Shown here in pieces: positions 1-64,000 of a DNA stretch of 64,000 bases. The stretch comes from Polychytrium aggregatum. Its lineage: Eukaryota; Chytridiomycota; Chytridiomycetes; Polychytriales. The position numbers were made by a program, and so were the translations under genes. Position 1 is the stretch's first letter. Each line of letters begins with the position of its first letter. The notes below the pieces were generated by a model. The model did no database searches. It was not told the DNA's origin and saw only the letters and a list, made by a program, of their open reading frames with translations. The stretch is taken from positions 26,003-90,002 of the forward strand of contig NW_026516360.1 of the NCBI RefSeq assembly GCF_025602895.1, in the 5' to 3' direction.

Positions 1-54
1 CCAGGATGAGCCCGATATTGAGCACCAGGTTGGAGCATGCAGATGAAGTCGCCT

Positions 55-115
55 GACGGAGCAGGATGGAGCAGGATGGAGCAGGATGGAGCAGGTTAGA
101 GCAGGTTAGAGTATC
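55..115. repeat. 10-bp tandem repeat
   Basis: Consecutive near-identical 10-bp units of the form GGATGGAGCA, degenerating to GGTTAGAGCA at the right end. It is non-coding as far as can be seen. Confidence 0.8.
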
Positions 116-477
116 CAGATTAAAAGTTCGGATCCCGCATATCGAACGGCAACGCAGACCATCCCGGGGTCGACGAGCGGGGATGTGTCAGCAGCCGGGC
201 CCCTGGCCAGCAAGACAATGTCGCTCGGTACTGTGACCCGCAAGGCCAAATCGGCGGTTCTGTTGCCAAGCGCCACCGGGTTGCTGGCCAGCCACAGGAG
301 CTGCTGCGGCCTTGTCTGTGGGTCGCACGGCTGTGTGTGTGCCGTCGGCGCGTCGCTGCGCACACACGCACTGCGAGGGTGCACAGCGCACCGCCACCGA
401 CAGCGCCGCGTGGGGGGACACAGACCCGGCAACGCTGTGGCCCGTCGCACAGACGCGGCGCGCCTTGCGCCTTGCCT

Positions 478-672
478 GTGTGCTCTTGCCTGTTTGCTCT
501 CTTGCCTGTTTGCTCTCTTGCCTGTTTGCTCTCTTGCCTGTTTGCTCTCTTGCCTGTTTGCTCTCGCTGCTGTCTCGCTGTCGTCTCGCTGTCGTCTCGC
601 TGTCGTCTCGCTGTCGTCTCGCTGTCGTCTCGCTGTCGTCTCGCTGTCGTCTCGCTGTCGTCTCGCTGGCGC
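478..672. repeat. Two abutting minisatellites, 16-bp then 11-bp units
   Basis: About five copies of a 16-bp unit (TTGCCTGTTTGCTCTC) run directly into about nine copies of an 11-bp unit (TCTCGCTGTCG). The long open frames across this block on both strands are products of the repeat. It lies about 100 bp upstream of the first gene. Confidence 0.85.
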
Positions 673-768
673 TTTCCCCTTTGGTCCCACCACCCAAACC
701 ATCAATCCGCATCCAAGACACCACACCACATCCACGACATCATACCACATCCACGACATCAATCCGCA

Positions 769-2510
769 ATGGCATCCCGTCCTGACCAATACCGATCCAA
801 CTCATTCTTGTCGCTGCTGACCACCGTCGACACCGACGAGGCCGAGGCCGCCGTATGTCCGCCGTTCGCACGATGTTCCATCGGCCAGCAATATGGCGAG
901 CCCGCCGCACTTTGCTCCAGGGCCATACCACCCCTGCAATCCTGCCCATATCGCTGGGCTGCATTCCCGACCAGTGTGTCGATCCTGCACCAGGCCGCTG
1001 CGCCAATGCACATGCATTCATTTTCCCATCTAATCCTCTTCTCAAACACCCTGCTTGGCCGCTAGTACCTCAGGTAACAGCCATCGCCCACTCCTCATCC
1101 CAGACTCGGCCCGACGACTCTGCACATCGGATGATCCTCTGTCTGTTGCTCTTCCCTATCATCTACGCACCTGTTGGTGGCGGTGGCAGTCGAAGCAACT
1201 CGATCCAGAGTGCAAGTCTGTTGCAAGCTTCCCTAAACCCCACCCGTCGATCTCCCCCCGCCTCCCACTTCCCGGCAGCAATGTCGAAAGCGGTGCCAGG
1301 GTCTACATGACCCAGTCCGAAGCCATCCACTCTCTGGCAAACCGGATCCTACATTCGCAAATGTACCAGATTGTATATCTGGTGATGGGCATCATCTCGG
1401 TCGTTTGTGTGGTCCTGGTAAGCCATCTGCCTCCACATCGTTGTTCCTCTCGTTTCCCGGGGCTGACTGGATCCGCCTGGGCTTGAACTGATCCGAACTC
1501 TCTTCCCGCATCTGAAACCATTTTTGCCCCAACGAAACTGCGCTGGATAACAAATGTCCGCTGCCCAGTCGATTGTCGAGCGATGGTAGGGACCATTGTT
1601 GTAGCTGCGCCGATCAATGTGTCGCCGAGACCGGTTACCCTGCTCGGCCCCCATAATGATCCGTCCGGCTTGCCGAATGGCCCACTTGCGCCTCATCTCA
1701 CCCATCCCGCCACTATCATCCACGACCATGACAGCCCGTCAGGTTGGTTCTACGTTCTCGAGGCCATCGTGAACCTGGTCATGATTGTCGAGGTCGCCAT
1801 TCGATTCTATGCACTCGGAAAGGTATGTTCGGTTCAGCTTGGTCCTCGCTATGCGATTTGAGCGATTCTCTATCCACCGGGCCGGACACACCCGATTCCC
1901 CATTGTCGCCTTGACAGCCGGATCTCGGCACTCAACGCCATTACCCCACCCGTTTCTCAGATGTACTGGAGCTCGCTCTGGAATGTCCTCGACATCTGCA
2001 TCGTGGTGCTCTGTGTCATCACCCTGGGCTATCTGACTTTTGGCGAGTGTTCCAAGAGCCGCTCGCGCGAAGCTGTGGCCGATACCCTCCTGCTGGTGAT
2101 CCGCAACGGCATGCAATTCGCTCGTTTGTTCCTAATGTGGTCCAAGTAAGTCCCGGTGGCCACATGCCCGTTTCGTTTTGCCAGTGAGATCCGGCACAGG
2201 TGCCTCGAAATCTTCGGATGGCTATCACATGCACCTATCCCCGATAGTGGATCGGACTCCTCACACGCACTGCTTGTTTCGCCGTTTTCACGCACTTTCC
2301 CTCCCCTTCCATGAATCCATTTCCTACACACTCACAAACCCAATATCGCACCGCCGATGACGAAGAAACCGCCGCAACATCATCAACCGCCCAGCAACCG
2401 TCAACTTTGAAGCAGTCCGCGGCGAGTCCGTGGACTATATGCGACCGGAGCTCACCCTGCCCACAAACAACGGCGTCTTGTACGAGGAGGAGCGGGACGA
2501 CTACTTTTGA
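769..2510 (+). CDS. Four-helix voltage-sensor-like (ion-transport domain) membrane protein
   Basis: Spliced gene. Exon 1 is 769-852 (starts MASRPDQYRS, donor GTATGT). A later exon ends at about 1416 and carries a first membrane helix (QIVYLVMGIISVVCVVL). Another ends at 1822 (FYVLEAIVNLVMIVEVAIRF), followed by exon 1961-2145 (LWNVLDICIVVLCVITLGYL plus a weakly basic fourth helix) and last exon 2366-2510, which ends in an acidic tail EEERDDYF. The 1822/1961 and 2145/2366 junctions keep phase; the 852-to-1307 and 1416-to-1743 junctions are not resolved. The order of four helices with an FYVLE second helix matches small fungal ion-transport-domain proteins that lack a pore module. The fourth helix has few arginines, so voltage sensing is uncertain. 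A poly(A)-like AATAAA sits just after the stop. Confidence 0.7.
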
Positions 2511-2798
2511 GCAATAACTGAGGAATAAAAAAACACAATGCTAATGGAAAATATCGAAGCGAATAGAGCAAGATACCCTGGCCTTGTGGATATAAGCAAC
2601 TACTATAAAATTATCGCTGAGGCAAGAACCTCTCAGGTAATGTCGACCATAGGCTCAGGGTACGTCCGCGATGCCAGCTGAGATTGGATCGGTGGAACTG
2701 GCGGACTGGCAGGCTGCCCACATGATCTTGGTCGGCGAAGTGGGTTGCGGTGGACTCACTCTCTGGGCACTGAGGCGGCACACCTCGATCACAGCAGC

Positions 2799-5700
2799 TC
2801 AGTGGGTGAACTTGAAGAACGACTGGAGTATGGCCAGTGGGTTTGAAGAAATATCGGATTGGTTGTTTGTTGGTTCAAGCGACCGTGTCAGCTGGACATC
2901 GGGGCCGTCGGGACTGGTGGGCTGCAAGAGCGGAGGCGTCAGTTGGGAACAGGATGCGACAATTGGAGGAGCGTAACTCACCTGGATGATGACAGGTGAC
3001 TGATGAAACGATGTGGTCCACAAGATTATGGTACCGGACAAGGTGACAGCACGCTCAGTCCAGCTGCCGAAGAGAGCGTGAGGAACTTGGAGGATATGGT
3101 TTCGATGGCGGATCCACCTTGGAGCACCTTCGACTTTGAGCCACACTCGTGGGTCCGAGATTGTTGGCGCGGCAGAGAACGAGCGTGCGGAGTGGTTGGT
3201 GCGAACAAACCCGTCGTCGCGATGTGTCCACACAATGTCGTTCTTGGTGTCGTCGCGGGAGAGTATCGAGCTGCCATCGCGCGAGAATGACACTGAGCGG
3301 ACCGGGCTGGAATGTCCGGTGAGTGTTTGCTTCAAGCGGCCCGAGGTGGCATCCCACACCCTGACGGTGTTGTCACTGGAGCCTGAGGCGATCCACTTGC
3401 CATTGGAGGACACCACCACAGCATTGATCCACTTTCCGTGCCCGTCAGTATCGTGCTGAACCTGTTCGGCTGTGATATCCCACACCTTGATGGTCTTGTC
3501 GAATGAAGTGGATGCGATCCACTTGCTATCTGGCGAGAACGCCAAGTGATTTACAGGTCCGATGTGTCCCTCGAGAACATACCTTACCTCCCTTGTGGCA
3601 ACATCCCACATCATGACGGAGTTGTCCCGAGAGCCCGAGACGATCCATTTACTGTCTGGCGAAACAGCGACGCCGAAGACAGAGGCTTTGTGTCCTTCGA
3701 GGGTGTGCTTCACCTGGCCTGTTGTGGAATCCCACATCTTGACGGTCCTGTCGCCCGAGCCCGAGACAATCCACTTGCCATCGGGCGTGATCGCCACACC
3801 GTTCACCCAGCTTGTGTGTCCTTTGAGCGTGCGCTTCAGCTGGCCAGTGGCAACGTCCCACACCTTGATCGTCTTGTCTGACGATCCCGAGACAATCCAC
3901 TTGTCATCGGGTGAGATTGCCAATGAAGTCAGATGATTGCTGGAGGCTTGGAGAGTGCGCTTCAGCTGGCCGCTGACAACATCCCAGAGTATAACCGTTC
4001 TGTCTGCAGCACACGAGGCGAGCCACTGGCCGTCGGATGAAAAGGAGACAGCAGTCATGTCATCGGTATGTCCCAGAAGGGTGTGCTTCAGCCGGCCCGT
4101 TGCGGCATCCCATAGCTTGGTAGTCCTGTCGTTTGAACCAGAGGCAATCAGTCTGCCATCGGGCGAGATCGCCACAGCGTTCACTGAGTGGATGTGTCCC
4201 GTGAGAGTGTGTTTCACCTGGCCCGTCATGGCATCCCACACCTTGATGGTGTTGTCACTCGAGCCTGAGACGATCCATTTCCCATCGGAGGAGATTGCAA
4301 CCGTGTGGATCGAATATTCATGACCTGTGAGTGTCATCTCGCACGGATCCCAGGTGGGTGCTGGGCCAGCCGTGACCAGGAACGGGATCTTGTCCTCGAG
4401 TTGGGTGGCATATGTCTTGTAGATCGCCGTCTCCTTCGGTGTGAATGCAAACCCCGAATTGTACACCTGTGGTGCACTCTTGATGATCGGATCGGCAAAC
4501 TCGCGGATGAATCGATACGTGTCCTTGACCAGTTCCTTCGTGGTGTCGTTGACGATGGTGCTGGGTGCCTTGGTGATCACTCCTCGGAGCACAGCCAGTT
4601 GCTCGATGATCGGCTCGACCACATGTGTGAGCGACCCACACTCGAGCCAGAAGAACACATGCGTCTTGACGAGCCGAGTGAGCACCGCTGCCACATCAAC
4701 CATCTCGGTCAACTGCCACACCGGACTCGACTCGGCCTCTCCGTCCACACACCACACAAAGTGTGTGATCCAGTGGGCGACGCTGTATCGCAGCGACGGT
4801 GTGATCTTGGCTGCGACCCTGTCCTCGAGGTCAGCGATCTTGTCGTGAAAGTCGTAGATCTCGCAGATGTTGATCACTGGCTCGTGCGAGAGGATCACGC
4901 CGAGACATCCCTTGGCAAACACCGTGTGGAACGAGGTCGACACATGCCACGGATAGCCAGTTGATGCGTCGCCGAGGAGATAGTCCGCCACCGACTTGTG
5001 GTTGAACTTGACCTCGGTGTTGGTGGACTGGCTGCCTCGGGGACCCAGTCCATTGGCGCCAGGATCGAGGACCAGACTGAGGCTCTTGAGACACTCGCGA
5101 ACGACGCCGATCTCGAGTCCAAACACATCGGCGATGATCTGCGGGGTCAGGATCGACTGGGCCGTGGCGATTGCCGACACCACCGTGACCAGCTCGGCCG
5201 GGTGGCTCGACTGCGAGTGGATCTTGGCGAATGTCTTGTGGTACAGCTGACCGACATCGGCGGCGCTGTCGTTGATGTCCTTGATCGTGGCGAGTGTCAC
5301 TGGGCCGTCCATGGCTGCTGCATCGACGGTGTTGAGGATCAGGTTGATCCACACGAATGTCTTGGACTGGTCCAGCAGGATGGCGACTGCCTCGGTGCGG
5401 TCCGAGTCAGTGAGAGTGTCATACACTCGCAGTCGGTGGCGGATGAACACCTCGAGGTCACGGATGTTCTCCTCGCTCGAGGGTTCGATTGTCTTGGTCG
5501 GGACTCCATCGAATGCTGCCTTGATGTCGTCCTCGGGTCGGGATGTCAGCAGCAGCTTGAGCCACGGACGGGTCCTGTTCAGTTCGACGAAGCGCCAGGC
5601 AAGCAGACTGAGCAGCTGGTCGCGCGGAGAGCACTCGTCGAGTGCATCCACCAGGACCATCACCGATCCCTTGGGTCTGTATTCGCCGATGGCTTCGAGT

Positions 5701-7624
5701 GGATCGGCAATCACGGCCTTGAACAGATCGGGGATGCTCATCTTGTCGAGACTGTCCTTGGAGTGGCCGGCGTCGAGCAACTTGCGGCCAATCGGCGAGT
5801 GCCACTTGCACAGACCGTATGCGATGGTGTTCAGCACCACTCGTGGATCGCTCTTGCGGGTGTCGTTGTACTTGAGGAACAGCGCCGACACCAGTTGATT
5901 GCTGGCTGTGAGGATGTTGGCGATCTGGGCAGCAGCGACGGACTTGCCGACACCGGCAACGGCATTGACCCACAGGACAGTGTCGGAGGTATCCTGGTTG
6001 ACCCAGTCAGTTGTTTGGTCGAACAGCCACTGGCGAGTGCCCTCGACATACAGATCCTCGAGTGCTTGTCTGTCGGAAGTGGAATCGATGGGATCGAGGA
6101 GGAGTCGCAAGGCATGGTCCTGGTCGGCGGTGAGAACGACACTGTCGCCTTGGTGATACGTTGCTCCTTGGTCCTCAGCCGTCTTGATCTTGACAATCAT
6201 GCTACGAATGCTCGGGACAAGCCTGAAACGGAAGGGGGGGGAGCAAATAAATAGGTGAGACTATATCGATGGTTGCAGTTTTGTCGATGAGCAACGTCCT
6301 GTCGGAAGGAAATTGTTGGATGGCAGCAAACTGCCCTCACCCCTTGAGTGCCTTGGTATCAGCAGCATCGAGAGCCTGGAGCTTCATCAACTCCTTGAAT
6401 GTCTGCTGGACGGTCATTGGTTGATTATCGAAGAGTGGACTGTGCTTATGAATCGGTGAGTACCGGGGAAAGTCGCTCGTGGATGGAAAGTATTTGATGA
6501 ACGCCTTTCTGCCGTCGCTCGTCAACACAGTCGACCACATGAACACAGGTTGGACGATGACGGGGTGGTCGGAGGCGGCGGTGTCCTTCATCCGCTTGAG
6601 GGCATGCTGGATCTGCGAGTGAGTGAGTGAGTGAGTGAGTGAGTGAGTGAGTGAGTGAATGAGTGTGTGAGTGAGTGAGTGAGTGTGTGAGTGAGTGAGT
6701 GAGTGAGTGATACGGTCACTGACCAGCCCCGATTCTGCCATGCCTCCAAGACCAACATCACCTCGTTACCCCGAGCAGCTGATTGTCGGGTCTGTTGTGG
6801 GCCTCGAACGTGCGCTTCAGTCCCTCCTCCGAGAGAATCACCACAATCACACTCGACCGATACAGCCCGTTGATGAAACCTTGTTCCCAGTCCATCCCGT
6901 TGCAGAGACACTGGCTGTCGAGATACGGATGGAGCGCCTGGTGGCCGTGCGGCGTCGCTGCGAGTGTCCCGTGCAGTGACGATGCATTGACGGCGTCGCT
7001 GTCGACCCGGTAGCTGTGGACACTCGGTCGTCAGTCGATGGCGGTGCTCCGATGGCGTGGACCAAGTTTGCTCCGATGTCAAGTGGGCCCGATGTCAAGT
7101 GCGGCGACATTGCCCACCTGATGAACACATCGTGGTCGCCGTAATCCAGCTGGCACCTCCACTCGCCGGCCGGAGCGACGGGAGTATAGTCCTGTGAGCT
7201 CATCGTCTGGACTGGTGGCTTGATGGCGGCTTTGGGAGCAGGAATGACAGGCTGGGCAGCGGCGACGGGTTTGGCGGATCCATGGTCGGCCTGTGCCTTC
7301 AGGAGTCTCTTGATCCCGCCAACCTTCATCCCCAGGTCCTTCATATCGCTCTCCTTGAGGGCAAGGAGCTGAGCAAACCACAATCAGCACACGGCGCAGT
7401 CATGGACTCGCCATATCCGCAGCGTTGCCATATCCGCAGCGTCGCCATATCCGCAGCGTCGCCATATCCGCAGCGTCGCCATATCCGCAGCGTCGCCATA
7501 TCCGCAACAACAGCATATCCGCAGCGTCACCCACCAGGTCGACGGTGTTGCATTCGTTGTCGAGAAAGACGCTCTTGTATCCGGCCAGATCGGCCTTCCC
7601 GAGGAACTCGTCAAAGGCATCCAT
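2799..7624 (-). CDS. SAM-TIR-NACHT-WD40 NLR-like protein, copy A
   Basis: Five exons read right to left: 7535-7624, 7118-7368, 6770-7013, 6341-6612, 2799-6222. All donors and acceptors are GT-AG and phases add up to 1,426 aa. A SAM domain (residues 1-60) spans the first junction (NTVDL joined to LLALKESDMKDLG). The TIR domain (about 105-225) contains DVFISYRVDSDAV created by splicing and DWEQGF, whose Glu157 sits where NAD-cleaving TIRs have their catalytic Glu (family knowledge). The NACHT domain has Walker A GVGKS (Lys379) and Walker B LVDALDE (478-482). Nine WD40 repeats of about 42 residues start near residue 914, followed by a 130-residue tail. This is a STAND receptor layout: WD40 as sensor, NACHT as oligomerising switch, TIR as effector. 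The SAM start (ATG 7624) was chosen because it begins the domain; an in-frame ATG at 7786 is possible. Function in immunity or nonself recognition is inferred. Confidence 0.85.
6617..6710. repeat. GAGT tetranucleotide tract in intron 3
   Basis: Run of GAGT/GTGT units lying in the intron (6613-6769) that interrupts the TIR-coding part of copy A. It abuts the acceptor, so it supplies most of the intron's 3' end. The copy B tract is 36 bp longer. Confidence 0.9.
7411..7529. repeat. 17-bp tandem repeat in intron 1
   Basis: Seven copies, some degenerate, of CCATATCCGCAGCGTCG inside the intron (7369-7534) that splits the SAM domain of copy A. Copy B has six copies and its intron is 17 bp shorter. 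Confidence 0.9.
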
Positions 7625-8329
7625 TCTGCAGCCGCGGATGCTGAGCGAGTCGCGAGTCGGTGCGGCTTTGCCTGGTCTGCTGAGGGAGATGGGCCTGCAG
7701 AGGTCGCCTGGATGATGGAAGGAGAGGCAATGATGTGATGTGGTGGCTGGGTGTCTCCCTTGCCGACTTGGTTTCCTGTCCACCATCCGGCTCGATCCGG
7801 TGTGGCTCGAGTCAATATAACGTCGTGTGATTGGCCCGCTTCTCCAGTCAGTGAATGGTTGTCAATCCGCTTCATGGGAACACGGCGGTGATATTGTTCG
7901 GTGAGCAGCGTTGACCGCAGGCTCACCGCATATTAATCGATCCCTGACGCAATGCAGTAACCGGTTCTTTGGATAGTCCTCCATCTCAGGGCGATTCCTC
8001 TTTGGAAGGGGGAGCTGCGAGAAGTTCTGTATGCGTGAAAGAAAACGTCTACAGTCACTGTCCTCCATTCTCTGTACTATTCGGGCCGACCAGGCCTTGA
8101 TAGCTTCTCCTTGAAATAGAAACCACGACTTGAGTCGTCTGTCAAGGAACTCAGAGAGCTGGAGGTATAGACTTATCGGAAATGTGAATGCTGAACCCAA
8201 TTCACACCAACATTCACCCCATGGTCAAGGACAACAGGGGAGGGTTATTGGTAGAGAAAGACTATATTGGCAAGTTCAACTGGCGCAAGGAGGTTCACGG
8301 AAGGGATGTGTAACTATGAGGTTGTTGTG

Positions 8330-8560
8330 ACTGGTTGGGCGTAGCCGTTGGCCTGCGCATCTGCTTTTCGATACCAGGATCTGGCTGTTTTGTTACCCTT
8401 AAAGATACCCTTGCCGTCGCGGTAGCAGATGCCGGGTTGTCTTGACCATGGGTATCCCTGATTGGCCAACTTGGTATACCACTGAACATCATTGGCGTAG
8501 ACCTGGGTGACGCCATTGCCTTCATCGTCGCAGTTGGCGCGGCTGAAACTGAACGCGGAT
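8330..8560 (-). pseudogene. Decayed Sel1-repeat fragment
   Basis: Minus-strand translation gives weakened Sel1 units, for example DVQWYTKLANQGYPWSRQ, then GICYRDGKGIFKG and SWYRKADAQANG. The spacing fits about one and a half 36-residue repeats, with no start and no complete open frame. It lies just downstream of the kinase-Sel1 gene on the same strand and is probably a relic of a Sel1 paralog. The rest of 7824-8634 shows no gene. Confidence 0.6.
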
Positions 8561-8634
8561 ATTTCCTGTTTGGGCCGTTCGCTCGACTATGTCAAACGAT
8601 TTGATACAGCGCCGATGGTATCGTTGGGGGTCGC

Positions 8635-11600
8635 TTACGAGATTTCCAAGGCGGATTTTGAAGGTTGACTCATATTCCACAGAATTGCAATCAAAAGAAT
8701 AACAGATGGGATCATCCAGAAGCGAAACTCAAAATCGTGCTTGGTCTCGATAAACTTGTTTATACGTCCAGTAATCGAATTTGCATATTGATTACGAATA
8801 TCAAGCCATTCTTGGCTTGCAGAATGTCCCTGACTTGCAGACTTGGTGATCCATTCAACAGCCAGTGCATCGTCCTGGGCGACACCACTACCGTAGGAGT
8901 AGCATCTTCCGAGGTTGAACTGACCATTGCAATTGCCCTGATGGGCGGCCTTGTTGTACCACTCGACAGCCTTGGTGTAGTCCTGGGCAACACCCTTGCC
9001 GTGCTGGTAGCAGAAGCCGAGCTTGAACTGAGAATCTGCATTCCCCTGGTTGGCGGCCTTGTTGTACCACTCGGCTGCCTTGGTGTAGTCCTGGGCGACA
9101 CCGTTGCCTTTGTAGTAGCAGACGCCGAGGCCGAACTGGGCGTTTGCATTCCCCTGACCGGCGGCCTTAGTATACCATTCGACAGCCTTGGCATTGTCTT
9201 GGTCAACACCTTGGCCATTCTCATAGCAGACGCCGAGATTGAACTGGGCACCTGCGTATCCTTGATTGGCGGCTTTGGTGAACCACTCGAATGCCTTGGA
9301 AAAGTCCTGGGCAACACCATTGCCTTTGTAGTAGCAGACGCCGAGGTTGTTCTGCGCATCTACATTCCCCTGATTGGCCGACTTGGTGTACCACTCCACA
9401 GCCCTGTCATAGTCTCGGGTGACTCCTTGGCCGTTGGAGCAGCCGACGCCAACTGCGTTTTGACCACAGGAGTTGCCTTTCTCGGCCGATTTGGTGAACC
9501 ACTCTAGTGCCTTGGTATCGTCCCGGTCGACACCATATCCCTCGGCATAACATTTCGCGAGAAGGAACTGGCTCATTGCATGTCCTTGATCGGCGAGCTC
9601 TTGAAACAGACACGCGGCGGCTTGGCGGTCATCGACTGTTCCAAAGCCACCGACCATGAATCGTGCAACCAAATGCTTGCAAAGCCAATCGTGCTGCGAT
9701 CCAAATTGACAGAGTTCAAATAGTCGAACTGCCGCTGGTTTCGATGACGCGATCAGGGTGGTGAGTCGAACTGAGTACTCTCCGAGTTCAAAATCGGGTG
9801 TGCGACTCTCGATAAGCCATTGGTTCGCCTTTATCTCATCACGGCGAGTTCCGCGGCCGAGGTAGCAACACCAGCCCATCATGAACGTGGCAATGGGTTT
9901 CATGATGGCGTCAGTCGACTTGTCGTGGACCAGTTGCCAGTAGGCGAATGCCTCGGTGTCACTCTTTGTGATGCCGATGCCGGCGAAATGCAGCCAGGCG
10001 AGCTCGAAAGCGGCTTCGGCGTCGCCCTTATCGGCGGCGATCTGATACAACTCGGCGGCAGCTGTCCAGGCTGGATCGTTAACTGGCTTCTCTTCGGAGA
10101 TCTTGCGTGCAGCCGTGGTATGAGCTTTGGTATCACCTCGCTGGATGCCCATGATCACTGCCCGTGGGAGGACAAACTCGGTGCCGAGTCTCTGGGCCAA
10201 GGCCGGGGGCACCAGTGAGGCGTTGGCAGAGTACCCAGAGGAGCGCGAGCCTGAGCGGTCCGTGCTCAAACCCCGCATCTGCCGGGAGAAGTCGGAGAGA
10301 GTGCGGGGGCTGCCGATTGGGGGTTGAGGCGTTGTGACATCCTTGAATGCAGCGAGAATCGACACGATGTCCCCAAAGGTGGGACGCATGGCGGGGTCTT
10401 GGTGCCAGCAGGCTTCGATGAGCGACCAGATGTGATCAGGGATGTCATCCAGCCGATTGGGTTGCTTCTGCTGGATGATCCGTGACAAAATTTGAGCGGC
10501 TTCCAATTCCCGACCATTTGAGGCTACCCAGACGGGCTTAGCATTATTCAGGACTTCGTACAGGGTGATGGCGAATGCATAGACATCAGTCTTCATCGTG
10601 GTGCCAGTTGGATTCTCTTCGTCGAGCATCTCGGGAGCCATGTAACCCTCGCTGCCTCCAGTGGAGCCGCCATTGCGATTGGGGTTCATCGAGGCCGAGG
10701 TGTGCTTGGTTCTGGACAAGCCAAAGTCAGTGACGATGGCCTGGAAGGATTTGTCCAGGAGGACGTTCGCTGCCTTGAGGTCGCCGTGGATGATTCTTCT
10801 GGCGTGGAGGTAGGACATGCCGGAAGCGACCTCGTACATGAGGCGGAGGCGATCGTCGAGCGAGCGTGGGTTATTGGCGACATAGTCACGGAGTGTGCCG
10901 TTTGGCATGAACGGCGAGACCATGAAAGGACGCTCGGTGGTATCGCATGCACCGTGGAGCGGAAGGACGTTGGAGTGGCTCAGCTTGTACCAGACTTCGA
11001 TTTCACGGCGAAACTGAGCAATCTCAGTCTCGTGGTAGCTGGTCAGGAGTTGCTTGACGGCAACATCCGAGCCATAGTAGGTTGCGGTGAACACCTCGCC
11101 AAAGCCGCCGCGGGCGATCGGTTCAAGGGAGCGGTTCGTGATGGAGCCGGCGGGGATGCGCCATAGCTCGTGTTTCATGGAGCGAGAGACCGAGGACTGG
11201 TTCTGCAGCATGTGGAGGAGCGGAGCGACAGCCTTTTCGACAACTCGTTGGGTGACGTCGCCTTCCTGAAGGAGGTTCTGGATGGCGTCGGTGGCTTGGC
11301 GGATTTTCCACTCCTGCTGGTTCAGACGAATGTCCACTTGGTCCAAGACGGCGGTATTGTTCTGCTGGAGGAGGGTGGTGATTTGGGCGATGAGGGCCTG
11401 GTTCTGGGCGTCGTCGTGCTGGACAGCCTGGCGGAGGTCAGCTTCGTTGAGCATGTCGTTGCTGTTGATGTTGAGGGCCAGCTTCACACCCTGCCAGAGG
11501 ACACTGAGCTCTCGACAGAACTGCTCGATTCGGCGGCGGATCTTGTTGGCCCTGAAGACCCGCTCGACCCTGTGGAAGGCCTGGACCTCGTTGGTGTAGT

Positions 11601-11865
11601 ATTCCTGGATGGTATTGAAGAAGGCAGTAAGCCTGTCCGTTTGCGAGGAGAATCCAGGCGCAACGGTCCGAGACTGCGAGAGAGCGATCAAAATGTCGCG
11701 GGAACGACGGGCCAGGACGCCCCACGACTTTTGGCTCTCGTCCGCCTGCTGGACAGCGGCGAGGAACGCCAAGACAACTTGGACGAGGCCTTGGAGGGAG
11801 CGATCGGAATGGTGGGCGAGTGCAGTGATTTCACTGGCAATGATAGTGATTTCGAGGATTTGCAT
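8635..11865 (-). CDS. MLKL-like protein kinase with Sel1 repeats and C-terminal membrane helix
   Basis: Single open frame of 1,076 aa from ATG 11865. The frame stays open to ATG 12045, but 11865 begins the recognisable domain. Residues 1-230 are helical and resemble the four-helix-bundle/brace region of MLKL and related fungal proteins (family resemblance by eye). Residues 240-510 are a tyrosine-kinase-like domain: glycine loop ARGGFGEVF, VAVK Lys271, catalytic loop HGDLKAANVL (Asp362, non-RD), DFG 380-382 and APE near 410-412. All catalytic residues are present. A linker is followed from about residue 600 by many Sel1 repeats (for example GNGVAQDYTKAAEWYNKAA). Near the C-terminus is a hydrophobic helix, MIPSVILLIAILWNM. 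It probably acts at a membrane; a death-executing role is inference. Confidence 0.85.
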   Translation of the reverse strand: MQILEITIIASEITALAHHSDRSLQGLVQVVLAFLAAVQQADESQKSWGVLARRSRDILIALSQSRTVAPGFSSQTDRLTAFFNTIQEYYTNEVQAFHRVERVFRANKIRRRIEQFCRELSVLWQGVKLALNINSNDMLNEADLRQAVQHDDAQNQALIAQITTLLQQNNTAVLDQVDIRLNQQEWKIRQATDAIQNLLQEGDVTQRVVEKAVAPLLHMLQNQSSVSRSMKHELWRIPAGSITNRSLEPIARGGFGEVFTATYYGSDVAVKQLLTSYHETEIAQFRREIEVWYKLSHSNVLPLHGACDTTERPFMVSPFMPNGTLRDYVANNPRSLDDRLRLMYEVASGMSYLHARRIIHGDLKAANVLLDKSFQAIVTDFGLSRTKHTSASMNPNRNGGSTGGSEGYMAPEMLDEENPTGTTMKTDVYAFAITLYEVLNNAKPVWVASNGRELEAAQILSRIIQQKQPNRLDDIPDHIWSLIEACWHQDPAMRPTFGDIVSILAAFKDVTTPQPPIGSPRTLSDFSRQMRGLSTDRSGSRSSGYSANASLVPPALAQRLGTEFVLPRAVIMGIQRGDTKAHTTAARKISEEKPVNDPAWTAAAELYQIAADKGDAEAAFELAWLHFAGIGITKSDTEAFAYWQLVHDKSTDAIMKPIATFMMGWCCYLGRGTRRDEIKANQWLIESRTPDFELGEYSVRLTTLIASSKPAAVRLFELCQFGSQHDWLCKHLVARFMVGGFGTVDDRQAAACLFQELADQGHAMSQFLLAKCYAEGYGVDRDDTKALEWFTKSAEKGNSCGQNAVGVGCSNGQGVTRDYDRAVEWYTKSANQGNVDAQNNLGVCYYKGNGVAQDFSKAFEWFTKAANQGYAGAQFNLGVCYENGQGVDQDNAKAVEWYTKAAGQGNANAQFGLGVCYYKGNGVAQDYTKAAEWYNKAANQGNADSQFKLGFCYQHGKGVAQDYTKAVEWYNKAAHQGNCNGQFNLGRCYSYGSGVAQDDALAVEWITKSASQGHSASQEWLDIRNQYANSITGRINKFIETKHDFEFRFWMIPSVILLIAILWNMSQPSKSALEIS

Positions 11866-12342
11866 GATTGTGGAGGGATGACGATCAAGCAGGAACGTCT
11901 CCCAGGAACAAGCCTTCCATTCCGCAGCACCGCCCCTTTTATTCTGGCTGTTTGGAGCTCCATAGAGGTGGCGAAGCATGACGCATGATCCGACAGAGTG
12001 ACACGAAACATGGGAGCACGAGAGCGTGTTGCATGTGCTGCGCAATGGTCACGCAGCCACATGCGCAGTGTCAAGCCACACCGCGTGGATGGCAGCCCAA
12101 CGAACACAAGGTTCACACAAATGATTGGGGCAGCCGAACAAGCAGTCACCATCTTCCAGAATGGCATTCCACATCATGACGGCGCACAACATGATCATCC
12201 TGTGTAGGGTGACACGGATGTTGCCGAGGTGATCTCTTCGAATGGGCACAACTTGTCGGGCGCAAGCCATCCCATTCGGCTCTGAGCTGTGGGATTGGGA
12301 ATCGTCCCATTTCGTTCGTACCAACTGCACCAACACGGAGAG

Positions 12343-12348
12343 TATATA
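12343..12348 (+). promoter_or_regulatory. TATA box
   Basis: TATATA 36 bp upstream of the ATG at 12379, followed by a short pyrimidine-rich leader. The spacing is typical of a fungal core promoter. Confidence 0.5.
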
Positions 12349-12378
12349 CGAGCCTCACCTCCCCACATCCTATCCACC

Positions 12379-12960
12379 ATGACTTCCATGATCGACTCAC
12401 CTGGTCGCCTGTTGGCCCCATTGCCTTCGACATTGCTCATGAACGAGCACTTTCAAATGTCTCTGAATTTTGCCAGAATCGAGAAGCTCCTTCTCGTGTG
12501 CAGGTGCCCCAAGCCATTCTTGATGTCGAGGCTGACTCGATTCTGCCGAGACGAGGATAAGTGCGAGTTCTCCTGGCTTGTTCCCTACAACGAGAGGGGA
12601 AGCGTGTCTGTGATGTACATTCTGGCCATTGTGCTGGATGAGACCGACACCAAATCGGAACGAGAATCCTTGCCACGACATCACATCAGACGGCAACAGG
12701 TGTTCATGTTTCTCCCTGGAGCAGCAGCTGCTGGATATCCGATGGAGCCAACGTACCTGGATTTCTGCTACATGCAGGGTCGTGTGTTTGACCACCACGA
12801 AGAGATCATTGAGCATGTGCTCAAGTACACATGAACCACTCGACGGCAAGCAAGCAGAAAGCGGACGAGTGGCTCTCAAAGGCTGCAGCCCAAGGATTCA
12901 CGTACGCCCAGGCGATGCTCGAGCATTTTGCCCAGAAAACATGGCCACTGACGACGATTC
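12379..12960 (+). pseudogene. Truncated Sel1-family gene
   Basis: The open frame runs from ATG 12379 to a TGA at 12832-12834. Its start (LLLVCRCPKPFLMSRLTRFC) matches the N-terminal motif of the intact Sel1 gene at 14102 (LLRVCKRAQSLLSSKVPRF). Straight after the stop, another frame continues with a Sel1-like unit (KADEWLSKAAAQGFTYAQAM) and then ends. It looks like a paralog cut down by deletion and a frame break. A short intron around 12834 could instead restore the frame, so a small live gene is not excluded. It keeps a TATA box. Confidence 0.55.
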
Positions 12961-13109
12961 AGAGGAGGTAGAGGGGATTGAGTACAGCGAGGCCAGCACG
13001 GAAGAACATCTGGTGAACTTGACCGATGGCTGTACTGATGCAGCGCACCCAGCACGAAGCCACAGCATGCCACCTGCGCTTGTCTTTGTCGCTGTTCTAT
13101 TCGCACTCG

Positions 13110-13480
13110 CTCGACAATCCTCCCCATGGGCGCCATCCACTCGGAGCGGGGCTTGTACTGGGGATAGCAACCACTGTGGCCTTGGTGACACTCTCAGGGC
13201 AGCACTCGAACTCAACCGATGGGCTGGATGATGGTGATATCGTCTGCTTGTAGCGACGCACCAGCATGCCCAGCAATGCCGCTGCCCACTCGGCTCTTTC
13301 AGCCAGGGCATCAGTGTCGAAGTACTCGCACCTCGCTGGAGTTGAGGACATGATCCTGCGGGTTGGTGACGACCGCTCGATTGAACCTGCGAAACACTGT
13401 CGAGTCACCCTCGCCATAGTCAAACATGAATGGCGACTTGTCCACAACCACGATCATCTTGAAGGGCTGTGATGACCAGT
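13110..13480 (-). pseudogene. Possible relic of a D5-like primase-helicase
   Basis: Minus-strand reading gives PFKMIVVVDKSPFMFDYGEG, then STVFRRFNRAVVTNP, then after a one-frame shift EYFDTDALAERAEWAAALLG and MLVRRYKQTI. The order (hydrophobic strand, N/D-K-x-P, RRF, then a W..ALL..L...Y helix and a CPESV-like end) resembles the C-terminal end of D5-type helicases of large DNA viruses and related elements. It is short and broken by at least one shift. Assignment is by motif order only. Confidence 0.35.
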
Positions 13481-13807
13481 GGTGCCCAAGGAGCGGAGAT
13501 TATGAGCGATCTGCGAACACACTCTCTTTCCAATGGTCCCTGCCTCTCATTGACTCCATTGCACACCCTTTGCCATGCTTGCACCCGCTCTCACTCCCGC
13601 GCCTCACTCCCGAGTCACATCTGCGCATTCCATCCCACCAATGAACGACACAACCCCGCTCAACTCTCCAATGCGTGCCTGGTTGAGATGTGGCCAGTAT
13701 TGTTGTTCCTCGAGTCGATTGTACCTCGCACTCTCACACAAATCCCATTCCATATTTGTTTTTCATGACCGAGTCTGGTCGACTCTGTGCTGTGAATAGG
13801 AAGACTC

Positions 13808-13900
13808 GATTCCATGTCTGATTCCATGTCTGATTCCATGTCTGATTCCATGTCTGATTCCATGTCTGATTCCATGTCTGATTCCATGTCTGATTCCATG
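13808..13900. repeat. 12-bp minisatellite
   Basis: About seven and a half copies of GATTCCATGTCT. The unit is a multiple of three and encodes (MSDS)n on the plus strand, in frame with the Sel1 gene that starts at 14102. Confidence 0.9.
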
Positions 13901-14101
13901 TTCAATGCATGTGGCGATACCTGTGGCAATGTCCTGAGCAACAACGACTCCAGCCAGCAAACCATCGGATCGAGCCAGGCTTGTGTGTATGTTTGGTGGT
14001 GGTGCTTGGCCTGCCAGGGTCTGGCTTGCTTCGCCACAACCTGCCTCTCTGTCTCCTGTCCATCTCCATCACCCACTCGCCTCCCTCCTGTCTCCGTCAA
14101 C

Positions 14102-15682
14102 ATGGCAAGCATGAACGAGCCTGCTCCAAACACAGCAGCATCTCCCGCCCACCAAGCTCAAGATGAATCCAAACCAACCTCGTCGATGCCCGATATCGCT
14201 CAGCTCTCACTCGAACACAACCCAGATATCTTCACCATCATCTGCTGTAACGACAGCTTCCAGCTTGCCCTCGACCACAGCACCATCAAGGCCCTGCTCC
14301 GAGTGTGCAAACGAGCCCAGTCTCTCCTGAGCTCCAAGGTGCCTCGCTTCCTCACCTGGTGCCAGAAGGCTGGATTCTGTCGTCCAGATGGACAGATGCG
14401 GATCGGCCTCACACCCAGTGACCAGATTGCACTCTCCCTGCGCTGTGATGAACAAGAGACAGCCGATCGATCCTGGCTCGAAGATCAAGCTGAACAAGGC
14501 ACTGCTGCTGCATCATATCTCTTGGCTCGGGTGTTGCAATCTGAGATCGGTGAGCAGCGATATCCGACTTGGTTTGAGCTGGATCCCACCCCGCCGCGAA
14601 TCTTCCACCATTTGGAGAAGGCAACGCAAGCTGATCATTCCGTGGCTCAGTTCTATCTGGCTGGACGTTATCGCAATGAACTCGGTGTCAACCAAGATCG
14701 CCCCAAGGCTGTCGAACTGTATCGAGAGCTTGCAGAACGTGGAATACCTCCGGCCCAAGTTGTCCTTGGCAGTTGCTACGAAAGTGGCGAAGGTGTCGAT
14801 CAAGACTTTGACGCAGCCATTGAGTGGTACACCAAGGCTACAAATCAAGGCAGCGAAGATGGTCGGCTCCACATCGAGTTCCTCCGTGGATGGTGCTCAT
14901 TTCTGGGTCACGGTGTCGAACAGAGCGACAGAGCTGCCCTTGCTCACTGGCAGGAGGTCAGCACCAAGTCGAATGACCCGGTTCTCAAGCCCATCGCCAC
15001 CCACATGGTCGGCTGGATGCACTATCTCGGCCGGGGTACCCAGCAGGACAAGCAGAAGGGCGTCGAAATCATCCGAGAGAACAGATCGGATGAGTTCATG
15101 TTTGGAGAAGAAGCGTGTCTGGCAACGCATTGGAGCAACATCAAGTCTGACTCACCCGCAGCCTGCAAGTTCTTCGAGTTGTGCCAGCCGGGATCAGATC
15201 GAGACTGGCTGTGCAGACATCTCACGGCCGTGTGTGTGTTCCATGGATTCGGAACCATCGAGGACAAGAAGAAGGCAGCCGGCATATTCGAGCAGCTCGC
15301 CAACGAAGGCCACAGTGACAGCCAGTTTTGGATCGGAAGGTGCTACATCAATGGCTTTGGAGTATCGAGTGACAACAAGAAGGCATTCGAGTGGCTCAGC
15401 AAATCGGCCGACCAAGGCAACTCATATGGACAGTGGAGGATTGGTTATTGCTACATGAACGGATACGGAGTCGCCCAGGACCACACCAAGGCAGTCGAGT
15501 GGTACCGCAAGTCGGCCGAGCAGGGCAATCGATACGGACAATGGTGGCTCGGCAACCGCTACAAGGATGGCGAAGGTGTCCCCAAGAACATCGACACTGC
15601 CGTCTTCTGGCTCCGCAAGTCCGTCGACCAGGGTTTCCGAGATGCCATCTACGACCTCAAGCAACTCGGCAAGTGGCCCTGA
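14102..15682 (+). CDS. Sel1-repeat protein
   Basis: Intronless frame of 526 aa from ATG 14102 (MASMNEPAPN). The frame is open upstream to 13814 through the 12-bp minisatellite, but 14102 is preferred because the upstream part is low-complexity. Residues about 30-100 form a conserved N-terminal module shared with the broken gene at 12379. From about residue 130, Sel1 repeats follow, for example GVDQDFDAAIEWYTKA and GVAQDHTKAVEWYRKSAEQG. No signal peptide or membrane helix. Sel1 proteins usually act as adaptors. The middle section (KPIATHMVGWMHYLGRGT) is also recognisable in the kinase-Sel1 protein at 8635-11865, so the two genes share ancestry. Confidence 0.85.
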   Translation: MASMNEPAPNTAASPAHQAQDESKPTSSMPDIAQLSLEHNPDIFTIICCNDSFQLALDHSTIKALLRVCKRAQSLLSSKVPRFLTWCQKAGFCRPDGQMRIGLTPSDQIALSLRCDEQETADRSWLEDQAEQGTAAASYLLARVLQSEIGEQRYPTWFELDPTPPRIFHHLEKATQADHSVAQFYLAGRYRNELGVNQDRPKAVELYRELAERGIPPAQVVLGSCYESGEGVDQDFDAAIEWYTKATNQGSEDGRLHIEFLRGWCSFLGHGVEQSDRAALAHWQEVSTKSNDPVLKPIATHMVGWMHYLGRGTQQDKQKGVEIIRENRSDEFMFGEEACLATHWSNIKSDSPAACKFFELCQPGSDRDWLCRHLTAVCVFHGFGTIEDKKKAAGIFEQLANEGHSDSQFWIGRCYINGFGVSSDNKKAFEWLSKSADQGNSYGQWRIGYCYMNGYGVAQDHTKAVEWYRKSAEQGNRYGQWWLGNRYKDGEGVPKNIDTAVFWLRKSVDQGFRDAIYDLKQLGKWP

Positions 15683-15854
15683 TTCCCGAGTCCCTCCGAG
15701 CTTCACTCCCAAACGATCGTCTCAACACCGAACATGCAAACAGCCAAGCAACCTCGCCGCCAACACCCGCCCCAAACACCATGATACCGAACAGTGGACT
15801 TGCAAAGTGATTCCGATGAAGCGGCAACGGCCGAGTGATGTTGTATTTGACATT

Positions 15855-15860
15855 CAATAA
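15855..15860 (+). terminator. Poly(A) signal of the Sel1 gene
   Basis: AATAAA about 170 bp after the stop at 15682. The rest of 15683-16029 shows no gene. Confidence 0.4.
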
Positions 15861-16029
15861 ATCCAATACATCCAATATACAATAGTGCTGTCCCATATCG
15901 ATTGCTCATGTTGATCAACCAAGAGAACCATTCGAATGACTCGACAGCGACAACTCTACCACTACAATCGATACTCGTTCTGCAACCATGGATGGTGGAA
16001 AGAGTTAGTGCGATCCAGACCATCCCTCG

Positions 16030-16350
16030 TCACATGGTGCCGGGGAAAGCAGACAGCAAGCCACCAGCCTTGATCCGACCCAGGGACGCCGGGGCACGCC
16101 AGTGTATGTGGTAAGACCATGCGAGGATAAAACCAGTCCACTGCAGTGCAGCCTGGCGACTGAGAGGACTTTTTGGATCACGAAGGGCAAGGATCGCTTC
16201 CTCTTGATCCAGACCTTCTGCTAGGACACGAGTGTCATCATGAATGATGTCATCGACATCTATTCCTGCCTCGACGCCAGTGCCCATGGCTTTGAGCAGT
16301 GCAGGTCGACTGTGGAAACCAGAGAGCGACCAGAGGTCTCGCTCGGAGGT
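16030..16350 (-). CDS. Hypothetical ORF, possible terminal exon
   Basis: Minus-strand frame of about 105 codons ending at 16030, with non-repetitive, protein-like composition (GIDVDDIIHDDTRVLAEG, then PLSRQAALQWTGFILAWSY). It is preceded by a plausible acceptor (CATTCAG, near 16360). I do not recognise the family. It would be divergent from the HDDC2 gene that starts at 16626. It could be a chance frame. Confidence 0.3.
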   Translation of the reverse strand, partial: TSERDLWSLSGFHSRPALLKAMGTGVEAGIDVDDIIHDDTRVLAEGLDQEEAILALRDPKSPLSRQAALQWTGFILAWSYHIHWRAPASLGRIKAGGLLSAFPGTM

Positions 16351-16625
16351 GATCTGCTGAATGGCATGTGGCTAGTCGGACGCAGGCCATTACATACTAC
16401 AATGCCATGTGGGATAGAGAAGCTGTCCCGTTTGCTCGTGCACATGTAGAGTGTATTACACCCTGGGGTGCAGTGTCCAGATCGAAGGTATGCAACCAAC
16501 CGACGATCCCACAGTCGTTCCTGTCGGCCCCAGCAGCCGCGCGGCTGTCTTGCTGTCCTTCGCCTTCGTCGCATCTCATCTCTCCCCATCGCCGTTCCTC
16601 CATCCCGCCATTGCCTATCCCGACC

Positions 16626-17936
16626 ATGACACAACCCAAAAACATCCTGAAGGTTCGCAATGTCCATCCACATGCCGAATCGATCCGACCCATCCTGGCC
16701 GCTCGGCACCTTCTGACCATGACCGTTCCCTGATCTGGTTGATGCAGTTCCTCCACACAATCGAAAACCTGAAGGTACCGGACATTCCTTGTGGCTTCGT
16801 CTTCAATCCAACTTGCGAGTCCTCGCCCTCGAACCTCTTGAGCCTCTATCGCTGGATCGCGACTCTGCATTCGATGGCTCAGCACAGCCCTCGTTTCAAA
16901 CCAGTGAATCACTTCAGACCGATCGACACCGCTGCTTGCCGTTCATGCTCTTCTTGTTTGTGGCCGAGCCCACTCTGATGTACAACGTCGTCCCTCCGAT
17001 AGGTCACCAAGAGAACTGGATGGATTGAGCACAAAATCGCCAACCCCGAGTCTATCGCTGACCACATGCACCGGATGGTATGTCTGGACAGTTCATTCCA
17101 GATCCCTCTGGTATCCCAAGCCATTCTCCGTCGCTCAGGCCTCTTTGCCCTCACCATCACCGCCCTCCACTCAACACCGCTTGTGCCGTACCCTATTGCC
17201 TTTGTCCCGATCCAGGGTGTTATGGCAATGCTTCTCAACGACCCGGCCGTTGATCGCAATCGAGTGATTCAGATGGCTATCGTGCACGACCTGGCCGAGT
17301 CGATCGCCGGCGACATTGCTCCAAGCAGCGGCATGTCCAAGGAAGCCAAAGCCCAGCTCGAGAAGCAAGCGATGGATTCGCTCGTTGCCATGTTGGAAGG
17401 CTCGCTCGAGGCCCGAGAGATCGAAAGCCTCTTCATGGAATACGAAGACGGGACCACGCCCGAGGCCGTGATCGTCAAAGATCTCGACAAGTTTGAGATG
17501 ATCGTTCAGGCCTTCGAGTACGAGCAGAGTAAGTCGTGCTTCCCTTTGAAGGGTAGTTTTCTATTCCTGCCGGTGGCCGCTCGATATGGGCCCCGAGCAT
17601 CGGAATGGCAATAGTCCGGGTTTGGTGCTTACCACCGGCATGCCGGCATCCCTTGCGCAACTCCACCTCATCACTTGACCATCATCACCCCACGAAGTCA
17701 TCTGGCCTCTGAATCTTACCAAGGATATTTCTTCGGAGATCTGGTCGAAGCGGCAGCTGAGTGTTAACTGGTCCTTTGTAAATTCCCTTTTCTGCCCAGG
17801 AAACGATACGGATCTGCAGTCCTTCTTCGACTCAACCCGGGGCAAGTTCAAGCACCCCACAATCATCTCCTGGGTCACCGAACTCGAGATCCAACGAAAC
17901 CAGTTTCACAGCCGCAAGCAGTCTGCTCAGCCATGA
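16626..17936 (+). CDS. HDDC2: HD-domain 5'-deoxynucleotidase, HDDC2/YGK1 type
   Basis: Five exons, all phase-consistent: 16626-16652, 16748-16774, 17003-17077, 17216-17528, 17800-17936, giving 192 aa (human HDDC2 is about 204). Splicing the two 27-nt exons restores MTQPKNILK joined to FLHTIENLK, the usual start. Next come TKRTGWIEH and the first metal ligand in ADHMHRM, the HD pair in IVHDLAESIAGD, and the later Asp in VKDLDKFEM. The tail LQSFFDSTRGKFKHP is typical. These enzymes remove the 5' phosphate from deoxynucleoside monophosphates in a divalent-metal HD site (family knowledge). All HD ligands are present, so it is probably active. Confidence 0.9.
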
Positions 17937-18103
17937 GGACGAACCGCTCTCAATAGCACCACTTTCCGAGCGCGGGGACTCGGCCTGGTCCGCGTGCAGT
18001 TCCTCCAAGAAATGACTTGGAGCGAGGGCGACCGAATGCTTGAGATCAATAATAGCCAAGTCGGTCACGGCAAAGTTCATGTTTTTGATTGGATCATTTA
18101 TTT

Positions 18104-18439
18104 CTATTGCAATCCGCTGTCGATGGCAAGTTCACGAGAGAGTATCCATTGAATACCAAGTACTCTGTTGGCAATGATCGACTTGTGAATCACAACAATC
18201 ATCAGGACTGTACCGACGGTCCTCCTCTGCTCTGCGATGGTGGTTCCCTTGTGTGCGCTCAGAGTGGAGGCCATGTCCCTCAGGAAGTCAGTGGTCGTGT
18301 GCTTGAGGATACTGGGCGAATGCATCGCATCCATCAGATCCTGTGCCAAGCCCGCAACTTCTACGAGATTCAGAACAGACATCGCCATGTCAATCTGTTT
18401 GGGCAGTAGCCACTGCGGAGTAGTGCCTTCAACAACCAA
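18104..18439 (-). CDS. Hypothetical helical protein
   Basis: Minus-strand frame of 111 codons with balanced, helix-rich composition (IDMAMSVLNLVEVAGLAQDL, later TVGTVLMIVVIHKSIIANRV). A second protein-like frame, 17832-18080, lies just beyond it and might be a 3' exon overlapping the HDDC2 3' end antisense. The join is not resolved and the family is not recognised. Confidence 0.3.
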   Translation of the reverse strand: MVVEGTTPQWLLPKQIDMAMSVLNLVEVAGLAQDLMDAMHSPSILKHTTTDFLRDMASTLSAHKGTTIAEQRRTVGTVLMIVVIHKSIIANRVLGIQWILSRELAIDSGLQ

Positions 18440-18609
18440 AAATAGCAGAGTACAGCGTCACCCAGGTCAGTGTTAAGCCCGTACGATCTTGAGCAGGGCA
18501 CGCCAGCATCGCCGTTATGCCATGTGGCTATCCGACATGAGCGATTTATATAGTCGGATCAATGGCACAGGCTGGCTCAGGTCCTTGTCATCAAAACCCA
18601 TACCGACAC

Positions 18610-20728
18610 CTACCGAGTGATACTCTCGTCCAGCTCGTAGTAATGCTCCATTTTGCGCATGGATTTCGGGTCCATGTCCACAAGTTTGATCTCAAAAGGG
18701 CATCTTAATGCTGTTGGTGTTGCTGCGGAGACGGGCGATGCATCTGGCTGGGGCCAGCCGAGCGCAATCATGATCGAACAGTCCTTGAGTGTGGTTGCCA
18801 GCAGGAACTCGTGGATCTGACGGTGTTGGGCCTGCAGCAGGCTATCGCGGTCGTTACAATTGCTATCGTCATTATCAAAGTCCGCCTTTGAAGCCGATTC
18901 TGCCACTCTCTCCTTGGCGTCGTTTGCAGAGCAGCTGGATTGCTGTCGAGCGGCAAGATCATCGACAATGCGCTCCCACTGGGCCAGCGTCGGCTCAGAT
19001 CTGTCCAGGCTCCCCGTGTCGCGTAGTTCCGAGTATATTTGATAGACTCCAAGGATGTCGTGAGAGTCGAGCTGGGCCTGAAAGTCCCGCAAAGCGCCGA
19101 GGAGTCGATCTTGGTGCAGAATATCCACCAACACTTGAACGAGAGACCGATGCCCATCATCAGACCTGGACCAGGTGTTGAGACACGAATGTGAAGCATG
19201 AGTGTAAGACGCTGGCGAGGATGCCAGCATGAGGATGCCAGCATGAGGATGCCAGCATGAGGATGCCAGCATGAGGACAGGTGCCTTCAGATAGCAATGG
19301 GCTCATTTCATGAGCAGCGGTTGGTCAAGCGAATCGGCTTGACTGGAGGCATGCTGCAGACCGGCGGCTGCATATTGTCCATGCCCGGGACCACACTCGG
19401 CGGACTCGCACCTGAAGAATCGGCACAGAGTTCGCTGGGTGCTTTCCTGTTGTCGCCAGCACATATTCCGGTCGCCGTCGTGCCGAGTCAGCTTGGACGT
19501 TCGATCAGCACTGCTCGCAGAGCACCCAAGCGGACGCAATCCACCAAGACTTGCTGCGACCCCACCAACTGCGAATCACAGCGTTGGTGGTGCCGCTCTG
19601 GGTCCTTGGCATTTCTGCCTTACCAGTGAAACGTCGACCGGTTTCCCGTCTGCGAAGATCCTCAAGTTGTTTTGCGGGCACTTCACAAGGGCTTCGAGGG
19701 CCAGCCGAATCTTGGCGGGGTTTCCAGAGTACAGATCCAGAGGGCAATAGCGGCTCCTGACCCACCCTGGGTTTTGGTGGGCCTTCCAGTGTTGGTGCAT
19801 GCAGAATCGACACTCGCTCAGCTTGGGATTGGTCGCAGGAATGGATTTGGAGGCTGGGAGGAATCCGCACTTGGGCTAGAGCCGCCAGTGCATCGATTTA
19901 CGTTCGGGTCCTGTCAGCTCGATCACATATCTGCTGGGCTAATGTTTGGAGTGTGGACGGGGAGATGGGATGCAGAATATCGGCAGGGCGGTTTCCATGT
20001 ACCTTGATCTCGATCGCAAGGATCGCTGGTCTGTCGTCTACGACCTCGATGGCTGCGTCGTGGATCGCCTTGATGGGGATGGTCAACCTCCTTGGCAAAG
20101 CCAGATCGTCGCAAAGCACGGCCCGTTGCTGCGACAGATCGATGCCGTGCTTGGCTCTTCGGGTAGGTGGACGAGAGGATTCGACCAGCCCCTCGAGCTC
20201 GGCGAGGAAACCCGGCTCCAAGTCCACGACGTCCTGTTGTGCGTTTGATTCAGCGAGAGCTGGCAGTGATCCAGAGTGCGGCCGCAGTCGACTGCCAGTA
20301 CAACCAAGGCCCATCGACAAGCCCATCAGAATGTCATTCATGCGAAGTGCCATCCATTCGAGATGGTGTTCATTCCAGGCGACGCCGGACTGATTCCTCG
20401 ATCCTTACCCACAGCCCTAGGTATTGCCGTCCAAAGAGCCTCTCAATAACCATGGGCGAGAAACGGGCCAGCACATTTTCATCAACCGGGGCACCTTTGG
20501 TCTGCCGCTTTCGGATCCGAAGGGCGGTGCCGATCTGACGCAGGTGGTATCGCAGAACGGGCGAGCCTGGGTTGGTGCTGGCTCTACAAGCGTTGGAGAG
20601 GCACTGCGAGACGAGAGAGCTGAAACGACCAGGGAGATGCCTACGTATCGCGGATCGGAGCCGCCGTAGGCGACAACGATGTTTGCGTTGCCTTCGCCTC
20701 GATATCTCCAGTCCCGGGCATTGTCCAT
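18610..20728 (-). CDS. IPPK: Inositol-pentakisphosphate 2-kinase
   Basis: Exons read right to left: 20645-20728, 20409-20534, 20003-20233 and 19624-19875 join in phase. A C-terminal exon runs from about 19165 to the stop at 18610; the link from 19624 to it is not resolved and may include another small exon. Motifs in order: WRYRGEGNANIVVAY near the start; TALRIRKRQ; FLAELEGLVESSRPPTRR; AIEIK joined to PKCGFLP at a splice site; CRFCMHQHW; RYCPLDLYSG; PQNNLRIF; and near the C-terminus LLATTLKDCSIMIAL. These match IPK1/IPPK, which phosphorylates the 2-position of InsP5 to make InsP6, acting in mRNA export and phosphate signalling. A 14-bp tandem repeat lies between the last two parts. Confidence 0.85.
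19206..19276. repeat. 14-bp tandem repeat
   Basis: About five copies of GAGGATGCCAGCAT, just upstream of the C-terminal IPPK exon and probably within an intron. Confidence 0.85.
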
Positions 20729-21075
20729 GGCGGCCAACAGGATGTGATGCAGACCAGGGAGCAAATCCCCGCCTCTGGGGCCACGGTCTGATACCGCCTG
20801 TCGGGACAGCTCCGTGAAGCCAACAAAATGAAATTGAGACATGCAGGTTTCTGGAATATGGTGCCCACAATTGCTGGGAGGGGCGATTGGATATTGCCAC
20901 TCTCTATCAACCCCTCCGATCTTTGCCACTCGAGCTTGTGGATGGTAGCAGAGCATTAGAGGCATGCTCGTTGTCTACTATCCCACAGGATTTAGGGTCC
21001 TTTGTATTCGAGATCCAGACGATGCGGACAATGTCCCCAGAAGCAGGATAGCTCGTTTCGTTTCGTGGACGGCAG

Positions 21076-23614
21076 CTACATTGGCTCCGAATCGAGCCCA
21101 AACACCCGTTCACGGCTGGGAGTGCCTCTGCTGATGCGCCGTTCGTTGGTTGTGGGTGTTGGTCGGGCCGAGAGCGGCCTACTACGAATCCTTGGCGGTG
21201 TCTGGATCCAGGGATTGTAATCCTGCCGCCCGTTCCCGAGCGAATGGCCATGTTACTGACAGTTGGGCACAGCACGAACGACATACGGGTTCGGGACAGG
21301 TGAATACGGACAGTGTGATTCTCACGGCAACTCACCGGCATCCCATCATGCTGGGGATCGTATCCCGGCGTCGGTGGCAACGGTGGTCCAATGTAGTGAT
21401 GGTGAACGGGCTGGACGACTTGAGCGGGAGGCGGCGTCTGGGTCTTGCTGGATCGGAAAAAGCCGATAGCCGACGACGACATCATCATGGCACCCAGAAA
21501 TAGCGTCGAAAGGAACACCTGAAGCGTGGCCACCAGTGGGCGATTGAAGGTACTGAAGCGTTAGGACATGGGTCGCTGGACAAGCTCGGCCCAGTCGGCG
21601 GAGGCTGCGATGCGCGGCACTGAACTACAGGATTGGTGTGCATGCATCGAGACTAGCACAATGGGAGCTGAGGTGCTGGGATATCATATGTAAAATGAAA
21701 CACAGACTTACCAGCGTCTTGAGAGAGAGTGGCTCAACGAGTTTGTTGAGGATTTCGCCAACCATCTCGGCTGCTATCTGGACCCTGTCATTGGGTGCAA
21801 TGAGTTGGTTTGATGGCGGTGCAATAGAGGCTCGTCAGAATGCGCACTGTTGCCATTGAGTCGTCTGAGCGATTTCGAGTCTCGAGGAAGATCATAGGAG
21901 TGGAGAACCTACCTTTCGATCTCAGAATCCTTGTTCATGCAAAACTCCCACTCGCGGCATTGTTCTTCCAGAGCTGGGACCGGTCTGATGCACCCGTTTT
22001 TGTTGAAGTTGTCGGCGCAAGCCTCTCTCTGTTGGAAGTTGACTGAGTCCGAACATTGATGGCGACGGTGTCAGCAGCGCTCGCAATCGACTGCGAGAGA
22101 ACCGTTTCCAACTGCCAGTGCACCAAGAGTCGGAGCAACTCACCATGTGACTGCTTGCTGCTTTTGGTTTGGATGTCATCCTGAATCGCCCATACTAGCT
22201 GCAGCGCAAAGTACGCAATCAAGGCAAAAATGAACAGGCTGACGATCAGCTGCAGATATCTGCAACCACAGTCAGCATCGAGTCAGATAGGGCATCCAGG
22301 TCGGATTATTACACGCCAGTGGCCCACTGGATCGACAGCCGCACCAGTTACACTCGATATACTCGATATACTCGGTCTACAATCGAAAGTGCGCTGTGGA
22401 GGGTGCACGATATCGAATGGGCTGACGTACCCTCCAATGATGAGCGGGATGTTGGCATGATTAGTCCGGGAAACAGGACCAGCGGCTGTTGGCTTGTCGG
22501 GCATATCTCTCTGTCTCCATGACACAGCAGAATGTGGGTCAGTTTCTTCCAAGGGTCTTGGGGTTGGCTCATCTGGTGGCGAAGATGTATCGGCGTTGGG
22601 CAGCGGTGCTGCTTGGCGGCGGTGAGGTTTTGGAGTGGCCCTCTCATCTTCGTCTCGAAGATCAATGGTATCGAGGTCTGGTTCAGTGTCTTGAGTCTTC
22701 TTTCTCTTCCGTGCCTGATCATGGAGAGACATGAGATTCCAGTTCGTTAGGCTTCCTTGCACTTGCAAGTCCGGGGCAAGCTCGGCAGGTTCAAATTGCA
22801 AGTCAAGTCTCAGAAGACATGTACTCAATGTACTGGTCTGCCTCGAAACACAGGGCGCTTCGGGGCTGCTAACGAGAATGCCTCGAGATCGGCACATCGA
22901 TGCAGAAAAGTCGCCATCTACAGTCAACATGCCAGCACGTCAACACAGGGCGGATCGACATTGTCCGAGCTCGTCTTACCGCATCTCGTTGTGGGGTCGC
23001 AAAGGGGTTGAGCGAGAATCCAAGCGTGGATGTCGCTCCGCTAGGGTGGTCTTTGGTTTCACTTGAATGTGCGAGCCGACTTGATGGCTGAAGAACGCTG
23101 CGCTCGCTGATGCTCGGCTTGGGAAGTGTGGAAAAGACGGACTTGGCTGTCGGAGCTGCGCCCGGCGAGGAAGCCGAGCCCTTGAGAATTTGCGATCGCA
23201 TATTCCAGTCGTAAACATTATCTATAAAGCCGATGGTGCGATTCGCAACAGTGACAGCCGTCGATGGAGGTAGCCCGAAAGTAAATCATTTGGAGTAGCA
23301 GAGGGTTGAAGCATGGCCGATCGATGGAGGCGGAGGCAATGTCAGTGACCATGAGCCCGGATGCGAAAGAAACAAAGTCTTTGGCTCTATTCCCGGGGAT
23401 CGATGAAATTGGACGCACCAATGGCAAGCCGAGAGGAGGTCGCGGGAACAATGAGGTCCCCAGCGATGGAGCTGTCGCTGTGCTTCTGGGGCGAACTTTG
23501 CGAGAGGGCCTGGTAGGCCGAGAGCCACGGGGTCGATCGACGACTGTCCTGGGCGGAAAGAGGACTGTGCGGCTCAAAGTCCATGGGCGCTTCTTTGCCT
23601 CTGTAGAACGCCAT
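21076..23614 (-). CDS. Brr6/Brl1-type nuclear envelope protein
   Basis: Resolved exons, right to left: one ending at 22431, then 22144-22259, 21913-22024, 21712-21784, 21336-21518 and 21076-21222, all in phase. They give a first membrane helix (YLQLIVSLFIFALIAYF), then DDIQTKSSKQ, the family cysteine motif NGCIRP...CREWEFCMNK, the helix AAEMVGEILNKLVEPLSLKT and a second membrane helix FLSTLFLGAMMMSSSAIGFF. Upstream, 22980-23201 (MRSQILKG...) and a frame at about 23614 (MAFYRGKEAPMDFEP) look like N-terminal exons, since APMDFE-like starts are usual in this family; their joins are not resolved. Brr6/Brl1 proteins act in nuclear pore assembly and nuclear envelope lipid balance. It is 348 bp upstream of IPPK on the same strand. 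Confidence 0.75.
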
Positions 23615-24262
23615 TGTGAGAAGGGCTTGCTGTTGGATGCTGACCAGCGTCGAGTTGGACAGGGCGGCCAGATCCGATGGCGGGATGATGGAGCCGCAGA
23701 TCGGTGGTGATTCGACTGCCAGATCGAAAGCCAATCGGCGGCTGGCCACGCGTGGCTCGAATGCTCCATTCTTCCAAATGCGGAAATCGACGAGAGAGGA
23801 CCGAGAGAGGAGAGAATGGACCGAGAGAGGGGGGGGATGCATTCAAACATGGATGACTGTGAGTTGTGGGGGTTGTATGGATTGTGTGAATCAACCCACT
23901 TTGATCGGCACCCGAACCCTGTATTATCCACTCGTCGAGGTTTTCCAGCAACTTTGCCCTTTGTCCTGCAGATGCAGCGACTCGCTGGCCATTGCACTCT
24001 GGCAAAGAATGTACATCGTGACCATCATTTCCGCTACCACTAATGCAATATGATAAGTTGTTGAAGAAATGCAATCGAGTCGCACGGGTGCCGCATGGGC
24101 ATGAGGCATGGGATGTACACAATGCCAACTGAGATTGGATCGGTGGAACTGGCGGACGGGCAGGCTGCCCACATGATCTTGGTCGGCTCGGTTGGTCGGC
24201 AAAGTGGGTTGCGGTGGACTCACTCTCTGGGCACTGAGGCGGCACACCTCGATCACAGCAGC

Positions 24263-27200
24263 TCAGTGGGTGAACTTGAAGAACGACTGGAGTATGGCCA
24301 GTGGGTTTGAAGAAATATCGGATTGGTTGTTTGTTGGTTCAAGCGACCGTGTCAGCTGGGCATCGGGGCCGTCGGGACTGGTGGGCTGCAAGAGCGGAGG
24401 CGTCAGTTGGGAACAGGATGCGACAATTGGAGGAGCGTAACTCACCTGGATGATGACAGGTCGGCGTGGAATAGCTGTGGTCCAAATTAGCAAACCTCCT
24501 GTTGGAGTATCAATGTGCTTTGCCCAGTCACCGAAGAGTGTGTGAGGAAGCTTGAGTATATGGATATGGTGACGAATCCACTGAGGTCGCTTGTCCATCT
24601 GCGCCCAGTTAAGAGATGATGGCTCGGAAAGAGGAAACCCGGGAGGATTCGGAGATTTGCCGAGGCGGAAAGACCATTTGCCTCGACGGATCCACACAAT
24701 GTCGTTCTTGGTGTCGTCGCGGGAGAGTATCGAGTTGCCATCGCGCGAGAATGACACTGAGCGGACCGGGCTGGAATGTCCGGTGAGTGTTTGCTTCAAG
24801 CGGCCCGAGGTGGCATCCCACACCCTGACGGTGTTGTCACTTGATCGATAGAAAGACCCGGCTCCTGAGACAATCCATTTGCTATCTGGCGATATCGCCA
24901 CAGATCGCACCGGGCCTGTATGTCCAAGGAGGATGTGCTTCACCTGGCCAGTCAGGCTCTCCCACACCTTGATGGTCGTGTCATTCGATCCAGACACAAT
25001 CCACTCGCCGTTAGAGGAGCAAGCCACGGCGGTGACAGAGTTTGTGTGTCCACTTAGGGTGTGCATCTCTCGGCCAGTTGCGGCGTTCCACACTTTGATG
25101 GTGTGGTCACTTGATCCCGAGATCATCAGCTTGCCATCGGATGAGACTGTCGTTGAGTTCACCAGGTCGGAGTGACCCTCAAGTGTACGCTTCAATTGGC
25201 AGGCAGTGGCATCCCACACTTTGATGGTCTTGTCATCAGAGCCGGATATGATCCAGTGACCATCGGTTGAAAAGACGACAGAGGTGACTGGACCCGTGTG
25301 GCCTTCGAGATTGAGTTTCAGTTGGCCTCGGGCGACGTCCCACACCTTGATCAGCCTATCGCCCGAGCCGGATACCACCGAGTGTCCATCAGGCGAGATT
25401 GCCACACAGTTCACCTCCAAGTTGTGGCCTTCCAAGGTGAACTTCACCTGACCTGAGAGGAGGTCCCAGATCCGGATGGTTGAATCACATGAGCCAGACA
25501 CAATCCACTTGCCATCGGGCGAGATCGCCACAGAGAACACACTATTTGTGTGTCCCTCGAAGGTATCCTTGAGGTTTCCTGTGATGGCATCCCACACCTT
25601 GATGGTATTGTCGCGCGAGCCGGAGATGATCCACTTGCCATCGGACGAGATGGCCACGGAACGCACATCGCTACGGTGACTTTTGAAGGTGTGCTTCAAC
25701 TGGCCGCTGGTAACGTCCCACACCATGATGGTGTTATTACGATAGCCCGAGACAATCCACTTGCCATCGGATGAGAAAGTCACAGAAGTCACCGAGATAC
25801 TGGGACCTTTGAGATTGTGCAGTATTCGGTGGGTAGCAATATTTCCGACAATTAATGTCCCGTCTTCGGAGCCAAAGACAATCAATTGGCTGTCTGAGGC
25901 AATCGCTAATGCGTTCACACCACTTCTGGGCCACCGAAGACCGTATTTCGGCTGCCCCGTCATGGAGTCCCAGACTCTGAGGGTACGATCATTCGACCCA
26001 GAAAGAATCCATTTTCCATCAGGTGAGATCGTTACGGAGGTGACATATTGTGTGTGACCTGTGAGTGTCATCTCGCACGGATCCCAGGTGGGTGCTGGGC
26101 CAGCCGTGACCAGGAACGGGATCTTGTCCTCGAGTTGGGTGGCATATGTCTTGTAGATCGCCGTCTCCTTCGGTGTGAATGCAAACCCCGAATTGTACAC
26201 CTGTGGTGCACTCTTGATGATCGGATCGGCAAACTCGCGGATGAATCGATACGTCTCCTTGACCAGTTCCTTCGTGGTGTCGTTGACGATGGTGCTGGGT
26301 GCCTTGGTGATCACTCCTCGGAGCACAGCCAGTTGCCCGATGATCGGCTCGACCACATGTGTGAGCGACCCACACTCGAGCCAGAAGAACACATGCGTCT
26401 TGACGAACCGAGTGAGCACCGCTGCCACATCAACCATCTCGGTCAACTGCCACACCGGACTCGACTCGGCCACTCCTTCCACACACCACACAAAGTGTGT
26501 GATCCAGTGGGCGACGCTGTATCGCAGCGACGGTGTGATCTTGGCTGCGACCCTGTCCTCGAGGTCAGCGATCTTGTCGTGAAAGTCGTAGATATCGCAG
26601 ATATTGATCACTGGCTCGTGCGAGAGGATCACTCCGAGACATCCCTTGGCAAACACCGTGTGGAACGAGTCCGACACATGCCACCGATGGCCAGTCGATG
26701 CGTCGCCGAGGAGATAGTCCGCCACCGACTTGTGGTTGAACTTGACCTCGGTGTTGGTGGACTGGCTGCCTCGGGGACCCAGTCCATTGGCGCCAGGATC
26801 GAGGACCAGACTGAGGCTCTTGAGACACTCGCGAACGACGCCGATCTCGAGTCCAAACACATCGGCGATGATCTGCGGGGTCAGGATCGACTGGGCCGTG
26901 GCGATTGCCGACACCACCGTGACCAGCTCGGCCGGGTGGCTCGACTGCGAGTGGATCTTGGCGAATGTCTTGTGGTACAGCTGACCGACATCGGCGGCGC
27001 TGTCGTTGATGTCCTTGATCGTGGCGAGTGTCACTGGGCCGTCCATGGCTGCTGCATCGACGGTGTTGAGGATCAGGTTGATCCACACGAATGTCTTGGA
27101 CTGGTCCAGCAGGATGGCGACTGCCTCGGTGCGGTCCGAGTCAGTGAGAGTGTCATACACTCGCAGTCGGTGGCGGATGAACACCTCGAGGTCACGGATG

Positions 27201-29378
27201 TTCTCCTCGCTCGAGGGTTCGATTGTCTTGGTCGGGACTCCATCGAATGCTGCCTTGATGTCGTCCTCGGGTCGGGATGTCAGCAGCAGCTTGAGCCACG
27301 GACGGGTCCTGTTCAGTTCGACGAAGCGCCAGGCAAGCAGACTGAGCAGCTGGTCGCGCGGAGAGCACTCGTCGAGTGCATCCACCAGGATCATCACCGA
27401 TCCCTTGGGTCTGTATTCGCCGATGGCTTCGAGTGGATCGGCAATCACGGCCTTGAACAGATCGGGGATGCTCATCTTGTCGAGACTGTCCTTGGAGTGG
27501 CCGGCGTCGAGCAACTTGCGGCCAATCGGCGAGTGCCACTTGCACAGACCGTATGCGATGGTGTTCAGCACCACTCGTGGATCGCTCTTGCGGGTGTCGT
27601 TGTACTTGAGGAACAGCGCCGACACCAGTTGATTGCTGGCTGTGAGGATGTTGGCGATCTGGGCAGCAGCGACGGACTTGCCGACACCGGCAACGGCATT
27701 GACCCACAGGACAGTGTCGGAGGTATCCTGGTTGACCCAGTCAGTTGTTTGGTCGAACAGCCACTGGCGGGTGCCCTCGACATACAGATCCTCGAGTGCT
27801 TGTCTGTCGGAAGTGGAATCGATGGGATCGAGGAGGAGTCGCAAGGCATGGTCCTGGTCGGCGGTGAGAACGACACTGTCGCCTTGGTGATACGTTGCTC
27901 CTTGGTCCTCAGCCGTCTTGATCTTGACAATCATGCTACGAATGCTCGGGACAAGCCTGAAACGGAAGGGGGGGGGAGCAAATAAATAGGTGAGACTATA
28001 TCGATGGTTGCAGTTTTGTCGATGAGCAACGTCCTGTCGGAAGGAAATTGTTGGATGGCAGCAAACTGCCCTCACCCCTTGAGTGCCTTGGTATCAGCAG
28101 CATCGAGAGCCTGGAGCTTCATCAACTCCTTGAATGTCTGCTGGACGGTCATTGGTTGATTATCGAAGAGTGGACTGTGCTTATGAATCGGTGAGTACCG
28201 GGGAAAGTCGCTCGTGGATGGAAAGTATTTGATGAACGCCTTTCTGCCGTCGCTCGTCAACACAGTCGACCACATGAACACAGGTTGGACGATGACGGGG
28301 TGGTCGGAGGCGGCGGTGTCCTTCATCCGCTTGAGGGCATGCTGGATCTGCGAGTGAGTGAGTGAGTGAGTGAGTGAGTGAGTGAGTGAGTGAGTGAGTG
28401 AGTGAGTGAGTGAGTGAGTGAGTGAGTGAGTGAGTGAGTGAGTGAGTGAATGAGTGTGTGAGTGAGTGAGTGAGTGAGTGATACGGTCACTGACCAGCCC
28501 CGATTCTGCCATGCCTCCAAGACCAACATCACCTCGTTACCTCGAGCAGCTGATTGTCGGGTCTGTTGTGGGCCTCGAACGTGCGCTTCAGTCCCTCCTC
28601 CGAGAGAATCACCACAATCACACTCGACCGATACAGCCCGTTGATGAAACCTTGTTCCCAGTCCATCCCGTTGCAGAGACACTGGCTGTCGAGATACGGA
28701 TGGAGCGCCTGGTGGCCGTGCGGCGTCGCTGCGAGTGTCCCGTGCAGTGACGATGCATTGACGGCGTCGCTGTCGACCCGGTAGCTGTGGACACTCGGTC
28801 GTCAGTCGATGGCGGTGCTCCGATGGCGTGGACCAAGTTTGCTCCGATGTCAAGTGGGCCCGATGTCAAGTGCGGCGACATTGCCCACCTGATGAACACA
28901 TCGTGGTCGCCGTAATCCAGCTGGCACCTCCACTCGCCGGCCGGAGCGACGGGAGTATAGTCCTGTGAGCTCATCGTCTGGACTGGTGGCTTGATGGCGG
29001 CTTTGGGAGCAGGAATGACAGGCTGGGCAGCGGCGACGGGTTTGGCGGATCCATGGTCGGCCTGTGCCTTCAGGAGTCTCTTGATCCCGCCAACCTTCAT
29101 CCCCAGGTCCTTCATATCGCTCTCCTTGAGGGCAAGGAGCTGAGCAAACCACAATCAGCACACGGCGCAGTCATGGACTCGCCATATCCGCAGCGTTGCC
29201 ATATCCGCAGCGTCGCCATATCCGCAGCGTCGCCATATCCGCAGCGTCGCCATATCCGCAACAACAGCATATCCGCAGCGTCACCCACCAGGTCGACGGT
29301 GTTGCATTCGTTGTCGAGAAAGACGCTCTTGTATCCGGCCAGATCGGCCTTCCCGAGGAACTCGTCAAAGGCATCCAT
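24263..29378 (-). CDS. SAM-TIR-NACHT-WD40 NLR-like protein, copy B
   Basis: Five exons at the positions equivalent to copy A: 29289-29378, 28889-29139, 28541-28784, 28076-28347, 24263-27956, giving 1,516 aa in phase. SAM, TIR (DVFISYRV and DWEQGF intact) and NACHT (GVGKS, LVDALDE) are nearly identical to copy A, with about a dozen changes over 620 residues in the last exon before the WD40 part. It has eleven WD40 repeats against nine, plus a 6-residue insert (GSFYRS) in repeat 10. The tail differs in its middle (RPQWIRHHIHILKLPHTLFG) but ends identically. A ninth G in a homopolymer at about 27967 (eight in copy A) opens a frame upstream of the internal Met. That extension is intronic, so the spliced model is preferred. 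Confidence 0.85.
28352..28480. repeat. GAGT tract in intron 3 of copy B
   Basis: Long, almost pure GAGT run inside intron 28348-28540, 36 bp (nine units) longer than in copy A. Confidence 0.9.
29182..29283. repeat. 17-bp tandem repeat in intron 1 of copy B
   Basis: Six units of CCATATCCGCAGCGTCG inside intron 29140-29288, one fewer than in copy A. Confidence 0.9.
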
Positions 29379-29577
29379 TCTGCAGCCGCGGATGCTGAGC
29401 GAGTCGCGAGTCGGTGCGGCTTTGCCTGGTCTGCTGAGGGAGATGGGCCTGCAGAGGTCGCCTGGATGATGGAAGGAGAGGCAATGATGTGATGTGGTGG
29501 CTGGGTGTCTCCCTTGCCGACTTGGTTTCCTGTCCACCATCCGGCTCGATCCGGTGTGGCTCGAGTCAATATAACGT

Positions 29578-30383
29578 TGTGCAATTCTGATGGCTTGCCC
29601 CATCAACAGACCCAGGTCCGATGTCGTTACTCCATAGCCTTGCGATATTCAAATGTGTGTCCCATCTCCGACCTTCACTGCAGTTATCGCTCCGGATATC
29701 ATCGATGGGATATGTCGTGAAGGAGCGATCGCATCTGAGCTCGGGATTGCGCCACCAGACTCACTCCGCCGCCGCGACCGATACAATTCCTCCGTCGATA
29801 CTCCATCGTTGACATCCTGACAAACACCTCCATCATCACTCCTCCGCCCTCATCGCATCTCATCAACATCCTCACATGCCCGTTCTTCCCGTCATCTCCC
29901 GGCGAATGGCCCCCGCGCCTCCCGCGTCCTTTGTCCTCCTCGCGGCTCCTTTGTCTTTGGTGCCGCTCTGTCCACCAGCCCAATCGCACCAACTCCCTTT
30001 TCGGTGCCCGACAGCAGCGACCTTCCACGCATTTCGCCCTCCTGGCTCGTCAGACCTGGCCGGCCCTGCCCTGCACCAGTCTCCTTTCCTCGCCCTCCCC
30101 TTTTCTCTGCCCTCTCGCTGCTCGCCACTCTCCCTGGGACTCCTCTCCTTTCGGGGCATCATTCTTGACTTCCTGACCACCACCTTGCCTTTGGGTCCTC
30201 CTCGTTCTATCTGTCTCTCCAGCTTCAATACGGCCTCGTCCTAATTCTCGATCAGCTGCGGCTATTGAGCCAAACGAACAATCACCAGCAGCAAGACCCC
30301 CCCCGCTTTGCCACTGTCTCTCACTCCTCCCAGCGATCCTTCGCACCCACTTCATTCTTTCGCTTCCAGCTTGATCTTGCGGG
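29578..30383 (+). promoter_or_regulatory. Pyrimidine-rich upstream region
   Basis: No convincing gene. From about 29860 the plus strand is strongly CT-rich (TCCTC, CCTCC and CTCTC runs) up to the ATG at 30384, as is common in upstream and leader regions of fungal genes. The opposite-strand frames are GA-rich and low in complexity. Confidence 0.35.
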
Positions 30384-33009
30384 ATGTCGTCAGCCACCGA
30401 TCCCAAAAAGCCCGATGGCGAATCCTCGGCCCCAGTCCCGGCCGAATCGGCAAAGTCCAGCGGCCCCACCGACCAAGAGAAATGGGAGTTTTACTCAGCC
30501 CAGTTCATGGCTATCCTGCTCGTCATCCTCGTCGTCGTCGGCAAGGGTTTCATCTCCTCGGGCGCCCAGCTGCCGGCTCTCTGCCGGTTCATCGCCCTCC
30601 AGTGCCCGCCCTCGATCCAGAAGCCGGTCATCTATGGCGGAGCCCTCCAGGGCTATCAGGAGGTCGGCCAGGCCTTTGGCATGACCTTCAAGAGCGGAGA
30701 AGAGCTGGGTGCCAGCTTTGCCGCCTTTGGTAGGTACCGCACCCATGGGAGCAGGGGAAGCAGCGATCTGGTCCCATCGCATATCATGCACCGGACAGCC
30801 ATGTCATCGTCTAGTTATGATACTGTCTGCAATGGCATGGAGTTCAGCCTGAGATGCTGGTTCTGTCTGATGGCCCGATCGGAGACTAACCTGTCGATCC
30901 TCGGTCTCACTTCACTCCTTGAATTGTTGCATGGACATGTATCGCCACTCTTTGCGATTGCACTTCGATAAAACACAACTCCTTGGCTGGCTTCTCGCCC
31001 CCACGCCTGCATTGACTTCCCATCGCAGTCGGCGCAACCATGGTCATTCACGTCTGGAGCGGCCACCAGAACCGATCGTACAAAGACGTCTTCACCAACT
31101 CCACCCTGGCTCCGCTCCAGAGCACCAGCCACATCGCTACCAACCTCATCGTCGCCCGCTTGGTTGACCAGGGCCTCCTGGACTTTGACGAGCGAATCTC
31201 GGCCTACTGGCCCGAGTTTGCTCGCGGCAACAAGGAACATGTTCTGCTGAAGGATTTGATGAGCCACCGTGCAGGCGTCGCCTTCTGGGATCGCGAGCAC
31301 GCTCTCAACTACGAAGACAACCTGCTCGATTCCGACACTGTGGCCGCCCGGATCGCGGGACAGCCCCACAACTTTGACGGCGAGCCGGTGGTGGCCTTCC
31401 ATGGAGTAGGTCATCCTTCGTGCACCTGTTGCGCTCCAACTTGAGCGAAAGGGGAAGAGGGACACTCCTCGATATCGAGAACCGAATGTGTTTGAGTGCA
31501 CCCCGGAGCGCCTCGTTGTCTTTTGTGGACACATCGACCCTGCTTTCGCCCGCATTGCCCTGTTCTTATCAAACATTGGTGTCCTCGCGCATCAGGTCAC
31601 TCGCGACTACTACCTCAACGAAATCGTCAAGCGAGTTCATCCCAAGAACTACGATCTGCGCCAGATCATGGACGAGGAAATCAATCCCCTCTTGCGCTCC
31701 CACTTCCAATACGGCACCGATCCCACTGGTTCCGTCAAGGACACCAAGATCGCCACCCTGCATGGCTATCCTGCCGACCGTGCCACCGTGGCCTCGTTCT
31801 TCCCGCGGGTCATTGGTGACTTTGTCCTGGACGAACCTATGTCCCGCGCCGTCGGCAGCATCCGCAAAAACACTTCCTCGGTCGCCTACAAGGCCCTCGT
31901 CGAAAGCTTGCCCACCAAGGCCGATGCCGACCGGTCGCTCCCGGCTGTTTGGAACCAAGGCAGTGTCAACTGGAACAGCCACGTGAGCGGGTTTGCCGAG
32001 GCTCGCACGGTATGTCATTGTGTGCAGAGCGCTGTGGTGTGTTTGGCGTTACCGCATAGGCGGTGTCCTGCGTCGCTGTTGCTGTTGCTGTTGCTGTCTG
32101 TGGTCAGCATCGTCTTGTGTCGGCCCGAGGATCGCTCCGAGAGGCTTGCAGACCACTGATATTGACCGATACTGATCTATCAACCCATCCCCGCAGCTGT
32201 CGATCTTTGGCGCCGTCATGGCCAACAACGGCACGATCGGTGTTATCAAGTTTATCAGCGCCGAGACCTTCTCGAAGTTGATTGAGCTCCAGGAGATCCA
32301 AAACGACGCCGTGCTCCAGCTGCCCGGTCGCCAGCTCGGCTACGTCGCCGGCGGCTTTGCCGTGACCAAGAAGTGGGTGGTTGAAGGCGAGCGATGGTAC
32401 GGCAACTTTGACTTGACGGGCACATGCGTCTTCTGGAACCCGGAGCTGCGGCTGTCGTTCTCGTTCGTGACCAACTCGATGCGCCTGGGCAACATCGGCT
32501 TTGGCGACAAGCGCATCCGCAAGATCATCCGGTCCTTTTCCGAGGCCGCTCGCGTCGAGACTGAGAAGTGGGCCAAGAAGAAGGCCGAGGAGGATGAGCT
32601 CCTGGAGAAGGCGCGCCAACTCAACCGCGAGCAGAAGAAGAAAAACAAGAGCAAGAACAAGAACAAGAAGAAGGGGAAGAAGGTCCAGGCTGAGCAGGGC
32701 GATGAAACTGCTGCTGCTGATGCTACTGCTGTTGATGCTGACGAGAGTGATGCCGTCGCCGCCGAGATCGCCCCCGAGGCTGTTCCTGAGACTGCTGCCG
32801 AGACCAGTGAAGCTGCTCCCGAGGGTGTAAGCCATGAGCCTGCCGTCACAGACGGGCCTGGTGCCGCCAGCGTTCCATCTGCCGAAACCCGTTCCACCGC
32901 TGCCACTGAGCCCGAAACCGAGCCCGAAACCGAGTCCGAAACCGAGCCCGAAGCCGGTGCCAAGTCGCAGCCGCCTGTGCACCAGACCCACGATGGCTCC
33001 GAGCTTTGA
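30384..33009 (+). CDS. Membrane-anchored beta-lactamase-like (class C serine hydrolase fold) protein
   Basis: Four phase-consistent exons (30384-30729, 31029-31405, 31596-32009, 32197-33009), 649 aa. An N-terminal helix, FMAILLVILVVVGKGFI, suggests a membrane anchor. The body follows the beta-lactamase-related fold: VIHVWSGHQNRSYKD, STSHIATNLIVARLVDQGLL, YWPEFARGNKEHVLLKDLMS, and the later segment LTGTCVFWNPELRLSF. The usual S-x-x-K reads STSH, so the lysine is lost, and the Tyr-containing motif appears as AFHG. This is probably a pseudoenzyme or one with altered chemistry. The last exon adds a lysine-rich helix (EQKKKNKSKNKNKKKGKK) and an acidic tail with T-E-P-E repeats not usual for the family. 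Confidence 0.75.
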
Positions 33010-33599
33010 ACCAACCCCCATCTCGAATCAGCGACGATATCCAGCCCAGCGGGCTGCTGCCCTCATACGCACATCCGCACTTTGCTGCTGCAGTTGCGGT
33101 TGCCTGTTTCCTCTTCCTCCGGCCCAGCGTCTATCAGAGACTGACTTATGAAGCGAGCCAACCGCTTGTGCACACTCGCAATTTGAGAAGGGAGCTGTCT
33201 AGGAGCATAAATATAGTCACAACAATAACAGCAAACGGAGTCACAACGCCCGAAGCAAAGAATGCCATGGCAGGGAAGTGTAGGCGGCAGGTGGTTCGTT
33301 TGGACGCAAGGGGAAACAAAAAGCAATCCAAGAGCAGAGCAGCTGAACAGAGGGCCTTTCGAGTGACTCATGAAACAGCCAGGGAGCGAGCATCGGGAAC
33401 ATGTCACAGCGGACTTGCCACGGCTTCTGCTGGCTGCCGCACTTTCCGGCCACTGCCAGGATGAATCAACTACGCCCAGCTCTGGATACTTTGCTCCTTC
33501 CACGACATCCAAGTCGATTCCGGTGCCTCCAATCTCCCCTCGCCACAAAAAAATTTTCAAGCACACAGAGGGGGATCGTGGGTGATGGCCTTCCGTGCA

Positions 33600-33670
33600 A
33601 CAAGATGGTGCAAGGAGAGGCAGTCATCCGATCCGAGAGATATTTTCCGCTGAGTACCGTCATCTCGCAG
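33600..33670 (-). promoter_or_regulatory. Possible SECIS region in the selenoprotein H 3' UTR
   Basis: Within 140 nt after the stop at 33739 there are two ATGA motifs on the minus strand (33660-33663 and 33624-33627), with an AAAA run between them. ATGA and an apical AA are hallmarks of SECIS elements. By eye I could not fold a convincing stem, so this only marks where to search. Confidence 0.2.
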
Positions 33671-33738
33671 CATGCGTTTCGCTTGGGAATTGGACGATGA
33701 AATGAAATGAAAAAAAAAAGGTGTGGGCCCGTCAGTTG

Positions 33739-34875
33739 CTAGGCAGTCAGATGAGGCTTCAAGATGGAGAGAAAATCTTCATCCGACGGGAACTTGAGTT
33801 TGCGAGGCGGGCCCAGCTTGACTCCTTTGATATGTATGATTCATGAAAGAAGTACATCAGTGGGTTTCGCGCCAGATGGGTCGGGGGGGGGCTACAGTCG
33901 CTATGCCGGCTGCCAACATGCCGGTGTTCTCCCTCGACTCACTGCCAACGAAGGGGCTTACCCGACCAGAGAAGTGTTTCTGTAGTGTGATGCGGGCCCG
34001 AGCAAGACGCAAGAGAATGAGATCGATTAAAGAGGCGATCCCGAACACACCAACGGCAAGCAGGGGCCTGAAGCAGCATGCCAGCCATAGACCCTAGCGG
34101 AATAGCGCATCCCATACCGTTTCCATCTCGGATCATCGTGACTTCAAAGCTTTTGGATCGAGGCTTTCTGACGTTGACCTCGACGACTGCCCCAGGACAA
34201 ACACCCAAGATCGCCTGTGTTGGAAAGCCCACAGCCGCAGCGGATCAATCGGTCGATTCAATTGGCTGGTCGTTGCGGTGGCTGCTCAGGACCACCGATG
34301 AAGTGCAGACGCCAGTCATGATTTGCCACATCAACGCTGCATGGCATATCCTCGAGCGAGTCAAAAGAGTCGAGCGAGTCGAGGCTCACCTTGGTGATTC
34401 GGTCTGCAGCAGTCTTGTACACGGATCAACTTTTGCAGCGCTCGATCTCGAACCGCAGCGGGCTGGGCGGCGGCGAGATCGGTACAGCCGCAGACTTGCT
34501 GTCGACAAGCGGGGATGGGTCCGTCTGGGCCGGCTCTGCGCACTCTTCCTTGGTGCAGACCTCAGTCTCGATCTCAGCCTCAGTCTCAGTCTCGGCCTTG
34601 GACTTGGACTCGGCCTTGGACTTGGACTTGGACTGGACAGACGACCTGCTCACAGGAGTGCTCGAACTGGGAGCTGTAGAACCGACTGCTTGACGCACAG
34701 ATCGTTTGGCGCTGCTCTTGGCTTCGAGCTTGATGGCTACGAGCTTGGTGGCCGTCGAAGTGGGCTCGCTGGCTTTCCGAACGGCCCGCGCCGATCTGCG
34801 AAGCGAGCGTTCGGGGCCACCGCCGTCACGACCGGGAGGGCCGTCGTCGGCAGGGACGGTCTTCTTCTTGGGCAT
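33739..34875 (-). CDS. SELENOH: Selenoprotein H homolog with in-frame UGA
   Basis: Exons right to left: 34390-34875, 34118-34214, 33962-33979 (18 nt), 33739-33824. If TGA at 34426-34428 is read through, all junctions are in phase and the protein is 228 aa. The first half is basic and low in complexity (starts MPKKKTVPADD; SLRRSARAVRKA), consistent with nuclear, DNA-binding SelH. The domain then reads LRFEIERCKS, the UGA, SVYKTAADRITK, then VVEVNVRKPRSKSFEV, ETLLWSGVKLGPPRKLKFP and a short end. This is the Rdx/SelH order, with the redox motif C-x-x-U exactly at the UGA. Conservation continues across three introns after the UGA, so it is not the true end. Start 34875 fits the family's short basic N-terminus. 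Confidence 0.8.
34426..34428 (-). other. Putative selenocysteine codon (TGA)
   Basis: In-frame TGA within RCKS-TGA-SVYK, at the position of Sec in the CxxU motif of selenoprotein H. Confidence 0.75.
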
Positions 34876-34909
34876 TGCCGCGATGGGAATCTGACCTTGT
34901 GCGGGGAGA

Positions 34910-35170
34910 TCACAAGAGTCCAGGAACGAAAGAAAAGAGAAGAGCGACGGACGCAGGCGGGTGAAAAGTGCGGGGATGGAAATGGCTTCCCTCCCATTTC
35001 GCTGTGGGAATACTGTGATTGATCCAGGTCGCGGCACTGGTATCTGGGTGCCAGCGGCGGATGGTGCTCGTGGACACACTGAAGATGGCGGCGTCCTTGC
35101 GCAGACTCTGGATGAGGCTATAGCATTGTAACCTGGCGATACGGAAATCGAGTGTGCCGCGAATGGTCAT
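34910..35170 (-). CDS. Short ORF with helix-turn-helix-like sequence
   Basis: 86-codon frame beginning MTIRGTLDFRIARLQCYSL, followed by SLRKDAAIFSVSTSTIRRWH, which resembles the HTH of transposase-like or homeodomain-like proteins; the rest is not conserved-looking. It lies about 35 bp upstream of the SelH start on the same strand. It could be an uncharacterised small gene, a 5' exon, a transposon scrap or chance. Confidence 0.25.
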   Translation of the reverse strand: MTIRGTLDFRIARLQCYSLIQSLRKDAAIFSVSTSTIRRWHPDTSAATWINHSIPTAKWEGSHFHPRTFHPPASVALLFSFVPGLL

Positions 35171-36260
35171 GGCCGGGGCTCACAGGTGTTTGTGGATGAG
35201 AAAATTCTTCCACCAAAACGAGGGATGTCCTGAAAACTCGACACTCTCCACCAAGAAGGGACCGGTAGTAGACCCATTTTTGAATCGATTGAGCTTCGAG
35301 CGGCAGGCTCTGATGTCTTGAGGGATGGCGTCCTCTTGACGTCAGGCTTGCTCATGATCATATTGATATTTGATATCCACACACCAGGATCCCCCTCACC
35401 CTCCCCCTCCCTTCCTTTATCATCGCCTCACTTGGCTCAAGTCGACTGAATTGGTATATGTTTGTGTATATTTCTTTCCGATTGCCAATATCGCTCGTTC
35501 TGTTTCTTCGAAGGGGGGGAGTTGTGGTCCCGGTTGCCGCTTTCATCTCCAAAGCGATCCCATATTACGAACCGGAGCAAAAAAAAGGGGGGGGGAAGCG
35601 AGTTATAAAATATAGCATTGTCAATTGATGGCGGCTGGTAGGTCGGTGGAATAGAGTGGAATGGAACGGAATGGAGTGAAGTAAAGTGGAGGGATGTGCA
35701 GGGAGGAAAAGGCCGGAGCCACCAGGGCAAGTGCGAATCGACATGAGGGGGAGGAGAGAGAATGGTGGAATATGGTGGGGAATGATGGGCCATATGGCAA
35801 AACAAATACATACATGAAGAGAGGCTACATGGGCAATGCAGCGGGATGGAGGTGTAGAGCTGAACCAAGGTAAACACGTTCGGGGACGGAGAGAGATGGT
35901 GCAAAGCGAAGCTGAAGCGATTCGATAAACGATTGAAACGGTGGAGGTCGAAAGTTACAACAGTGGCGCCTCGGTCGCCGTAGAGAGAGCTGAAGAGCAA
36001 ACAAAGGTCGAATTGATTTCAAAGAAAGCGAACGGAGCAGGATCGTGCACGGGAAGGAGAAGAGAATGTGCAGTCGGGATGGAGGAGGAGGAGGGAGGAG
36101 GAGGAGGAGTAGGCAGGCGATAAATAGTTTGCGGGAAAGTTGCCGAGCAAGGCGCCGAATCGAGTCGCCGATGGGAGAAGATGGGATTGAAAGCAACAAG
36201 ATGCACTCCCAGTCCCAGTCAGTCTCGGCGATGGCAGAGCGCAACTGGACAGGGCCCGCA
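35171..36260. other. Intergenic, no gene recognised
   Basis: Contains G/A homopolymer runs (for example around 35510 and 35585), repeated GGAATGGA-like units around 35650-35690, and GA-rich stretches at 36050-36110. Frames here have biased, low-complexity translations. Confidence 0.5.
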
Positions 36261-37241
36261 CTAATTGACCCTCAAATCCGAGGCCACCTGGAAGAGCTGC
36301 TCAAAGAGCTGCACGTCCAGCTGGTTGAGATCAAAGTCAATCTCGGCACCACGGTCAAAACCGCGCTTCGAGTCGTGGGAAACCAAGTGGCTGAGGATAA
36401 AGTTGACGACGACGCTGAGCTTCTGCGGCGGTAGCGCCGAGAGCAGAGCAGACAGCTCGCCGACTTGCGAGGTGGTCGGGAGGACGCCCGAGCACACAAC
36501 GTTCACGAACGGCGGCGACGGCGGAGGGGACAGCGGACGGCCGGCATAAGCCATCGAGGTTTGCGACAGCGCCGGCGGGTCCCTTGGGTACTTTTTCAGG
36601 ATCAACTCGGGGTTGTCGGACTCGCCCATGATGTGAAAGTGCTTGACGGGAGGCAGATGCTGCAGGATCTTGCCACGCTTCCACTTGACACCGCACGAGT
36701 TGCAGAGGGTCGGGTAGTGGATGGGGCCATGCCGCCACATCGGAGTGGTTGTGACGGAGCAGTAGTCGCACTGGCGGTTCTGCTTCTTGGGGAAGGAGCG
36801 GTTCTTGGGCCGCTTTGGGCCCGCCTTGGGGGTGCTCCGGAAGAGGGTGCTGGTGCTGGTGGTGCTGGTGGTGCTGGTGGTGCTGGTGGTGCTGCTGGTG
36901 CTGCTGGTGCTGCTCAGGGTGCTGGGTGGGAACGAATACTCTTGTGCCGTATGGGAGAGACTGTCCTGGTCCAGAGGGCTCTTGGGCTCGTCCGTGTCCA
37001 TGTCCATGTTCATGCCCATGCCCATGCCCATGCCCATGTCCAAGGCCCGCCGTTTGGATCTGCAGCCGACAGAGCCATCGGAGAGAGTCTCTACAGCATC
37101 GTCAGGACAGCTCGAGGGCGGGCTCGGTGGCTCGGCGATGAGGGCCGGTCGGTGGCATGGGATGGGCGAGGGCGGCGTCGTCGAGGGCGGTGTCAGCAGA
37201 CTCGACAGGTCGCTGGCAGGGCGTGAGTCGGCAAGCATCAT
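36261..37241 (-). CDS. GATA-type zinc finger protein with a C-terminal NET-like domain
   Basis: Intronless 326-aa frame. The N-terminal half is Ser/Pro/Thr-rich with M-G and S-T repeats. A GATA finger (about residues 165-205) has C-x2-C-x18-C-x2-C: CDYCSVTTTPMWRHG, then LCNSCGVKWKRGKIL. From about residue 260 the sequence LSALLSALPPQKLSVVVNFI, then EIDFDLNQLDVQLFEQLFQ, matches the NET (extra-terminal) domain pattern of BET proteins: L..I..LP...L..VV..I, then EIDLD.L......L. GATA proteins bind GATA-like DNA; NET domains recruit chromatin partners (family knowledge). It is probably a nuclear transcription factor. Confidence 0.8.
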   Translation of the reverse strand: MMLADSRPASDLSSLLTPPSTTPPSPIPCHRPALIAEPPSPPSSCPDDAVETLSDGSVGCRSKRRALDMGMGMGMGMNMDMDTDEPKSPLDQDSLSHTAQEYSFPPSTLSSTSSTSSTTSTTSTTSTTSTSTLFRSTPKAGPKRPKNRSFPKKQNRQCDYCSVTTTPMWRHGPIHYPTLCNSCGVKWKRGKILQHLPPVKHFHIMGESDNPELILKKYPRDPPALSQTSMAYAGRPLSPPPSPPFVNVVCSGVLPTTSQVGELSALLSALPPQKLSVVVNFILSHLVSHDSKRGFDRGAEIDFDLNQLDVQLFEQLFQVASDLRVN

Positions 37242-40012
37242 GGAGAGGGCTCAAGTGCAGATGGCAGGGAGATGTATCGTCGGGGGAGGTGCAGGATGCG
37301 GTGAGGACCGAGTAGTCGCGGCAGGATGGCAGTTGGACGGAACCAAAGCAAGGCTATGGAGACAAGAGCTCGGAGATAGGGCAGCGAGCACGCTGATGGG
37401 TTCGAAGAACAAGAGCAGGAAACCAGTACTCAGGGCCGGTGCTTGAGAGAGACCAAGAGACGGCAAGAGGAAGAAGGCGGATGCAAGGCCAGGCGGCAGG
37501 AGGGCAAAGGGATCAAAATACTCGGAACGGCACGGCAAGGGACAGCGACAGAAGAGCAGGCGGGGCCAATGCAAGGAAACGGGGTAATACAGCAAGCACA
37601 AGCGGTATTCCAGGGCCGGCGGTTCAGAGCGGAAGTGGCAAGAGTTTGAAGAGTGGACGGAGAGAGTGAGTTCTGGAAGTGAGTTCTGGGAGTGAGGTCT
37701 GGGAGAGGCGAGCCGAGCCGAGTGGTGCAAGGACAGGCAGCGGGCTGTGGATAGGTGGAGGAGAGAGGCTAAAGGTCGGTGCCTGAGACGGAGGCAAGAC
37801 GATTCAACCAAGTAGATACGGAAGGCCGGTGGGGAGCGAGTGCATGCTCCTCAGGGAAGTAAGTGGGAGCGGGAGGGTTTTTAAAGCGCAAACGCCGATA
37901 CAGAAAGCCCTTGGAACAGCAATGTCGCCTGAACAGCGGGACGAGGCCAGGAAGGAGGAAGAGAGCGAGATGGGCGGTATGTGCACAGTACCGCCGAACA
38001 ACAGCGGGGTGGGAGGGAGATGGAGGGAGATGTGGAGGGAGGCAGATGGGTCTCGAGGCTTGGGGGGGGGGCTCACTTGAATGAACAGATGGGATGTGGC
38101 AGAATCGAGGGCGGGATGGAAGAAAGCAACGACGGAGGATGCACCAGAGGGGGCAGGAGCGAAACAGCGGGACGATACGGATTGAGGGATAGAACAGCAA
38201 CGAAACGATAAGGAGCTGAGGATAGGACGACAACGAAACGATAAGGATTAAACAGCAGCGAATCGATAGAGAAGCGGAACTACAAACAGACTAAACCGAA
38301 GGGAGAGTGCAGAAACACATGCGACAAAAGCCGCGGCTGAGAAAGCGTCAAGACGAAGCCCGCAGGACGAATGGCATCGGAGTCTGGCGGAGAACGGCGC
38401 TTATATCATGGCCGGGACGATCGTGGCGCCAAAACCAAGGCCGCAGGGGATCCAGGACGGAAGCAAGGCGAGGGCGGTCGCTGTCGGCGGTGGGCAGCGA
38501 GGACGCCCGGCCGTGTGGGGTGCTGGGAGTTGGAGTTGTTGGAGTTGGGTTGTTGGGTTGTTGGAGTTGTTAGGTTGTTGGAGGTTGTTGGGTTGTTGGA
38601 GGTTGTTGGAGTTGCATGATGCCCATTGGCAACATGGAAAAGACGACAACGCCGAAAAGAACAAGCCGGGACGGAAACGCTCAAATGACAGCGAGAAGGG
38701 AGCGGGAGAGGACGAGAGGGGACGAGAGGGGACGAGAAGGAGCGAGAAGGAGCGAGAGGTGTATTCATTGGGATTGTTTCATCCAACCAGACGACCAACA
38801 ACCAGACGAACAACAGCCAGACGACCAACAGCCAGACGAACAGCAGCCAGGCGAGCAGTGTCAACAGATGGCCACAGACGTCGGATGGGCGGCCGGGTCA
38901 GACGGACAAACAGTTGTCTGAAAGGGGTTCAGACGCAGCGGCACCCCCCCCCAACACAGACCGTCTCCCTGCGACGGGTCTGCCCGGTGGGGTCGCCATG
39001 GTGGTGTGTGGCCAACTGCGATAGACGGTTGACTATGGCTGCCACCATCTTGGTCGGTATGTGGATATTTACCATGCGATCGATGCCCTTTCGCCCGTGC
39101 AGCTGATGCACATCGGCAGTCGCAGCACCCATCCGCCCCGCCGGACTTGCTGTGGCGGGAGGGCGGCCGCTGTCGGTGCCATATCCTGTCTGCGCGGACA
39201 AGCAAGGGGGAGGGAGGAATGGCTCGCGTCAATGTCTCCGCTGGAATCGCCGCTGCGTCCATGAATCGATATTCAACTCTGTCGCTGCGTCGATGCTCTC
39301 CTGCGTCGCGGCATGGGTTTGCACGGCTCGATACATGTGCGGACATGTAAACATGCTCGCCGGACGCATCGCTTCTGTGCAGGGATTGCCGTTCGTCCAG
39401 AGACGAGGCACCGGCGATGTTCCAGGGCCTCGCCTCCACATTGTTGTCCGGCATGGACCAACGCAGCAGCTCCAAACCCACCCACGGCAGCTCACGTGTG
39501 AATGCCGTCGCGAATATATATCACTCTCGATATGCGAATTGCATTATGGCCATACGCGAATGCATATCACTCTCGATATGCAAACATATATCACTCTCGA
39601 TATCCACGCCGACCCCGCCCAGCAGCATCGCCCCTCCGGCCGCTCATCCCGCTCCCGCCCGTCGATCCACCATCCCGTCCCTCTTGCATGCACTCTGATG
39701 CATTCCGCTCGCTCGCACTCAGAACGACTGCATTTGCACTCACTGCGAGTCCATCGTCTCTCATCCCGACAACTTGACCAGCGACCACTTTGCCTCCATC
39801 GCCCGCCATCAGACCGCCCTCTCCACATCCTCCGCCGCTTCCACTCGCCGCCATCCCGTCCTTCCCGCCCTCCTCTCAAGCGCGGGATTACTCCCAGCCA
39901 CAGCCATCATCTGATCCTGCCCCGCTTTCTTGCAATCCGTCCTCCCTTGCTCTTCTCCCCGCACAACCCTCTTGCACCCTTTGGGTCGGTCCCGTGGCGG
40001 TCGGAAAGGGCA
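37242..40012. other. Long intergenic stretch with minisatellites
   Basis: No gene recognised. 37250-38300 is GA-rich with simple translations. Repeats: GTTGTTGGAG-like units at 38525-38614; GAGAGGGGAC/GAGCGAGAAG units at about 38690-38760; CAGACGA(C/A)CAACAGC-like units at about 38785-38850; and three copies of ATATCACTCTCGATATGC within 39513-39602. Confidence 0.6.
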
Positions 40013-40610
40013 ATGGCGCTGGCTGCTCCTCGCTTCTTGGCTCTCTCCCTCTGGACACTCTGGTCCCTGGCGGTGGTTTGTCCCTCCCACCTGCAGTCCA
40101 CTGTTCCCACAATGCTTACCGGTTCTTCTCTGTCCTTCCCGGTCCCGACAACAAAGGCGCCCGCCAGGGCCCCAAACAGGAGCCCGGTCGGTGCGGGTTT
40201 CAAGCGCGGGAAATCCAGTGGAGTTGGGTCGTCGCGGACATCCCACCACCCGAGCTGGAGGTACAGGCCGGGGCAATGTGGGAGGGAGACAGGCCCATTC
40301 ACTCCCATCTGCATCTGCATCTGCATCCATCTCCATCTCCATCTCCATCGCCCCGCCCGGCTGCTCTCGACTCAGTGGCATGTCATCTGTCCCCATCCAC
40401 AGCCACCGGCGCCGGCGCCGACACCGCTGGTATCTCGGTTTCCCAACACACACCCCAGACCGGATCTGTTGCACTGTGGGTACCAGCTTCTATTTCCAGT
40501 CTTTCGTTGGTTTTTCATTTATCTTCGTCGTTGGTCTCGCCGTGGCCTCGATATACTCTGACTCGCGGCGGCGGGTCGGGAGAAAGGCGAGACAGACACA
40601 GCGGGCTTGA
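40013..40610 (+). CDS. Possible small secreted or single-pass membrane protein
   Basis: ATG 40013 begins a signal-peptide-like stretch (ALAAPRFLALSLWTLWSLAV) after a CT-rich leader. About 480 bp on, a good acceptor (TTCTATTTCCAG) precedes SFVGFSFIFVVGLAVASIYS, a membrane helix with a basic tail and stop at 40610. The internal intron is not resolved and the middle is Pro/Ser/His-rich. The pairing is speculative. Confidence 0.25.
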
Positions 40611-40657
40611 GAATGGACGAGAGAGAGGATGGGAATGGAGGGTGGAGACGGTGGGCT

Positions 40658-42158
40658 TTAGACCTGCTTGACCAACAGCCAGGCCTCGTGGCTTCCAAAG
40701 TATCCCGATACGGGCTGGTCGCTCTTGGCGAATCCCAGCCGCTCGAACAGGCTCAGGGCTCGGCTCTCGACGGGGATGTAGACGGTGATCTGGGCGATGG
40801 CCGAGTCGGCGGTGGCCTGATCGATGGCATTCTGGACGAGCTTAGTGCCTGGCGAGGGTGCACACATGAGAAGAGGACAAGGTTAGAATGCCGAAGTTGG
40901 TTCGGTCGGGTTTGGTACTGACTCACGACGCATCGATCATGCTCCATGGTGGCAAATGGAATCGTGACGAGCATAATCACAAAGTCATGGCTCTGGCTAT
41001 CGAAGCAGAGGTCACGATTGCGACGATACCACCACCCGTTCATGAAACCAATAGCACAGGGCCCAGGAATCGAGCGACTGGCCCTGGATCGACCAAAACA
41101 GAGGGGGGGGTGTCCCTCTCCTCGGCCACTACGGCCAGGCCAATGCGACCAATGCGACCAGTACGACCAGTTCGGCTATCCAATGCGGCAACTCACCGAG
41201 CCCAAGGTTGCGGTACGCCTCCAGGACCGCCAAGGTCAGGATCTGGATCTCCAGTTTGCCGTCCTGGCTTGACGGCCGCTTCCGGCAGACGATGCCTCCG
41301 ACCGACATGTCGTTAAAGTAGGCTGGTGCGATCCATCAAGTCGAGCGCATTGATCGGGAGAGTGAGATGGGTGTCGTTCCATGATGGGGGAGGGAGGGTT
41401 GGATCGATGAGGCAGGCCGTCGTTGGTGCATTTCCGACGCATTGCAGTGGTGGGCATGATCACGGACATGGCCGAGGGTACCGATGTGTTCAGCGAATGA
41501 GTTGGGGCAGCCATTGTTTCCATCAAAACAGATCAGAGCAGGTGGGCGGTCAGTAATCCAATCGGAAGCTATGATCCGATCGTGGCAATCGTCGCTCTGG
41601 AACATGCTCGAGCACTGTCGCAACCTCGCTGGTCCGGCAGTCAGTCGCCGGCATTGTGGCTCTGGATCCCAATCGCCGATCAAAGAGGAGACGCATGGCA
41701 ACCGACCCCATCCCGATCTGTGTCCGCTGGCTCCATCGTCCTTCTCGGATGCTTCCTGATAGATCTCCCACCCCAAACTGCCTCCAAGCACACCCGATTG
41801 TGTGTCGCTTCCGATCTCGCTCTCTGGAATCTTCCCAGCCCAGTCTCCCACCCCTGCTTTGACTCTGATTCCCTGAATCCCGCCCACATGCACAGTCCCA
41901 TCCACAGTCGCATGCGTTCGGGGGGGGGAAGGACCATATCTGCAGAGACCTTTGCTGCTTACCAAGACGAGTGTAATCCGGCAGTCCCAAAGCCTCCTTG
42001 TAGAAGAGATCCTCCATCCGCTCACAAAAGTGGGCCAGGACGATCGGGTCGAGGGCATGCTTGTGGATCGTCTTGAGCTGCTTCAGGTTGTTGTTGTTGA
42101 GCTCGTCCAGGGCCTGTCGAAAATACTTTGCCGAAGTCATCGGGTGGGGCACGGTCAT
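40658..42158 (-). CDS. NAA50: N-alpha-acetyltransferase 50
   Basis: Three phase-consistent exons: 41963-42158, 41197-41322, 40658-40848, giving 170 aa (human NAA50 is 169). Motifs: LKQLKTIHKHALDP near the start; FYKEALGLPDYTRL; AYFNDMSVGGIVCRK; the acetyl-CoA loop YRNLGLGTKLVQ (R-x-x-G-x-G) made across a splice junction; VYIPVESRALSLFERLGF; and the C-terminal VSGYFGSHEAWLLVK. NAA50 acetylates N-terminal Met residues and works with NatA. Start 42158 or 42140 (second in-frame Met). The first intron (41323-41962) is 640 nt, the longest seen in the window. Confidence 0.9.
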
Positions 42159-42850
42159 AATCCAGTCGGGGAGGGGGGGGTAGGTTGGAAGGTGGTGTGG
42201 GCGATGCCTCTTTGTGGGTCGATCGGTCGGTCGTGAGTGCGAGTGCTTGGATGTCGGTGGGCCGCACGGGATCGCTGAGGACGAAAGCGAAAGGGGATGC
42301 AAGCGTTTTGGGCTGTCGAGGATCTGGATGGCCAGGGCGCAAGCAGACAAAGTGAGGGTTTTTTCTGCTGTGGCGATCGGAGGGCAGCCAGTGCGTGGCC
42401 GGCAGCGCGGCTGGCTGGAGGGCGGATCGATCCGACTCGTCCCGGCTTTGGATCCACGGACAAGCGCCGAGAACGAGCGAGCGGATGGAGTCACTTCCAT
42501 GTGTGTCCGTCCCATCGAGCCAGCACCATACCCCATATCTCTGCGATCGATCTATAATCGGTCGAGCGCATGATGGACTCTGTGCATCTCTCGTTTGTGA
42601 ACGCATCTCCGTTCGTGTTCATCGTTGCGAAGTAGAAAGAGTGGGAGAAGGAGGAGAATCAACTGAATGTTGTCGTGGTGCACACGGGCTTTCTCATGCA
42701 TGTCCGCCGTAAGGGTGCTGAGCCCACTTGGGCCGCCTCGGTGCGTCCGATCGTGACTAATAGAGCTTCAGATGGCCCGTTACTTTGTCTACAACGCTTG
42801 CCGGGCCTGTGCGATAGACGATTTCGACGGGGATGCATCAAACATGAGGT

Positions 42851-44348
42851 TTAGGAGCATCTCGGTATCCACAGCGACTCCTTGCCCATAAGGCGGTCCG
42901 CTGAATCCATGCTTCGGCTCTTTGCATCCACTTGGATCTCTTGGGGTTCCATGGATGTGTTCCATCCCATGCTCTCACTCTCGCTCTCGGTGTACTGACC
43001 AGGTCCAATGGCAAGCACGGTCTGCGTGCCAGCCGCAATTTGGGTCTTGCCAGCGTCCCGAGTGATGTTGGCGACGAGTTTCAGGGCCCTGGCATGCCTT
43101 TGGAGCTCGATCCTGGCAAAGCCCAAAGTGTCAGTCGGGCGGGCGATGTGAGTTGACCAAGTATGCAGCCCCATGCCCCCAAATCCCTTTCCTTCCGCTG
43201 CCGCAGTGAGATGTAGCTCGACCACATCGGCGATTCAAATGGCTTGTCGTCGTACTGGCGGCTGCAGACAGCGCCGAGCATGATACGGCCAGGCAACTCA
43301 CATCTCGGACTCGGAATTGCACTTGAGCGTGACTTTGGCCTGGCCACGTTCTTCCCAGGCTCTCAACGACTGTAGTGATATAGAGAGACAGCCGAAAGGG
43401 TCGTTGGGACGGTAAGGAGCAAGATCGAGGTCAAGATCAAGATCAAGATCAAGATCAAGATCAAGATCAAGATCAGGATCAAGGTTCAAATCGTAGATCG
43501 TTCAGAGAGCTTGCATGGCAAGCCAAGCGAACCACGGGGTCAACCTTCGGATCAGACCGCAGGGCAGACTTGTAGTTGGCCAGGGTTGAGTGACAGCACT
43601 GGGCAGCAATCTTGCCCTTGGTCATGTCGATATCGGTTCGGATCACCAAGGTCTATTTCGGGCCGTACAGCAGATGGCGATCGGTGAATGGGAGCAATGA
43701 ATGAGTGGAATGCACGGCGAGTTTCTGTTCGGGACCCTCATGCAGCAGGAGGACGACGGAGCACACACTCCAGTCCGGAAGAGCCGTTCTCCGGGCCACC
43801 CGTCTTGAGGTTGCCATTGGACGGCTGTCGATGGAATCGACAGAGCCGATCATCCCCCGAACCGAAATCGATTTGCCGCCAGATCAAAGAATGCCCCTTT
43901 GCACCGACAACGAAGCTCGTCATTTCCGTTGGCAGTGCGACTCCAGACGAGTGTAGAGGGTCATCGAGGAGCAGAGCTTTGAGTCAAAGAAACCGAGCCT
44001 GAAACCTCGTTGTTATCGCATGATGTGGTTGCTGTGCTTGGCGCAACGCAGGCCCCTTACCATCTTGAAGTTCTCCTTGGTATCGAACGGCGATAGGGGC
44101 TCCGTCTCTGCCGCCGCCTCAGATGGTGTTGGTGGTGATGGCCGCAGACCCGACGACGTGGACAGCTGGGATGGCGATCGAGGGGTCTTTGGCAATCTCT
44201 GCTTGTTCCGGCCGAGGAGCATCAGCGCAGGAATTGCAAGGAGCGAAGCCAGGGCCAAGACGGCGATCACACCAGAAACGGCCAAGTCGAGCCCCGGTGA
44301 TACCCCAGCGCACCTAGCCAGGCACTGGAGGGTTTCAGAGGAGGACAT
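42851..44348 (-). CDS. PTH2: Peptidyl-tRNA hydrolase 2
   Basis: Five phase-consistent exons: 44061-44348, 43545-43652, 43302-43369, 43000-43112, 42851-42900, giving 208 aa. An N-terminal membrane helix (LDLAVSGVIAVLALASLLAI) is typical of PTRH2 proteins anchored to mitochondria. The catalytic domain has LVIRTDIDMTKGKIAAQCCH (with the catalytic His), GQAKVTLKCNSESEM and RDAGKTQIAAGTQTVLAIGP, and ends GPADRLMGKESLWI. It releases tRNA from prematurely dropped peptidyl-tRNAs. Intron 2 contains an (AAGATC)n tract. Confidence 0.9.
43428..43485. repeat. Hexanucleotide AAGATC tract
   Basis: About nine near-perfect 6-bp units within the second intron of PTH2. Confidence 0.85.
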
Positions 44349-44997
44349 GTGTGTGATATGCAGCAGGTGTGTGGATTGCGGATGCAGATCTGGGCGAAGC
44401 GGGGAGGATCGGGAAATGTGTCCGCCGCCCCTTGCCCCAGCTGTTGTTGCTCGTTCGTTCACTCGTCCATTTGTCCATTCGTCCATTCGTTCATTCGTTC
44501 ATTCGTTTCGCGTCACAACAAGCTCGGAACCAGGGGAGGACAAACGGGCCAAAGAAGAATATGCCAGCAACTCGGACTCTCTCATCCCATGGATTTTGAA
44601 CTGCGGGTGTCAGCCGAGAAGCCAGGGTGATGGTCGGGGTCTTGGGCAGATATGGATGCATGAGTGGCTGTGGTGCCCTGTTGCCCTGGTTGCCCCGGTT
44701 GCCCCGGTTGCCTTGGAAGTGGACTGACATCATTCTGTCCAGCCAAATGCATGTATTGTTGCAATCGATTGAACTGCCGTCGATTGAATTGTAATCCATT
44801 CTATTGAATTGCGCAGTATCGAGCTGAATTGGGTGCCTTCCAAGGTACCATCCCCTGGCTCGCCACCTGACAGGGGAAAGCATCCAGCCTCTCCGTTTTC
44901 CCCCCTCGTCGCTCTCTCCTTTTGTCGCCGCTCTCCTGGCCTCGTCTGCACATCGTCGATTGCTGTTTCCTGTCTCTCCTCATCCCACCTCTCCGCC
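44349..44997. other. Divergent spacer between PTH2 and the reductase gene
   Basis: Probable shared promoter region. Contains CATTCGTC/CATTCGTT repeats at about 44450-44507 and GTTGCCCCG-like repeats at 44680-44715. The last 100 bp before ATG 44998 are CT-rich. No gene seen. Confidence 0.5.
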
Positions 44998-47900
44998 ATG
45001 CTCAGAGCCTTCTCCTGCTGTTTCGGAGGACTCGCAACCCCACCCAAGGACCGAGATGTCCCCTCGCAGACCCCTGTCTCCCAACAGCCAAAGCTCCCTT
45101 CCCAACCCGATCCCTTGGGTCCCTGGCTCCATCCCGTCGAGTGTCTCGTCAACACTGCCCGCGACGAGCCTGATTCCCTCCTGATCAACACTTACGAGAA
45201 CGGTGCCTCGGAGCTACTCAGCTATCTCCAGGTGTGGAAGCAAGCCTATTCCATCGCCCAGGCCCTCAAGGCTCTCCCTGGCTGGAACGACGACGGCCAC
45301 GACGTCATCGGCACCTTCTGTGAGGCCGAATCCAGCTGGGCGATCTACTCGTTCGCCGTGTGGATGCTGGGCAAGTGAGTATCGGCTGGGATAGTGAGAT
45401 GCTGTGATGTGGAGTCGTGAATATTGATTCAAGCAAGGGACATGTTCAACCCTTGTTCCGTGCCATGTCAAGGGTCGAGTCTCACCTGTCCTTTGAACTC
45501 CATCCAGGAAAACACTCAACTTTGCCCTCAACCTGCCTCCTGCAGCCCGCAGGGCCCTGTGCGAGAGGTATGTCCCTGCCATGTTGTCGTGAGGATGAGC
45601 AGGCTGGTCCGGGGGTTGAATCGAGCCAGCTATGCACGATCCCGATCTGACACTCACATCACCAACCGACAGACATGCAATCAAGTACATTCTCTACCAC
45701 CACACCAAGCCCGGCCGTACCGAGGGTGTGACGCTGGTCGATGCCGCCGCCTTCCCGCCGCTGGACGACATTCCATCTCCGTCCCTCGAAGTCTGTGAGC
45801 CTCTCGATGAGTTTGTGACCCTTCAGTGCACTTCCGGGACAACAGGTAAGCAAGCTTGTTCATGAGTCGGATGAAGCAGCGACACACTTGACTGAGGAGT
45901 GAAGGTTGGAAATGAAGAGAGTTGTGTCGATCACTCCGAACAATTGATAACCCTGATTCGATATGGAATAATCCTCAGGCACCCCAAAATCGTGAGTATC
46001 TCAAGATTGTTGCGATTGAATCATACGTGACCTACAGCCCGCTCATCATCACCCCTTCATGTCAATGCTCACCACCGTTCCAGGTATCCCTATTCGCACA
46101 AGGGTGCCGTTAGCCATCGAAGCTCGGTCGCTATTCCATATTGTAGCGGTGCGATTTGTCAGGTAAGGTTGCGGAGCATGGCAGACTAGTGATTGTTGGA
46201 GCACAGCATCGCCCTCGCTAATCGACCCTGGTGGGCAGCTGCCGTCGTTTGTTGCCACTATCAATAGCCTGCTGTGTGCAACGAATCTCAAGGGATCGGT
46301 TTGGATGCCTGAGCCCACGCCCAACACCGTCGACAAAGTCAAGAGCATGATCAGAATGCTGGACGATGGCGTGTCGTACCTTTACCTGGTGAGCTGTCGA
46401 ATCTGTCCCGGAGGAGTTGTTCACGATATGGATACTAACGCACGATGCTGCCCTGTTGAACTCTGCCGTCAGACCCCTTCTTACATGAAGGTGATCATCA
46501 GTGTGGCCCAGTCGCAGAATCCCGATGTCAAGTGGGAGAAAACCAGAATCATTGGCTTGGGCTCCGAGTTGGTGCCTTCGAGCATCATCCAGATCACTCG
46601 GCAGGTCTTTCCAAATGCTGATATGGTGTCGGTATACGGATCAAGTGAGGTAGGCCCACCAGCAACATATCGTATTGAGCAGGAGCAAGTTGCGCACATC
46701 CACCTTCTCATCTTGCTTCCAACTCCAGTCGCTCCTGATGGGTGCTCTCTCGGTAACACGCCTTCGTGCCAAGGAGGACATCGAAACAGACAAGCTGGTC
46801 TACAAGCTCATCAACCCCAAAGTGCGCTGTCTCCTCTTTGACGAGGAGGGCAACATTGTCGACCAAAGTGTCTCCAAGAGTGGTGTGCTCGTTCTGGCTG
46901 TCGACAAGGATGACCCCATCAAGGACCATCCCAACTTTGTCAACGCCGATCCCGGCAACAAACTCGCTTCGTTCGGCTTCCTCGAAGATGGCTCACCTCG
47001 AATCTGCACCATGGACTGGGTCGAGATGGTTGGCGAGAACCAGTTCACTGTCGTCGGAAGGTGAGTCAATGGCTGAGTGTTGCATCTCTCGTTGATGGCG
47101 AATGCATATCTGGCATCCTGAGGACACATCCAACCACTGCATCCCGAGTACTCACCCCATCCATTCCCTCACTCCACACCATCACTCCAGATTCGACCAG
47201 AAGATCAAGGTCAACGGCGTCTATGTCGACCTCAACGCCCTCGAGGAGCTGGCCAACGAAAACATGTCCAAGATCATCTCGGACTGTGCCTTCATCCAGA
47301 CCTCCGAGAAGATGATCGTGATGCTCTTTGTCCGCAGAAGGGGCTCTCAGGTCAACCCCACTCCTGCCGAGCTTCTGCAGCTGACCGAGGACATGTTTGC
47401 GCTGACGAACGTCGCCAAGTTCCCGATCCACAACTGCTTCGAGCTCGACGAGTTTCCCTTCAACGACTCGGGCAAGCGCGACCTCAAGAAGCTCAGGCGC
47501 ATCGCCGAGAATGTCGATCAGTTCGGCAAGTCGGTCGAGTACCCTCGTTTGAAACTCGCCAACACTCCCCTGTCCCGCACTGCCGCCAATATCTCCACAC
47601 TTGGAAGCCAGATCATCGACAACCCCGCCCTCGACGGCCGCAACTACTACATCGGCGGCGTCGGCTTTGACTCGCTGAGTGTCGGTCGTCTGGCCCTCGC
47701 CATCAAGGACGAGTTCAATGTCGAGATATCGCCACTGATCCTGCTGTCGAACGGAATGACACCGACTGATGTCGCCCAGCTGGTTGTCGACATCCTTGAA
47801 GACAAGCCCTTCATTCCCCCGACTGTTGATCTGGCTGCCGAGGCCGCCAAGCTCGACGATGCGAGTGTGACGGCCGAGGGTCTCCCTCCGTTTGTCTATC

Positions 47901-49332
47901 CCAAGGACCCTCGCGGCATCGTCCTGACCGGTGCCACTGGCTTCCTCGGTGCCTTCCTGGTCTTTGAGCTGGCCCACAAGTTCCCTCGGGCCAAGATCTA
48001 CTGCCTGGACCGAGCCCCGACCGAGCAGGTGGCTGTCGAGCGCATCATCAGCACGGCTCAGAAGCTGGTCCTCGATCCGAGCCAGAGAGCCTTCCTCGAC
48101 CACAGCCTCAAGTCTCGACTCGTTGGACTGTGCGGCAACCTGTCCCAGGACAAGTGGGGACTCTCGGACGAGCGATGGAAGGAGATCAGCGAGGAGACCG
48201 ACATGATTGTCCACAACGGCGCCGAGGTCCACTGGCTGTTTGACTATGACAGACTCAGGGGACCCAACGTCCTCGGCACGACGACGGCCCTGAGACTGGC
48301 CACAACCCACCACCTGAAGCCGCTGCACTACATCTCGACCATCGGCACGATCCCGATGGCCAAGAAGGCAGACAAGCCGCTCGAGGAGAAGATCTACTCG
48401 GCCTGGAACATCTCTGGCGGCTATTCGCAGACCAAGTGGGTCTCTGAGCAGCTGGTCAACAAGGCACGATCGAGGGGAGTGCCTGCGACGATCATCCGCC
48501 CAGCCGTCATTGCTGGCGACAGCCATTACGGAGGTGAGTCGAATGTGGTGTGGTGTGGTGTGATGTGATGTGGTGTAGATGTCTCATTCGTCCCATGGAC
48601 TGGCCATGAATCGATGGTCTCGATTGTCAAGTGCCACTCATCCACCAACTGACACCAACTGACACTTTCACACCCTTCATCGCCCCAGTGTCCAACTCTG
48701 ATGACTACATCTGGCGATATGTCAAGGGATGCATCCAACTCGGTGTTGCTCCGTCGTATGCCACTCCCGTCGCCTTGACCATGGATCCCGTCGACCATGT
48801 CGCCAAGGTGGTTGCCGAGATTGCCGGCTCGGAGGAGTCCCTGTCCAAGTTTGTGTTCCACATCAGCGACTCGGAGCACAGGTGAGGAGTGTGTGATATG
48901 GTGTGATGTGGATATGGTGTGATATGTTGTGGTGTCGATGGTGGATCCCGACTCTGATTACTCACTCACTCACTCACTCACCACAGTGTCCTCTCCGAGA
49001 CCCGGCTGTTTGAGATTGTCAGGGACCATGGCTGGCCGATCCTGTTCGAGACCCGCGAGCAGTTCAAAGAGACATTCCACTCCCATCCCGCCGTCGAGAG
49101 CAACGCCCTGTTCCCGCTCATGCACATCATGATGGACATGTCCTTCAAGATCGACAACGCCAACACCCGCTCGATCTACCCGACTCCCTGTCCCTCGCTG
49201 GAGGGGGTTGTCGAGAAGTGTCTCAACTATCTGCACCACGTTCGCTTCTTGGGCGATCCCCTGGACCCGTCTTCGTCCTTCAAGATCAAGTATCCCGAGA
49301 CCAGCGCGGTCACCCGCACCGGCCGCAACTGA
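44998..49332 (+). CDS. NRPS-like adenylation-carrier-reductase (carboxylic acid reductase type)
   Basis: Multi-exon. Clear exons: 44998-45374, 45508-45567, one from about 45672 ending at the core motif TSGTTG, 46239-46388, 46473-46649, 46729-47060, 47191-48533, 48689-48881 and 48987-49332. Two joins around 45958-46162 are not fully resolved. The adenylation domain shows TSGTTG-TPK, MVSVYGSSE and a lysine motif DQKIKVNG. The carrier domain has the phosphopantetheine Ser in GGVGFDSLSVGR. The reductase domain has NAD(P)H-binding TGATGFLGAFLV and the catalytic pair in GGYSQTKW. Such A-T-R enzymes activate a carboxylic acid with ATP, load it on the carrier and release it as an aldehyde or alcohol. 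The substrate cannot be read from the sequence. The aminoadipate reductase Lys2 shares the layout, but this protein diverges in motif details. Confidence 0.85.
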
Positions 49333-50417
49333 GGCCCGATGCACCACGGCGATGTGGATTGGAGACTCTGAATGCCTCATAATCTTGATAATATCCCGTG
49401 TTTCGTGTCTCTTGTTCTATTTGGATCTGTCGTCTCTACCTTTTCTTCCAGATGTGCCTTGTCTCCCGTTTCCTTTTCCTGTCCGTTGCTTCCTTTGGTG
49501 ATCCCAGTGATGGATGGTTTGCTTCGACTGGCGTGTTAATGCGCTCCGCAACACGCTGTTCCATTGACTACTTCGTTGGCCGTGTGCCCTTGCGCACCTC
49601 TGCCAGCGAGGGTCTCAGAAGCGCAATCGAAAATGGACTTCACCCCCCTCCATGAACAACCATGTGAGCCCAAGGGGGTTTCGGAAGTTGGAGGATTGCG
49701 TACTCATCAGCGGCACTCAGCACACAACTGTTTCGATGGCTGAAAGCGGAAAAGACCAGCAGTGTATTTGGCAAAGATCATGGCGTTGGAGATGGGAGTA
49801 TCAACATCGGTCCATATCGTGGGCGGGAGAGGATCTTGAAACTACCGTGCAATCAACGTAAATGATAGCGGAATGATGGAGGTGAGAGAGGAGGAATGCA
49901 GTACTGATAACGGGAAAACATGCGCTATTGACGTAGAAGCAAGAGAACATCAGAAGAACCAGCGGAGCGTGGGTGGGTGGGAGGCTTCGGTTTGGCATGC
50001 AGCAACACATGGTCGGCAGATGATCGGGGCCGACCAACCGAGGTGGAGTCGCTCGATCCCATCCCTGAGCTTGTCCAGATACCGAGAACGACATGCTCAG
50101 GAGACGAGGTTGCCTTGAGAGAGGAGCACTAGATCTCGTAAGCCCATCCCGATGGTTCACATTCATGGAGCAGCCGCAATCAGGGGGGGGGGCGCTACGG
50201 GAGAGGGTTGAACGCGTGGCAGGTAAACCGGCATTGGGGACACAATGGAATCGGTGTGGGAAACGACGACGTCTCCGGCTTGGCAGGCGGGGGGGGGGTT
50301 GTGACAAGCGGCTTCGCAAAAGGACGTGGACGAGACGGCAGCAGTGGCCAGCATCGGGAGGACAGAGAAGCGGGGGTTTGGACCCGCACAAGGCGGCAGA
50401 TTGGCCGGCAGCTATCT
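49333..50417. other. Intergenic, no gene recognised
   Basis: Convergent spacer between the reductase and bZIP genes. G homopolymers lie near 50186 and 50290. Only low-complexity or shadow frames were seen. Confidence 0.5.
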
Positions 50418-51355
50418 TCACGAATAGTTCAGCGACGAGTCCCAGGACATGGGCGGCGAGTCGTAAGGCAGAGTCAGGTTCTGGAGCTTGCGCAGGCTGC
50501 AGTTCTCGCGTTCGAGCGACTCGATGCGGTCCTTGAGGGCTTCGTTTTCACGGACGAGCGACGAGAAGCGAGTGAGCTGCTCGGGCTGGACGATCTGTTG
50601 GGTATAGCTGACGGCGGCCTCGAGTTCCTGGATGCGGGAGAGCAGGTCCTGGACGTATCGTTCCTTGCGCTCGCGGAAGGCACGCTGGGCGGCACGGTTC
50701 TGGGCGATGCGTTTGTTCTGGGGCTCGGTGAGGGTCGGCTTGCGCCCGGGCTTTTTCTTGCCGTTAGCGACGTACTTTGGCACCAACGGGGTGATGGCTG
50801 GGGATAGGAAACACAGCGGCAGGATTGGCGTCGAGGACATTTGCGGATTGGTGTCGATGGTGGTGGTGGTGGGAGGTGGCATAGGTGGGTTCGAGGATTC
50901 AGCAGGGCCAAGCCGAGGGAGGGGCGAAAGGATGGGAAAATTAGCCGGAGCGAGGAGACATGAGGCGGGCGGAGCACATGAGACAGAGAGGGATCGTTTG
51001 GAGCCACGAGGAGGCATCGCAAGCCCGGAGCAAGCCCGTTGCAATCCCGTTGCAACGAATTACAAGCCAAGAGCGGAAGGGTGACATGCGTGCATGCGTG
51101 CATATGCGTGCATGCGATCGGAGTATGGGTGGCCATGCAGAGAGACTTACGGGTGCCGAGGGGCAGCGGGAGCGAGATAGCAAAGGGGTCGGAATCCTTG
51201 GCCGAGAGCGGCGGAATCAGCAGGCCGGGTGGGCTCGGAGGAGCGCTGGAGACTGGCGAGGCATTGAAGAGCGTCCAGTCCGAGTCGACCGGCCACTCGA
51301 GGCTGGTGGTCGCGAGGACCCGGGGATCGTCGAGGAAAAGCGTCGCGGTTTGCAT
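50418..51355 (-). CDS. Yap/Pap1-type bZIP transcription factor
   Basis: Two exons, 51151-51355 and 50418-50797, joined in phase to 194 aa. The N-terminus is acidic and Pro-rich. A basic region, KRIAQNRAAQRAFRERKERY, carries the N-x-A-A-Q-x-x-F-R signature of AP-1-like fungal bZIPs, followed by heptad leucines (DLLSRIQELEAAV, then LKDRIESLERENCSLRKL). It should bind DNA as a dimer in stress responses (family knowledge). It lacks the long cysteine-rich C-terminal redox domain of Yap1, so oxidant sensing like Yap1 is unlikely. Confidence 0.85.
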
Positions 51356-53739
51356 GATGGGACGGGGATAGTTGTGGAGAGCAAGGCAGGCTGGATAGTG
51401 GGGGGATTAGCTAGACTGGGGAATAATTAGACTCGATAGTGGGTATTAGACTGGATGGGACCGAGTGTGATGGCGGGGCAGGGCTGCGTTGCAATAGAAT
51501 TGCCAGAATGCGCATCGATCGACGGGAAGGAAGGACACCCTGGCGTATTTATACGCCAAGCGTAGTATGCCAAGCGCAGAGGACCAGTGCGAAGGAGTTA
51601 TCGAGAACAACGGCGGAACAAAGCGGCGGGCGCTGGTTGGCCCGCGGTGCCGAGAGCGGAAATATCAGCAACCTTGCTGGGCCACGGGGAGCGGGAGGGG
51701 CAGCCGGGCGGGTGTCGTGGGTGCGATGGCGGGATGGGCGGATGGTTGGTTGGATCGGCGTGGGCGACGGTGTGAATGGCGAACGGCCTGGACGGTCGTC
51801 AAGATGGTCGTCAAGATGGTCGTCAAGATGGTCGTCGAGATGGTCGTCAAGATGGTCGTCGGATGGTCGTCGGATGGTCCTCCAGTTGCGCAATTGCAGC
51901 GATGCATTCGATTGCCGTCGCCAATTCGCCATTGAACAACAACACCACTTGGCAATTCAATTGGGCAACTACACCACTTGACAATCCAATTGAACACCGG
52001 CAATCGACAGCAGCAATCGACAGCAGCAATCGACAGCGGCAATCGACAGCCCCCGAACAACATCGGAAACAGTCGCGGCGGACAGGTTTCGCCGATTAGC
52101 CTGGCCACGGACAAGGCACATGCGCAAGCGACATGGGATGCACAGTCGGCGTCGCTGGCCCGTTCCCATGGCGTCGATCGTGGCTGTTTCGCATTGGCTT
52201 TGCCGTTGCGCTGCCAAGGAGCGTCCTGGTGGGGCCGTGGGGTCTCGCAGCCGATGCCGCCGGTGGTCGATGGTTCTGGTGGTCGATGGTCGATGGTCTG
52301 CAAGATGATGGATCCACTCGCAGCGCCGTCGCCAGCACCGCCAAGGCCATCGCCATGATCGCCAGCATCGACGGCCGTTGGCGCTCCCCGGCCCATCTCG
52401 GCAGCGGCCTGATCCTCCCCCGCTCGCATCGCCCTCTCCCATCGTGATCCTTCGCGCGGCTTCTCTCGGTCTCCCTTTTTCCCGCACCGTCGGCCTGGCG
52501 TCGCCCTGGCTGGGCCATTCGGATGACATATCGCACAACGCAGGCCGCCATGCCGATCACATCATGCCCAGCCACGCCCCACTTCATGCCTTTGGAGCCC
52601 AGCAGTCGTCGGTGGGCAAATATGTCATCCGAGCCCGCGGCGCCGCTTGGACTGCTGCGTTCCCAATGCGAGTGCACATCTGATACTATTGCATAACCAC
52701 AGCGAGTGCACATCGTAAACCGTTGCATATCCACACCGAACACACCGAACACACCAAACACACCGAACACACCGAACACACCGAACACACCGAACACACC
52801 GAACACACCGAACCCACCAAACACATCGAATGGCGAATCCGTCACATTCAGCGCTTTGGATTTCAAATCCAAATCGTGTCACGACCGCTGCGCAGCACGT
52901 CCGAAGCCGTCCACGTGGCGCAACCGGATCCACACACACTCGATCTGGCTCACTCGATCCGCACACACTCGATCCGGCTCACTCGATCCAACAAGCGCGC
53001 CTGTGTGCCCAGCCACGCGCGCGTGCACTTTCCTAATCCAGATCCTGTGCCACACCCCCACAAGGCCCCCTGTCTGCCCGCCGAGTGCTCTGTCCTGCTG
53101 ATCCCGTGCCGGCTGTCTGCGCCTCCTTTGTCCGCTGTCTGTGAAACATCACCCGCATTGTTTTGCCGTTGGCACAGTGGCACCAGCCGCAACAGCCCTC
53201 CCAAACGCATCTCGTTCCCACCCCTGCATCTCCCATATCGATTCTTCACCAATAGATCCGCTCTTCATTGCCATGTCCGTTCTGCATCAACCGGTCCATG
53301 TCCATCATCGCGTTCGATTCTCCCTTCGTTTGTTCATCACATCCAGGTCCAGGTGTCTCGGCTGTGGGCCCCACTTTCACCAGTCCAATCTCCCGCAATG
53401 CATCAATATCAGCACCCCCCAGTTCCGGTTCCTTCTTGCTGATTGCCTCATGCTGTCTCACCAACGACACCGCCGTCCTTGATTCCGTTTGCCTTCTAGT
53501 CCCCGTGTGTCGCCTCCCAGCCCAAACAAACACGGCTTCACCGTCGATCGCGACCATGGATCGCGGTCCGCGAAGCGACCCGCTTGCCTCGCCGACTGAA
53601 ATCGCCCTCGCCTCGGCTGTGCCTTCTGGGCCGGCAGCGCTATATCTTCCTCGTCGCTCGGACGCTTCCTTCCCTCTTCACCCTTATCCCATCACTCCCC
53701 GGGGCCAACTGCCGCTGCCCGGTTCCGCTTCTCTCTGGG
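51356..53739. other. Intergenic stretch rich in minisatellites
   Basis: Repeats: 12-bp GGTCGTCAAGAT units at 51796-51880; 15-bp CAATCGACAGCAG-like units at 51998-52048; CACACCGAA nonamers at 52733-52812; GATCCG(C/G)ACACACTC-like units near 52920-52990. Frames across these are repeat artefacts. 53200-53739 is CT-rich and lies upstream of the TIR-ankyrin gene. No gene recognised. Confidence 0.55.
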
Positions 53740-56700
53740 ATGCCCAGTTTTATGTCTTGGTTTGACTCGTCCTCTCCTGAGGCGGGCAAGCCCCTCGACG
53801 ACTCGGCCGCTGGCCTGCTTGGTCGTCTCCTCAGCCTCGAGGAAGTCCGCTACATCCACGAAGTCGAAAGGGTAATGGTCTGCTGCATCGTGCTGCAGTC
53901 CTGGTGGCATCCACATCTCTGCCTGCGACTCTGACATCTTCTGCACTCCCTTTGTCTGCTCTGATCCAGGATGCCCGCTTTCTGCAGCAGTACGAGGTAA
54001 GTCCTGGCGCCTTGGCGTACCCAGAGAGGGATCGAAGAACACCCATTACCGCCGTGCCGAGCCCACTGCATCGCCCTGCTGATCTTGCCGGCTTTTCGAT
54101 TCGCAGGCCACCCGCGCTTCGCTCGGCAGAATCGTGAGTAGCCTTCTGTCTTGCTTTCTGTTGCTGTTGGCTGGGCAGATTACGGTGAACCTGGGGCGTC
54201 GATGGGCTTGTGTTGTTCCTTCGTTTCCACTCCATACATTTCCATATTCCCTATTCGATGTACTCCATTGGCCAGTCCATCCAGTCCATCCAGTCCATCC
54301 AGTCCATCCAGTCCATCCAGTCCATACATGTCGGCAATCCACACATTGCTATGTGTGCCCTGCTGCTGCCTCATCTTCGCTCACATTCCTGTCGCTTGAA
54401 CTGTCGCCAACCAGGAGGGTCTCCTCACCGAGTTCGTCCAGGCCGCCAGGGCTCGTCCAGCCACCGGCCCTATCGTCGACTCCTTCCCCGCCCCGGTCGG
54501 TATCCCAGTTGCCCCTGTCGTTGCAACCCAGAGTCGAGACATTGGTTCCCAGCAAGCCGAGTCAGTGGAGCCTCCCGTTGCCGACGAAGCTCACGACTCC
54601 CAGCCGAAAGGTGTCGAGCCTGCCGCTCCGGTCGCCCAGCCTCCTACCAAGACCGATGCCGATGCCGACGACCACGACCACGACGCCGCCGATCCGGCCC
54701 AACCGCCTCGTGACAAGGTCTTCATCAGCTACTGCTGGAAGAACAGCAAGTAGGTTGCCCTACCTCGGTAACGTTGTCTCCAGTCCCCTTGGCGAGGTCT
54801 AATCATAGTCTTCCGCCCCTTCATTTCTCCACCATCCCAGGGCCCAGGTGGAAAAGGATGTCCAGGAGACCCGAGGCTCCGAGCAGTTGATCAAGCTGGC
54901 TGGATTGTAAGTGTGATATCCATCAGCTTCGTTGCTCTGTTCGTTTGACATATTGCCTCGGTGGTGGCTTCATGAATTGCGCCGCGATTGCCTCCCCGTT
55001 GGTATCTCATTTCGCCGACAAGAATCAAGCTCACCGTCCGCCGTTGCACTCGTCTGCCGTGTCTCCAGATTCGATCCCAGAGACCTTGCACGCGATATCA
55101 CGAGCACGGGCAAGTACCGTGCCTGGCTCGACATCAACGAACTGGGCATCGGTCGCCAGGGCGAGCTGTTCGAAAACCTCGCTCACGCCTTGGTCAATGA
55201 AGGTAAAGCCGACTGCATGGACATACAGCTCCACTCTCTGGACTCATCCCCTCCCCCTCGTTCATATACTCATCTATCTCGTCATCGTCCGTACAGCTGC
55301 CATCGTCGTTGCCCACATTTCAGATGAATACGCCGCCAGCAAAAACTGGTGAGGATCTATGTCTTGGTCTGCATTGTGTCCTGTCCTGTGTCCTGTGTCC
55401 TGTGTCCTCATATATATATGTATATATTGACCCTGCCTCCCCTCCCCAGCAAACGCGAGTTTCAGTTCGCCTCCAACCACAACATCGAAATCATCCCTGT
55501 TATCGGTACGTATGTCCGGCACCCTATTATTCTTGTGCAAGAACGGAGACATCCTTCCCCACCTTTTGAGATGGGCTGACTCACATTCTTGATGGGATCG
55601 TTCATCTGGGGTTTGGACAGTGGGTGCAACGGACGCAATGAAGAAGGAAGTCTACTCAGGCTCCAACGCACCTAAGGACCCGTAAGTGCAGATTTGTCTC
55701 TGTATTTGCAATGCAAACGAGGAGCGTGTATCACTCCAAGCGCCACTGCTGATACCCATGTCCATCCAATTCACTCATGTCCATCCAATTCGCCCAATCC
55801 ATAGTAAACTCCCGTCGTGGCGCGACAGTGGCATTGGTATCCAGATCTGCAACGATCTTTATAAGGATGCCGTCGTCGACAAGCCCGAGGTCGCCGCCAA
55901 CCGCCGCAACGAGCTCATCGGAATCATCCACGAAAAGATGGACAAGATCATGTCTGAGCGCCGCCGTCTCGAGGCCAACAAGAAGAAGACCTTCCAGGAG
56001 TTCAATACCCTCTGGGAAGCCGCCGAAGTCGGCGACATCCGCGCTCTGCAGTTCATCGTCGGCCGCAGCCCCGACTTCAACATCAACGAGTCCAACCCTG
56101 TCAATGACATGACCGCCCTTCACTACGCTGCCAAAAGCAACAACAAAGAGATTTGCGAGTACCTGATCCGCTTCCGCGCCAAGGTCAACCTGCGAACCAA
56201 CGAAGGCAAGACTGCCATGTTCTTGGCTGCCGAGCAGGGCCACGTCGACATTGTCAACTTCCTCCTCAGCAAAGACGCCGACCCCGACATTCCCGACAAC
56301 TCCAGCAACACGCCCTTCTCGGTCGCCTGCCAGAACCCGCACATTGAAGTTGCCAAGGCCCTCCTGGCCAACCCAATGCTCAACATCAGCGTCCGCAACA
56401 ACCTCAACGAGATGGCCATTCATCATGCCTGCGCGTCTGGAGAGACCGAGATCGTCCAGATCCTACTCGACCGCGGCTGCTCGCTCTACGCCAAAACTTC
56501 GACGTCGATGACCCCGCTCCTCTGCGCCGTCGCCGAGGGACACGTCGACATTGTCAAGCTCCTCGTCGAGCGCGGCGCCAGCCTCAAGGACCAGGATAAC
56601 AACGGTTACACTCCTCTCATGCTAGCTGCCTTTGAAGGCCAGCTCAAGGTTGTCGAGTACCTGACCAGCATCGGCTGCACCGTGGTCCAGGGCTTCGCCA

Positions 56701-59700
56701 CCAACCAGGACACGGCTCTGCATCTGGCTGCCGATGCCGGCCACCTCGACATTGTCAAGTTCCTGCTCGACCATGACCGGTCGCTCGTTGATCTTTCGGG
56801 CGAGTCTGGCTATACCCCTGTCATGACTGCGGCACGAACCAGCGGCCATGTCGATATCGTCCGCACCTTGATCAGCGACTACAACGCCGATCTCGAAAAG
56901 CTCAACACCTACGGCGAGACCACCCTCCTTCGCACCCTGTACTCCAACCCCGACGTCGAGACCCTCACCGTCCTCTTGGATGCTGGTGCCAATGTCCACG
57001 CCATCGACAACACGATGTGGGATGCTGCGCTCTGCGCTTGCCTCGATCCCAATATCGAGGTCTTTAAGCTCATCCTGGCCCGTGGCGCCAGTCTCCGGGG
57101 CATCAACACCAATGGCTACACCGTGTTCAACTACAGTCCCGCCCACAACAACTTCTCTGCCGAGCTGGCCAAGCTGCTGATCGAGCATCTGCGCCGCGAG
57201 CCCACCCTGCCTCCAGAGGAACAGAGCCCTTACACCGCCTCGATCGATGCTCTCCTCAACCTTTCCGCCTGCCGGAACAAGCCTCCGCTCCTGGACACTC
57301 TCGCCGCCGGAAACCTCAGCGTCAGTGAGGAGTTCATCAACGCCGGTGCTCGTCTCGATGTGACCGACGACGACTTCCAGTCGGCCTTCCTTGCTGCCTG
57401 CAAGGGCGGCAATCTCGAGGCCGTCAAGCTCGTGCTCAGCAAGGGTGGCGACTGCAACGCCATCAACGGGAGCGGCTCCAACGGGCTGCTGGAGGCCTGC
57501 AGCAACACCGATTCCGATCCCGTCGACCTTGTGCGCTATCTCCTCGAGCAGGTCTATCCGCACTACGGCTCTGGCGACTTCAAGCCCGAGATCTTGGTCA
57601 ACCGCATCAACTACGATGGCGATGCCCCGCTGCACAGTGCCGCCCGCAGCCTCGGCAAGAACACCGTCCGCTACCTGCTCACCAAGGGTGCCAATCCCAA
57701 CCAGATCAACAGCTCCGGCCAGACCCCCCTGACGCTCGTCACCCAGCGCGACTACTCGTGGGGCTCTTCGGACGACGACTCAGAGGAGGCCAACGCCAGC
57801 GTCAACGCGGCCCTCGAGATTGTCAAACATCTGCTGAATGCCGGCGCCAACATCAACCACGAGCTGCCGGATGGATCGACGCCGCTGCTGACTGCGCTCG
57901 GATCGGGCCTGGACAAGGTCGCCATCCACCTCATGGACCACGGGGCCGCGCTCGACGCCGTCGACAACCAGGGCAACGATGCCTTCATGAATGCCTGCTC
58001 CGGCTCCTCTGTCGCGACGATGCAAAAGGTCCTTGAATCTGGCGCGAAGCGATGGTCTGTCAGCACCCTCCGGCTTATGACGCCTCTCCACATCGCGGTC
58101 GATTCCGGTGACATTGACACCGTCAAATACGTCGTCGAGAACTGCCTCGAAGGCGACGCCGAGGCCCGCAGCAAGCTCATCAACCTGCAAGACACGTATG
58201 GAGATACGCCTCTGACGTCGGCTGTCTCGTCCAGCTACTGGGACATTGCCCTGTATCTCGTCGAGAACGGGGCCGATGTCGAACACAAGAACGCCCTTGC
58301 GTTGCATGAGGCCGCACGCAGCGGAGAGTTGAAGCTGGTCTCGGCCATTCTGGAGAGACGCAAGGACTGCATCGACCGGCGCGACAACACCGCGTCGACG
58401 CCACTCTTGACGGCCGCCACCGCAGGAGTCTTGGAGGTGGTCAAACTGCTGGTCGAGGCCGGGGCCGACACGACCGTGCGTGATCAGGACCAGAGCGACC
58501 TTTTCCTCTGCGCCTGCACCAGCGGCAACCTGGCCGTGGTCCGCTACTGTGCCGACAAGTCGGCTGACCTGTACCGCTGCACGGTTTCGGACCGCTCTGC
58601 CGTCCACATCGCCGTGGCCGCCAACGACGCCAGCATCGTCGAGTTTGTCACCGAAAAGCTGGCCAAGGACAACCCTGACCAGCTCAAGAAGCTCTTGGAT
58701 CAGCTTTCCGACGACGACCGCACGCCGCTGCTCCAGGCTTGCGCCGACGACATGCCTGATGCCGTCTTCCATCTGCTGAAGCACGGCGCCGACCCCAACA
58801 GGGACAACTCGTCCGGCACTACGCCGCTGATGATGGCTGCTCAGTGCGGTAGCCTCCGCACCGTCGAGCGGCTCCTCAAGAACCCCGCCGTCGACATTGA
58901 CGTCAAGTCCGACGAAGGCTTCACCGCCCTGCACTACGCCATCACCAGCAACAACGTCGACATCTTTGTCAAGCTCTTTGAGGTGACGTCGCGCCCGATC
59001 GAAATTGAGGAGCGCACCCACATCCTGACCTCGGCGTATTCCAGCGGCAGCCTCCAGCTGGTCGAGCTCATCGTGAGCAAGGAGCTCGACCCTTGGATCC
59101 GCGACAGCGACGGCAACGGTAGTCTGGCCCTCGCCGCCCAGAGCAACTCCCTGGACCTGGTGCAGTACCTGCTCAAACGCGACAAGTCGCCCAAGGACCT
59201 GGTTCAGGAGACCAACGCCAGCGGCATGACGCCGCTCATGGTAGCGTGCCAGGCGAACGTCTCTGCTTCGATCGCTCGTGCTCTCGTCGAAGCCGGCGCG
59301 GATGTTAATGCGACCGATGACAACGGCAACACCCCACTTTTCCACGCCGTCTGTGCCCAAGCCTCCATCAGCTTGATCCGCTACCTCGTCAACGAAGCGC
59401 ACGCCAACGTGCACGCCACCAACAACTCCAAGTCCACGCCGTGCCTCGAGGCCGTCAGTTATGGCTATGACGCAGCCGTTGTCTTTTTCCTCCACAAGGG
59501 CGCCGACGTCACCGTCCAAGACAATGAGGGACACAGCATGCTGGTATACGCCTGCAGCAGCGGCAACCTCGGCCTGGTCAAGATCCTGCTGGACCACGGC
59601 GCCCCGCTCGACCGCCTCTACACCAACGGCTACCACAGCATCATGGCCGTGGCCGAGACCCCGCGTCTGGATCTGCTCAAGCTGCTGCTGTCGCACGAGG

Positions 59701-62638
59701 CTGCTCGTCCCTTGCTCACAAAGACGGACGCCAACAACCTGTCGCCGGTAATCAAGGCATCGGCTCAGTACGGCGGCATGGCTGTCGTCGACTACCTGCT
59801 GTCGCAGGGCGCCAACCCGAACGACAGCGACACCGACGGCACCACTGTGCTCATCTATGCCACCCAGAAGAAGTGTCTCCCGCTCGTCCAGAAGCTCGTG
59901 AAGACCTACAACGTCGACATCGATGCCAAGGACAGCTATGGAAACACGGCCCTGATCCACGCCATCCAGAACAACGATCTGCTGATCATCCAGCTCCTGG
60001 TCGAGAGCGGCGCCAATATCCAGGTCCGCAACCTCGCCGGCGACGATCCGCTCATCACCGCCTGCCGCAGCGCCAGTCTGGCCGTGGTCAAGTTCCTGGT
60101 CGGAAGCGGCGTGCAGCTCGACGCCAAGAACATTGACTCCGAGACCGCCCTGCTGATTGCCGTCCGCGAGAACCAGCCCAAGGCAGCGTCGTTCCTGCTG
60201 GGCCTGGACCGGCCCGAGCTCGACTCTGTCATCGACGGCAGCGACCGCCAGGGCAACACCCCGCTCTTCCATACCATCATCAACACCAACCCGAGTCTGT
60301 ACAAGCTCCTGCGCAGCAAGGGCGCCAAGCTCGACGTGCTGAGCAGCGATGGCACAAGCATGCTGATCCAAGCGGTCCGGGCCAACTCGATGGAGATGAT
60401 CGACATGATTCTCGAGGACCCCGACTGCACCAACCTCAACCACCACAACAACGACGGCACCACGGCCCTCCTTGCCGCCGCCAACCTGTCTCAGCCCAAC
60501 GAGCCTCTGATCCGCCGCCTGATCGAGAAGGGCGCTGACATCCATGCCCTCGACAACGACAAGCGCGGGCTGTTCTACTGGACCAGCGCCACGGGCATCG
60601 TCTCACTCATCAAGATCGCCGTCGATGCCGGTGTCGATGTCACCCAGCGAGCGGACGCGGGCATCACGGGCCTGCACATGGCCGTGCAGTCCGGAAACCT
60701 TCAGGCGGTGCAGTACCTCCTCGGCATCGACAAGGTGCGCGAAACCATCAACGTTGCCGACGACAACGGCTCCACCGCCCTGATCTTTGCCGCCAGCAGT
60801 CTCCCTGCCGCCGTCGATGTGCTCCTGGAGAGCGGTGCCGATGTCAATGCCGTCACCTCGGCGGGCCGCACGCCCCTGATGATGGCCTGTGAGTCGCAGC
60901 TCCGCCTGGGCTTCAACAGCATCCTCCGCGACAGCCGCACGGACGTCAACCACCGTGACGAGAACGGCGACAGCGCCTTGCTGATTGCCGCCACCTGCAA
61001 GACACACAACTACTGCGAGGCCCTCCTGGAGCGCGGCGCCGAGATCGATATCCGCAACAACAGCGGCAACACCGTGTTCCTGAACGCCGTCTCGTCCGGC
61101 ACGATCGAGCTGATCCAGCTGGTCGTTGAGCGAGGCGCGCGTGTCACCGACGTGAACGAGCAGGGCGAGACCGGCCTGCTCATCGCCGTGGGCTCGGGCA
61201 ACCTGGATGTGCTCCGGTATGTCCTCGAGCACTGCACCAAGCACGACGCCGGGCTGATCGACCAGGCCGACCATGAAGGCACCACGCCGCTCATGTCGGC
61301 CGCGGCCAACGGCAACCTGGGCGTCGTCAAGTTCCTGCTGGAGAAGGGTGCCAACGCCGGTCTGGTCAACTCCCAAGGCAAGACGGCCCTGATGATTGCC
61401 TGCCAGAACGGCGAGCGCGACATTGCCGAAGTCCTCTGCCCCACGAGCAAGTCTGTGATCGACCACTTTGACGCCAGCAACCAGTCGGCCCTCTTCTCGG
61501 CCATCAGCGTCTCGGACCTGGGCCTGGTCAGGCTGCTTGTGACCAACGGCGCCTCGCTCGAGGCTCAGGACGCTACCGGGGTCAACCCGTTTATGCATGC
61601 CTGCAGCCTCGGCAACCTCTCGGTTGTGATGTACCTCGCCAAGACCAACCCCGCCAGCGCCAACAGCAAGGTGGTCAGCCCGGAGGGCGAGACGGCTCTC
61701 CTGCGCGCTGTCAAGAACAAATCGCTCGATGTTGCCCAGTATCTCATCGACATTGCCAGCGACGACGACCTCGCCAACCTGGTGAACCAGGGCGACCAGC
61801 ACGGCGTCACGCCCTTGCTCAGTGCCGCCCAGGACGGCAGCGCCTACTTTGCCACGCTCCTGCTGGACAAGGGTGCCGACATCAACCACGTCGACGACCA
61901 GAACGAGTCCGCGCTGCTGAAGAGTGCCGCGGCCGACTCCCTCGACATCGTCAAGGTGCTGCTCGAGCGTGGCATCGCCGATATCCACGCCCGATCGTCC
62001 GCCACGGGCATGACGCCCCCTGTTTGCGGCCGTCTCGAGCGGCAGCTTCCACACAATGCATATTTTGGTCGAGCGTGGGGCCACCATCGACGACGTCGAC
62101 AAGGACGGCAACAACCTCTTCATGACCGCCATCGGCTCCAACACCATCCGGATGGTCGAGGAAGTTGCCAAGCTGGGTGCACCCCTCAACCAACCAAACA
62201 ACCTCGGCGAGGACCTGCCTGATGAAGGCCGTGGCGACCAACATCCCGGCGATTGTCGAGTTTGTCCTCAAGACCGTCGAGGGTCTGGATGTGAACCACA
62301 AGACCGAGGATGGCCGATGCGCCATGACCATCGCCAAGGAGAACGAGGACGAAGCCATCATCGAGATGCTGCGCGCCTTTGGAGCGCAGGACGTCGAGAT
62401 TCCAGAGCATGCCGATGATGCGGAGGATGATGCCGTTGATGCTGCCGATGATGATGCTGCTGACGCTCCTGCCGAGGGCGCCACTGCTGATGCTGCTGAT
62501 GCCGGTGACGCTGCTGTCGAGTGCGCCACTGCTGATAGTGCTACTGATGCTCCTGCTGTCGAGGGCGCCGCTGCCGATGCCAAAGTGATTGCCACTGGCA
62601 GCAGCGAGGACCAAGGCACATTCGCCACTGAAGCCTAG
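53740..62638 (+). CDS. TIR-ankyrin repeat giant protein, with two apparent frame breaks
   Basis: Ten exons in phase: 53740-53871, 53970-53996, 54107-54133, 54415-54749, 54841-54906, 55069-55202, 55297-55348, 55450-55505, 55621-55681, 55805-62638. A disordered acidic linker precedes a TIR domain (about residues 160-290) scattered over six exons: DKVFISYCWKNSK, YRAWLDINELGIGRQGELFE (Glu at the expected catalytic position), IVVAHISDEYAASKNC, NIEIIPVIVG. After a basic helical stretch (MDKIMSERRRLEANKKK), ankyrin repeats start near residue 365 and fill about 6.2 kb, roughly 55-60 units by length. The last exon shows +1 shifts at a CCCCC run (62016-62020) and at GAGGACC (about 62211). Ankyrin motifs resume in the next frame after each, ending in an Ala/Asp-rich tail at 62638. 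These may be sequencing errors or real damage. The first ATG could be 53740 or 53752. Confidence 0.8.
54271..54327. repeat. 9-10 bp tandem repeat in an intron
   Basis: CCAGTCCAT units in the third intron of the TIR-ankyrin gene. On the plus strand they translate as repeated VHP/IQS. Confidence 0.85.
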
Positions 62639-62996
62639 ACGCAGTAATACTCCAACCCATGTTGTCCGTTCCCTCCATACGATTCCATGCTTGCTCTGTT
62701 TACAGCGTTCCCAAAATGAAATGGACACCCCCGTACACAACATGAAGCGAGGCACTCAATGTTTATACTTGTTTGGATGGAAGCACCCATATCCATCGTT
62801 CATAGCAACCCTCCTTGGTGGGGGCTTCCCCGCCTCCGTCTTGCTCCCCTTCCCTTCTGCCAGAAAGTTTCGTGTCCTATTCGTCTCTGTACATCGAAAT
62901 ACATAGCTGTGTTGTCGTTTACTCCGAGGGTCGAGTCGGTCAGAGCGTGGCAGGGCCGACTCAAAACCAGACGTAAGGACAACAGTAAAATCACTG

Positions 62997-64000
62997 CTAT
63001 GCATGCTCCATATCGAGCTCTGAGTCGTCAAAGTCAAACTCGTCTTCTTCCGCCAGCCGTGGCTGTTTGTGCTGCTGTTGTGGATCCTACCAGAGTTTCG
63101 ACCAAGGTTCCCGCCAAGCATCCCGGTTATCAAGTTGAAGCAAGATGTCAGCAAAGCAAGCGTGAGCAGCGACAGCGGTGCATGGGCAGAGCCAATAAAG
63201 ACCTCTATCAACCTGCGCCACATCTTATCCACGCAAGCATGCCGACTTGCGAGTGCGAGGATCAATCCGCCGCACCCACAGCCTGGCTCTACTGCTCGGC
63301 ATCGCTGCGTTCACCCACCTCGTGGTTGCTGTCGGCTTCGCGCTCTGGCTGTCGCTGGCTGCGGGTAGGTTTCCTCATCGTCATCCCACGGCGATTCGTC
63401 GTCGGACTGATTCGCCGCCACTCTGATCACAGCCGGGCGGCTGACGGCCGGTGCTGGTGCTGACGAGGCCTTTCGCTCTGGACCGGGCGATCGGTCTGTC
63501 CATCCGTTTCCCAGCAGAGCTCCCAGGTGCCGTTCCACCGCGACCGCCCCGATCTCGAGCGGTCGCATCCTCGTCGCTGCTGGGAGGCTGGACATTGGCC
63601 TTGAACTTTTGGACGAGGTCGGCATTTTCCATGTCGCTGAAGGAAGTAATTTCGAGGCTGGCGCTGATCTCGCTTAGCTCGGTGACGTCAAACGAGTTCA
63701 TGTCGTCGCCGGTGCCCTGTGTGCTTCTCCCGCCACGCGAGGCCGGCCGGGTATTGCCTGGGGCCACTTGGACGACATTGGTTTGTGGTGCGCCTTTGAC
63801 AATACTGGCACTGGTGCCCCGACCAGGGGTTGGCTGTGGTGTGGTGCTGCCGTTGGTCGACGCCGCGGGTTGCCGTGACTTGCTTGCACCGGAGAACATC
63901 GACTTTGGCTGGCGCGGCCAGCTCGCCGAGTCTGTGGTTTCCTCCGAGACCTCGGTGATGGTGTTAGTGCTGTGCTGTTGGAAGTCTCGCAGTCCCAGAG
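62997..64000 (-). CDS. 3' part of an unidentified gene (runs off the window)
   Basis: The minus-strand frame is open from the window edge (63381-64000) with a Ser/Thr/Gly-rich disordered sequence containing DVTELSEISASLEITSFSDM and LVQKFKANVQPPSSDED. A second frame at about 63311-63450 continues with AANQSDDESPWDDDEETYP, suggesting an intron near 63450. A last exon near 62997-63100 reads PRLAEEDEFDFDDSELDMEH and ends at a TAG at 62997-62999. The acidic W-D-D-D end resembles C-termini of some ciliary and cytoskeletal proteins, but I cannot name the family. Confidence 0.5.

Follow-up and report, generated by a model that had tools for sequence, protein, structure and literature searches.

Is the in-frame UGA of a selenoprotein H (SelH) gene in a chytrid fungus read as selenocysteine (Sec)? 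The question is raised by a locus in the window (the whole stretch of DNA analysed here, 64,000 nucleotides from Polychytrium aggregatum). A preliminary description, made from the letters alone, had taken the genome to be fungal, which agrees with the NCBI taxonomy of the host: Fungi, Chytridiomycota, Chytridiomycetes, Polychytriales. Splicing of genomic frames gives a SelH gene of four exons on the minus strand, 34875-33739, in exactly the position first proposed:

34390 to 34875, minus strand: SelH exon 1, with an ATG at 34875, a frame open apart from one TGA, and a GT donor after it
34426 to 34428, minus strand: in-frame TGA, probably a Sec codon, falling in the Sec/Cys column when SelH proteins are aligned and present in the second haplotype
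34118 to 34214, minus strand: SelH exon 2 (AILGVCPGAVVEVNVRKPRSKSFEVTMIRDGN), AG acceptor, GT donor, phase kept
33962 to 33979, minus strand: SelH exon 3, 18 bases, TLLWS region, AG acceptor, GT donor, phase kept
33739 to 33824, minus strand: SelH exon 4 (VKLGPPRKLKFP...), AG acceptor, stop TAG (33741-33739) at its end

Joined across three GT...AG introns with phase kept, the exons have a length divisible by 3 and give a frame of 228 residues that ends in TAG and contains a single internal TGA. Exon 1 encodes a basic, Ser/Lys/Glu-rich N-terminus and the CKS-U-SVY motif, and the protein reads ...ERCKS-U-SVYKTAADR...VNVRKPRSKSFEV...LLWSGVKLGPPRKLKFP, with U the TGA at 34428-34426, in a CxxU motif; downstream of ERCKS-U-SVYKTAADR is VNVRKPRSKSFEVTMIRDGNETLLWSGVKLGPPRKLKFP. 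The TGA had been placed within CKS-U-SVY from the start, and on the minus strand that placement is correct to the base. The second haplotype (C397; the other copy is on C66) shares these exons and the TGA; over the gene the two differ by one 6-base in-frame indel (two codons, in the exon 1 Ser/Lys repeat) and three differences in intron 3, and copies so nearly identical carry little information on selection.

Assignment to the SelH family, also proposed in the preliminary description, is upheld by profile score and alignment. With Cys typed for the UGA residue, the protein passes the NCBIfam SelT/SelW/SelH model TIGR02174 (35.9 bits, cut-off 34.2) and falls slightly below that of Pfam Rdx (21.4 bits, cut-off 22.6). 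Alignment of CKS-U-SVY with homologs P0003 and P0004 puts the UGA on the family Sec column, CxxU, and alignment with P0002-P0004 and P0007 identifies the C-terminal signature KPRxxSFEV ... W(S/T)G(V/I)K.GPPRKLKF together with the basic N-terminus. The three further in-phase exons had been said to match SelH to its end, as splicing and alignment with SelH relatives confirm.

Six homologs were found by homology search with SelH, the nearest being an annotated Paraphysoderma sedebokerense protein (P0002; 61% identity over the SelH region, 59% over 82% of the query in the search alignment); one, P0007 from Smittium culicis, bears the database name Selenoprotein H. In the proteins of three ENA records (P0003-P0005) the motif recurs as CKS-x-SVYK, the residue at the UGA being printed as Trp. 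In the annotated proteins P0002, P0006 and P0007 the CxxU stretch is absent, as expected where a gene caller avoids an in-frame TGA. The same search did not return the SelH of P. aggregatum itself; since the searched database holds a SepSecS of this species, its SelH gene is probably unannotated or mis-modelled there. P0002 lacks exactly the CxxU stretch, and this gap hints at an in-frame UGA in P. sedebokerense, and hence at possible Sec use in what we take to be its phylum, Blastocladiomycota.

Does the organism have the means to decode such a codon? The preliminary description supposed so, and genes for tRNA-Sec, PSTK, SepSecS, eEFSec, SBP2 and SPS2 were all found in the P. aggregatum assembly (64.7 Mb, 418 contigs), so that this is not a genome without Sec machinery. 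The tRNA-Sec gene scores 68.3 bits (cut-off 47) at two places, with anticodon TCA (tca according to ARAGORN); the model's five other matches, among the matches listed, are tRNA-Ser genes. SepSecS exceeds its cut-off in the genome profile search, and the joined pieces of SPS2 reach 233.9 bits against a cut-off of 125. For eEFSec, the fourth domain is above cut-off, and the GTPase and following part have eEFSec chains as best PDB match. PSTK, on C24 only, was pieced from exons whose best family is selen_PSTK (64.5 bits, E 1e-17), at a score below full-length family cut-offs (290.5 for selen_PSTK). The other genes lie on two contigs each: SelH on C66/C397, SPS2 on C77/C408, SepSecS on C1/C406, eEFSec on C223/C374, SBP2 on C190/C169 and tRNA-Sec on C68/C363. 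Judging by these paired copies, the assembly looks like two haplotypes.

The best PDB match of the SBP2 RNA-binding domain is the SBP2 of 7zjw (E 4.3e-20); other L7Ae-domain matches were rejected as SBP2, reading by eye as eL8, eS12, Nhp2, Snu13 and eL30. Beyond the RNA-binding domain, the SBP2 open frame (L064:3-1277, minus strand) continues and encodes ankyrin repeats (Pfam Ank_2, E 4.7e-34), an extension not known from animal or other SBP2 proteins:

G000:C190 near 128962, second copy on C169 near 26001: SBP2 with ankyrin extension

The pieced SepSecS, which lost some residues at joins, has 95% identity along its length with a P. aggregatum database protein. A tree of 22 rows, chosen among 120 matches listed, places it beside Hyaloraphidium curvatum (98/93) and separate from the remaining rows, 16 that are mostly animals and 4 on the amoebozoan side. 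This grouping would agree with inheritance within fungi, as far as a tree with only two fungal rows can indicate.

SelH is not the only gene concerned: a UGA occupies the Sec position in three genes of P. aggregatum, namely SelH, SPS2 and a member of the Rdx family (SelT/W/H). SPS2 reads MKG-U-GCKVP. The Rdx gene (L073:882-1842, plus strand, on C79; second haplotype L074, on C166) has an exon at L073:1368-1413, which supplies the rest of a split Cys codon; this exon reads CTS-U-GMFKAASDAF, with the TGA at L073:1375-1377. With Cys for the UGA, its spliced frame scores 52.1 bits with TIGR02174 and 43.2 with Pfam Rdx, each above cut-off; the protein, which is SelT/W-like, has a hydrophobic stretch at its N-terminus, and the 3' UTR holds an element resembling those of SelH and SPS2. 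Two other families were considered as selenoproteins and rejected. The best match to TXNRD (on C13) ends HPTAAEELVTMR*, by eye a glutathione reductase with no Sec; the eight GPx matches, at four places, include none with an internal stop, and there is Cys at both places read through.

Sec insertion would also call for a SECIS element, which the preliminary description suggested looking for in 33010-33738. This stretch does hold a candidate:

33623 to 33669, minus strand: candidate SECIS in the SelH 3' UTR, with GAG-ATGA (ATGA 33663-33660), AAAA 33646-33643 and GA 33628-33627

It starts 75 nt past the stop codon, is the sole match of a first geometry scan of the SelH 3' UTR, and has the ATGA and GA core with AA at fixed spacing. 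Against it, there is no Rfam match and the stem is no more stable than those of shuffles. The first scan alone is not significant (15 matches in 14,000 random bases); energy and geometry together do not tell the SelH UTR from shuffles, with 41 of 100 shuffled SelH stretches giving some match; and helix II is not stable, 195 of 200 shuffles folding at least as well (189 of 200 for the Rdx element). The Rfam SECIS model (RF00031/SECIS_1) has no match in the SelH or SPS2 loci and, with 133 of 645 candidates scored, none at E 10 across the genome, and thus misses the SPS2 element too. That element is a SECIS of canonical geometry, an ATGA/GA core flanking helix II with AA in the apical loop. A strict search (ATGA, at least 9 contiguous pairs, AA at 9-15, GA) of both strands of the window and 17 loci had one match in 131,039 bases, in the SPS2 3' UTR on the correct strand; ten shuffled sets gave no match in seven and one match in three. 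The fold of the SPS2 element is matched by just 4 of 200 shuffles (z -2.59).

The three elements can also be compared with one another. They share a start, which reads GAGATGATGGTGTGCTCACTGGAAAA in Rdx, GAGATGACGGTACTCAGCGGAAAA in SelH and GAGATGATGCTCATTGCTGGAAAC in SPS2; the Rdx and SelH elements are related, with GAGATGAYG...GGAAA in common. A pattern written from all three, GAGATGAN{6,14}GGAAA, matches in 16 of 82 loci, all overlapping SelH, SPS2 or Rdx loci. In the window it matches twice, where 0.19 matches would be expected, and one of the two is SelH. Because the pattern derives from all three elements, models built without one of them served as the test, in leave-one-out runs for SelH and for Rdx whose E-values come from short calibrations and are rough. 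Trained on SPS2 and Rdx alone, one model puts the SelH element at the top of the window with 18.2 bits (E 0.034), ahead of a runner-up at 10.2, and again at the top, its training rows aside, when 157,539 bases are covered (E 0.083; runner-up 11.6). Trained on SelH and SPS2 alone, the other scores the Rdx element at 23.1 bits (E 0.0022), the runner-up in the window and L073 having 13.5.

In pair counting with three rows only, the share of cells that pair is 93%, compared with no more than 67% after sliding, and 121-176 of 500 shuffles are as high, so that the count is uninformative against shuffles; covariation of the three element rows gives no useful signal. When 728-base 3' flanks are aligned, each of the four scorings puts the best SelH-Rdx match on both elements, though it exceeds shuffles only weakly (as good in 36 of 300, then in 30, 16 and 263 of 500), and the best SelH-SPS2 and Rdx-SPS2 matches fall outside the elements. 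Genome-wide, GAGATGANGN{7,13}GGAAA has 48 matches (17 for a reversed-pattern control); the three selenoprotein UTRs, each in both haplotypes, account for six. The remaining 42 comprise 25 distinct strings. Of these, 22 were examined at a single place each, 21 of them fetched and 1 lying in the window, and gave no further selenoprotein: the best scores 15.4 bits (model R1), against 40 to 51 for the three training elements. Matches on C40, C257 and C358 were set aside as, by eye, ankyrin-repeat coding, SMC3-like coding and a repeat-rich stretch, respectively. Since the SelH and Rdx elements fold weakly, covariation is uninformative and the E-values are rough, we call these two elements SECIS candidates; that of SelH, 33669-33623, is most likely its working SECIS.

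Could the TGA be something other than a Sec codon? It is a stop in the standard code, and the stem of the SelH SECIS candidate is weak; the gene might on these grounds be a decaying pseudogene, or the source of a truncated protein. This is very unlikely: four exons, their splice sites and the frame past the TGA are intact in both haplotypes, the TGA falls on the Sec column and has counterparts at the matching place in SPS2 and the Rdx gene, and the Sec-pathway genes are present. A hidden intron removing the TGA would leave an ordinary SelH without Sec, and the annotated Paraphysoderma (P0002) and Smittium culicis (P0007) proteins do lack the CxxU stretch, as though it were spliced out. Such an intron would, however, delete the redox motif that defines the family, and the missing stretch in predicted proteins is what a gene caller avoiding an in-frame TGA would produce; Sec machinery has been reported in the species group of Smittium (PMC12611240). 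We consider splicing of this kind highly improbable.

Reading of UGA as another amino acid in P. aggregatum, for example Trp, as printed at this position in P0003-P0005, is scarcely credible: those letters look like machine translation of TGA, all three TGA codons seen occupy a Sec/Cys column, and the genome has tRNA-Sec with its enzymes. Animals and algae commonly use Sec and fungi seldom do, so that contamination of the assembly by SelH or the Sec machinery of another organism might be suspected. Its probability appears negligible: SelH, SPS2, SepSecS, eEFSec, SBP2 and tRNA-Sec each lie on two contigs, as for two haplotypes, several of them longer than 0.9 Mb, and the C1 SepSecS is filed under P. 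aggregatum and groups with the chytrid Hyaloraphidium. The structure of the SelH gene, its family and the pathway genes are observed; the UGA at 34428-34426 is very probably read as Sec through the Sec pathway.

Decoding would proceed as follows. The tRNA-Sec (anticodon UCA) would be charged with serine, which PSTK would phosphorylate on the tRNA; SepSecS would convert the phosphorylated serine, with selenophosphate supplied by SPS2. The charged tRNA would be delivered to the ribosome by eEFSec, directed by SBP2 on the 3' UTR SECIS (most likely 33669-33623). The predicted product is a small, basic, thioredoxin-fold redox protein with CxxU, a redox role being general for SelH. All six parts of the animal pathway (tRNA-Sec, PSTK, SepSecS, SPS2, eEFSec, SBP2) are thus represented in P. 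aggregatum, with the difference that its SBP2 frame continues into ankyrin repeats.

The elements may be set against the textbook form of the eukaryotic SECIS, which served as standard beside Rfam RF00031. The SPS2 element is like it, with ATGA, a 9-pair helix, AAA and GA, and those of SelH and Rdx keep the core and spacing; they differ from it in having no RF00031 match and, in SelH and Rdx, a weak, bulged stem and the shared GAGATGAYG...GGAAA. Most fungal selenoproteins reportedly lack consensus SECIS elements, a result attributed to the 2019 survey of Sec in fungi. A tentative and rather doubtful possibility is that chytrid selenoprotein mRNAs have their own SECIS variant, recognised partly by sequence (GAGAUGAYG...GGAAA) and with a weak helix II, which an SBP2 with a C-terminal ankyrin extension reads: a modified Sec insertion route rather than the standard animal one.

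Gonapodya prolifera is said to be the species in which Sec use was reported for Chytridiomycota in 2019. According to PMC11378755, Sec machinery is present in nine fungal species, in Chytridiomycota, Zoopagomycota and Mucoromycota; Sec machinery in a chytrid lineage is common to that 2019 report (Mariotti et al., Nat Microbiol 4:759), cited there, and to P. aggregatum, which belongs to another order. Seven of the nine are Harpellales, according to PMC10386755, and PMC12611240 describes SelH and Sec machinery as common to Harpellales and expressed in Zancudomyces. Harpellales such as Smittium and Zancudomyces (Mariotti et al. 2019, as cited in PMC12611240) resemble P. aggregatum in combining SelH and Sec machinery in an early-branching fungus, and the Smittium culicis SelH protein matches that of P. 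aggregatum; they differ in phylum, P. aggregatum being a member of Chytridiomycota (Polychytriales), and the annotated S. culicis protein is without the CxxU stretch. Two 2021 papers state, from annotated proteomes, that fungi encode no Sec (PMC7988114, PMC8559351). No paper joining selenocysteine with Polychytrium, Hyaloraphidium or Paraphysoderma was found in a search whose scope excluded subscription papers and preprints.

P. aggregatum would thus join the few fungi known to use Sec. As such use is already reported for nine fungal species, its SelH adds to a known type; the shared SECIS-like sequence and the extended SBP2 are a modest new lead. The SelH gene also illustrates how annotation can overlook such genes. 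Because the chytrid can be cultured, its three UGA genes and the three related candidate elements open fungal Sec insertion to tests by mutation and SBP2 binding.

Elsewhere in the window, a protein kinase with Sel1 repeats (8638-12048, minus strand), whose N-terminal part gave no homolog in a homology search, neighbours a Sel1-repeat protein (13796-15679, plus strand). Two near-identical large genes, at 2799-6260 and 24263-28093 on the minus strand, each combine an NPHP3_N (NACHT-like) domain with WD40 repeats.
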